The position numbers and the translations under genes were made by a program. This document shows positions 1 through 64,000 of a stretch of DNA of 64,000 nucleotides, in pieces (the stretch's first letter is position 1; every line of letters begins with the position of its first letter). This DNA is from Tubiluchus corallicola (Eukaryota; Priapulida; Priapulimorpha; Priapulimorphida; Tubiluchidae), in NCBI GenBank assembly GCA_030141605.1, contig JAQGDQ010000411.1, positions 1 to 64,000 on the forward strand. The letters run 5' to 3'. The notes under the pieces were generated by a model, which ran no database searches, was not told where the DNA came from, and saw only the letters and a program-made list of their open reading frames with translations.

Positions 1-69
1 AGAAACCTCCCTCGTTATAAAAATAATCAGCTAAGGTAATGCATTAACTTACAAAGGTGTGTTAGGCGC

Positions 70-455
70 AATAATAACCTTTTTACAGTTTCGTTGTGTG
101 CACACACGGTTGCTACAACACAATTGTACCATAGCAACCCGTCTTAACTACAACTGTCGCGTTACGTGTGGGTAAACCAAAGCCGTCTGCCACATCAGTT
201 TAGTAATGTCAAATGTTTTGCGTGGACGTTACTTAATTATGCATTAGTCTGTGTGTAGAGTGATTTACTAGCAGGTTCTTGCTTGGAACAAGAGAAAATG
301 AACTAGGTAAGATTCTAGATACCTGTGAAAACTGTTACCATTACAGTAGCATAAGTTGTGAAGCGTTGTCGAGTGTATACAAATGCGTTGTTTGGTACAC
401 TTGACCTTTGACCTTTTCATGATCATCATCAATCGCTGGAATTGTGAAAAGGTTA
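70..455 (-). mobile_element. Foldback MITE, family F, copy 1
   Basis: Ends are inverted (AATAATAACCTTTTTACAG near 70 against CTGGAATTGTGAAAAGGTTA near 436-455). The interior matches 26304-26702 in opposite orientation, including GACCTTTGACCTTTTC and a TGATCATCATC block. It fills the visible part of an aldehyde dehydrogenase intron; the rest of 1-714 shows nothing else. Confidence 0.5.
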
Positions 456-666
456 TTGGGTGTGCACACATTGTATTTGATAAATATGAACAGGATAAGT
501 TGCTGCAGGTGATAAGGCATTTTCCAGCTGAATACCCATCCATTTAATAACCAAGCTCAGTAATGCATAACTTTGGTTGCTAAGCTTCTCATCGTGACCA
601 CTGGATTATTTCATTTGTCTGTAGCGATCCTGATAAAATTAAATCAAAACACTGTATATTTTATGA

Positions 667-16812
<16,146 letters not shown>

Positions 16813-16998
16813 CAGCTTAAGGTATATGAGTTATTGGTAAACAATGAAGCCTAAAGTGGGTTTTCTTCTTTAAAACAAGAGCAGGTTTTCTGTTATCAAT
16901 GCTCTTAGTTCATTCTTAGTTTCGGGTAATCTGAAAATTGATGGAATTTAGATGAACGGACTGTAAACAGTGTAACGTGTATAGACTTGTGAAGGTTT

Positions 16999-17004
16999 AA
17001 TAAA
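16999..17004 (+). terminator. Polyadenylation signal AATAAA of the aldehyde dehydrogenase gene
   Basis: Canonical hexamer 187 bases after the TAA stop, a normal 3'UTR length. No other AATAAA lies between the stop and this site. Confidence 0.6.
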
Positions 17005-17044
17005 AACACTTATCAGCCTGAGCAATAGTACAGCAAACTTGTAC

Positions 17045-17170
17045 AGTCTAACCTCGACTTACGAAAACCCTGTTATACGGAAAGGAAAAATTCAGAATAC
17101 GAATCAGGCTTCGAAGAAATTGCCGTCCCATTTAATGAAAAAAATATTCGAGATACGAAAACGAAAATCG
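17045..17170. mobile_element. Single end of a Tigger-like element
   Basis: TACAGTCTAACCTCGACTTA resembles the ends of Tigger/pogo-type elements elsewhere in the window; the other end was not found. Confidence 0.35.
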
Positions 17171-18210
17171 AAAGTGACAATTTTTTAATATGTCAGAATG
17201 TCTTTCCTACTATCTTACCATTAGAAATTTAGCTGCCAAATAACATTCTTAAAGAATTCTTAACATTTCCATTTAAGCCATTCTTGCCAATCTGGCTAAA
17301 TTCCTTTTTTCAGATATAGTGTTATTGTTATAGTAAACCTGTCTATGCGTTGCCACTGTAGTCGTTGTAAAGTGTATAATTTACACATATGCATTCTATT
17401 AGAGTATGTTAAAATGATTTATAACTACAGCAATCAAACAGTACTTCACTTCTAGTGTTTATGCAATAACTACTTAGCAGAAGAAATAAAAAAATGTTTA
17501 CTATTGTAATTTGTTTTTGTAATTCCTTACTCTACATTTGTTGATAACCGAAATTTGAAAAGAGTTTTACAAGATGTCAGTAAATGCAAATATAGTCTTG
17601 ATAAGGATAAAATGAATGCTGTACATTTTTTATTAAACATTTTAGATGCTCACAAAAATAACAATTTCGCATGATATGCTTGATTATATAACCATTGTCT
17701 GATTTCTATGTACTGTTCCACTGGAACCGTTGTTTTGTATGTTTTGTGAGTGTGTTAGAATAAGGCTAGTGCTACGTTATTTTGTTTGTGCTACTTCACT
17801 AACTGTTTGGACAAAACATACGAATAAATGGTAAATAGTAATTATGTATGATACGATCTTGAGGTCGGCTGTATAATTAGTGACATGCATATTATCATCG
17901 TAATTTGTTTTACGATCCGTTGTAAACGTAAATGATTCCATATTTTACTTTTTATTACTGGTATCATCTAGCAAACAATTGATACTTGTGCTGTATAGCT
18001 GTGATTGTAAGAAGAAATAAAAATAAAACTTAACTATAAGTATATAAGTATCATGGTAATTAACCGCTTGTTAGTTTTTTACCTCATGATAATTTACTTT
18101 ACAGCAGATTCAGTTTACTATATCAAGGAGAAAATGAAAATCGTCCATTAATTGAGCTGTGATAAGCGTCACGGACAAAGTACTGGTCAGCCAAGCTTGT
18201 GAAGGCCACA
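17171..18210. other. Intergenic DNA, nothing recognised
   Basis: AT-rich, no coding frame with protein-like composition, no clear repeat structure. Confidence 0.5.
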
Positions 18211-18218
18211 TATACACA

Positions 18219-18219
18219 T

Positions 18220-18262
<43 letters not shown>
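18219..18262. repeat. (CA)n microsatellite
   Basis: About 22 CA dinucleotides in a row. Confidence 0.98.
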
Positions 18263-18265
<3 letters not shown>

Positions 18266-18578
18266 AGTGTCGCCAAGAGAAATCTGACTAGGAATCGGAT
18301 TTCGACCAATTCTCCTCAGACTTAAGACTCAGTTAGGCAGGTTCAGATATGCAGATAGAATTACTTTTATTCAGCTATGAAATTTTGGTAGATTTTGGTA
18401 TCATGTGATTATGGAAGAGATTTCTTCTGAATCTAAACTGAAACTAATAAACAAATATATAATATAAATGCTTTTAGAATATTCTGTTGTTAATATCAGC
18501 TTTCGTTGGAAATTTTATTTCTTAAAGCAGATATTGGAAGAATATTAAGATAGTTTGTAATTATTTGTATATTTAAGT

Positions 18579-19260
18579 TTAATAGTTGCAACAACCTGCA
18601 CTGCCGACTCTATCAGGTATATCATTGGCCAAAATGACACAAAATAGAGGAACAATAACACTACCTTGGGGAACATCAGAAATGACAGGGACATAGTTGC
18701 CTGAGGAGTGATCCACAACAACTTTTTGTAATCGATCTATAAGTAAACTTTCAATCCATTTACAGAGCAGACTATTACATGTAATTCCATTAGCTTTCAA
18801 TTTTGTCAAAAGATTTGTATGAGACACAGAGTCATGAGCTTTTGTGAAGTATGTATATATACTTTATCAATAAAGTTTTTATCTTCTAAAGTAATATTCC
18901 AATCCTAAATCATCTCACATAGCTGAGTACACGAAGAATGCTTAGCAGGAAACCCATGCTGTTTCAACTTAAAAAGGACAGCATTTGATTACAAATACAA
19001 ATTTTTATAATTTTACAAGAAACAGATGTTAGGAAACTGATCTGTAGATCCTAGGGTCTGAGCTTACACGATTTTTGTATAATTTGAAAGATGTCAGCAA
19101 TCTGCCACTTAGACAGGGGCTTACCTGTACTAACAAACTTATTAAAATCAAATACAAAGGTAACCATATGTCACCAATAAGTGGCTTAAAAACAATCGAG
19201 GGTAGACCGTCAGATGGTGTGACTTTTTTACATTTTAATTTTGTATAGGCTTTGCGCAGA
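18579..19260 (-). pseudogene. Non-LTR retrotransposon reverse transcriptase, degenerate
   Basis: Minus-strand pieces in shifting frames follow the order of a LINE reverse transcriptase: DGLPSIVFKPLI, then TGKPLSKWQIADI, then LKQHGF, then DSVSHTNLLTKLKANGI, then SDVPQGSVIVPLFCVILAND (counterpart of SGVPQGSVLGPLLF). The catalytic YADD box is not recognisable. Frameshifts and stops show it is dead. Lies between the aldehyde dehydrogenase and HSF genes. Confidence 0.8.
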
Positions 19261-20224
19261 TTTAAATCTATGACAGTAATTGTACAAGTAATATTTGCAA
19301 TAAATAAGAGTAAAGTGATTCTTCGAGGATTAGCTTAGCCTGGTTCCTCACTAGGCGCCGCAAGTGGCTAATACTAAAAGTAAATTTCATCATGTTTTCC
19401 CATGCTGTTGTTTACGCCGTAAATCGGGTTTATCCGCAAGCGAAGTGTGCTTGCATGAAATTAAAGTAGTTATGCTGTTTCAAAATAAATTAGTATATGT
19501 GCACTAGGCAGAATAACACGAGCGCATTTTCAAGAATGGAATCTTGAACCTTAAACTTTTGTAACTCCAGCTTCGTGATAATCGGCTGGTTGAGTTTTAC
19601 AACCAGTGTAATAAAACACCAAAAACGTTCATTGGGCGTCTGAGTAGTTTGCACTTTTGGTAGTTCTTGCAAACTGGTTCACAATTTGCGTCAGAGTTTC
19701 CTGATTTTTAGGTAGTGAAGTTTAACTTGTTCCTGAAATCCTACTTGTTTTTTTTACAAATAAATTGATTCAGTTAGAGCTAGCGATTGCCAAGTAGCCC
19801 CACCTAGGTGGATGAACGAAATAGATATAACTGGTGATGTGTAAACGACTATGGCGTTTCTTACTTATTCATTGCTGAAAAGACTCAGTTTCAGTACCAG
19901 TTTGTGAAAGAGCTAGTTACTATTTACAAGAACTTTCGTCACAGTTGTCAAAGTGGTTTTAAATGCATTTAGCGAGCCTCCTTTTGTTTGCCATGTAAAG
20001 ATAATGTATTTTTATATTTTATGAATCCTGGTAATTATTTTTATTACATGGCCTATTTTTTCTAATATTTTGATGTACTGCACATGCTGTTTTAAAGAAT
20101 TTCTTTTTGTGTCTCTTAACCTTTGTGCTTGATTCATATTACAACTATCAGACAGCCATTTTCCAACTTGATTGTAAGTTTTTAAAATTATTTGCTGTTT
20201 AAGTAGCTATTGAGACAATCAGCA

Positions 20225-23200
20225 ATGACAGATAGTGGCAGCTTTATCTATACAGTATCTGAGATTAAGCCAGGGCCGTCTACAGTGCCCGCTTTTCTGA
20301 CGAAATTATGGAGTTTGGTTAGTAACAGCGAAAGTGATGAGTTAATCTATTGGAGTGAGGTGAGTCGATGGTTTCACGTTCTCTTCAATTTGCCAGAAAC
20401 GCAAATTTGCACAGTGTGGTATAGTGAACTGAGTTTTCATTTTATAAACACTGATTATTTTATGTAAAACAAAAATGTGTGGGTAACACATAAGCTACAA
20501 TTCAAGTTGACTACTTAGAGGTACTAAAATTTTATGAATTTTTACATTTGTTATGAATCATTGTTTGTTTTGTACTTGAAGCCAAAACTATTGCCTTTCT
20601 ATACTTTGAACTTGGCTTTTGGCAGGTTAATGTGTTGGTTAAATGTGACAGCATCGTATACATGGCTAGCATTACAGTTAAGTGATATTCACTTTTGTAT
20701 TGATAACTCGTGTTTTTTTATTTTAGAACGGTACCAGTTTTCACGTGCACGATTCTGCTAGATTCGCTAAAGAAGTATTGCCTTTTTACTTCAAGCATAA
20801 TAACATGGCTAGCTTTGTTCGACAGCTTAATATGTGTAAGTATATTGATTTTTATTCTTGCTTTTCTCGGTGCCCAGTTTTTGGTACTGTACTTTTTGTA
20901 CTGTATGAAATTCTTCGCTGGAAGAGTATTTCCCTGAAACTACATCCTTGCTTGATTCCAGAAAAGCATCAACAGAATCCTCCCATCAATATCAAATCAG
21001 AACTGTAAGAATTCTACTTTTCTACGCATGTATTTGTGTCTTCGTGTTTTTACTATAACCTTTATCTTAAATTGTTCATTGACTTTGTTTGTGGTGGTTT
21101 GTATTAAAATAATAAGAAGCAAAACTGGTGGTGAAATTTTTATTCTGTAGACAGGAGCTGTAGATTAAGTGAGTTACTAATGATCTATGTGTATTAGTGT
21201 TTCCATCGTTTACCCGAGTAATTACCTGCATTGTTTATTACTGTTTCTAATGTTTCTACCCGGTTTCAACAATGAAACTGCAGACATTATTTGTAATATA
21301 TCGCTTGTTAGAGAGTTTTAAATTTAAATACCACCGCCTGCTGCGCTCTTCTACAGTAGGTACCTAGTAGCAGATTATTAATTGCTTCATTAGTAGTGTG
21401 CCAGTCTAACAGCCAATAGGGAGGTGGCAGATCAAACCATTTTGCCGTAGGGGTCATTTACAAAAAACAAACTATGATTTCTTTACCAAGAGGTTAATCA
21501 TCCAAATGAAATTGTTGATTAACCTCTAAAAAGCTATTTCAGACCACTAGCAAAAATACGAATAAACGGGTGGCTAAGTTTAATAGCACACAATAAGCAT
21601 AATATAGATTGTTTCATTGCCATAATCCCTATGCTAATAGTGCTCAGTGAAGTACAAGCTACACTGACGTAGTCGACTCGTTGACGAAGCATGCAATTAA
21701 GTAATTAAGAAGTCTGGCAGATATAAACTCAATGAAATGGCTTACGTGGGAAAACACCAGTTTTTGCGACTCACAGCTCATGCATTCAGTCTCTCAGAGT
21801 GTAATAAATGGATGCTTATTGCTCCCGTAACAGTGCAATTATTTAAAATGTACCTATTATTTACAGTTTCTTCACTGCCGCTCAATCTTAATAATCAGAT
21901 ACCCAACAGGTATAGGGAATAAGGTATCCAAGGCTGATTGTGTACACTAGTAAACACTAGTGTATATGTTACTTTGCATTTTATTTTGCTACTAAACTAC
22001 TTGGCTTCATTTTTCAGATGGCTTCCGTAAAGTGGTAAATGTTGAACATGGGTCGCTGAAGTTTCAAAGTGATGACCTTGAGTTTTACCACCCATATTTT
22101 TGTCGCGGTCATGAAGATTTGCTTATATATATCAAGCGAAAGGTACCGGCTAACATTAGCAGTTTAATTGTTATGATTTGATAAAAAATATACCGACTTC
22201 TTATTTGTTGTAACCCTGTTAGGATAAAAGTATTAATCTTCTGCTTTATTTATAATTTGAAAGCTTGTTGTCTAGTAATGGATTTGTAGCTGTTTTCTGG
22301 ACCTTAAGGTCAGAAAGGCTGAAACTTCTGTAACCTGTTTTATGTTACCTCTTGAACTCAAATATTCAATGAAGCTGCTAAGTTATTAATTATCGTTATC
22401 TTTCATTAAAGCAAAGCCGGTTTCAATCTTTAACTGTAGGTCAAAACAGTCTACTCTTTCAAATATTGAAAGAAAACATACTATTTTTTTAAACAATGAC
22501 TTGCGTGAAAGAATTATTACCACACAAACATAATTTCGAGTTTGCGCCACTAGTTCTTTGCTGTTACACCCATTTCGTCATTCTCAAGTAGTTAGACGGG
22601 CACTAGCACCTGCATTTCCAAAAAGCATTGCACAAAAAACAGGTGCTGTACTTCTCAGTTCAGATGTGCTACTTTGTGACAAACTACACAAGTTCGACAG
22701 CTCATGCGTGAGCACAGCGGTGAATTTGAAATTTGAATTTTTATCTTAAAACTTGCATAGTTTTAGTACAACACACCGTACGTCTTACATTAGCATTGTA
22801 CTTCAATTTTCGCTTTTGCAAACACATGCAACATGCTTGTAGAATATTTTTGCTGTTGAAAATTACGTTAGCTTGTGATGTCATCAATAGTTGAGCTCAG
22901 ACGATGTTAATTAATTTTATAATCTATTATTTATTTACCAGAAATGCTTTCGCAGTATTACTTGTGTTGACATGTTAATTTTTATTGTACATGGAAACGG
23001 CGTGGTACATCGTCCTGTCTTTCTTTAAGGGTTCTTCATCTTCAGTGAAATTTGACGAGAAGAGTTCGAGTCAGGACGGTGTAGAAGGCGTGCTGTCAAA
23101 CTGCAAACGTCTTCAGGAGCGACAAGACAAGGTGGACGCTCAGTTGATCTCACTGAAAAGGTACTGCGGTTCTGTCATTTCAAAAAAAAGAAATGGCCGT

Positions 23201-26200
23201 AAGACTTAGTGAGAATCATTTTGTTTCTCCTGCTTTTGTTTTTAAAACAAGGATAAATTTGGAAGAAGCAGAGATGATACCGTCTCCAGGCTTAGCTGCT
23301 ACACACTTATAGGTGTAATAGTTAAGATTTATAAAGATTTCTGTGGTTGTCAGACCTGTCCTAAGAATGTTACACTTGTAATGTCCTACTGTGGCTGTCA
23401 CACCTGTCCTAAGAATGTTACACTTGTAATGTCCTACTGTGGTTGTCACACCTGTCCTAAGAATGTTATACTTGTAATGTCCTACTGAGGTTGTCACACC
23501 TGTCCTAAGAATGTTGCACTTGTAATGTCCTACTGTGGTTGTCACACCTGTCCTAAGAATGTTACACTTGTAATATCCTACTGTGGTTGTCAGACCTGTC
23601 CTAAGAATGTTACACTTGTAATGTCCTACTGTTGTTGTCACACTTGTCCTAAGAATGTTATACTTGTAATGTCCTACTGTGGTTGTCACACCTGTCCTAA
23701 GAATGTTACACTTGTAATGTCCTACTGTGGCTGTCACACCTGTCCTAAGAATGTTACACTTGTAATGTCCTACTGTGGCTGTCACACCTGTCCTAAGAAT
23801 GTTACACTTGTAATGTCCTACTGTGGCTGTCACACCTGTCCTAAGAATGTTACACTTGTAATGTCCTACTGTGGCTGTCACACCTGTCCTAAGAATGTTA
23901 CACTTGTAATGTCCTACTGAGGTTGTCACACCTGTCCTAAGAATGTTACACCTGTAATGTCCTACTGTGGTTGTCACACCTGTCCTAAGAATGTTACACT
24001 TGTAATGTCCTACTGAGGTTGTCACACCTGTCCTAAGAATGTTACACTTGTAATGTCCTACTGTTGTTGTCACACTTGTCCTAAGAATGTTATACTTGTA
24101 ATGTCCTACTGTTGTTGTCACACCTGTCCTAAGAATGCTATACCTGTAATCTAATCTAATATTACCTGCTGCAACATGTAGAGTAATTATGGTCATTTTG
24201 AGCTTTTCAAGTAATGTACCACGTAGAAAATTGTCTTGGTAAAGCATAAGCATATTTCATGTAACTTTACAGAGACCATTTTAACAACGATTACGATGAA
24301 TAGACGCGTTTGCTTTAATAGTCTTTACAATTACTATAGAAGATAGTTGTAGAATATGGCTGCTGCTTTTTTGTACAATAGGAAATTATTTACGTGAGTA
24401 AAACGTTTGATTTTATCTAATTTAGTTAACAATGAGTTTGGGTGTTTGAAAAATAAACAAGTAGATTTACCTTCTTTTGTAAGTTAAATAAAAGTTGACA
24501 ACAGATGTGAAGATGATCCTAGCTCAGTGATTTGCCTCAATCTAGACACACCTGACCGAGTCTGCCATACTTGGTGCTCGTCTAAAGGGATCATTCATGT
24601 ACTGCTGTTTCAGTAAGCCAATTTTTGTCTGTGTTTTAGAGAGAATGAAGCCCTGTGGAATGAAGTGGCTGTCCTGCGGCAGAAACATGCCAAGCAGCAG
24701 CAAGTTGTGAATAAAGTACGTTTACTTTTAGTACTTTTTTGTACGTTTAAATTGGGAGAGTGAATAGGTGAGTGGTCACGGTGTGTGCTTGGTTGTAATT
24801 ATTAGGCAGCGCCAAACTAGTTAACATATGATTGGACTGATGAGCGACCTTCAGAAGTCACTGCTGTTTGGCTTCATTTGCCAAGATGTCCTCAACGGTT
24901 TAGCTTCACGAATGACGTGTCCATACGTTCACAGTTATTATCTCCTTTAAAATGAATCTGATTCATAAATAGCTGTGTCCTGGTCCTGCCACAACTGACT
25001 AAACCTGTCGTGATTGTGGCATAACAGCTTGGTAAATGTAAAAGAACAAAATTTCGAACAAGTTTATGTAGCGCTGATTTGCTTTTTATCGTGGTCGAAG
25101 ATTTCTGTTTTAAAAAGTTTCATCTGTAAATGTGATTTGTTTTCAGCTCGTACAGTTTCTAGTCAGTCTAGTACAGAGCGGTGGTAGAAGCGTGTCTATG
25201 AAACGTAAGACGCCACTTGCTATCAAAGGAAGACAGAGAAAGTATGCAAAGACGGAGAGAAAATTGTTATCGGTAAGTTGACTGATCTCTTAGACAGCTT
25301 ATAGTTGTAATGTAGTAACTGATGTTTATGTAAGCATTAGTTCATGTTAGTTCTTCATACCTTACACAATTTCATAAATGTGTGCTTGCATAGCAAAATC
25401 GTCCATAAGTTGGCAATTAAGCTTTTCTAGTTATTCACATATCCTGAATCTCCATTTCATGAGGATCATTTCGATACCAAGTTCATCGCTCTACGTCACT
25501 TCTAAGCTGAGATAATCCATGTTGAAGTTGAGGTGCAGGCTGCGCACTGAAAAACATAATCTTGAGAAAATTATTGTTAAAGTCAGCCATTGTTTTTTAT
25601 CACATTTCTGCAAAACACTTAGCAACCGCACAAACGTTGGTTGCTACGGACTTTGCAAGAACACATTGAAGTTATGTTTAAATCCAGCAGATGGCTCTTC
25701 CAGATGAAGATCTGGGTTTAGCAACAGAAAAAACAAAAGCAAACTGACAGCTTCTACGAGCTACAATCAGAATTTGAAAATAAAAGTTTTTTTTATAGTT
25801 GCAGTACTAGTTTACTAGACAGAAAAGTGGCTGCAGGATTATAAAATTAGATTTTTAGTATTTTTGAACATTTTCTTGATAATTTGATGCTAGAACATAA
25901 GAGTCAATATATTTAGTATTTGTTTTTATGAAAAATTGACATTTGACCAAATTTTTTTGTCGTTCTGTTTTGAAACATCATAACGTAGTTTTAACTATAG
26001 ACAGTTTTTTTGGCAAGCACACATATTACAATGCTGACTTTAAATTTATGTGAGATTTATTTTGGTGAAAAGTTACGTAGATATGTTAGCTTGAAAACAA
26101 GTTAACAAATAGATATAGTGTAAATTTTCCTGAAAATTACAGCATCAAATGAAAATGTTATTGCAAATGTTTTTGGAAGCACTATGGCAGAAGGTTTGTG

Positions 26201-29200
26201 TATTCTTACAAGGAAAACATGCAGGCAAAATGTCCTAAAATGAGTGAATGAAGGCAGTTTAATTAACATAAATATTCCAACTTGTTGCTTTTGTTAAAGT
26301 AGCCACAATAAGCCTTTTCTCAGTTTCAGCAATAGATGATGATCGTGAAAACGTCAAAGGTTAAGTGTACCAGACAGCGCATTCGTGTACACTTGACAAC
26401 GCCTCACAGCCCAAGCTGTTGTAATAGCAACAGTTTTCACAGCTACCTAGAACCTTACCTAGTTCATTTTTTCTTGTTCTCAAGCAAGATCCTGCCAATA
26501 ACTCACTCTATGCACAGATTAATGCATAATTAATTAAAGTCCATATAAAAGAACAGAAATCACTGAACTGATGTGGCAGATTAGTTTGCTTAACCCACAT
26601 TTCACGTGACGGTTGTGGTTAAGATGCGCTGTCATTTTACACCTAACCTTTGACCTACAGCAACTGCGCGTGCACACAATGAAACTTTGAACAGGCTTAT
26701 GAAATGTAATTTGTTCCTTTTCCAAAATGGAAAACCAGAAAACTACATTCTGTTCGATGCCACATGCAGCATTTGCAAGATTTTATTTTCACTTGCAGTT
26801 AGCAGTAAATCGGTCCTCAACGCAGAGCTGTAGACTGCACTGTTTAGCATAGGTGAAGCCTCATTCTTGTAGGTCAATGGCTTCATAAACTATAATTTTG
26901 TTATTTTGTCTTGTAACTTCTGTGTCATTTTATGCAAACAGCATTTCTGTTTTTTTCTCCTAATAGGAAAAATATTCAGCAGTTTTGAACACGTAATCTC
27001 AAAGCGTTTTTGCTGGGAATTTTCCTGAATTTCTGTTCATTTACAGGACAGCAAGGAGCCGTCGTCAGAAGGGGTGATAATTTCGGATGTTTTGCAAGAC
27101 TCTGACAGTGACAATTTAGAAACGGTTACAGGCCAGGCTGGTATGTATTCCACTCACCGCAGCTATATTAGTGACAGAGCATTTTATTGATGCCAGTAGA
27201 GGCAGGATTGCATTGCGTTACACTGTGATATTTTTTTCTTAAAAGCTAGTTCTGTTTGATTTTAATCATTTGCTATTTATCGTAATTGAGATGGAGAAAT
27301 TCAGCTGTTTGTATTGGGAACTGGAATCGGTATTCAGGTATAAAAACACCTTGAGAAGTTTTTCTGGTTTTGATGTTTTATCTAGAATATGCAACAGGTA
27401 TGCACTACAGGGTGTCATTTAATGTTACTACAGAGGGCGCCGCTTAATAGACTCACTTTGGGATGGAAGTGCGTTGACTCATCTAACCGACAAATGTAGT
27501 ATCGTAGTGTAGAAGTATGAATCATCAGCTTAGTATTCACGGCAAAGGCTATCAATGAAATTTAGATATGAAAAAATGCAGTTTCTCAAAAATATTAATT
27601 TATAAAGTGATTTAATAAAAAATAAAATAAAAAATAACCTGTCTAAATCACCCAAGTCTATTTAAAAATTACAAACATTTGTTCAAGGTCGTCTGCTTCA
27701 TTTTTCACAAAGAAGTTGGCTCACAAAGTTCAAGGTCGTCTGCTTCATTTTTCACAAACAAGTTGGGTCACAAAGTTCAAGGTCATAAAAACATTGAAAA
27801 TCTGTTGTTGTATGATGCACAAATTCTTGTAAAATACTTAGTGTATGGCGTGTTTGAACCGTATTTTAATGGTCTACCGGTAAAATAATATTATGCTTTA
27901 AGCTCACATTGTATTTCACTAGCTATTCATTATGTACATAATGTAAAAATTTATTTAATATTTTTGTGCTTATGTGCCCTGCACACAGAGGGCTTATTGA
28001 ATCCATTTTCAAAAAAGATTTTTAATAATAATAAATTCATTCATTAAACGATGCAGCTGTCATCCAAGCTTTCGAGTTTCCATGGTAATCTACATCAACT
28101 TTGTACTTGTATTAAACGTTCTATGAAAGGCTGTAAGAGTAGCAAAAGCAAACCGTTAGGCTAGTGATTCAATGTGCAGAAATTACTGGGTAATGAGGTT
28201 ATATGCAGTGGATGGGCAAGTCACAGCAAAACCGCTCTAGGTTAGCATATTAGCGTATGATATACATTCCTGCTTACAAACAAAAAGGTACTTAACATGA
28301 TTGTTTTTAAGTATATTATAGAACAAAAGTGAACTAAGATGATATCAAAGTCATGAAAATTGAATGACTCAATGCCGGTGCTGCTTAATGATGCCGGTGC
28401 TGCTTAATGAGTTAGGTGTTGATTAACGACACCAGTGCTGCTTAATGATGCCGGTGCTGCTTAATGACACAGTGCTGCTTATTGATGCAGATGCTGCTTA
28501 ATGAGTTAGGTGTTGATTAACGACACCAGTGCTGCTTAATGATGCCGGTGCTGCTTAACAACACCAGTGCTGTTTAATGATGCTGGTGCTGCTTAATGAG
28601 TTAGGTGTTGATTAACGACACCAGTGCTGCTTAATGATGCCGGTGCTGCTTAACAACACCAGTGCTGTTTAATGATGCTGGTGCTGCTTAATGAGTTAGG
28701 TGTTGATTAACGACACCAGTGCTGCTTAATGATGCCGGTGCTGCTTAACAACACCAGTGCTGCTTATTGATGCAGATGCTGCTTAATGAGTTAGGTGTTG
28801 ATTAACGACACCAGTGCTGCTTAATGATGCCGGTGCTGCTTAACAACATCAGTGCTGTTTAATGATGCAGGTGCTGCTTAATGAGTTAGGTGTTGATTAA
28901 CGACACCAGTGCTGCTTAATGATGCCGGTGCTGCTTAACAACACCAGTGCTGTTTAATGATGCAGGTGCTGCTTAATGAGTTAGGTGTTGATTAACGACA
29001 CCAGTGCTGCTTAATGATGCCGGTGCTGCTTAACAACACCAGTGCTGTTTAATGATGCTGGTGCTGCTTAATGAGTTAGGTGTTGATTAACGACACCAGT
29101 GCTGCTTAATGATGCCGGTGCTGCTTAACAACACCAGTGCTGTTTAATGATGCTGGTGCTGCTTAATGAGTTAGGTGTTGATTAACGACACCAGTGCTGC

Positions 29201-32200
29201 TTAATGATGCCGGTGCTGCTTAACAACACCAGTGCTGCTTATTGATGCAGGTGCTGCTTAATGAGTTAGGTGTTGATTAACGACACCAGTGCTGCTTAAT
29301 GATGCCGGTGCTGCTTAACAACACCAGTGCTGTTTAATGATGCTGGTGCTGCTTAATGAGTTAGGTGTTGATTAACGACACCAGTGCTGCTTAATGATGC
29401 CGGTGCTGCTTAACAACACCAGTGCTGTTTAATGATGCTGGTGCTGCTTAATGAGTTAGGTGTTGATTAACGACACCAGTGCTGCTTAATGATGCCGGTG
29501 CTGCTTAACAACACCAGTGCTGCTTAATGATGCTGGTGCTGCTTAATGAGTTAGGTGTTGATTAATGACACCAGTGCTGCTTAATGATGCCGGTGCTGCT
29601 TAACAACACCAGTGCGGCTTAATGAGTTTGGTGCTGCTTAATGACACCATTGCTGCATAATGATGCTGGTGCTGCTTAATGACACCAGTGCTGCTTATTG
29701 ATGCAGGTGTTGCTTAATGACACCAGTGCTGCTTAATGACACCAGTGCTGCTTAACGACACCAGTGCTGCTTAATAAGTTTGGTGCTGCTTAATGACACC
29801 AGTGCTGCTTAACAACACCAGTGCTGCTTAATGAGTTTGGTGCTGCTTAACGATGCCAGTGCTGCTTAATGAGTTTGGTGCTGTTTAACGATAGCAGTGT
29901 TGCTTAATGAGTTTGGTGCTGCTTAACAACACTAGTGCTGCTTAACGAGTTTGGTGCTGTTTAACGATACCAGTGCTGCTTAATGAGTTTGGTGCTGCTT
30001 AACGACACCAGTGCTGCTTAATGGTGCTGGCGCTGCTTAATGACACCAGTGCTGCTTAATGACACCAGCGCTGCTTAATGACACCAGCGCTGCTTAATGA
30101 CACCAGTGCTGCTTAATGACACCAGTGCTGCTTAACAACACTAGTGCTGCTTAATGAGTTTGGTGCTGTTTAACGATACCAGTGCTACTTAATGGTGCTG
30201 GCGCTGCTTAATGACACCAGTGCTGCTTAATGGTGCTGGCACTGCTTAATAACACCAGTACTGCTTAATGACACCAGTACTGCTTAATGACACCAGTGCT
30301 GCTTAATGGTGCTGGCACTGCTTAACAACACCAGTGCTGCTTAACAACACCAGTGCTGCTTAATGACACCAGTGCTGCTTGATGACACCGGCGCTGCTTA
30401 ATGACACCAGTGCTGCTTAATGGTGCTGGCGCTGCTTAATGACACCAGTACTGCTTAATGACACCAGCGCTGCTTAACAACACCAGTGCTGCTTAATGAC
30501 ACCAGTGCTGCTTAACAACACCAGTGCTGTTTAATGACGCCAGTGCTGCTTAACAACACCAGTGCTGTTTAATGACACCAGTGCTGCTTAACAACACCAG
30601 TGCTGCTTAATGACACCAGTGCTGCTTAACAACACCAGGGCTGCTTAATGATGCCGGTGTTGCTTAAGGACACTGGTACTGCCAACGCTGCCGGTGCTGC
30701 TTAACAACACCAGTGCTGCTTAATGATGCCGGTGCTGCTTAACAACACCAGTGCTGCTTAACAACACCAGTGCTGCTTAATGATGCCGGTGCTGCTTAAC
30801 AACACCAGTGCTGCTTAACAACACCAGTGCTGCTTAACAACACCAGTGCTGCTTAACAACACCAGTGTGCTTAATGATGCCAGTATTGCTTAACGACTCT
30901 GGTACTGCCAACGCTGCTGGTGCTGTTCTTTCTATTATACTGCTTGTGTTGACTTTGTTCGTTTTTCAGGAATGTCTCCGGAAATGTTAGAAGAGCTTTC
31001 ACACGAACCCCTCGATCTGGAGGAACTTCTTCACGAAATGCCGTTGAAACCCGTAGAAAGTGAGAACAACGAACCGGCAAACACCGGCAAAACGGATACA
31101 GCAACGTCACCCATTGTTACTTCTCCGTTGAGTGACCTGGGACAACAGGGGGTAGAACCCGGAATCATCCAGGGAGAAGACGTTCCTATATATCCAGTTT
31201 TGCTACCCACGACTACAACTATTGCTGTTCCTGTTGATAATTTTGCGAAGTATGTTAGCTGAGATAATTACCATATACTTAAAATTATAGCGTGGGAGAG
31301 AATGAATTCAGTGTAATTAATTTTGGTGGCTTTTATATAAGTTTCGACGAACTTTAATGACGTACCATTTTCAGTGATCTATGTATCAAACCACCTATGG
31401 GTTTGTCATTTGTCATGTTTTTTCAAATCAGGGCCACCGGAAGGAACTCCAAAATGGCCCTTTTTTACCTGTTTCTTGCAAAACTTACACCTCGTATTTC
31501 TAGAGACGGGGAGCAGGCCAGGGGTGGTGCTGGTAATGGTTGGATAGCTCGTTCGTGATGGGTGTAGTAGGCATATTTAGAATTTGCAGGAGAGCTACAG
31601 ATTCCCGTAACACGCGTTTTCCCGGACCCAACTCCCGATTATTTGGAAATTTTGTCGGACATCGTATAGAAAAAACATTCTAGTGGCACCTGGTGGGGCT
31701 CTTGGAAAGAGATATACAGCTTTATAGAAAGAGGAGGAACAGGGCTATACAATGACGTAGGCCACATTTCAGGTTGCCTCCACCAAGAGGAGATGTGACG
31801 AGTTGATTGGGGCTTCCATTTTGGGCCTCACTTAGAAAATTGTTGACGCCTTGCATTGTCTTGACACCATTCTATTTTATTCTGCCTATAACTTTACTTC
31901 AGTAAAAGCTGCTGCTCTCTTTGCATTTGGTAAATGAATGAACACTGTGTAGGATGTTTACGCATTACTGATTTTAGGTGCATTTATGCGCAAAAATTTT
32001 TGCAGGGCCTTTGCTAGTGTATGAAGTAAATTATGACGTGATCATCCCTTGCTCAAGGTTAAATTACGATTAAATTACGGTTATAACGCTCTGTCATAAA
32101 CTAATTAGTTAAGTAAATAGAATCAATAAAACATCTACAGTAAGTCCTCGCTTAACGATGCTAATGCGTTCTATTATCTGTGCAAAAGCTTCGTTAAACG

Positions 32201-35200
32201 AAACCAAGACTTCCATTACAAGTAATGTAAAAAACTAAAATACATTCCCGGGTGATACATAGATGCGCCTAAATCATCTAAATCAGGAGTGTGCAAATTA
32301 TCCGACTAGCCGGGCCACATTAAACTTTCCCGCAATTCCTTCGGGCCACAGGCAGTTTGATCAAGGAGCCAAGTACAGAAAGGCCTGCTAACGATTTTTT
32401 TGCATCCGACCTGCATACATCATTACTACTACACTCAAGAAACTATTTTAGAAGTTATTAAAATTTATATTACAAACCATATATTTCTACTTTCAGGACA
32501 GATAGTGGTAATTTCATTACAATGCATGATAGTAATGTGTATCAGTCTGTGTAGTACAGTGACATTAAGCTACAACAGTCTTGTAAGGGTTAATGGCATC
32601 CGATCTAGTAGAAAAAACTACCTGCACTATCTTTGGGATCGTGGCACGGACTTCAGCTGGATACACTCCATTAATCGCCCGGGCCGCACTTTCATTAGGT
32701 TGACAAATCTGTTCGCGGGCTGCACAAATTCTCTCGGCGGCACGGAAGTTGCCCGCGGGCCGCAGTTTGCACACCCCTGATCTAAGTGAAACATTTTATG
32801 AGTTTCATTCATGTTTCTGCTGATTGATTTCTTTCTGTTTTTACTCTTGTATTGTTTGCATTGTAAGCCAGCAGAAATGCAAAACATTCAATGGTTTTGA
32901 ATATATATATATTATGTTCATATTCATCATTGTTGCATTAATGTTTTGTTTTGTTAACAGGTCGGAATTACAAGAGAAGGTGGAGGCAACGTCAAATGAC
33001 TTGGATTCTCTAAAACGTCTCCTGTCCAACGGATCGTATAATTTTGATGCCTCTGAGTTTCTTGGGGTGAGTTCAAAAAATACCGAGGCTTGAATTTAAA
33101 TTTTGAATCCGGATTATTTTTGTTGAAGTTTCGTTCGCAGTAAAATTTGGTTCGTAAATAATAAGTGTTTCAGATTTCATTGATTATACATATTCACTGT
33201 GATAAATTTACAGTGAAAGTGGTTTTGTAATGTTTTCATCAACTCTGGAATGTGTCTCTGTATTGTTGTCGGTTGTTCATCATACTCAGACGGTAATTAC
33301 TGTAACGAGCCTTTACACAAAGTCTTCGCGTCATTTTGCTCAGGTTGGCGTTGCTTCTGAATTGGAAGATATCAATGGGGGGGGGGATTCCCTACGTGAT
33401 TCGCTGCACGATCGCTTGCAGTTGGCAACCTTGTCTCTAATCAAAACAACACAAGGCCGCATACCTTGTCCAAAGTGCACACCTTGTCCACACTGCACAC
33501 CTTGTCAACACCGCACACCTTGTCAACACCGCATACCTTGTTAACACCACACACCTTGTCCACACTGCACACCTTGTCAACACCGCACACCTTGTCAACA
33601 CCGCACACCTTGTTAACACCTCACACCTTTTCAACTCTTCACATTTTGTCAACAGCTCACACCTTGTTAACACCACACACCTTGTCAACGCTGCACACCT
33701 TGTTAACACCACACACCTTGTCAACACACACCTTGTCAATGCCTCACACCTAACACCTTGCATGTTGTCAACACCTCACACCTTTTCAACACTTCACACC
33801 TTTTCAACACTTTACATTTTGTTAACACTGCACACCTTGTCAACACCGCACACCTTGTCAACACCTTACACATTGTCAACACCTCACACCTTGTCAACAC
33901 CGCACACGTTGTCAACACCTTACACATTGTCAACACCTCACACCTTGTCAACACTACACACGTTGTCAACACCTTACACATTGTCAACACCTCACACCTT
34001 GTCAACACCGCACACCTTGTCAACACCTTACACATTGGCAACACCTCACACCTTTTCAACACCGCACACCTTGTCAGCACCTTACACATTGTCAACACCT
34101 CACACCTTTTCAACACTTCACATTTTGTTAACAGCTCATGCCTTGTCAACACTGCACACCTTGTCAACACCACACACCTTGTCAACACCGCATACGTTGT
34201 CAGCACCGCACACCTTGTTAACACCTTACACCTTGTTAACACCTTACACCTTGTCCATTCCACACAACTTTTCTACACCACACCTGACTTGAGTTACACC
34301 TGAACCACTTTTCCGCAATGCTCAAACTCGGCGAGACGCTGCTAGATGTTTTTGCTTGTCATGTGCGCTAATAAAACAGCCAAAATTATTTATCAGTGGC
34401 GCACTCTGCAGAGCATTGGGTGAAACGACATGTTAGCCTTGTGCATTCCTTCTGTGACCCTTGAACTAATTTTAGTTAAGTTAGCTTAAACTGCTAAGTT
34501 AGGTCCGTGATAAAACATTGAAAATGTTTGTGAAATTGTGAAGTAAGTGTTACGTTTCGTGTACATAAATTACACTAAAGTACAAAAGTAAAGTAACTAA
34601 ACAAAAACTACAGTAAAGAGTTAGCTAAAGTTTTTATCAGCTCCTAGTAGCAGAGTGTCGGTCGGCTTTGTTTGATAGTGAATTTTTAGTTCATAAGCTA
34701 AAAAATGTTGGATAAAAGTAACAATTAACTGTTATGGCAGTACAGTGCATTACTGATCGGGTAACCCGGCGCAAAATTTTGTCGCTTATTAACAGGGCTA
34801 TGGAGTCGGAGTCGACAGTAAACTTATTTGCTAAAGGAGTCAGATTCGGAGTTGTTAAAATTAGGGTGTTGGAGTTGGAGTCGGGACTCGGGAGTACACT
34901 TATTGTTAGAGGAGTCGGTGCTGAAGCTGCTAAAAATAGACAAGCTCCAACTCCAGTTATTTTTAAAGCAGTTATATATAATACTTAATGTATATTAGTT
35001 CACATAAGTAAATTATATCAGCAAAGGTAAACTTTTGATTGTTAAGGCTTAGGTGAGACGCTTCTTACTCTGGGCAGTTACAACATGTTATTAGATACCT
35101 GTTTTTCTTATAAATATTTACATGATGTTTTTGTTTGTGCAAATGTCTTTCAGGGAAACTTGAGTATAAGAAGTAACCCGATGATTCGACTTGGTAGTGA

Positions 35201-38200
35201 TAAAATGCCACTGTAACTAAGCTGCTAAAATTATATTGAGAGTTGTACAAAGTATTATCTAAAGGCAGGAGTCGGAGTCAGAGTTGAACTTGGAGCTTCT
35301 AAAATTTTAAGAGTCAGAGTTGGAGTTAGAGTTGGATGTTCTAAAATTTTAAAAGTCAGAGTTGGAGTTGGAGTTGGATCTTTTAAAATTTTAAGAGTCA
35401 GAGTTGGAGTTGGAGTTGGATCTTTTAAAATTTTAAGAGTCAGAGTTGGAGTTGGATCTTTTAAAATTTTAAGAGTCACAGTTGGAGTTGGATCTTCTAA
35501 AATTTTAAGAGTCAGAGTTGGAGTTGTAGTTGTATCTTTTAAAATTTTAAGAGTCAGAGTTGGATCTTCTAAAATTTTAAGAGTCAGAGTTGGATCTTCT
35601 AAAATTTTAAGAGTCACAGTTGGAGTTAGAGTCGGATCTTTTAAAATTTTAAGAGTCACAGTTGGAGTTGGATCTTCTAAAATTTTAGGAGTTGGAGTTG
35701 GATCTTCTAAAATTCTAGGGGTTGGAATTGGATCTTCTAAAATTCTAGGAGTTGGAGTTGGAGTTGGATCTTCTAAAGTTTTATTAGTAAGAGTTGGAGT
35801 TGGATCTTGTAAAATTCTAGGAGTTGGAGTTGGGAGTTTAATGTACAGACTTCACAGCCCTGCTTAGTTACAAATCAGCAAGTTCTCTTTTCACTGAACA
35901 GTGGTTTTGGTTTAGCAAGTAAACATCAAAGTCAGTAGTTCTAAATGTAAAAGCTGAAAGTAAACTGTCATTATTCAGTCTGGTGACAATGTTGCTTTGA
36001 TTCTCAATGTTTACAGGTGCATAATTTAGTAGCAGGATCGCCAAAAGAAATGTTGGGCTCCATAACTTATACAAGGGCATGAAGACTATAATATACAAAA
36101 TTTATGTTCAGTAATATTCCTTTCTTAATATCTGAAATATGTCCCAGTTTGTTTTCTGATAAACAAAGGCCCATTTTTGGCTTTTTTTCTTGCATAACAA
36201 CGAATAACTTCATCAAAATTGATGTTCCTTGCAAGTTCGGTTTCATTGATCAATCTTGCCAGGTCTACCAGCCATCCCCGTGTGTCATTGTGGATCTAAG
36301 GAAGTTTTTCATCTGTTTTAGTTTGTTGACTGAGCGCTCTGCACAGGCAAGAATAGAAGATATTGTGAGAATATGTACCTGATTCGGATCAGTTCAAATA
36401 CTGATCATGCCAATGTACAAGATTTAATGTTTATGGGCCCCAGAACAATGTACCGGCTGCACTCACTTTCTGAAGCGTGCTCGGAAGCCCTGCAATCAGT
36501 TGTGTTAGACGAACAACTTTACAGCTTGCGTGATGTCATACATTTCTGTTGCTTCTTCAACCTGAATAATTCACTTGAAACGGAGTGACAGAGCGAACTT
36601 TCTTTGACGCAAAAATACTAATTTGGAAACAATTTGGAAACCTCAATTTGCAAAGATTAACTTCGCAAATCATTCTGGTCTATGCTAACTTTACTGTACA
36701 CAGCGCTGTTGCCACGTGGCTAGAGCTGTTTCACCACATTATTGCTACATTATTTGGCATTACTGTTGCATTATTTATTTTCATTGCGTTTTCCTTACAG
36801 TAATTCGGATGAGGATGTTGTGTGTCGTATGAAATGTTTGTTGCTTTTTCAACATCATGCTCATTGCATCTATCTGTACTACACGTTTGCATAGAAAAGG
36901 TGTTTAGGAATTTAGTTTTCTCTGGAAAAACATGATCACGTCGTCTGCATTGGATTGTGCATTACTTAAACTATTATGCTATTTTGTCAGATGAGCCTAC
37001 TAATACAACCTGTCAATGTTTCGCGGAGTTGAAGTGGAGTTAATACTAGGAGTAGGTAATTATATTACCACTGATTTCAAAATCCTGATTCGCTGACTTT
37101 TAACGTTAAATTTACACCGTATTTTATTTATCGTAATGTTTCTGTGCAATTACGAACTTTGTAGCCGTCGTGAATTTCATACACACCTGCTGATTGCTTC
37201 ATTTGATTACAGGTAAGCAACCCCCTGACTGATTACGGTGCGTTTCCTTCTACGTCAAGCGATGATGCCAGCATCCTAGAAAGCATCTTATCTTATTTGC
37301 AGGTAATGCTACCAGCATCCTAGAAAATATCTTATCTTATTTGCAGGTAATGTTACCAGCATCCTAGAAAGTATCTTATCTTATTTGCAGGTAATGTTAG
37401 CGTCACTTGCGGCCCATAGTTAACATTAGTGGGGGTGCTGCTTCAGAAGAAAATTTAGCCATTGTTTTAGTAATGTGTAAAATAAAACAAACTTGTAATT
37501 TCAATGTTGTAATTTGTAATTGTAATTTTAAGCAAGCAAACATACAAAAATTTATGCATAAACTTGATAAAATTCTAAATTGTCGCAGTTCAAGAATTTG
37601 TCGGTACACGGGTTTTTAAACGCGTGACAACTGACAACAAACTGTGTGAGCGACAGCTCTTTCTCTACCTAGCAGCATATGCTAGCAGTGCAGCGTACAA
37701 CGTGTTATCTGAGACATAAGCGCATGCCAAACATTTAGCAAGCACTACACTCACGTACTCTGGTTTCGTAAAAGTATAAAGAAAGAATTAAAGAAAAAAG
37801 ATTCATTATATTGAATATTATCAATAATATTGAGTAAAAATAGGGGGCACCACTAGTTAGCCTTTCGACTAAATAAAGAATTGTTCTTGGAGATGATATA
37901 CATTCACACATGTGTCAAAATAGAAATGTTAGAAATTTCGAAAATTTTAATATTTTTAAAGAGTGTCACATTCTGTTCATATGTGACAGTAGTCATGTTC
38001 CTGGTTCAGTTATCTTTTATAACACCATGCATTAACTGCCTTTACTATCAATGTCAAAAGTAATATTTTTATTTTATAATAATATGTAAACGCAAAAGCA
38101 AGTGTATTCTCATAAACTGTACCTAATAGCGCTGATAACAGACAAAGATGAACCATGGGTTGTTCAGAGATGCACTTATGAAATTTTCATCGTAGGTTTT

Positions 38201-39888
38201 AATTTTTTCTACATTCTCAACTACAACAGAATAATAACCACAATTTACGTATAGTTTAACATTGGATATGGAACATGGTGCACCTCAAGGGTCCAATCTA
38301 GTTTAACATTGGCTATGGAACATGGTGCACCGCAAGGATCCAATCCAGTTTAACACTGGATATGGAATATGGTGCACCGCAAGGATCCAATCTAGGACCA
38401 CCATCATTTATTGTAACTAAAGTTTGTAAACTTTCAAAAACTGTATGAAAAGTACCTTATAAGATTCATGTCTGTGAAAGATGATTTCGCAAACAATTAA
38501 TTTGCAATTAAGAACATTTTTCTTGTAGGATGAATCAAATGAGCAAGAGCAGCTTCCATTGAAGCCAAGTAGTCTAGCTCATCCTGGCTCAAGTACAACA
38601 GGTAACTTACTCAGAATTTACTTACGTGGGAAGGTATTGCATATTAATTAAGTTAGACATGAAGAAATGTTCTTTTTTGTTGTTTTTTACCTGCCCTAAT
38701 TGGTTTACAGTTAAACCTCTGTACACCGCCCACTTTAAGACGGGGAAAAAAGTTGGTGTTACAGCGAGTTTGGTGTTATAATGAGGTGTGTTGAATTGTG
38801 TCATAGACAAGTAACAAAACAGTGAGACAAGTGTGTAAACTAGACACTAGAGTCTTCAATTTTCACTCTAAAGATTAATGAATTCAAGAAAATTAATCGT
38901 ACAAATCGGTTTTTGACCAGAAAATTTGAGCTGAAATTGTCTCCGCTTTCGACCAAAATTTCGGTACTCGACCAACCTTCAAACACGTGATGAACACGTA
39001 CGCGGCGAGCCGAGTAGAGCCGAGCGTAACCGGTCGCGCCCGAGAGTAGTCAGTGCTTTAGTGCTTTATATGCTTATTTTTCTCCGCTTTTTCATGCAGG
39101 AATAATTATGTTGTTCTTTCAAAGTAATTCTATTATGTTTTTCTTATCAATTATATCATATCTCCTGTTTGAATAAACATTTTTCCATTATTATATTTCG
39201 TTTTAGTAATACTTTACAGTTCATTTGGCGCTTGAGAACAGATTATTTGGTTTTACATTATTGCTTATGGGAATAAATGATTTGGTTTTCAAACACTTTT
39301 TAGGAACAAATTATGGTCGAAAACAGAGGTATGGCTGTATTAAATTGAATTCATTACTCACTCAAAATGAATTATGTTTATCAAGAACGTGTCACCGACT
39401 GAGCCAAGTGTACAGCATCCTCCCACAAGCTGGCATTACATCAAGGTCACTGGCGTGGGTGGTGGTATTTAATCGTATATATCAATTTACGTGGCAGATG
39501 GCAGGTAACGGGTGGCTGTATAACAGATTACTTTTATATACAGTTTAATACAGCTGTTTTGTTTCTGGCCGATTTGCAGGCGGTAAATGAGTTTGGCGGT
39601 ATGGGGTGGGGCGGTGTGGGGGGTGTATAATGAGGTTTGACTATATTTGGTTGTCATTTGCAGCCAGTTGCCATTAGGTATGCTAAAGGCTTGTAACTTG
39701 TTCTTAATGTGTCACGTTCATTTTCAGGCAAGGAACTTGTACAGTTTATATCTCCGACTGAAATGGGACTACCCGATGCCATGCTGTTTGATAGTGAAAC
39801 GGTTTTAGAAGTGCCTGAACACGCCGAGGGCGCATCAACACCTAGCTCAGCGCTAAACACTCCTGCAATTGACAAATCACTCCTGTAG
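20225..39888 (+). CDS. HSF1: Heat-shock transcription factor (HSF1 type), complete, 12 coding exons
   Basis: Trimeric activator of heat-shock genes. Exons: 20225-20359, 20727-20835, 22018-22142, 23030-23160, 24640-24715, 25147-25272, 27047-27140, 30970-31249, 32961-33066, 37213-37302, 38529-38601, 39728-39888; joined 1506 nt, 501 residues (human HSF1 has 529). The first ATG is at 20225 with G at -3; the frame reaches a little further upstream only from a TTG. Residues about 17-123 are the winged-helix DNA-binding domain with PAFLTKLW, the recognition region [18 protein letters not shown] and YIKRK. Residues about 124-205 are the HR-A/B leucine-zipper trimerisation region ([17 protein letters not shown], then [11 protein letters not shown]). 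A basic stretch with KRKTP and RQRKYAK follows, a likely nuclear signal. HR-C is near 365-394 ([16 protein letters not shown]) and an acidic activation-like tail ends in KSLL. The introns hold five separate minisatellites. HSF identity is near certain; orthology to HSF1 rather than HSF2/4 is inferred from HR-C and the tail. Confidence 0.96.
22425..22995 (+). repeat. Family G, copy 2
   Basis: Matches copy 1 over most of its length; ends about 35 bases before HSF exon 4 (23,030). Confidence 0.8.
23340..24152. repeat. 48-bp minisatellite, about 17 copies
   Basis: Unit TGTCACACCTGTCCTAAGAA plus TGTTACACTTGTAATGTCCTACTGTGGT. As 48 is a multiple of three it leaves open frames on both strands (345 codons on minus, 131 on plus); these are artefacts. 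It starts 180 bases after HSF exon 4. Confidence 0.95.
26304..26702 (+). mobile_element. Foldback MITE, family F, copy 2
   Basis: Inverted ends CACAATAAGCCTTTTCTCAG and CAGGCTTAT-type; interior shared with copy 1 at the window start. Confidence 0.65.
27434..28370 (+). mobile_element. Family J MITE whose 3' end is replaced by an array
   Basis: Begins GGGCGCCGCTTAATAGACTC and follows the intact copy at 48,336 to about its last 200 bp; there, at GAATGACTCAATGCCGGTGC, it runs into the 19-bp array instead of a closing inverted repeat. Confidence 0.6.
27681..27787. repeat. 47-bp tandem repeat, 2.3 copies
   Basis: GTTCAAGGTCGTCTGCTTCA unit starts at 27,681, 27,728 and 27,775. Confidence 0.9.
28372..30930. 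repeat. 2.5-kb minisatellite, 19-bp unit in 95-bp higher-order repeats
   Basis: Basic unit GACACCAGTGCTGCTTAAT and variants. From about 28,409 to 29,600 five variants recur in a fixed order (GAGTTAGGTGTTGATTAAC, GACACCAGTGCTGCTTAAT, GATGCCGGTGCTGCTTAAC, AACACCAGTGCTGTTTAAT, GATGCTGGTGCTGCTTAAT), a 95-bp higher-order unit with about 12-13 copies. The rest is less ordered. The array stops about 40 bases before the acceptor of HSF exon 8. GGTGCTGCTTAAT equals the terminal motif of family J MITEs (CAGTAGGTGCTGCTTAATAG). Confidence 0.95.
31575..31925 (-). repeat. Family H, copy 2
   Basis: Inverted relative of 13,985-14,342. Confidence 0.8.
32138..32860. mobile_element. Family T MITE, 3'-truncated, interrupted by a hAT MITE
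   Basis: Starts CAGTAAGTCCTCGCTTAACG after TA. Matches the left part of 3269-4624 (AAGACTTCCAT, CATTTTATG, TTTCTTTCTGTTT) on both sides of the hAT insertion. Confidence 0.6.
32284..32779. mobile_element. hAT-type MITE inserted in a family T MITE
   Basis: Ends CAGGAGTGTGCAAATTATCC and inverted CAGGGGTGTGCAAACTGCGG. 8-bp duplication ATCTAAAT / ATCTAAGT. Same family as 8735-9149. Confidence 0.9.
33455..34290. repeat. 18-bp minisatellite, about 46 copies
   Basis: Unit ACCTTGTCAACACCGCAC with many point variants. The period is a multiple of three, leaving five overlapping open frames of 95-181 codons on both strands; all are artefacts. Confidence 0.95.
34793..35862. mobile_element. hAT-type element with CAGGGCTATGGAGTCGG ends
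   Basis: Ends CAGGGCTATGGAGTCGGAGT and inverted CAGGGCTGTGAAGTC; flanks CTTATTAA / CTTAGTTA (6 of 8 identical). About half of it is a tandem array. Confidence 0.8.
35268..35850. repeat. Minisatellite of 30-42-bp units inside the hAT element
   Basis: About 15 units around GAGTTGGATCTTCTAAAATT and TTAAGAGTCAGAGTTGGA; the GGAGTTGGAGTTGG core mirrors the element's own GAGTCGGAGTCG end. The 134-codon minus frame is an artefact. Confidence 0.9.
36140..36400 (-). pseudogene. hAT transposase C-terminal dimerisation domain, broken
   Basis: Minus-strand translation gives [20 protein letters not shown], then after a one-base frameshift [20 protein letters not shown] and [14 protein letters not shown]. 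This matches the hAT dimerisation domain pattern (SAERSFSKLK..LRSTM..RL..LA.LSIE...D.DEVI..FA..KA). The frameshift and missing upstream domains show it is dead. It lies 280 bases from the hAT element at 34,793-35,862. Confidence 0.8.
37259..37396 (+). repeat. 44-bp triplication spanning the splice donor of HSF exon 10
   Basis: Three copies of AGCATCCTAGAAAGCATCTT then ATCTTATTTGCAGGTAATG. Donors GTAATG fall at 37,303, 37,347 and 37,391. Only the first keeps the HSF frame; use of the others meets TAG within a few codons. Confidence 0.92.
37421..37859 (+). mobile_element. MITE family K, copy 3
   Basis: Ends TTAGTGGGGGTGCTGCTTCA and inverted TAGTGGTGCCCCCTA. About 30 bases after the triplication. 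Confidence 0.7.
38252..38420 (+). pseudogene. Reverse transcriptase fragment with 48-bp triplication
   Basis: Encodes [14 protein letters not shown], the counterpart of the PQGS..GP box of LINE reverse transcriptases. The box itself is tandemly triplicated (starts 38,252, 38,300, 38,347). In the last HSF introns. Confidence 0.7.
38708..39643. mobile_element. Tigger-like MITE 1
   Basis: Ends CAGTTAAACCTCTGTACACC and inverted TAGTCAAACCTCATTATACA; TA flanks. Within the last HSF intron. Confidence 0.75.
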
Positions 39889-40010
39889 CTCTTACCAAAG
39901 CAGAATGGCTGTAAATAGATCGTACGAAGTTTCCAGATTTGTGATTTGCTTAATGATGATGAAAAAACACTTTGTTCATCAACTCAAGTCATTTAAGCAG
40001 CAGTAGCTAC

Positions 40011-40016
40011 ATTAAA
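40011..40016 (+). terminator. Possible polyadenylation signal (ATTAAA) of HSF
   Basis: ATTAAA variant hexamer 123 bases after the HSF stop. It is the nearest plausible signal, but the genome is AT-rich and chance matches are common. Confidence 0.3.
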
Positions 40017-40059
40017 TATGTGGAATCTTATAAGAAAAGACAGATATAGGCAGGCTCAT

Positions 40060-40130
40060 TATTGACTATAGGTCATAGCAGTTGTACTCGCAATCCAAAG
40101 CACCTGGTTCAAATCTAGGGACAGTCCTTC
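40060..40130 (+). mobile_element. tRNA-derived SINE head, fragment
   Basis: CTCGCAATCCAAAGC followed by GGTTCAAATCTAGGG, like the anticodon arm and B box of a tRNA; the rest does not fold as a tRNA. Confidence 0.35.
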
Positions 40131-40611
40131 ACACTTTTTTCTTTCGATTGACTTTGTTTTCACTAGTTCAGTTAATTGTGTCTTTATTCTATCGTTCATC
40201 ACCGCAGATTTCCGGTTGAAATTTGGACGTAATCATCTGACTAATCTGTGTTCCCCTTTGTTTCAGTTAGTTTACTGTTAGCAATGGCATTCTTTTGTAG
40301 TTATCAAGCGCTAGTGTTCTTGCAGATGTCGAAGATTTTCTTCAAGTTTTGCTACAAATTGCCTAAGAAATTTCAAAACCAATATCTTACTTAAGTACCC
40401 GCTCTCAAAAGAACTCTCGTCATTTAAGAAAGTTTGCAAGTGTTTTTGACAAGCAAAACATTAGTAAACATTGACAGGTAAACATTAGTCACTTCCTGTT
40501 ATTGCTAGTGCACCCCAAGTTTGTTAACTCTTTCAGGAGTGTAAGTGTTTGCTGCATTTTGCACGGGTTCATGAGAAACTGCTCTCACTAAACAGTGATT
40601 ACATTATATTT

Positions 40612-40950
40612 GATATTTTTTGTAGGTTTCTACTCCTCACACAATGCATTATCATGCAAAATTATATATGAAATGCATTTGCTTACCTTTGACAAATTAA
40701 AGATCGATTTTTGACGAATAAATTGAAAAAAAGCTTTCAGTAACTGCAGTGTAACAATGTACAGTATCACTTGTGTGAAATCTGTTAATGCAGAAAATCT
40801 CAATTATCCAGACACAACACTCTGATAAACTTTGACCTCAAGTCTACTCTATTTTTAAGGAGAAATTCTTGTTAAAATATGAAATGACTTTAATTTCTCT
40901 TTTTGTGACCTTAATTTCGCTGATCATTTTGTCTTTTCTGGAACCAAAGT
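40612..40950 (+). repeat. Family I, copy 2
   Basis: Inverted relative of 13,395-13,725. Confidence 0.8.
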
Positions 40951-41537
40951 CATAGGTCGTATAAGAAATATTTTGAAAGTTGCGGTCCGTAACGAGCTAG
41001 AATTATTTTCGATATTTGAGTCACAAACGTAAAACAAATTCTATTAATTTTTTTATTAAAGTTAAATTTGAGCAAATCAACTGATTATTTTTGTCTGGTT
41101 GTTCTGACTAAAGTGTTGATTACCCACTTTTTGCAGGATTTTTTTGCATAGAATACCAACTGAAAAAATTTGATAAAGTTGCACAGTTTTGAAGCAACTT
41201 GTGTTAAATCGAGGCAGATGAAGTTTCAAGAATGGCGCCCCTTGGAGACAAATTTTTGTCAAAAAAAATGTTGAGTTTGATGTTTACCCTGTGTTATTGT
41301 TAATGTGTTTTTTTCCAGTTATAACTTATGAATATTATGCATATATTTTAACGCAAATGTAGCTATAGCCTTTAGTTGTAAGCAGTTTACTTGTATAATT
41401 ACCATGCACTCTTGTATGTTTGTTAATCACCAGATTAAAGGTGCGACAAAAAATGTTTTTATCACATTACCCACTAGGTGACGTCTGTGTAGCCACCCAT
41501 TAAGCTAAGACATATAAAAAGCAGTTAAGAGAAACTA
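40951..41537. other. Intergenic DNA, nothing recognised
   Basis: AT-rich with no credible coding frame or repeat structure. Confidence 0.45.
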
Positions 41538-41974
41538 CAGTCAACCTCGGATATAAGGGACGCCTCTGGACCGGAAACAAACGTCCCTTGTATCCAATGT
41601 CCTTTATAGCCAAAGTTGAGTCAGACCGAGGGTGTATCTAGACTTGTAGTTTTCTGTACTTTTGCCCATATTTTTATGGATTATTGCTACACATTCAGTG
41701 CAAACGGTGTGTCGGAAGCTCCTTCAGTGATGCGGAAACTGACCTGTTCGAAGGCCGTTAAAAATCAATTTCGCTTTGATCATAGGGTCCCTTATATTGC
41801 CAGGTAATTTTCCTGGGTTTCTATTATGCGGGACCTGAAGATATCTTCCCTTATAACCGGAAGTCCCTTATATGCGAGTACCTTATATACGAAGATAAGG
41901 AAAATCGTTACGAAAAATCGGCACCGGTGTTGACGGTCCCTTATAAGCGAGTACATTATACCCGAGGTTGACTG
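41538..41974. mobile_element. Tigger-like MITE 2
   Basis: Ends CAGTCAACCTCGGATATAAG and inverted CAGTCAACCTCGGGTATAAT; TA duplication on both sides. Interior repeats CCCTTATA.GCGAGTAC motifs. Confidence 0.88.
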
Positions 41975-42836
41975 TATGCATAAAATTGCATTAACGTCCC
42001 AGTTTGTTGAGAATTACAACTTTTTTGCATCTGATAAAAAAGTCTTCTTGAAATAGTTCAAATACACAAGACAATCATAAGAAATGCCAAATTTTCCAAG
42101 ACAGACTTTTCTTAGGCGGCAAGAGTAACCGAGTCCCCTTGAAGTTTCCGAAATCTTTCCCAACCATGTAAAAACTTTGACACAGTGAGATTGTTTGTGC
42201 CACTAGTGAGAAAAACAAAAATGAAACCACTGATAAGCGTTTATCTGCTGAAAGAACTGAGGAAAATGAAATGAATTAGTTATTCTGTAAAGTAGATTTT
42301 GCAAATGGTGATTTTATAACTGCTGTCCACCTGTATGCAAACTACAATTGATTATTGTCGAAGATCAAATTAATTGGTAAGCAGTTCAGTGTCATGGATA
42401 GAATACCTGAGATAAAACCCCTCGTTTCTTCTGGATGCAAAGCAACATATTGTATTTTGTTATTGTGCTAGTTATTACATTTCAATAAATTTATTTCGCA
42501 AAATACGACATTTATTTACCTTTTCATGGAAATAAAACATTTAATAACTTCAATAAGAACTTTTTACAAGACTTTATATACCTTGTTGTACGTGTCAGCA
42601 AAAATGTTCGCTTGTAACTAGTTGTCGTGTAATATACAAGTACAAAAATACGCTAATCGTTAAATGACTATGAAAAGACTGTTCCTTAATTGCAAAAAAA
42701 AATCATCTGAAAAGATCGCAAAGTTTCGAACTCGATAGCTTTTGTGTTTGCATTATTATTACCAAATACAAAAACTCGTTTAAAATAAATACAGGAGAAT
42801 ATTAATAACGTTTTTGATATCGTTTCTTTGCTAATA
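41975..42836. other. Intergenic DNA, nothing recognised
   Basis: No coding or repeat signal that I can support. Confidence 0.45.
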
Positions 42837-43737
42837 CAGTCAAACTTTGTTATAATGCCAGGTCTGGGACACCACAGATATGGCTGTTTAGCAGGGGTTG
42901 GCGGTAAGGCGAGGTTCATTAAATATTAAACCCAGTCAACTGTGCAACCTCTATTTTGTTTCCTATTTAATTTTAATAAGTGATAAATAGTATCATAATA
43001 TACCTACAACAGCATGTGTTATACTGTACATTTTTGCTACATTAACAATTGAGGTCTAGCTCTACGGCAGTACCTTGCAAAACTTGGGGAAATACAACTT
43101 GAAGAAGCAATCTCGTGAAATACCAGTTAAAGAAAAATATGAAACCACGCTCCCAACATAACATTACTGGATATTGAAGACTATTAATATCCGCCACATA
43201 TGACTTGACCTTGAGTCAAGCAATTTCAATATCAGTTCAGTACTCAACCATAGCTACACAACTCGTGTACTCTTAAAATGGACCTTCCTTGCTCAAAACC
43301 TCAACATTCGCTTTCATACAGTCACTTGCTACGAAACCTAAATCTCAATTTAAACATCATAATTGTTTTTCTGTTTAGAAGTCACTGTTTTTACAAGTGA
43401 CTGTTTCTCTACAATAACTCTTGACACGTTCAAAGCCATCTAATACGTGTCTACGTTCTTTAAGCAAAGCAGCTACCGTCAAACTATTTATAGACGCTTG
43501 GGTTTTTTGGAAAATAAACTAGAATCACAAAAATGATATGACAAAATAAAACTACAACTGCAGTCACCAAACCTCTTTTTACCACCACCTATGTTAGGTC
43601 TGCAAAAAAGTTGGCATTACAGTGAGTTTGACATAACGAAGTGCATTAATACACACATCCATGCAAATAAAGATATTTTGTTATGCCAAAAAACTTGGGT
43701 ACTAACGCGAAGTTGGCATTATAACAAGGTTTGATTG
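42837..43737. mobile_element. Tigger-like MITE 3
   Basis: Ends CAGTCAAACTTTGTTATAAT and inverted CAATCAAACCTTGTTATAAT; TA flanks. 901 bp, non-coding. Confidence 0.85.
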
Positions 43738-44059
43738 TAATTATATAGAAGTTCATAATAAAATTCTATTATACTATTGATTTGTATGAGTACACAGCAG
43801 GAATTGCCTCTGTAACGTACAATGACACAATATGTAGTTCTATCTATAATGCAATGGTAACAGGGATGATAATGACAAATTGCGAAAAACTCTGAAACAG
43901 GCCGGGGGTTTTGGAGCCACCTAGGCCCCCAATGGAGTTCAAGGGGAGCCAGCAACAAATAGCAATTTTGCGACCATAGAGAGCCTCTAAGTGGACTTAA
44001 AATATCAGTGACCTTGTATCATGCATAATTTAAAATACCCAACTATCAAGGATACATGA

Positions 44060-44270
44060 TACCTAATTGTCTCAAAAATGCCCAAGTACTGGCTGCTCCT
44101 ATTCAAAAGTATATAAAAACTGTCTGCAATTGACTCAAATAACTCCACACAATTGATTCTATATTTTTATACATAGAGATATACACGTGGTTACACTGAT
44201 GTACGTGATGTAAACAAAGTGACGGCCTGCCAACTAGCGGTCAGCTTGAGAAATAATGTACTGGGTCCGT
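44060..44270 (+). repeat. Family L, copy 2
   Basis: Matches 12,960-13,260; ends about 110 bases from the zinc-finger stop codon, so it lies in or near that gene's 3'UTR. Confidence 0.75.
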
Positions 44271-44381
44271 AAAAATTTTCTCAATGAATTTACGCAATTT
44301 ACAAAAATGGCACTACCGGTCTTCCAAAAACTCGGAATTCCGCGTATCCGCAGAAAATTCTCATCCCTGTGGTAAGAAATA

Positions 44382-45587
44382 TCATTTGTGAAATTTATGC
44401 TTATGCGTTTTGACTCCAACGGGCGTGGAAAATGATTTTCCGCACAAGTTACAGGTGTGAACTTTCTTTTCGACCAGATTGTGAATTCTTTCCATGTGGA
44501 CCCGTAAACAGTTGGACTGAGTGAAGGTAGCCGGGCATGCGACACATGCAAAAGGACGGATGCCAGTGTGCTTACGCTGATGAACAGCCAAATGAGTCTT
44601 CCTAGTGAACGTAGCCGAACAGTTTGGATGCGGACAAGCGAAAGGTCGTACCAACGAATGAGTTCTTTCATGCGTTTCATAGAGTGACTTCGTTTTGAAC
44701 TGCTTACAACAAATATGGCAAAAATTTTTGTACATTTTTTTACCAAGATCAAAGCTGATGGCTTCCGCAGGCACGATAATACTGGCTTCATTTGGACTGT
44801 GTTGCTCGGACAAAATGCTTTCTAAAGGCATCTCTTCTCCTGTTTCTGATGACTGAAAAGAAAAACCAGTTGAAGAATTGTTCCCGAAGTTTTTCTGGAG
44901 TGGCAGATTATAGACGATTCGCTTTGGAGCTCGGAAGGGCTTCTCCGCCTCTTGGTTTTCGTTCAATAATGCTGTGGTAAGACATTTGCTGAAGATGTGC
45001 CCTCTTTCTGAGTGAAAAAGTTTATCTAATTCCGTTGGTTGTGACTGCCTTTCGACCTCTGCACCAGCACTTTGTAAACTCTCAAAGTCTGTCATGTTAC
45101 CTCTTGCCACTGGCACATCATCAAACCCAGTGTTTTCACTCGCCAGTTGGTTACTCACTACATCTGATGTATCAGTATTTATTACAGAAATAAAAACATC
45201 ATTACCAACAGTAGTATCTAGATCACCGGCACTTGTACAACTTCTGTTACCTTGTGAAGAATCAAATATCTCAGCAAGCGAGTCATCTAATTCATTATCT
45301 TCTTGATTAACTGCTTCATTATCATCTAATTCAGCAGGTTCATTGTCTCCAAAACCGCCATCTTGTTGTGCACTGTCTAACTTTCGATTTGATCCATCCA
45401 CAGACTCTTCCGTTTCTAATTTTACTAAGGGCGTCTCTTCTGTTGTATTTGTGAATGGATTTTGACCTTCACAAACCAAAATTTTGCAGTGCCACGTTCG
45501 CGTGTGAGCAAAGAATACTTCCTCTGACAGCATGCATTCGGAACATGCTGTACACTTGTAATACAACAAAATGTCTGGTGACGCCAT
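44382..45587 (-). CDS. C2H2 zinc-finger protein, five fingers, coding region in one exon
   Basis: 401 residues. One isolated N-terminal C2H2 finger (Cys12, Cys15, His28, His33) is followed by a long acidic, Ser/Asp/Glu-rich linker (about 40-280). Four clustered C-terminal fingers follow: C290/C293/H306/H310, C318/C323/H336/H340 (with a four-residue Cys spacing), C348/C351/H364/H369 and C379/C382/H395/H400. The linkers HTGIRPFAC and HSLVRPFAC resemble Krueppel TGEKP-type linkers. This suggests a nuclear DNA-binding protein; target and orthologue are unknown. The frame runs four codons further upstream only through a TTG; that stretch is the end of an intron, TTTTTTGCAG, followed by TACCCG and then ATGG. 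I therefore start at the ATG at 45587 and infer a 5'UTR intron. It lies opposite in direction to SYF2, 3.8 kb away. Confidence 0.85.
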   Translation of the reverse strand: MASPDILLYYKCTACSECMLSEEVFFAHTRTWHCKILVCEGQNPFTNTTEETPLVKLETEESVDGSNRKLDSAQQDGGFGDNEPAELDDNEAVNQEDNELDDSLAEIFDSSQGNRSCTSAGDLDTTVGNDVFISVINTDTSDVVSNQLASENTGFDDVPVARGNMTDFESLQSAGAEVERQSQPTELDKLFHSERGHIFSKCLTTALLNENQEAEKPFRAPKRIVYNLPLQKNFGNNSSTGFSFQSSETGEEMPLESILSEQHSPNEASIIVPAEAISFDLGKKMYKNFCHICCKQFKTKSLYETHERTHSLVRPFACPHPNCSATFTRKTHLAVHQRKHTGIRPFACVACPATFTQSNCLRVHMERIHNLVEKKVHTCNLCGKSFSTPVGVKTHKHKFHK

Positions 45588-45593
45588 CGGGTA
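45588..45593 (-). other. 5'UTR end of zinc-finger mRNA with intron acceptor
   Basis: On the minus strand a T-rich tract ending in TTTTTTGCAG (AG at 45595-45594) sits six bases before the start codon, so the mRNA probably has at least one upstream non-coding exon, not located. Confidence 0.5.
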
Positions 45594-45599
45594 CTGCAA

Positions 45600-47980
45600 A
45601 AAATGAAACAGTTTTTAAAAACTATTGATTAGAACTGGACATGCAAGGCAGAAAGCATAAATGCTTCAAAAGAATTAAGACAGTGACATGCAGATTGTGA
45701 TGACTAATCCAGCTATGTTAAAACACTGGTCAATCGTAAGAGCTTTGCAAACACAATTACCTGTATAATCAATGTAACTGCATTTAACGTTATTATTAAG
45801 TTCATTAGAGAGGGCCAACACAATAGACACGCTAAGCTTTTATGTAATGTTCCACTTAGTGAATGGTGTTTCACAAAACGAATTCTAATCATACACGTAG
45901 TTAGTGCAGTTCTAAAATTGCTTTCACATAACGTGTATTAAACAATAAGTCTCTCTCTACATATGTCACAGACAGAAAAAACAGCGCAAGTTGTAGTAAT
46001 ATCAATTAAAAATAAATATATTTATGGGCGATTATTGGGTAGTTGCCGAAGTTGGACATTAAAAGTACGAATGACATGGTTGAAAAACAAATTCGAAATA
46101 CCATGAAAAAGGTCTGAAGCCAGATCGCGATCGAACAACCAGATGCCAACTAAGATTATCCTATTTTTAGTATCTAAATTACGTAAAGGGTCAAGCAAAC
46201 TTTCAATTTCAAATTCATCAAACTCAAAACAACACGCTAGTTCTGATTCTGGGCCAAGCGCAGAATTCCAAAATGCGAGTTGTGTAGATCGGCGCACTTA
46301 AAAGTGTTTGTTTACTTGTTAAACGTATAGATTTCGTTAATCCCAACCAACCACTGTATAAATAAATATTATTGATCGCCAATGGGCATAATGATTATGT
46401 TTTGTGTGCGATGATAACAGCAGTGTGGGGCTGTAGGCACAGACATACACATAGCACACATACGTGTATACATCTGTGTAGTAACTTACAAGTAACCTTT
46501 TAGCATAAAAAAGATGACAACAATTCTATCAAATTTACAACAACAACAACACAATTTATATCACTGATACATTAATATCTGTCCATAATGCCCGTCCATG
46601 CAAAATTACCACAGTTGCATGCATGGCATATAACATTTTATTAAATCTTTGTCCCACTTTATTGACGGCAAGTTTTAACAGGCCATTACATGCTCAACTA
46701 GAAGGTATACAGTGTATGCACTGCATTCAAGAATTGTACGCCAATGAATGTAATTCATTCTAGGTGTATAATATTCGACTTTTTCCAGCAGTCAATTACA
46801 AGAAGTCTTCTTGTATTGAAAAAGCTTTTGTGGAGTTTGCAAAGCTTCAAAAGCAAGAATATTTTAAGTTCCATATTGGCAAATTCATTGTCATTTTCCA
46901 TCCTTCTAATCAAATTCTCTGATTCGCTAATTCTCTGATGACTTTATGAATGTCTAAAGTTTTTGCAAATGTAAGCCTAGTATGCAATTTGAGTACATGG
47001 GTATTGACTAATGATATTACAGAAAGTAGCAGGTTAATGTGCTTGTTTAATTTGCAGTATGATTTATTTTATTTTGCTTATTTTATTACATTGACCATAT
47101 ACATTGGTTTCATAACAAGTTTTGCAATTTGCCAACACAATGTCACGTGATGGTAAATGGATTTGCAAATGTGTTAAATGTTGTGTATTGTGCTACAGAA
47201 CCGTGCAATACAAGGCATTGCAAACGTATGCACATGATCACAATTATTGTTATCATTAGCACGGCAATAACGTTTTGTGTTCAAAGTGTTCATGCCTCTA
47301 TTATGTCAGCTTATCAAAATATTTAATTATGTAATTGTACGACACACTCATAATGACCCACAGTGTGTTTGGTTTAGTCAGCCGTGCCGCCTGTGTATCT
47401 CTTTCTTGGGAAATCTTAGCAGGCAAAAGTGTAAATATGGTGGAACAAACAGAAGGACGTATTTTTTGCGTATAGATTTGCGATTTACACTTTCGATTGT
47501 TTAATTCCGAGATAAAAGAGGAAACACTTGTTTTATTTGTCAATTTCCTGATTTAGGTTTGTGCCGTAGTAATGTAATACGCATTATATTAGTTGTAAAT
47601 TATAATGTATATGTTTACACAAGTTTAAGAAAATTGACAGTCTTGCTAAATTAATTAATTGTTACTGTTAGCTTCTACTCTCGAAGTTTAAATAAATAAA
47701 TAGCTGAATGGTTTCAGCACGGCGTGTGTAGCTTTGTTAGGTGACGAAGTCAAACAAGGCAAAGCTTGGTTAGTAAATTAATGAGTCGTTTCATTTGCTG
47801 TAGTTAACTTCAGTTTTGAACATCTAATGGCAGTGATACAATTACTGCAGGATGATATCAAATGATGTTGCATGGTACTTATCAATAATTATATCAATAA
47901 ATTAGGAGTGGAAATTTCGAATAATTATAAAATATTCGAGTAACTGAATATTCGATCTTGGGTTATTTTTCTGCTATTAC
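45600..47980. other. Intergenic DNA upstream of the zinc-finger gene
   Basis: Holds one protein-like frame without ATG (46,022-46,297, minus). Otherwise AT-rich and featureless; promoters of the divergent genes must lie between here and 49,384 but none could be identified. Confidence 0.4.
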
Positions 47981-47984
47981 CGTG

Positions 47985-48115
47985 ACAGTGATGTTCTGTC
48001 ATTGTGCCTAGCTAAGGTTTCTTCTCTTGCTGCGTAAATAAATGAGAGATATTTATTCTGCCTGCCCAATGTCTAAAATAGACGTGACGGGCGTATGATG
48101 ATGATGATGATATTT
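47985..48115 (+). mobile_element. (ATG)n-tailed retroposon end, copy 1
   Basis: TGCCCAATGTCTAAAATAGA, then CGTGACGGGCGT and (ATG)n. An inverted copy at 56,850-57,060 has the same tail. Confidence 0.6.
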
Positions 48116-48335
48116 AGCATCCAGTCAATACAATGTATACAGAGAAATTGAATATTTTATTGTTCAATATAGTAAAAACATTCAAACTTTTGAATTATTG
48201 TTATTTCTACACTTCCCTGCGATGAACATAGGTATACTCTTGATTATCTGTGTGGATCAACCTTGTGAATTATCTGTGCTGAGAGTTTACTACATTTTAG
48301 CCAGTATATTTCACTTTACTCTGCTTTATAATATA

Positions 48336-49200
48336 CAGTAGGTGCTGCTTAATAGACTCACTTAGGGATGGACGTGTTTTGACTCAAACGATGGATTCAA
48401 TTAGCCAACAGGTGTAGCACATTACTACTATAGAAGTATGAGTCATCACTCATCACATTAGAATGCATTGCAAAGACTTTAAATGAATTTTAGAAATGAA
48501 TTAATGTCGCAATTCTTCTGTACAATTGTTTAAGAAAACTAATTTACTTAAGTGAATTAACAAAAAGGATAATAAAAAAATGCACAAATCTTATTATTAC
48601 CACTAAAAATTACAAAAATTCATGCAAGATCAGTTGCTTCATTTCTTCACGAAAAAGTTAGTTTATCAAATTCTCATAAGGGTAAAAATGTTAGAAAATT
48701 TTAACTGTATGCTGCATATATTCACATACCTAGTCACTTAGTGCTTGAGCTGTAGTTGGTGATGACCCTGTGAAAAGCAGCGGGAACTTCAAAAGCAAAA
48801 CTACTGGGCAAGCGATTTAATGTTGAGCTTCCAGAAACAACGAGGTTAATTACAGTGGACAAGTGGGTGACAGATTCAAAGCAAAACCGCTAAGCTAACA
48901 TATTAGCACATATGATAAACGTACTGTACCTGCTTACAAACAAAGCTGTACTTATTATGACTGTTTCTACGTATATTACAGTGCACAAAATCGACGTAAA
49001 GATGACATAAAAACACTAAAGATTCTTTGAACGCACATAAATGTCTTATTTTAAGTATGTGAAGGAAAAATATTGAGTCAATTATGCGTAGTTATGTGAG
49101 TCAATTACCGGCAATTTTTGTACATTTGAATAACAGGCGTTTTTGAGTCAATTAAGTGACTGATCTTATTAACCGAGTGTCTAATAAATGGCACCTACTA
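48336..49200. mobile_element. Family J MITE, full length
   Basis: Ends CAGTAGGTGCTGCTTAATAG and inverted TAGTAGGTGCCATTTATTAG; TA on both sides; 865 bp. Ends about 185 bases before the SYF2 start codon. Confidence 0.8.
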
Positions 49201-49383
49201 TATATATAGATTCGGCTGTAGATCAAAACAGTTGAGCAAAGGCACAGTAGTGCTACAGTAAGGTGTTATTTATATTGCTCTGGCTACATATTTGTCTCAC
49301 AAAGTTACTTACAAGTTACTTACAAAGTTACTTGTATTTTCAGATTGACTTTGACTGCTGAAACCAAGAAGTAGATCTACACA

Positions 49384-52300
49384 ATGTCGTTTGCGTTTAT
49401 GCCTCGGAAGGTAAAATTGTTTGTTGCTGTGAAACATATTGTAAAATATAAGATTTGTGATGTCGTATTGTCACCGTGAATTGTATATATGGGTTTAGTG
49501 GGTGTAATACTGCTTACAATATAATTTTCCATATATCTGCTGGCGCGTAGGTCTTAATAAGTATAAAATGTTTTGAAAAGAATTCACCCAACCTATTTGA
49601 TTAAACTTGTTTGTTTTTACTAATCATTCTGACCAATGATCATTATCATTACTGTAATCATCGTCATTGTTACCATAAACGTTGATTTTATGTCGCAGTC
49701 TGTGTCTTACATCTACGAGTGATTTAATGGTACTATCCTTGCATTCTTGTTGTTTCCCTAGGTTGCCAGCCAGGTGGCAGCACAAAAGAGTGACGCAGAG
49801 AAAGCTGCAGAAATCAAGCGACAAGAACGAATGAAAAAACTGCGGGAGTTGCACCTACGAAGAGTAAGTACCGTGTGTAGTTATATAAGAGTTTAACAAG
49901 AAATAATGCCTAATTTAATGTTTGTGCTTTTTATAATATGAATCATTAAGAACGAACTAAGTTCTCACCTTTCCACAACAATTTCCACGCAGAGAGGCCG
50001 AAAATAAATAAAACCATTGAACTTAATAAATATTTTGCTTGATATTTTGAAGATGTAACTTATCACAATCATTGTGTTTATTATTCTGTTTGCTTTGTTT
50101 ACTTGTTTTTTGCTTGTTTGTAAACATGTTACTCGTGTTTAAAGCCATTGTGTGAAGTAGATCACTCTCACTATACCGAAATAATTGGAGTAAAATTTGT
50201 GGAATTCATTTTTGAGATGCGTAGTTAAATTATTAAGACATTTGCCGATCTTTGTTCCAGAATGAAGCGAGAAAACTTAATCACCAGGAAGTGGTCGAGG
50301 AAGATCGCAAAAGTAAACTTCCCGCAAATTACGAAACAAAGCGCAAATGGGCCGAATGGAAAATAAGCGAAATTGAAAAGAAACAGGTTTACTCGGCTTT
50401 GTGCTAGTTAAAAACCATTTTGCCTCAATACGAGTGCGTAATTTTACATACATGGTCAAACTTCATCATACTGCCTAACTCATTTACCACCTGCAAAATG
50501 GCCAGGAACAATACAGCTATATTCAACTGTATGTAACAATAACCCATTACTGTCATCTACCAGGTAAATTAATATATGTGTTCAATGGGTAAATACCGAC
50601 AGTAGTCTCAAGTCTCTCAACTAAGGCCAGCAGCTTCTTGATATAATGCCCGCTGTACGAGACTTCTACATGTCCGACGGAGTTGTAGACACTGGCTAGA
50701 CATCAGCAGCTTGTTATAATGTCCACCGGATGAGCCTGCAACATGTCCGGCTGACACTGGCTAGACATCAGCGGCTTTTTCATATAAACCACTCCCCCCC
50801 CCCACCCCCGTACCGTATAAGACTTCTACATATCCAGCTGAGTCCTGGACACTGGGTTAAAGATTGCATAAAAGTATGCACGTCATCATCTTTTGATTGC
50901 TTGCAAGCTGTACACTACAATGTGTAATCACAACGAATGCACCACCTAGTGGCATGTGGTCACAACGGAAACCGACAAGAAAACACGTGGCTTTTTTCCA
51001 CCAACAAAATATTTGCTTTTTTATTAGAAGCACTCATTTGGGTGAAGGGTTACAAAGCTAGGCTCCTCCTTCTCCCCACAAAGATCTAATCTCTAATCTA
51101 AAATCCCGGCAAGACTTTCGTAGTTATGACTTCACCTTTCTTTACATTCACACATGTTTAATGGAGTAGTTGGCCTACAGTCTTTTATATTGATAATTAT
51201 GTATTTGAGTACAGAACATGTTTGTTTTGTAAACAGAAAGTTGTTGATAAAGTTGACTGATTTTGAGTTAGTCATTAATTCACAAATAATTAATTTAATT
51301 ATATTTTTAATTCATTAACCTTCAGATTAAAATTTGAGAACTCTTAACCTGTGTAAACTTGTCTGACTGTTGTGACTTGTCTATGACAAAATTGAACTCA
51401 TTCAGTTATGACACCAAACTTGTTGCCATTTGAACTTTTTTCCGGTGCAAAATTAGACCGTATAAAGAGATTCAACTGTATTCACAATGTTATAGATGTG
51501 TGATCTGTAAATTCGCTAGTATTATTAGTATGCTAACATGCCCTAACTGTTGGTTATGCAAAAACTGATAACTCGTCAATCTTGATTGCATATCTATAGA
51601 TGTTTGTCATTTTTGCAGGAATACGCTGCAAAAGGAGAAGACTACGAACGTGCGCGGCTCCTCGATGTCCAAGCCAGCGAAGCCGAGAAATGGGAACGAC
51701 AAAAGAAGAAGAAGAAAAACCCTGATCAAGGTGAGAATTAAAATCAGCTATAATGAACTTGATCAAGGCAGCAATTAAAATCAGCCATAATGAACTTGAT
51801 CAAGGCGAGAATTAAAATCAGCTATAATGAACTTGATCAAGGCGAGAATTAAAATCAGCTATAATGAACTTGATCAAGGCGAGAATTAAAATCAGCTATA
51901 ATGAACTTGATCAAGGCAGGAATTAAAATCAGCTATAATGAACTTGATCAAGGCAGGAATTAAAATCAGCTATAATGAACTTGATCAAGGCGAGAATTAA
52001 AATCAGCTATAATGAACTTGATCAAGGTGAGAATTAAAATCAGCTATAATGAACTTGATCAAGGCAGGAATTAAAATCAGCTATAATGAACTTGATCAAG
52101 GCAGGAATTAAAATCAGCTATAATGAACTTGATCAAGGCGAGAATTAAAATCAGCTATAATGAACTTGATCAAGGCGAGAATTAAAATCAGCTATAATGA
52201 ACTTGATCAAGGCAGGAATTAATGTCAGCTATAATGAACTTGATCAAGGCGGGAATTATAATCAGCTATAATGAACTTGATCAAGGCGAGAATTTAAATC

Positions 52301-55300
52301 AGCTATAATGAACTTGATCAAGGCGAGAATTAAAATCAGCTATAATGAACTTGATCAAGGCAGGAATTAGTGTCAGCTATAATGAACTTGATCAAGGCGA
52401 GAATTATAATCAGCTATAATGAACTTGATCAAGGGGAGAATTAAAATCAGCTATAATGAACTTGATCAAGGCGGGAATTAAAATCAGCTATAATGAACTT
52501 GATCAAGGCAGGAATTAATGTCAGCTATAATGAACTTGATCAAGGCGGGAATTATAATCAGCTATAATGAACTTGATCAAGGCGAGAATTAAAATCAGCT
52601 ATAATGAACTTGATCAAGGCGAGAATTAAAATCAGCTATAATGAACTTGATCAAGGCAGGAATTAATGTCAGCTATAATGAACTTGATCAAGGCGGGAAT
52701 TATAATCAGCTATAATGAACTTGATCAAGGCGAGAATTAAGATCAGCTATAATGAACTTGATCAAGGGGAGAATTAAAATCAGCTATAATGAACTTGATC
52801 AAGGTAGGAATTAAAGTCAGCTATAATGAACCTGATCAAGGCAGGATTTAATGTCAGCTATAAACAACTTGATCAAGGCGCAAATTAAAATCAGTTATAA
52901 TGAACTTGATCAAGGCGGGAATTAAAATCAGCTATAAACAACTTGATCAAGGTGAGAATTAAAATCAGCTATAATGAACTTGATCAAGGCGGGAATTAAA
53001 ATCAGCTATAATGAACTTGATCAAGGCGGGAATTAAAATCAGCTATAATGAACTTGATCAAGGCGGGAATTAAAATCAGCTATAATGAACTTGATCAAGG
53101 TGAGAATTAAAATCAGCTATAATGAACTTGATCAAGGCGGGAATTAAAATCAGCTATAATGAACTTGATCAAGGCGGGAATTAAAATCAGCTATAATGAA
53201 CTTGATCAAGGCGGGAATTAAAATCAGCCATAATGAACTTGATCAAGGCGGGAATTAAAATCAGCCATAATGAACTTGATCAAGGCAGGACATTTGCATT
53301 CATGCAATTTTTTTACATATTGGTTAAAAAGACACCAATGGCATCTTATACATCAACCTGCTATCTGTTTATTTGCAGGTTTCTCTGATTATGAAGCTGC
53401 GACAAAGAGGCAGTACGATCGCTTGATTAAGAACATGAAAGTTGACATGGATAGTTATCAGAATCAGAAAGAAAAGTTGTAAGTAAACATTCTTTATTAC
53501 ATCTCTGTAGAGCTTAAAAGAAACAAAACGTTTTTCCCGTAACAAATTATTTACTGGTTTACAGTGAGTCCTCGCTTAACGACTCCCAGTTTAGCGACGT
53601 TTCATTTTAACAACAATTTTTTTTACTTTGCTCAGAAATTTTTTTTTAATTTATCAACGACTTTTTTACCTAATTTGGTGCATTAAAACAGTACATGTTG
53701 CATTATTCTGTTCTAAAAACACACTAGTAATGTAAACGTACAGTTATTATACATGTTTTTGCTTCCCTACTGACTAACTGACTGACTCTTGTCCATTTGT
53801 ATGAAGCCTGAGAGAAAATTGTGAAGGAATGCTCCCTGCAACCTGTTCCCGTAACAACCCGACTAAGTGCCCAGGTAAAATTCGCGAGATTGCCCCTTGT
53901 CTTGGCTTTGACTCTGCAGTGTTTATTGTTTAAAGGCAGCCTAGGTTTAAATATCAGCGAAAGAAAAACCACTAGCTAGGTATTGATAAGAAAGACATAT
54001 ACGTGGTTCATACACTCAGAAAGAAATTAGTTACCGTATATACTCGCATATAAGCCTACATCGCATATAAGCCGACCCCCTAAAACTGCTTTAAAATGGC
54101 CAGTTTTTGCAAAAACCCGTATATAAGCCGACCATCAACTTGTCTAATTTTACTCCATACCCAATCAACAAAATTCATCCCTTTTTGTCACATTTTGTTA
54201 ATTGGGTATTTTTGGTTCATAGAAATTTTTTACTATAAAGATGTAAAATGCTTACTTTTATGTTACATACTAGAAGAAATTGCTTGTTTCTTCAGCGGCC
54301 TTTATCACTTTTAGCTTGAAGACAGCAGTATAGGACATACGTTTTCATTTTTCTCCAGGCATGGTGTATTGCACAAATAATTTTACAACTAAAATTATCA
54401 AAATTCAGCACACTTTTAAATTCTGTTACCGAAAAAGCATGAAAAATAACCAAAACTGAAGACAACGAAACTTACATCCTGCAGAGGCAGCCATGATTTC
54501 ACGCGTGGCGCTATCTAGCGAGAATGGTCAAAATCTTTCATCCGCCGATTGAACTACCGTATATACTCGCATATAAGCCTACATCGCATATAAGCCGACC
54601 CCCTGATTTCAGTATTGTATTTTATAGTTCTAAATTCGGCTTATATGCGAGCATATACGGTAGTAGAAAAATAAATAAAACCCGTAAATGTTTAACTCGC
54701 ATGAATTAAGCAGCATTGATTTTTGCATCTCAAATTATTTATATTACTGTCTATAGAAGTCTTGGCTTCGTTTAACGACGTTTCGCTTAGCGTCGCATTT
54801 TGCTTGAACGCAGTTGTTAGGGTCGTTAAGCGAGGACTTACTATATACGCGAATTTTTTGCTAGTTTCTATCATAATTTTATTGTATAGTCAGTGTTTTT
54901 TTAATTTTCGATACAGTGCTATGTACTTTTAAATACATGAAATAATTTTAAAATAATAAAAAACTAAAAATAAAACATGACCACAAAAGATGCCTGCTAT
55001 TAGATTGCACATTTCTGAATGTAAAGAATGCTGCTGAGAATTTGGCAGCATCTTGGGAAACAGCCAGACAGTCACGGTGTGTGGTGAGTTATAAAGTTAA
55101 GGTGTGCCAAGCTTGGTTACTAAGCAAATGGGTGACCACAAGAGCACCCGCTCGTGAGTGCATCTGAATGCAGCTGACACTTGACAAATGACTAAGCTGT
55201 TCAGTCATTTTTTTACATGATTATCCTCGATAGTAAGCTAGATACTCGTCCTGCCACAATTATCTACTTTGATCGAGTCGTGGCGCTAGACTGGATCCCT

Positions 55301-57321
55301 GCTTGACGAGTTGTATAAAGTAGCAAAGTTGCCGTAACTACAGAAATGCATCTTACGGCATCTCTCGTCAAAATAACTTCTTGCATCTTCCTTTATGATA
55401 GCATCTCATTTTATTGTAAAACAGGAATGATAACGAAGCGTCAGGCTCCTCTGTGATACCCGGAACTCATAAACCAACCGAAGAGGCTGTCGAAAAGTTG
55501 GCGGATACCGTAGAAAAACTGTATGTACTGATTTTCTAAAATTCCGAGTACGAAAGATGACACTTACGTTCTAGATAAAACGTATTTGTGAAATATGTTT
55601 AATGTACAGAAAGACTTGTTTATTGTATTTTGAGCTAAAACTTTTAATTTACAAAGTTGAAAAGTATGTCAAACATTTCGACAGAGTTACTGCTGCCATC
55701 TTCAGTGATAAATTCTTAAAAACATACAAATAGTTTATATAGGCAGAGACTACAGTATGGAACATTATATGCACTAATTATGTATTTTTCAGAAGGCAAA
55801 TAGGTAACGGATTATGCAGACCAGTAGAAAAGAAATTGATACAGTAAACTGTGCACTAATTATGAATTTAACAGAAGCCAAATAGGTAATAGATAAGCAG
55901 ACCAGTAGAAAAGAAATTGATACAGTAAATTATGCACTAATTATGTATTTTTCAGAAGCCAAATAGATAACGGGTTATGCACACCAGTAGAAAAGAAATT
56001 GATACAGTATATTGTGCACTAATTATGAATTTAACAGAAGCCAAATAGGTAATGATTAAGCAGACCAGTAGAAAAGAAATTGATACAGTAAATTATGCAC
56101 TAATTATGTATTTTTCAGAAGGCAAATAGGTAACAGATTATGCAGACCAGTAGAAAAGAAATTGATACAGTAAACTGTGCATTAATTATGTATTTACAAA
56201 AAGTCAAATAAGCAATAGATAAGCAGACCAGTAGAAAAGGCTCCGACTCCAAAGCCCTAAGTTTTAACAACTCCGACTCCTTCAGGAGTAAATTTACTGC
56301 CGGCTCCGACTCCACAGCCCTGAGTATTAACAATTCCGACTCCTTCAGGAGTAAATTTACTGCCGGCTCCGACTCCACAGCCCTAAGTTTTAACAACTCC
56401 GACTCCTTCAGAAGTAAATTTACCGCCGACTCCACAGCCCTGAGTTTTAACAATGCCGACTCCTTCAGGAGTAAATTTACTGCCGGCTCCGACTCCACAG
56501 CCCCGTTGGAATGGCTGTTATAGGTTCAAATTCGACACACACAAGCTTTTTTAATTAAAATTTTGATTTGAACCTAAAATTACGGATTCAAATGATTCAA
56601 TTACATTTGTTCGTTCATCATTGAACCATTTCAGATGTCAAACTGATATAAAGTTCAGTTATAAACAAAATTATAGACTCGGTTTTGTAAAACCTTCATT
56701 TATTTCGTATTTTTTCTGAACGTTGGTATAAGGATTTTAACGAAAACTTTTTAATACCGAATTCGATTTGTTGAAATCTGATTTGTTTGAAATTTGAAAG
56801 CCAAGAAATAGATTTCATTCGATTTCTGGAGCATGTATACGTTTGTATTTATCATCATCATCATCATCATCATACGCCCGTCACGTCTATTGTAGACATT
56901 GGGCGGGCAGAATTCTAAAATAAAAGAAATCTGCCTTCAGACAGGTAAACGCAGCAGTAATCCAGCAAAAAACTAGACACTGCTATGCCAGTGGCTTGTC
57001 AGCACCACTTCCGTGAAAATACTGTTGTGTCTGTTTACTTCTGTTAGAATGGTTGAGGCAATGGCAGAAACCTATTGCCCGAGATCTCCTTGTGAAGAAA
57101 AACTACAGAAACTGTCTTGATTATTTCTTACATGCTTCTTATTAACTTTTTTCAGGATTGAAAAACGTGCAAAGTACAGCCGCCGAAGAGCTTACGACGA
57201 CGATGCGGACATTGATTACATTAACGAGAGGAATGCCAAGTTTAACAAGAAACTCGAGCGTTTCTACGGCGAATATACGGCAGAGATAAAACAGAATTTA
57301 GAAAGAGGAACTGCAGTGTAG
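49384..57321 (+). CDS. SYF2: Pre-mRNA splicing factor SYF2, complete, 7 exons
   Basis: Component of the Prp19-associated (NTC-related) spliceosome complex, nuclear. Exons: 49384-49410, 49762-49863, 50261-50386, 51619-51730, 53379-53478, 55425-55520, 57156-57321; joined 729 nt, 242 residues, against 243 in human. The family signatures are in order: [22 protein letters not shown], split by an intron after [37 protein letters not shown]; and the invariant C-terminal [19 protein letters not shown], then [19 protein letters not shown]. The protein is highly charged and mostly helical. The start MSFAFMPRK is an own 27-nt first coding exon whose ATG follows a possible acceptor (TATTTTCAG, AG at 49341-49342), so a 5'UTR intron is possible. 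The donor of exon 4 (51731) is the first unit of a 1.5-kb minisatellite. Identity is near certain. Confidence 0.97.
50600..50790. repeat. About 80-bp imperfect tandem repeat
   Basis: CACTGGCTAGACATCAGC recurs with GACTTCTACATGTCC and GGCTGACACTGG variants; in SYF2 intron 3. Confidence 0.6.
51723..53287 (+). repeat. 37-bp minisatellite seeded on the SYF2 exon 4 splice donor, about 42 copies
   Basis: Unit TGATCAAGGCGAGAATTAAA then ATCAGCTATAATGAACT. The first unit is the real exon 4 end (GATCAAG at 51,724-51,730) and its donor GTGAGA. In most later units the donor GT has become GC; GTGAG survives near 52,027, 52,952 and 53,100, and GTAGG near 52,804. The array ends 90 bases before exon 5. Confidence 0.97.
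53562..54843. mobile_element. Family T MITE, full length, hosting another MITE
   Basis: Ends CAGTGAGTCCTCGCTTAACG and inverted TAGTAAGTCCTCGCTTAACG; TA flanks. In SYF2 intron 5. Confidence 0.88.
54034..54660. mobile_element. CCGTATATACTCGCATATAA-ended MITE nested in the family T MITE
   Basis: Ends CCGTATATACTCGCATATAA and inverted CCGTATATGCTCGCATATAA, TA flanks. A second 5' end at 54,557 also pairs with the right end, giving a complete 104-bp copy (54,557-54,660) inside or beside a longer one. Confidence 0.8.
55771..56215. repeat. 82-bp minisatellite with alternating subtypes
   Basis: GCACTAATTATG unit starts at 55,771, 55,853, 55,934, 56,016, 56,097 and 56,179. Two subtypes (TATTTTTCAGAAG and AATTTAACAGAAG) alternate, a dimeric unit of about 163 bp. 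Confidence 0.88.
56225..56510. repeat. 63-bp minisatellite made of hAT ends, about 4.5 copies
   Basis: Unit CTCCGACTCCACAGCCCTGA then GTTTTAACAACTCCGACTCC. CCGACTCCACAGCCCTG is the reverse complement of the CAGGGCTGTGGAGTCGG hAT end seen at 34,793. Confidence 0.9.
56850..57060 (-). mobile_element. (ATG)n-tailed retroposon end, copy 2
   Basis: (CAT)n at 56,851-56,873 followed by the reverse complement of the 48,056-48,110 sequence; extends further than copy 1. Confidence 0.6.
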
Positions 57322-57510
57322 TACTTCTTGATGTTTCTTTGTACATAGTACTTTAATATGTTGTCAAAATTGTGTAGAGCAAACATGGTTATGTATTTGA
57401 AGTTAGTCATATACTTGTGTAATAATTGTTTCTAGCAATGTTTTTAGAAGACAATAACGCAATATGTATTGTTTTTATGCATCATGCTAGGTAAAAAAGC
57501 TGTTGATAAA

Positions 57511-57516
57511 ATAAAA
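57511..57516 (+). terminator. Polyadenylation signal AATAAA of SYF2
   Basis: Canonical hexamer 190 bases after the TAG stop, in an A-rich 3'UTR. Cleavage would fall just before the 5S-derived element. Confidence 0.6.
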
Positions 57517-57584
57517 GTTGGCTTTGACAAAGTAAAAAAAATTAGTCAAAATAAATTGTATGTCGCTAAGTGAAAAAAGGTGTC

Positions 57585-57704
57585 AATTCTTGGCCATATC
57601 ACGATGAAAACACCGGTTCTCATCTGATCATGAAGTTAAGCAACGTAGAGCCTGATTAGTACTTGGATGGGTGACCACCTAGGAATACCAGGTGCTATAC
57701 GCTG
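57585..57704 (+). ncRNA. 5S rRNA-derived sequence, probably head of a SINE3-type retroposon
   Basis: About 120 bases match metazoan 5S rRNA: GAAAACACCGGTTCTC, GAAGTTAAGCAACG (box A), GATTAGTACTTGGATGGGTG and GGAATACCAGGTGC (box C region). Several CpG positions have decayed and the loop after CTGATCA lacks bases. No T-run terminator follows, so this is not a working 5S gene. About 75 bases of unrelated body and a (CAA)n tail at 57770-57780 follow, the structure of a 5S-derived SINE. It lies just after the SYF2 polyadenylation site. Confidence 0.75.
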
Positions 57705-57783
57705 CAGTTGCATCAATAACTGATTCTCTTGGCGCACACTCCATTGTCTTCCGAGAGAGAAAGATGCCAACAACAACAACAAT
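57705..57783 (+). mobile_element. Body and (CAA)n tail of the 5S-derived SINE
   Basis: Directly joined to the 5S-like head. Contains TTCCGAGAGAGAAAGATGCC and then CAACAACAACAACAA, a simple-repeat tail as retroposons have. Confidence 0.5.
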
Positions 57784-58317
57784 TACTCATTCTTAGTATA
57801 CGGTAACTGTAAAGAATTTAGTAGGTAATTTTAGATATTGTACTAGAATAAACCATATATTAGTGGTTAAAATTATTGTTTTTGTATGTTACTGCACTCG
57901 AGGAAGTCAATGTTTGTGTGAAATGAAAATAAACACAGGTAAGCCGCTGTTCATCAGGTGCAAATGAAAGGTAAAGTGGGGTAATAATTGTATGTTGAGT
58001 GTAGAATCCCGAGAAGCAGTTTCTCGCGTTGTTTTACCAACTGCTAAATTTAGCTGTGAAATGTGAGTAATAATAATCATTAATTAGTGAGAAGTGGAGA
58101 GGGAAAGGAATCAGAAAACAATAGATGATCGTGTGAGTAATTAAGCTTTGCATGAACCCCCGACTCAAGATCATCACAAAGTTATTTACAAGTAGAATAA
58201 GATGAGAAAACATCGTGCAGAACTATGTATTATAGTGTTGCATAACAAATGCTCTTCGAGGAATTTTAAACTTTTGAACATTTGCACTGCATTTTTATGT
58301 TAAAACAAAACCACGCA
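57784..58317. other. Intergenic DNA, nothing recognised
   Basis: No coding, RNA or repeat structure seen. Confidence 0.45.
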
Positions 58318-58895
58318 CAATCTTAAACTGTAGGTCAAAACAATCTACTGTTTAAAATATTGAAAGGAAACATACTATTTTTTCAAAAATGATTTACGTG
58401 AAAGAATTATTACCACGAACACAATCGCACCACTAGTTCTTTGCTGTTACATGCATTTTGCTATTCGCTAGTTAGACGGGCACTAGCGCCTGCATTTCGG
58501 AAACGTGTTGCACAAAAAAGGTGCTGTACCTCTCATTTCAGATGTGTTAGCTTGCGATGAACTGCATACATTCAACAGCTCGTGCGTGAGCACAGCAGTA
58601 AATTTCAAATTTGGTTTTCTGAAAACTTGCGTAGTTTTAGTGTAACACACTGAGTATCTTACCGTAGCACTGTACTTCAATTTCCGCTTTCGCAAACACG
58701 TGCAACACGCTCGTGGAATATTTTTGCTGTTGAAAATTATGGTCGTTATGATGTCATCAGTAATTTGGCTCGCTCAGCATTAGTTGAGATTTAATCTAAC
58801 ATTTAATTATCAGAACCGCTTTTGCAGTATTAATTATGTTAAGATGTATACTTTTTACTGTACTTGAAAATGGGGTAGTATATGAGAAACCATCC
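58318..58895 (+). repeat. Family G, copy 3
   Basis: AAACTGTAGGTCAAAAC to GAAAATGGGGTAGTA matches copies 1 and 2. Confidence 0.8.
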
Positions 58896-59436
58896 TTTAA
58901 TGTGTGGTGAATTTCACAATTTCGGTTCAGAAAATCAAACAAACTCAGTAGCTGCTTATTACAGTGCTGGAGAAATCAGTGCAGGGTTTTAAACAGACTG
59001 TTTGAACACATCAGACAGTTTTCTACCACGAAATCTGAAATAAGTATTTGAGTTCATGAATCATTAGTCGAAGAAACGTCAAGCAATGAAAAATCAATAA
59101 GTGCTAATTTATTTGGAATGCATTTAAAAAAATCAATATTTAAATTCGTAAAACTATACATTACAACATGTCTGCTGGATTATATATATATATACAAAGT
59201 ATGTCTGGCAGTAACCTATTGAAATGCAATCTATTCTATAGCATTTAGATAAAACATGTAACATAATAGTAACATTGTTCTGGAATATAAAAAAAATAAA
59301 ACAATGACGCCTTGAGACAATTTTCAACCCTAATTAATACTTCAAATTGCATGTACTGTACATAATATTTATACAAAGAAGCGCAAGTCAATATTTACAA
59401 TATGCTATGGCAGCAGAAGAATAGATACCCTTACAG

Positions 59437-59693
59437 CAGTGGTTCCCAAAGTAGGGGTAAATTACCCCCCCGGGGGTAATATGTTTTTTTTGGGGGGTAA
59501 CGGGCACCCCTCTGAAAATTTTTAAAACTTCGCTCGGAATGCATTTTACGTAGTTTTCTTCTTGATTTTGCTTGCTTGTGGCATATACGTGTGTTTACTT
59601 TTTGAGTTGGAGAAGTAGTACTAGGTAGGGGGTAATGGACACGACCGGGTTTCCCGATTTGGGTAATGGTCCGAGAAAGTTTGGGAACCACTG
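59437..59693. mobile_element. hAT MITE with perfect 8-bp duplication
   Basis: Ends CAGTGGTTCCCAAAGTAGGG and inverted CAGTGGTTCCCAAACTTTCT, flanked by identical CCTTACAG (59,429-59,436 and 59,694-59,701). 257 bp, with a GGGGTAA / TTACCCCC stem near one end. The perfect duplication points to recent insertion. Confidence 0.95.
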
Positions 59694-59946
59694 CCTTACA
59701 GTGTCCAATAAAATGGCATCTCATGATTCATAAAATTGTTGGTTTTTAAAATGCAAATTAAAATCCACATGGATATCTGCATAACATGAGTAACTAGATG
59801 ATTGATTACTGCTCTAAGGTAACAGTTATTCTTGTGAACTAGAAATGTACACAATGTTAAGATTTTTCCAATTTGATTTCATTATTGAACATTCAGAAAT
59901 GGACAATCACTCAGCTTAATCTGTCTATACGATTGACCTGGAATAA

Positions 59947-60195
59947 TGATCTGGACTTTCTTGGCAACAGCTGAGTGATTATTGTGTGTGCCTGCCCACG
60001 AAAGTTAAACACTACCAGACCTGGTCAGTAAATGTATAACTTGACTGCCTTGAACCACATCCAAATATGGACAACAATGGTCTGGACTTTCTGGGCAACA
60101 GCTGAGTGATTGTTGTGTGTGCCCGGTCACCATAGTTAAACACTACCAGACCTGGTCAGTAATTGTATAACTCGAATGCCTTGAACCACATCCAA
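59947..60195. repeat. About 122-bp tandem duplication, two copies
   Basis: GGCAACAGCTGAGTGATT, AAACACTACCAGACCTGGTC and TTGAACCACATCCAAATATG each occur twice; about 200 bases past the CENP-A-like stop codon. Confidence 0.85.
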
Positions 60196-60392
60196 ATATG
60201 GCCAAGATTCTTCTCTCAGTTTAGTCACTTCAGTGCCGTACCCTAGAGAACTTTTCCTGATTATTAAATTTCAGTCTCATCAGTTTGTTTGGTCAGGTCA
60301 AAGTTTTAAACTTAGAAAATACTGAACTGTATACGGAATTGTGTTATATGAATGCAAAAGACTAAAAGTTTAACTAGATTTGCGTCGAGCTG

Positions 60393-60879
60393 TCACACGT
60401 AATCGCGACCACGAATTCGCCGTGCCAAACTGATGTCTTTTGGCATAATGGTGACCCGTTTTGCATGAATGGCACAAAGATTTGAAGATTCAAACAGATT
60501 GACGAGATACATCTCCGCAGCTTCCTGCAACGCTCGAATGGCAAGTTCCTGCCATCTCAGAGGGGCACGCGTCACACAGTTTTGAGCAATCTCTTTAACG
60601 ACTCTTGCAAACGGCAGTTTTCTAAGCAACAAGTCGGTCGATTTTTGGTACTTGCGTATTTCCATTAGGGCTCGGGTACCAGGTCTGTATCGTCTATGAG
60701 GCGGAGCGGCTTCGCGTCTGCTAGTGGAGGCACGTTGTTGATTTGAAGTGGAGGGATGTGGATTGGACGGTTCATCCGACGACTCGGAAGAATCGGAGAA
60801 TCGTGGAGCAGGTTCTCGTCTACTAGTGGAGGCACGTTGACGGGGTGATTCATCCGATGATTCGGAAAATCGACGATGT
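60393..60879 (-). CDS. CENPA: CENP-A-like centromeric histone H3 variant, last coding exon (5' exon not found)
   Basis: Centromere-specific H3 that marks the site of kinetochore assembly. The exon encodes 161 residues ending RIRGRDYV. About 90 residues form a histone fold ([20 protein letters not shown], then [32 protein letters not shown]). CENP-A hallmarks: loop 1 NCVTRAP is two residues longer than canonical H3, and Trp replaces Phe in LRWQ. The 71-residue visible tail is unlike H3, Ser/Arg-rich, and holds two copies of a module ([11 protein letters not shown] and [11 protein letters not shown]) plus two SSDE-type acidic serine motifs. The exon opens with an acceptor (ATTATAG on the minus strand) and a split codon, so a start exon lies at higher coordinates; I found no convincing candidate. 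Replication-coupled H3 genes are intronless with a conserved tail, so this is not one of them. Confidence 0.88.
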
Positions 60880-61101
60880 CTATAATGATATCACATACGT
60901 AAATGATAGTTATTAGTTTTTAACAAAAAAAATCCAAATAGGAAACAAAAATTCATTCTACGGCTGCAAAAAGTGACGAAATTTGTTGAATGATATTTAG
61001 TAATTGTATCAATTATTTAACCTGACAGATGATGTCCATTATCTAGTCAATCTAAATATTAGATTTCTTTTCCTAAACATAATTTCAGGGACTTAGTGAC
61101 T

Positions 61102-61326
61102 AGTTTGCACCTGTTGTAATGGCAGTCAGCCAGTCCACAAATTGTCAGTTTGCACCTGTTGTAATGGCAGTGAGCCAGTGCACAAGTTGCTAGTTTGCAC
61201 CTGTTGTAATGGCAGTGAGCCAGTGCACAAGTTGCTAGTTTGCACCTGTTGTAATGGCAGTGAGCCAGTGCACAAGTTGCTAGTTTGCACCTGTTGTAAT
61301 GGCAGTGAGCCAGTGCACAAATTGAT
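61102..61326. repeat. 45-bp minisatellite, five copies
   Basis: Unit AGTTTGCACCTGTTGTAATG then GCAGTGAGCCAGTGCACAAGTTGCT. On the minus strand each unit contains ACAACAG|GTGCAA, a donor-like site, 220-450 bases upstream of the CENP-A-like exon. Open frames through it are artefacts. Confidence 0.95.
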
Positions 61327-61499
61327 TATATGGGAAAACAGCTCAATGGTAGCATGCTCGTTACTAGATTTTCACCTGTTACCCCGACAAAGTAATAAAC
61401 ATTTGCAAAAAATCTAATTGCAAGACAAGCTTAGATAGATATAACAGCTCATCTAAAATTATGTCAGATATTCATACCATATCAGTTCAACTGTGTCAT

Positions 61500-62775
61500 A
61501 TAATCAACCTCTCCCTTTCTTTTGGGATTTTTCCAGATAAACGAAAAACAATCAATTGTCATTCATTTATTCAAATCCACTGAAGCTACAAAGATGAACT
61601 ACCGACCAATTTTTCTTTTCCCTACTTTTTCAAAACTATTTGAACGATGTGCACATAATCAACTACAAGCTTATTTACATAAATATATTTTAATCCCAAT
61701 CAATATGGTTTTCGTAAAAGCTGCACAACTGATCTGGCTTCAATAAGTGCTTGCAGCAAATTGGTCGACAGTATAAAAAATGCTTGTTTTGTGACCTTTC
61801 AAAAGCATTTGATACAGTCAAGCATTTCATTCTAATCAATAATTTGTTTCACTACGACATGCGAGGGATTGCATCCAGCTGGTTTAGGAGCTAATTAACT
61901 AATCGTTTGCAAAGTGTCAAATGTAACAATATTCTATCTGATATGTTAAATGTTAAGTTTGGCATTCCACAAGGAGCAATTCTTGGTCCACTGTTGTTTC
62001 TTGTTTATATCAATGATATTGCAAACCGACAGAACAATATGTAACTAAATTCGCTGATATATTTCATGGTACTACAATATTTATGGCTTTTGCAAACTTT
62101 CGGTTACCAATATGAATAATATGCTAAATAATCTTTCGACGTGGTACTTAATTCTAGTAAAATTGGCACTTAATTCTAGTAAAACAAAATGTATCATGTT
62201 TCGATCTAAATAGTTCCTCCAAATAGTACACTTTTCATTGATGGTGAACCAATTGAATTCATCAAAGAGACCAAATTTCTTGGTATCATCCTCCATGAAA
62301 GCTTGGACTGGACTCCGCACACATTAACATGATTAGTCTTAAAATAACAAAAAATCTTGGTATTATTTCCCAGTCTTTCAAAGGTTCATGTCATAATATT
62401 ATATAATTCTTTAGTTCTACCCTATTTAAATTTTGCTTCTATTCTTTGGGGCCCCACTTACCCCTCAAATTTAAATCCACTTCGTACACTGCAACGAAAA
62501 TTCTTGCATAATTGTTACGTACATTCTAAATTTTTTACAATTTTTTAATTTGTTTCTGCAATTTTTCACAAATCCTATAAACAAAAATGTCAAACAGCGT
62601 AATACTAGGTATAATGAATATTATGTGAGATATTGCAGAACCATTGCTGCTAAACATTTTATTTCTTTTCTAGGTTCCAATGTTTGGAATTCTATTTCTT
62701 GTAATATCAAAACAGTATCATGTGAACCTAGATTTAAGAAGGAGATGAAAACATGTCTCTTAAATACATATTAGG
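61500..62775 (+). pseudogene. Non-LTR retrotransposon (LINE) reverse transcriptase, degenerate
   Basis: Pieces in order: MNYRPIFLFPTFSKLFERCA (counterpart of NYRPISLLP..SK..E), AFDTVKHFILINNLF, GIPQGAILGPLLFLVYINDI, a weak FAD in place of the catalytic FADD, then LYNSLVLPYLNFASILWGPT and the C-terminal NVWNSISCNIKTVSCEPRFK. Several frameshifts and stops. Probably a CR1/Jockey-like clade; cannot be fixed by eye. Confidence 0.85.
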
Positions 62776-63215
62776 TGGATTTGATCTTCAACTTTTCTTG
62801 CTATTGTGTTCACCACGTTGGCTGCCACTCACAGTCAGTCCCTGCATACATAAATGACTTATCATGCTGTAGCCATTTCATTGCATTTTTATCATTTTAT
62901 AACTTTTAGCTTTTTTCCTTCTCTTTCACTTACATTACTTACTTACACCCTAATTTTACCGTCATGTCATCTCTTTTCATTGAGCATCTCTTTTGTCCTC
63001 CCCCTCACACATAAGAACACACCACGCATTGCAGTTGGGCATTTTCAAGTTCCAGCTTTTAGCTCAGCTGTAAGCAGTTACATCATTTGTTCATTAATAA
63101 TTAACAAGGAATTGTAGTAATTTTTAATTAAGTTTGTACAATTATATGTAATACATCTGATTATTTCTGTAATTGTAAGTGTTTTTGTCTAATAAACAAT
63201 AATAAACTAATGTTC
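62776..63215 (+). mobile_element. Probable 3'UTR of the LINE
   Basis: Follows the last reverse-transcriptase codons without a break and ends near TAATAAACAATAATAAAC, which could be its tail. No coding potential. Confidence 0.4.
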
Positions 63216-63544
63216 ATATGTTTGCATCAGCTACAAAAACATTTCGCAACATTTATTTTCTGCTTGATATTTGTGTTTTCAAAATTTTCAAAAATACAAT
63301 TTTGATTAAAGAAAAACATACAAAATGAGCAATATGTTGAGCAATATGTTGCAGCTTGAGCCTAATATCGGAATTTTTTCTGCATGCAGCGTTCAGTAAA
63401 GTAGCAAGCACCAACATTTTGAGTAAAATTTTTTGAGTCTAATTAGTACAAAGTGAAAACAAAGTTTTTGCCATGAAAAGAAACTAAATTTAAGAAAAAA
63501 CACCCACACGTTCGAAGAATCAGTGGTGTTATTTTTAAGTCTTT
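63216..63544. other. Intergenic DNA, nothing recognised
   Basis: AT-rich, no feature supported. Confidence 0.4.
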
Positions 63545-63620
63545 GATATGACTCACTCACGAGTTGAACTTGCGACCTCCTGAGTGGGAAGTGAGCAAGC
63601 TACCAAGACGTGCACATTGA
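63545..63620 (-). mobile_element. tRNA-derived SINE head
   Basis: On the minus strand TGGTAGCTTGCTCACTTCCC (A-box region), then CTCAGGAGGTCGCAAGTTCA and ACTCGTGAG resemble a tRNA with A and B boxes; the acceptor stem does not pair, so it is not a tRNA gene. Confidence 0.5.
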
Positions 63621-64000
63621 TATGTATTCCTAATATGAAGCCACTGATGAACTTCTTCATTAAATGAACATTAGTGTTATTAAAATGCATTGATATGTCT
63701 GATAATTGTGATTTAATGACAATCACACTGGTATTACTACACTCGGCAAAAACCAAATACTCATGTACAGCAACCCATGTTATAAAATATGGTTATTCTC
63801 ACCCCCCCCCATGATTATGTTGCTTATGATTTATATTGGTCAGCATTAAACCAAATGAAATAGGAATTCTCGGCTTCATCCTCAATGAAATTAAAAATAT
63901 ATTGCTAACATTACTGAGTAATTAATTATTTATATATAAATTAACCCATTGTACGGTATTAGTACATTCTACTAAAGAGTATAACATCAATTGAAAAAAG
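63621..64000. other. Right edge, nothing recognised
   Basis: AT-rich; one C-run near 63,801. Confidence 0.4.

Follow-up and report, generated by a model that had tools for sequence, protein, structure and literature searches.

The window, a 64,000-nucleotide stretch of Tubiluchus corallicola DNA, carries a SYF2 gene on its forward strand, and a minisatellite that starts within exon 4 takes up most of the following intron (Table 1). Joined together, the exons listed form one open frame. Its product was recognized by the Pfam SYF2 model with an E-value of 4.2e-51, the query being a near-copy of the join with one residue extra and one residue different. A SYF2 chain in PDB, which we take to be human, matched at 2.1e-37 and reads NPDLGF across the exon 4-5 junction; a second PDB SYF2 (8ro0) reads NPDQGF there. 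The joined open frame, Pfam and PDB together bear out the preliminary description, which had named the gene SYF2. Since NPD[QL]GF is common to the PDB SYF2 chains, the codons at the exon end predate the array. Searched with the Pfam model, the genome yielded this SYF2 locus and no other. The exon numbers used here presume one 5' exon further upstream.

Table 1. Features of the SYF2 locus and of the array on its exon-4 donor (positions in the window).
Feature	Position	Strand	Evidence
SYF2 exon 2	49762..49863	+	acceptor ccctag, donor AGA/GTAAGT, open joined frame
SYF2 exon 3	50261..50386	+	joined frame; PDB SYF2 alignment
SYF2 exon 4, end ...NPDQ/G, phase 1	51619..51730	+	Pfam SYF2; PDB alignment through the junction
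Minisatellite, 42 units + partial 43rd, unit 1 with 8 exonic bp	51723..53290	+	TRF, unit table
Presumed working exon-4 donor GTGAGA, copy 1	51731..51736	+	frame continuity with exon 5; U1 duplex -9.6 kcal/mol
Intron 4, 1648 nt	51731..53378	+	joined frame
Copy 9, GTGAGA, 37/37 bases identical to copy 1	52019..52055	+	unit table, unit comparison
Copy 30, GTAGGA	52796..52832	+	unit table
Copy 34, GTGAGA, 37/37 bases identical to copy 1	52944..52980	+	unit table, unit comparison
Copy 38, GTGAGA, 37/37 bases identical to copy 1	53092..53128	+	unit table, unit comparison
SYF2 exon 5 (GFSDYEAAT...)	53379..53478	+	acceptor ctgtttatttgcag; Pfam/PDB
SYF2 exon 6	55425..55520	+	phase-compatible open exon NDNEASG...
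SYF2 exon 7 (last), to ...NLERGTAV + stop	57156..57321	+	PF08231 E 1.3e-21; frame

A minisatellite of about 42 copies of a 37-bp unit on this donor had been described from a first reading, and TRF and our unit table agree with it. TRF reported a period of 37, 42.4 copies, 93% matches and 0% indels. The unit table contains 43 starts of TGATCAAGG spaced exactly 37 bp apart, and the partial 43rd unit (14-15 bp) agrees with the repeat as far as GCAGGA. An ungapped array with 43 such starts is not a chance pattern. Exon 4 terminates inside the array, and unit 1 alone among the units overlaps the exon; it contains eight exon bases (TGATCAAG) rather than the seven first counted. The exon end, the donor and the array share one register, with zero indels over 42 units. 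The array occupies 95% of intron 4, which with a single unit would measure approximately 131 nt by arithmetic from the coordinates. Birth of the intron by AGGT duplication was ruled out, as the exon-5 acceptor TTTGCAG/GTTTC is no copy of the unit. The window as a whole is rich in minisatellites, with 45 TRF rows per 64 kb, some of them overlapping.

The AAG/G at the exon-intron boundary is kept in 43 of 43 starts and the donor GT in 5 of 43, so that splice signals are present there but few are intact. The dinucleotide is GC in 36 starts and GG in 2. At the donor position the hexamers are GCGAGA (12), GCGGGA (12), GCAGGA (10), GTGAGA (4, in copies 1, 9, 34 and 38), GGGAGA (2), and GTAGGA, GCAGCA and GCGCAA (1 each). 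Among the 42 later starts, GT is missing from 38; three have GTGAGA, one has GTAGGA, and all remaining ones have GC or GG. This agrees with the earlier statement that copy 1 keeps GTGAGA while the others mostly carry GC and about three keep GTGAG. The commonest unit (9 of 42) is one base away from copy 1, by a T-to-C difference.

The 42 full units comprise 17 distinct sequences with a mean pairwise identity of 93%. The mean mismatch is minimal at lag 4 (1.58), compared with 2.51, 2.88, 2.69 and 2.54 at lags 1, 2, 3 and 5. Block structure at lag 4 and identical distant units were thus both found, which is the concerted evolution that characterizes the “mirage” minisatellites of amphioxus. Variation is found in 14 of the 37 columns, and the eight exon-derived columns are invariant over 42 units (hypergeometric 0.013, post hoc). 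This invariant block sits within a 10-bp palindrome, CTTGATCAAG, which is present at 41 of the 42 later starts. Pure drift does not explain the invariance of these eight columns.

Our analysis of the genome revealed the same architecture at other exon ends. Among the matches listed, unit 1 of an unrelated array ends a database-recognized exon in six other genes: HSP60 (PDB 2.9e-21, with the next exon located), Smoothened (E 2.3e-30), SLC35F (Pfam 7.2e-25), intersectin (PH exon, 8.2e-8 and 1.9e-5), an EGF-domain gene and a GMC oxidoreductase (5.9e-16, with the next exon WPRGRVLGGSSAIN). Exonic bases per unit reach approximately 40 in the EGF, intersectin and Smoothened arrays. Frames of 35 candidate loci were read at the first array unit; for one locus (L036), the Pfam query was a frame other than the longest one. 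Some counts from the array pattern searches are of overlapping triples and are thereby weighted towards long arrays and repeated families. The 31-aa C5 exon had no match in PDB, and the C660 frame matched only four engineered or tandem-repeat chains there, with E-values of at least 0.06. A genome search for COX1, whose genetic code might have pointed to the clade, had no match.

These results suggest, with a probability of roughly 0.85, that the SYF2 array is a boundary-spanning “mirage” minisatellite on the exon-4 donor whose later copies are intronic passengers. Judged from the sequence, the array takes in the presumed working donor, from which it most likely arose, and its copies are most likely inert. 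The invariance of the eight exon-derived columns and the GC majority, by which SYF2 departs from most other arrays examined, count against this reading. Slippage or unequal exchange would have duplicated eight exon and 29 intron bases over the donor, and block duplication, including that of four-unit blocks as the lag-4 signal indicates, would have spread copies along the intron, which may have grown from approximately 131 to 1648 nt. Splicing would proceed from copy 1, which is exon-proximal and among the few strong donors, and selection for splicing would keep GT at copy 1 alone. The block duplication may have been preceded by a handful of changes at +2 to +4 in early units, or a second seed repeat may have had GC from the start. 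Block duplication carrying such early states along would leave GC in most copies, and the GC majority can go back to few independent changes. Growth over the exon-4 donor, as first proposed, is thus supported by the same anatomy at other exon ends; the associated proposals of selection, GC-AG splicing and a stop codon in every unit are not.

In the GMC array, GC is found even at the presumed working donor. Its matched copies number 48 on C33 and 52 on C1788, which may be alleles or paralogs. This leads us to the idea that such arrays can convert GT introns to GC introns: minisatellites would repeatedly be born on donors, and homogenization would push GC into position +2. The GMC donor (CAG/GCAAGT), strong in its other positions, would have been taken over by GC to give a GC-AG intron, and at the weaker SYF2 donor (AAG/GTGAGA) selection would have stopped the GC at copy 1. 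We regard this scenario as speculative, with the odds well against it.

A rival reading ascribes the loss of GT from the copies to selection: extra donors would yield SYF2 mRNA with an in-frame TAA, and homogenization would have carried the T-to-C change into all of the array outside copy 1. The GT-less state of 38 of the 42 later starts and the single T-to-C step between the copy-1 unit and the commonest unit agree with such a purge. SYF2 is moreover an outlier, by its low GT share, among the exon-anchored GT arrays examined. However, copies 9, 34 and 38 survive with exact GT donors, and GT is kept in 12 of 13 copies in HSP60, 10 of 10 in SLC35F (fetched part), 8 of 9 in intersectin and 7 of 8 in the EGF-domain gene, although this retention is partly built in by the GT-demanding patterns with which these arrays were found. 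Genome-wide, loose patterns gave 1197 matches for GT-then-GC-GC and 1144 for GC-GC-then-GT, so that the former order was not clearly in excess; the test is weak, as AGGT/AGGC simple repeats dominate the listed matches. The strict pattern, AAGGTRAGA followed twice by AAGGCRRGA, matched four times, three times in the SYF2 array and once on C2074. The same pattern could arise in few events, through a founder effect combined with block duplication or through CpG changes affecting the CG of GCGRGA. We therefore consider a purge by selection unlikely.

Use of the copies as alternative GC-AG or GT donors, tuning the SYF2 dose through a premature TAA as a poison switch or decoy, appears very unlikely. 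The first in-frame stop past exon 4 is the TAA at 51739-51741, and it would truncate every such product. The prediction that use of a later copy truncates SYF2 thus holds through this stop alone; the assertion that each unit carries TAA in the exon frame was wrong because every 37-bp unit shifts the frame (37 mod 3 = 1). Copies 9, 34 and 38 pair with U1 in the same way as copy 1, and the GTAGGA copy pairs at -9.2 kcal/mol. The human IFI6 (6-16) minisatellite, reportedly a provider of multiple splice donors according to the title of a paper, would be a precedent. In contrast, the GC copies reach only -3.0 to -5.2 kcal/mol, whereas copy 1 reaches -9.6 and the GMC-type GC donor CAGGCAAGTAC reaches -8.8, and the strong-consensus GCAAGT of GC-AG donors was found in 0 of 36 GC copies. 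Their weak pairing with U1 makes GC-AG splicing, which had been thought conceivable, unlikely on sequence grounds. Only one of the seven database-supported arrays, SYF2 included, has a unit length that is a multiple of 3 (Smoothened, 42), which gives no sign of frame selection, and amphioxus mirages are reported to have no effect on splicing. The notion of a self-referential decoy was drawn solely from SYF2 being a splicing factor; such a function was ruled out, since unrelated genes, among them HSP60, Smoothened and SLC35F, show the same architecture.

That the array is a mobile piece or intronic minisatellite of unrelated origin, sharing eight bp with the exon end by coincidence, is barely credible, despite the abundance of such repeats in the window and the short exonic part, because the presumed working donor lies inside copy 1, which equals three later units, all 20 of 20 genome matches to the exon end plus array start (in a search that passes over very common words) fall within the SYF2 locus, and up to approximately 40 exonic bases per unit at other exon ends point to direct descent there. 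A dispersed repeat family was ruled out by the same 20 matches.

Repeats of this kind are already known, and the SYF2 array adds another case. The IFI6 minisatellite also lies over a donor, but its copies act as donors, judging by that title. The 31-bp VNTR of human CBS is, by the title of a study, said to be associated with CBS activity. Its unit spans a donor like that of SYF2; unlike the SYF2 unit it is mostly exonic, and it is polymorphic in people. It is described as c.1444_1467+7(16_21), by which notation it has 24 exon and 7 intron bases and 16-21 repeats (PMC2630376). In human duplicated genes, internal tandem repeats at exon-intron boundaries have been described, with 27 intron modifications (PMC2812944). 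These are likewise boundary minisatellites, but the genes concerned are human paralogs of recent origin, and many of them have alternative transcripts (PMC2812944).

The amphioxus mirages, in Adh3, the globins BflGb6 and BflGb9, PGBD5 and troponin C, are described as minisatellite-like repeats over an exon-intron boundary with AG/GT in many, but not all, copies, with regular splicing undisturbed and with homogenization within the cluster from which the boundary units are excluded (PMC3087553, PMC3902484). Our study presents the SYF2 array as a clear and long boundary-spanning minisatellite, and such arrays recur at conserved genes of one genome. How introns grow, how decoy donors are tolerated and how GT donors change to GC thus become directly testable questions within one species. 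Like the mirages, the SYF2 array spans the boundary of a real gene; in contrast to them, it comprises 42 units of 37 bp, most without the donor GT, and its copy 1 shows no divergence from the inner units, in which it differs from the BflGb6 boundary units (PMC3087553).

The 37-bp minisatellite spanning the exon 4 donor of SYF2 is real, long and of a known kind. Exons 2–7, when joined, form a single frame open through to ...NLERGTAV, and a hand-typed version of them matched the Pfam SYF2 model at 4.2e-51; with this model, no second SYF2 locus was found in the whole 343.5-Mb genome. Where the exon 4/5 join falls, the PDB SYF2 chain 5mqf, which we take to be human, reads NPDLGFSDY, and a second chain, 8ro0, reads NPDQGF, so an old protein, rather than the repeat, sets where exon 4 ends. 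Unit 1 opens with the 8 bases that close exon 4 (TGATCAAG), and its 6 bases directly after them are the presumed working donor, GTGAGA. The array accounts for 95% of the 1648 nt of intron 4.

Features of the window, and GT copies in arrays elsewhere in the genome (C, contig; several of these arrays were covered in part only, and the GT and GC tallies omit isolated matches hundreds of bases off the array: Smoothened, C5 and C1788, one match apiece)
Feature	Position	Detail
SYF2 exon 2	49762-49863	
SYF2 exon 3	50261-50386	
SYF2 exon 4	51619-51730	ends NPDQ/G
37-bp array	51723-53290	42 units, all exactly 37 bp long, then a partial 43rd
SYF2 exon 5	53379-53478	begins GFSDY
SYF2 exon 6	55425-55520	
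SYF2 exon 7	from 57156	
Minisatellite-dense stretches	2235-2620, 23341-24150, 28378-30897, 33457-34255, others	TRF
HSP60 array		GT 12/13
Smoothened array		GT 4/5
C34 array		GT 5/5
C5 array		GT 48/48
SLC35F array		GT 10/10
Intersectin array		GT 8/9
EGF array		GT 7/8
C660 array		GT 9/9
C423 array		GT 5/5
C2074 array		GT 9/12; open frame without database match

Over the 43 starts of the SYF2 array, the donor-position dinucleotide is GC in 36, GT in five and GG in two. The preliminary description stated that about three later copies keep GTGAG; units 9, 34 and 38 are indeed identical to unit 1, base for base, and lie at least 296 bp downstream of it. If units 34 and 38 form one block pair, the five GT copies represent at most four lineages (1, 9, 30 and 34/38). 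There are 17 distinct units among the 42, with the highest variability at intron columns +2, +3 and +4, while the 8 exon-derived columns and column +1 are invariant (p 0.013 for the 8 exon-derived columns, post hoc). Since units four apart differ less (mean 1.58 bases) than adjacent ones (2.51), the array grew partly by four-unit blocks. A 10-bp perfect palindrome, CTTGATCAAG, lies at the unit joint in 41 of the 42 later starts.

The mechanism with the best support is that a tandem duplication over the exon 4 donor would have started the array, block duplication would then have extended it within the intron, and copy 1 would have stayed the working donor. The proposed spread of a T-to-C change agrees with the commonest unit (9 of 42), which differs from unit 1 solely by T to C at +2; the accompanying proposal, selection against GT in the copies, is possible. 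Use of the GC copies as donors, previously thought conceivable, is possible in principle and unlikely given their weak predicted U1 pairing (−3.0 to −5.2 kcal/mol vs −9.6 for copy 1, and −8.8 for a strong GC donor, CAGGCAAGTAC). The TAA said to stand in the exon frame of every unit does not: the 37-bp unit length is not divisible by 3, so the frame shifts from unit to unit. Reading on from exon 4, the frame meets its first stop inside unit 1, a TAA at 51739-51741, and any product using a later copy would end there.

Our genome-wide search revealed 2077 matches (899 + 1178) to three AGGTRAGT motifs with 14–44-bp gaps vs 258 (138 + 120) for the backwards pattern, whereas the lone motif was just 1.46 times commoner than its control (30067 vs 20540); the triple pattern with GC gave 93 vs 57. 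These counts are of overlapping matches, so the arrays are fewer. We sampled 21 GT loci, comprising 10 of 13 arrays first listed and 11 of 17 listed further, with six arrays of a dispersed 26-bp family omitted. The first-unit donor ends a database-recognized exon in five (HSP60, Smoothened, SLC35F, intersectin PH and EGF domain), and an open frame without a match above the cut-off reaches it in four (C5, C34, C660 and C423). No exon ending at the donor was seen in the other 12; some of these are simple repeats or resemble mobile elements, and one, L015, has a 73-aa frame that gave no match. Among 14 GC arrays on 13 loci, from 19 listed, one is exon-anchored, in a GMC oxidoreductase gene, and one with upstream N is not judgeable. 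The donor motif lies within the first unit in all six database-supported cases. The Pfam frame scan covered 24 of 35 loci, including L037; outside it were L006, L009, L010, L014, L021, L023-L025, L027, L028, L035 and the + strand array of L034.

The HSP60 and GMC arrays are intronic, since the next exon was found downstream of each (DGKKLHDELEVIEGMKF and WPRGRVLGGSSAIN, respectively). For intersectin, the likely next exon is NWVKKLTVATQHYQATEKRK, which in our judgment resembles intersectin; none turned up for Smoothened, SLC35F or the EGF gene. Because GT patterns were used to find the tallied arrays (a GT-then-GC pattern in the case of C2074), the rarity of GT loss cannot be judged from them. 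What the tallies do show is that, in several genes, repeated intact donor motifs stand next to a donor presumed to work. The dispersed 26-bp tandem family, like GTGAGTCAGTGRTGCACACTGGGAAG with donor-like AAG/GTGAGT, occurs at L004, L011 and contigs C100, C567, C707, C874, C916 and C921; in the two loci examined, no exon was seen where the array begins.

The boundary-spanning 32-bp GMC array occurs twice, on C33 (L038; 48 matched copies) and C1788 (L039; 52), in loci that are either alleles or paralogs (long blast matches, 95.2% and 91.5% identity). GC stands in 34 of 48 and 40 of 52 copies, and GT in nine and six, respectively. The first, exon-end donor, presumed to work from exon continuity, is GC in both; a majority of GC copies thus need not be "donor-killing", as the change had been called. 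If a donor is otherwise strong, the working site itself may acquire GC through homogenization, the direction of change being presumed.

Minisatellite density in the window is very high (45 TRF rows per 64 kb, some overlapping). A 44-bp unit repeated three times (37268-37399) carries TTATTTGCAG directly followed by GTAATG, a layout like that of recursive splice sites, with an acceptor abutting a donor-like GT; GATTACAG followed by GTAAGC lies nearby (~37205-37217). In SYF2 intron 6, an 82-bp array (55768-56239) has a unit with TTTTTCAG AAGGCAAATAG GTAACG, its acceptor-like AG and donor-like GT 11 bases apart. On the minus strand, 60393-60890 is an uninterrupted histone-fold ORF with a long N-terminal tail (Pfam Histone, 1.1e-38), resembling a centromeric H3 (CENP-A).

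No published report of the SYF2 array was found in the literature, searched without the gene name, and one may still exist. Boundary-spanning repeats are known: minisatellites at exon–intron boundaries have been described in human duplicated genes (PMC2812944), IFI6 is reported to have a minisatellite with multiple splice donors, and the human CBS 31-bp VNTR, written c.1444_1467+7(16_21), takes in 24 bases of exon and 7 of intron (PMC2630376). The amphioxus "mirages" are described as tandem repeats over exon–intron boundaries that carry splice signals, homogenize and vary in length, with regular splicing reported intact (PMC3087553, PMC3902484).
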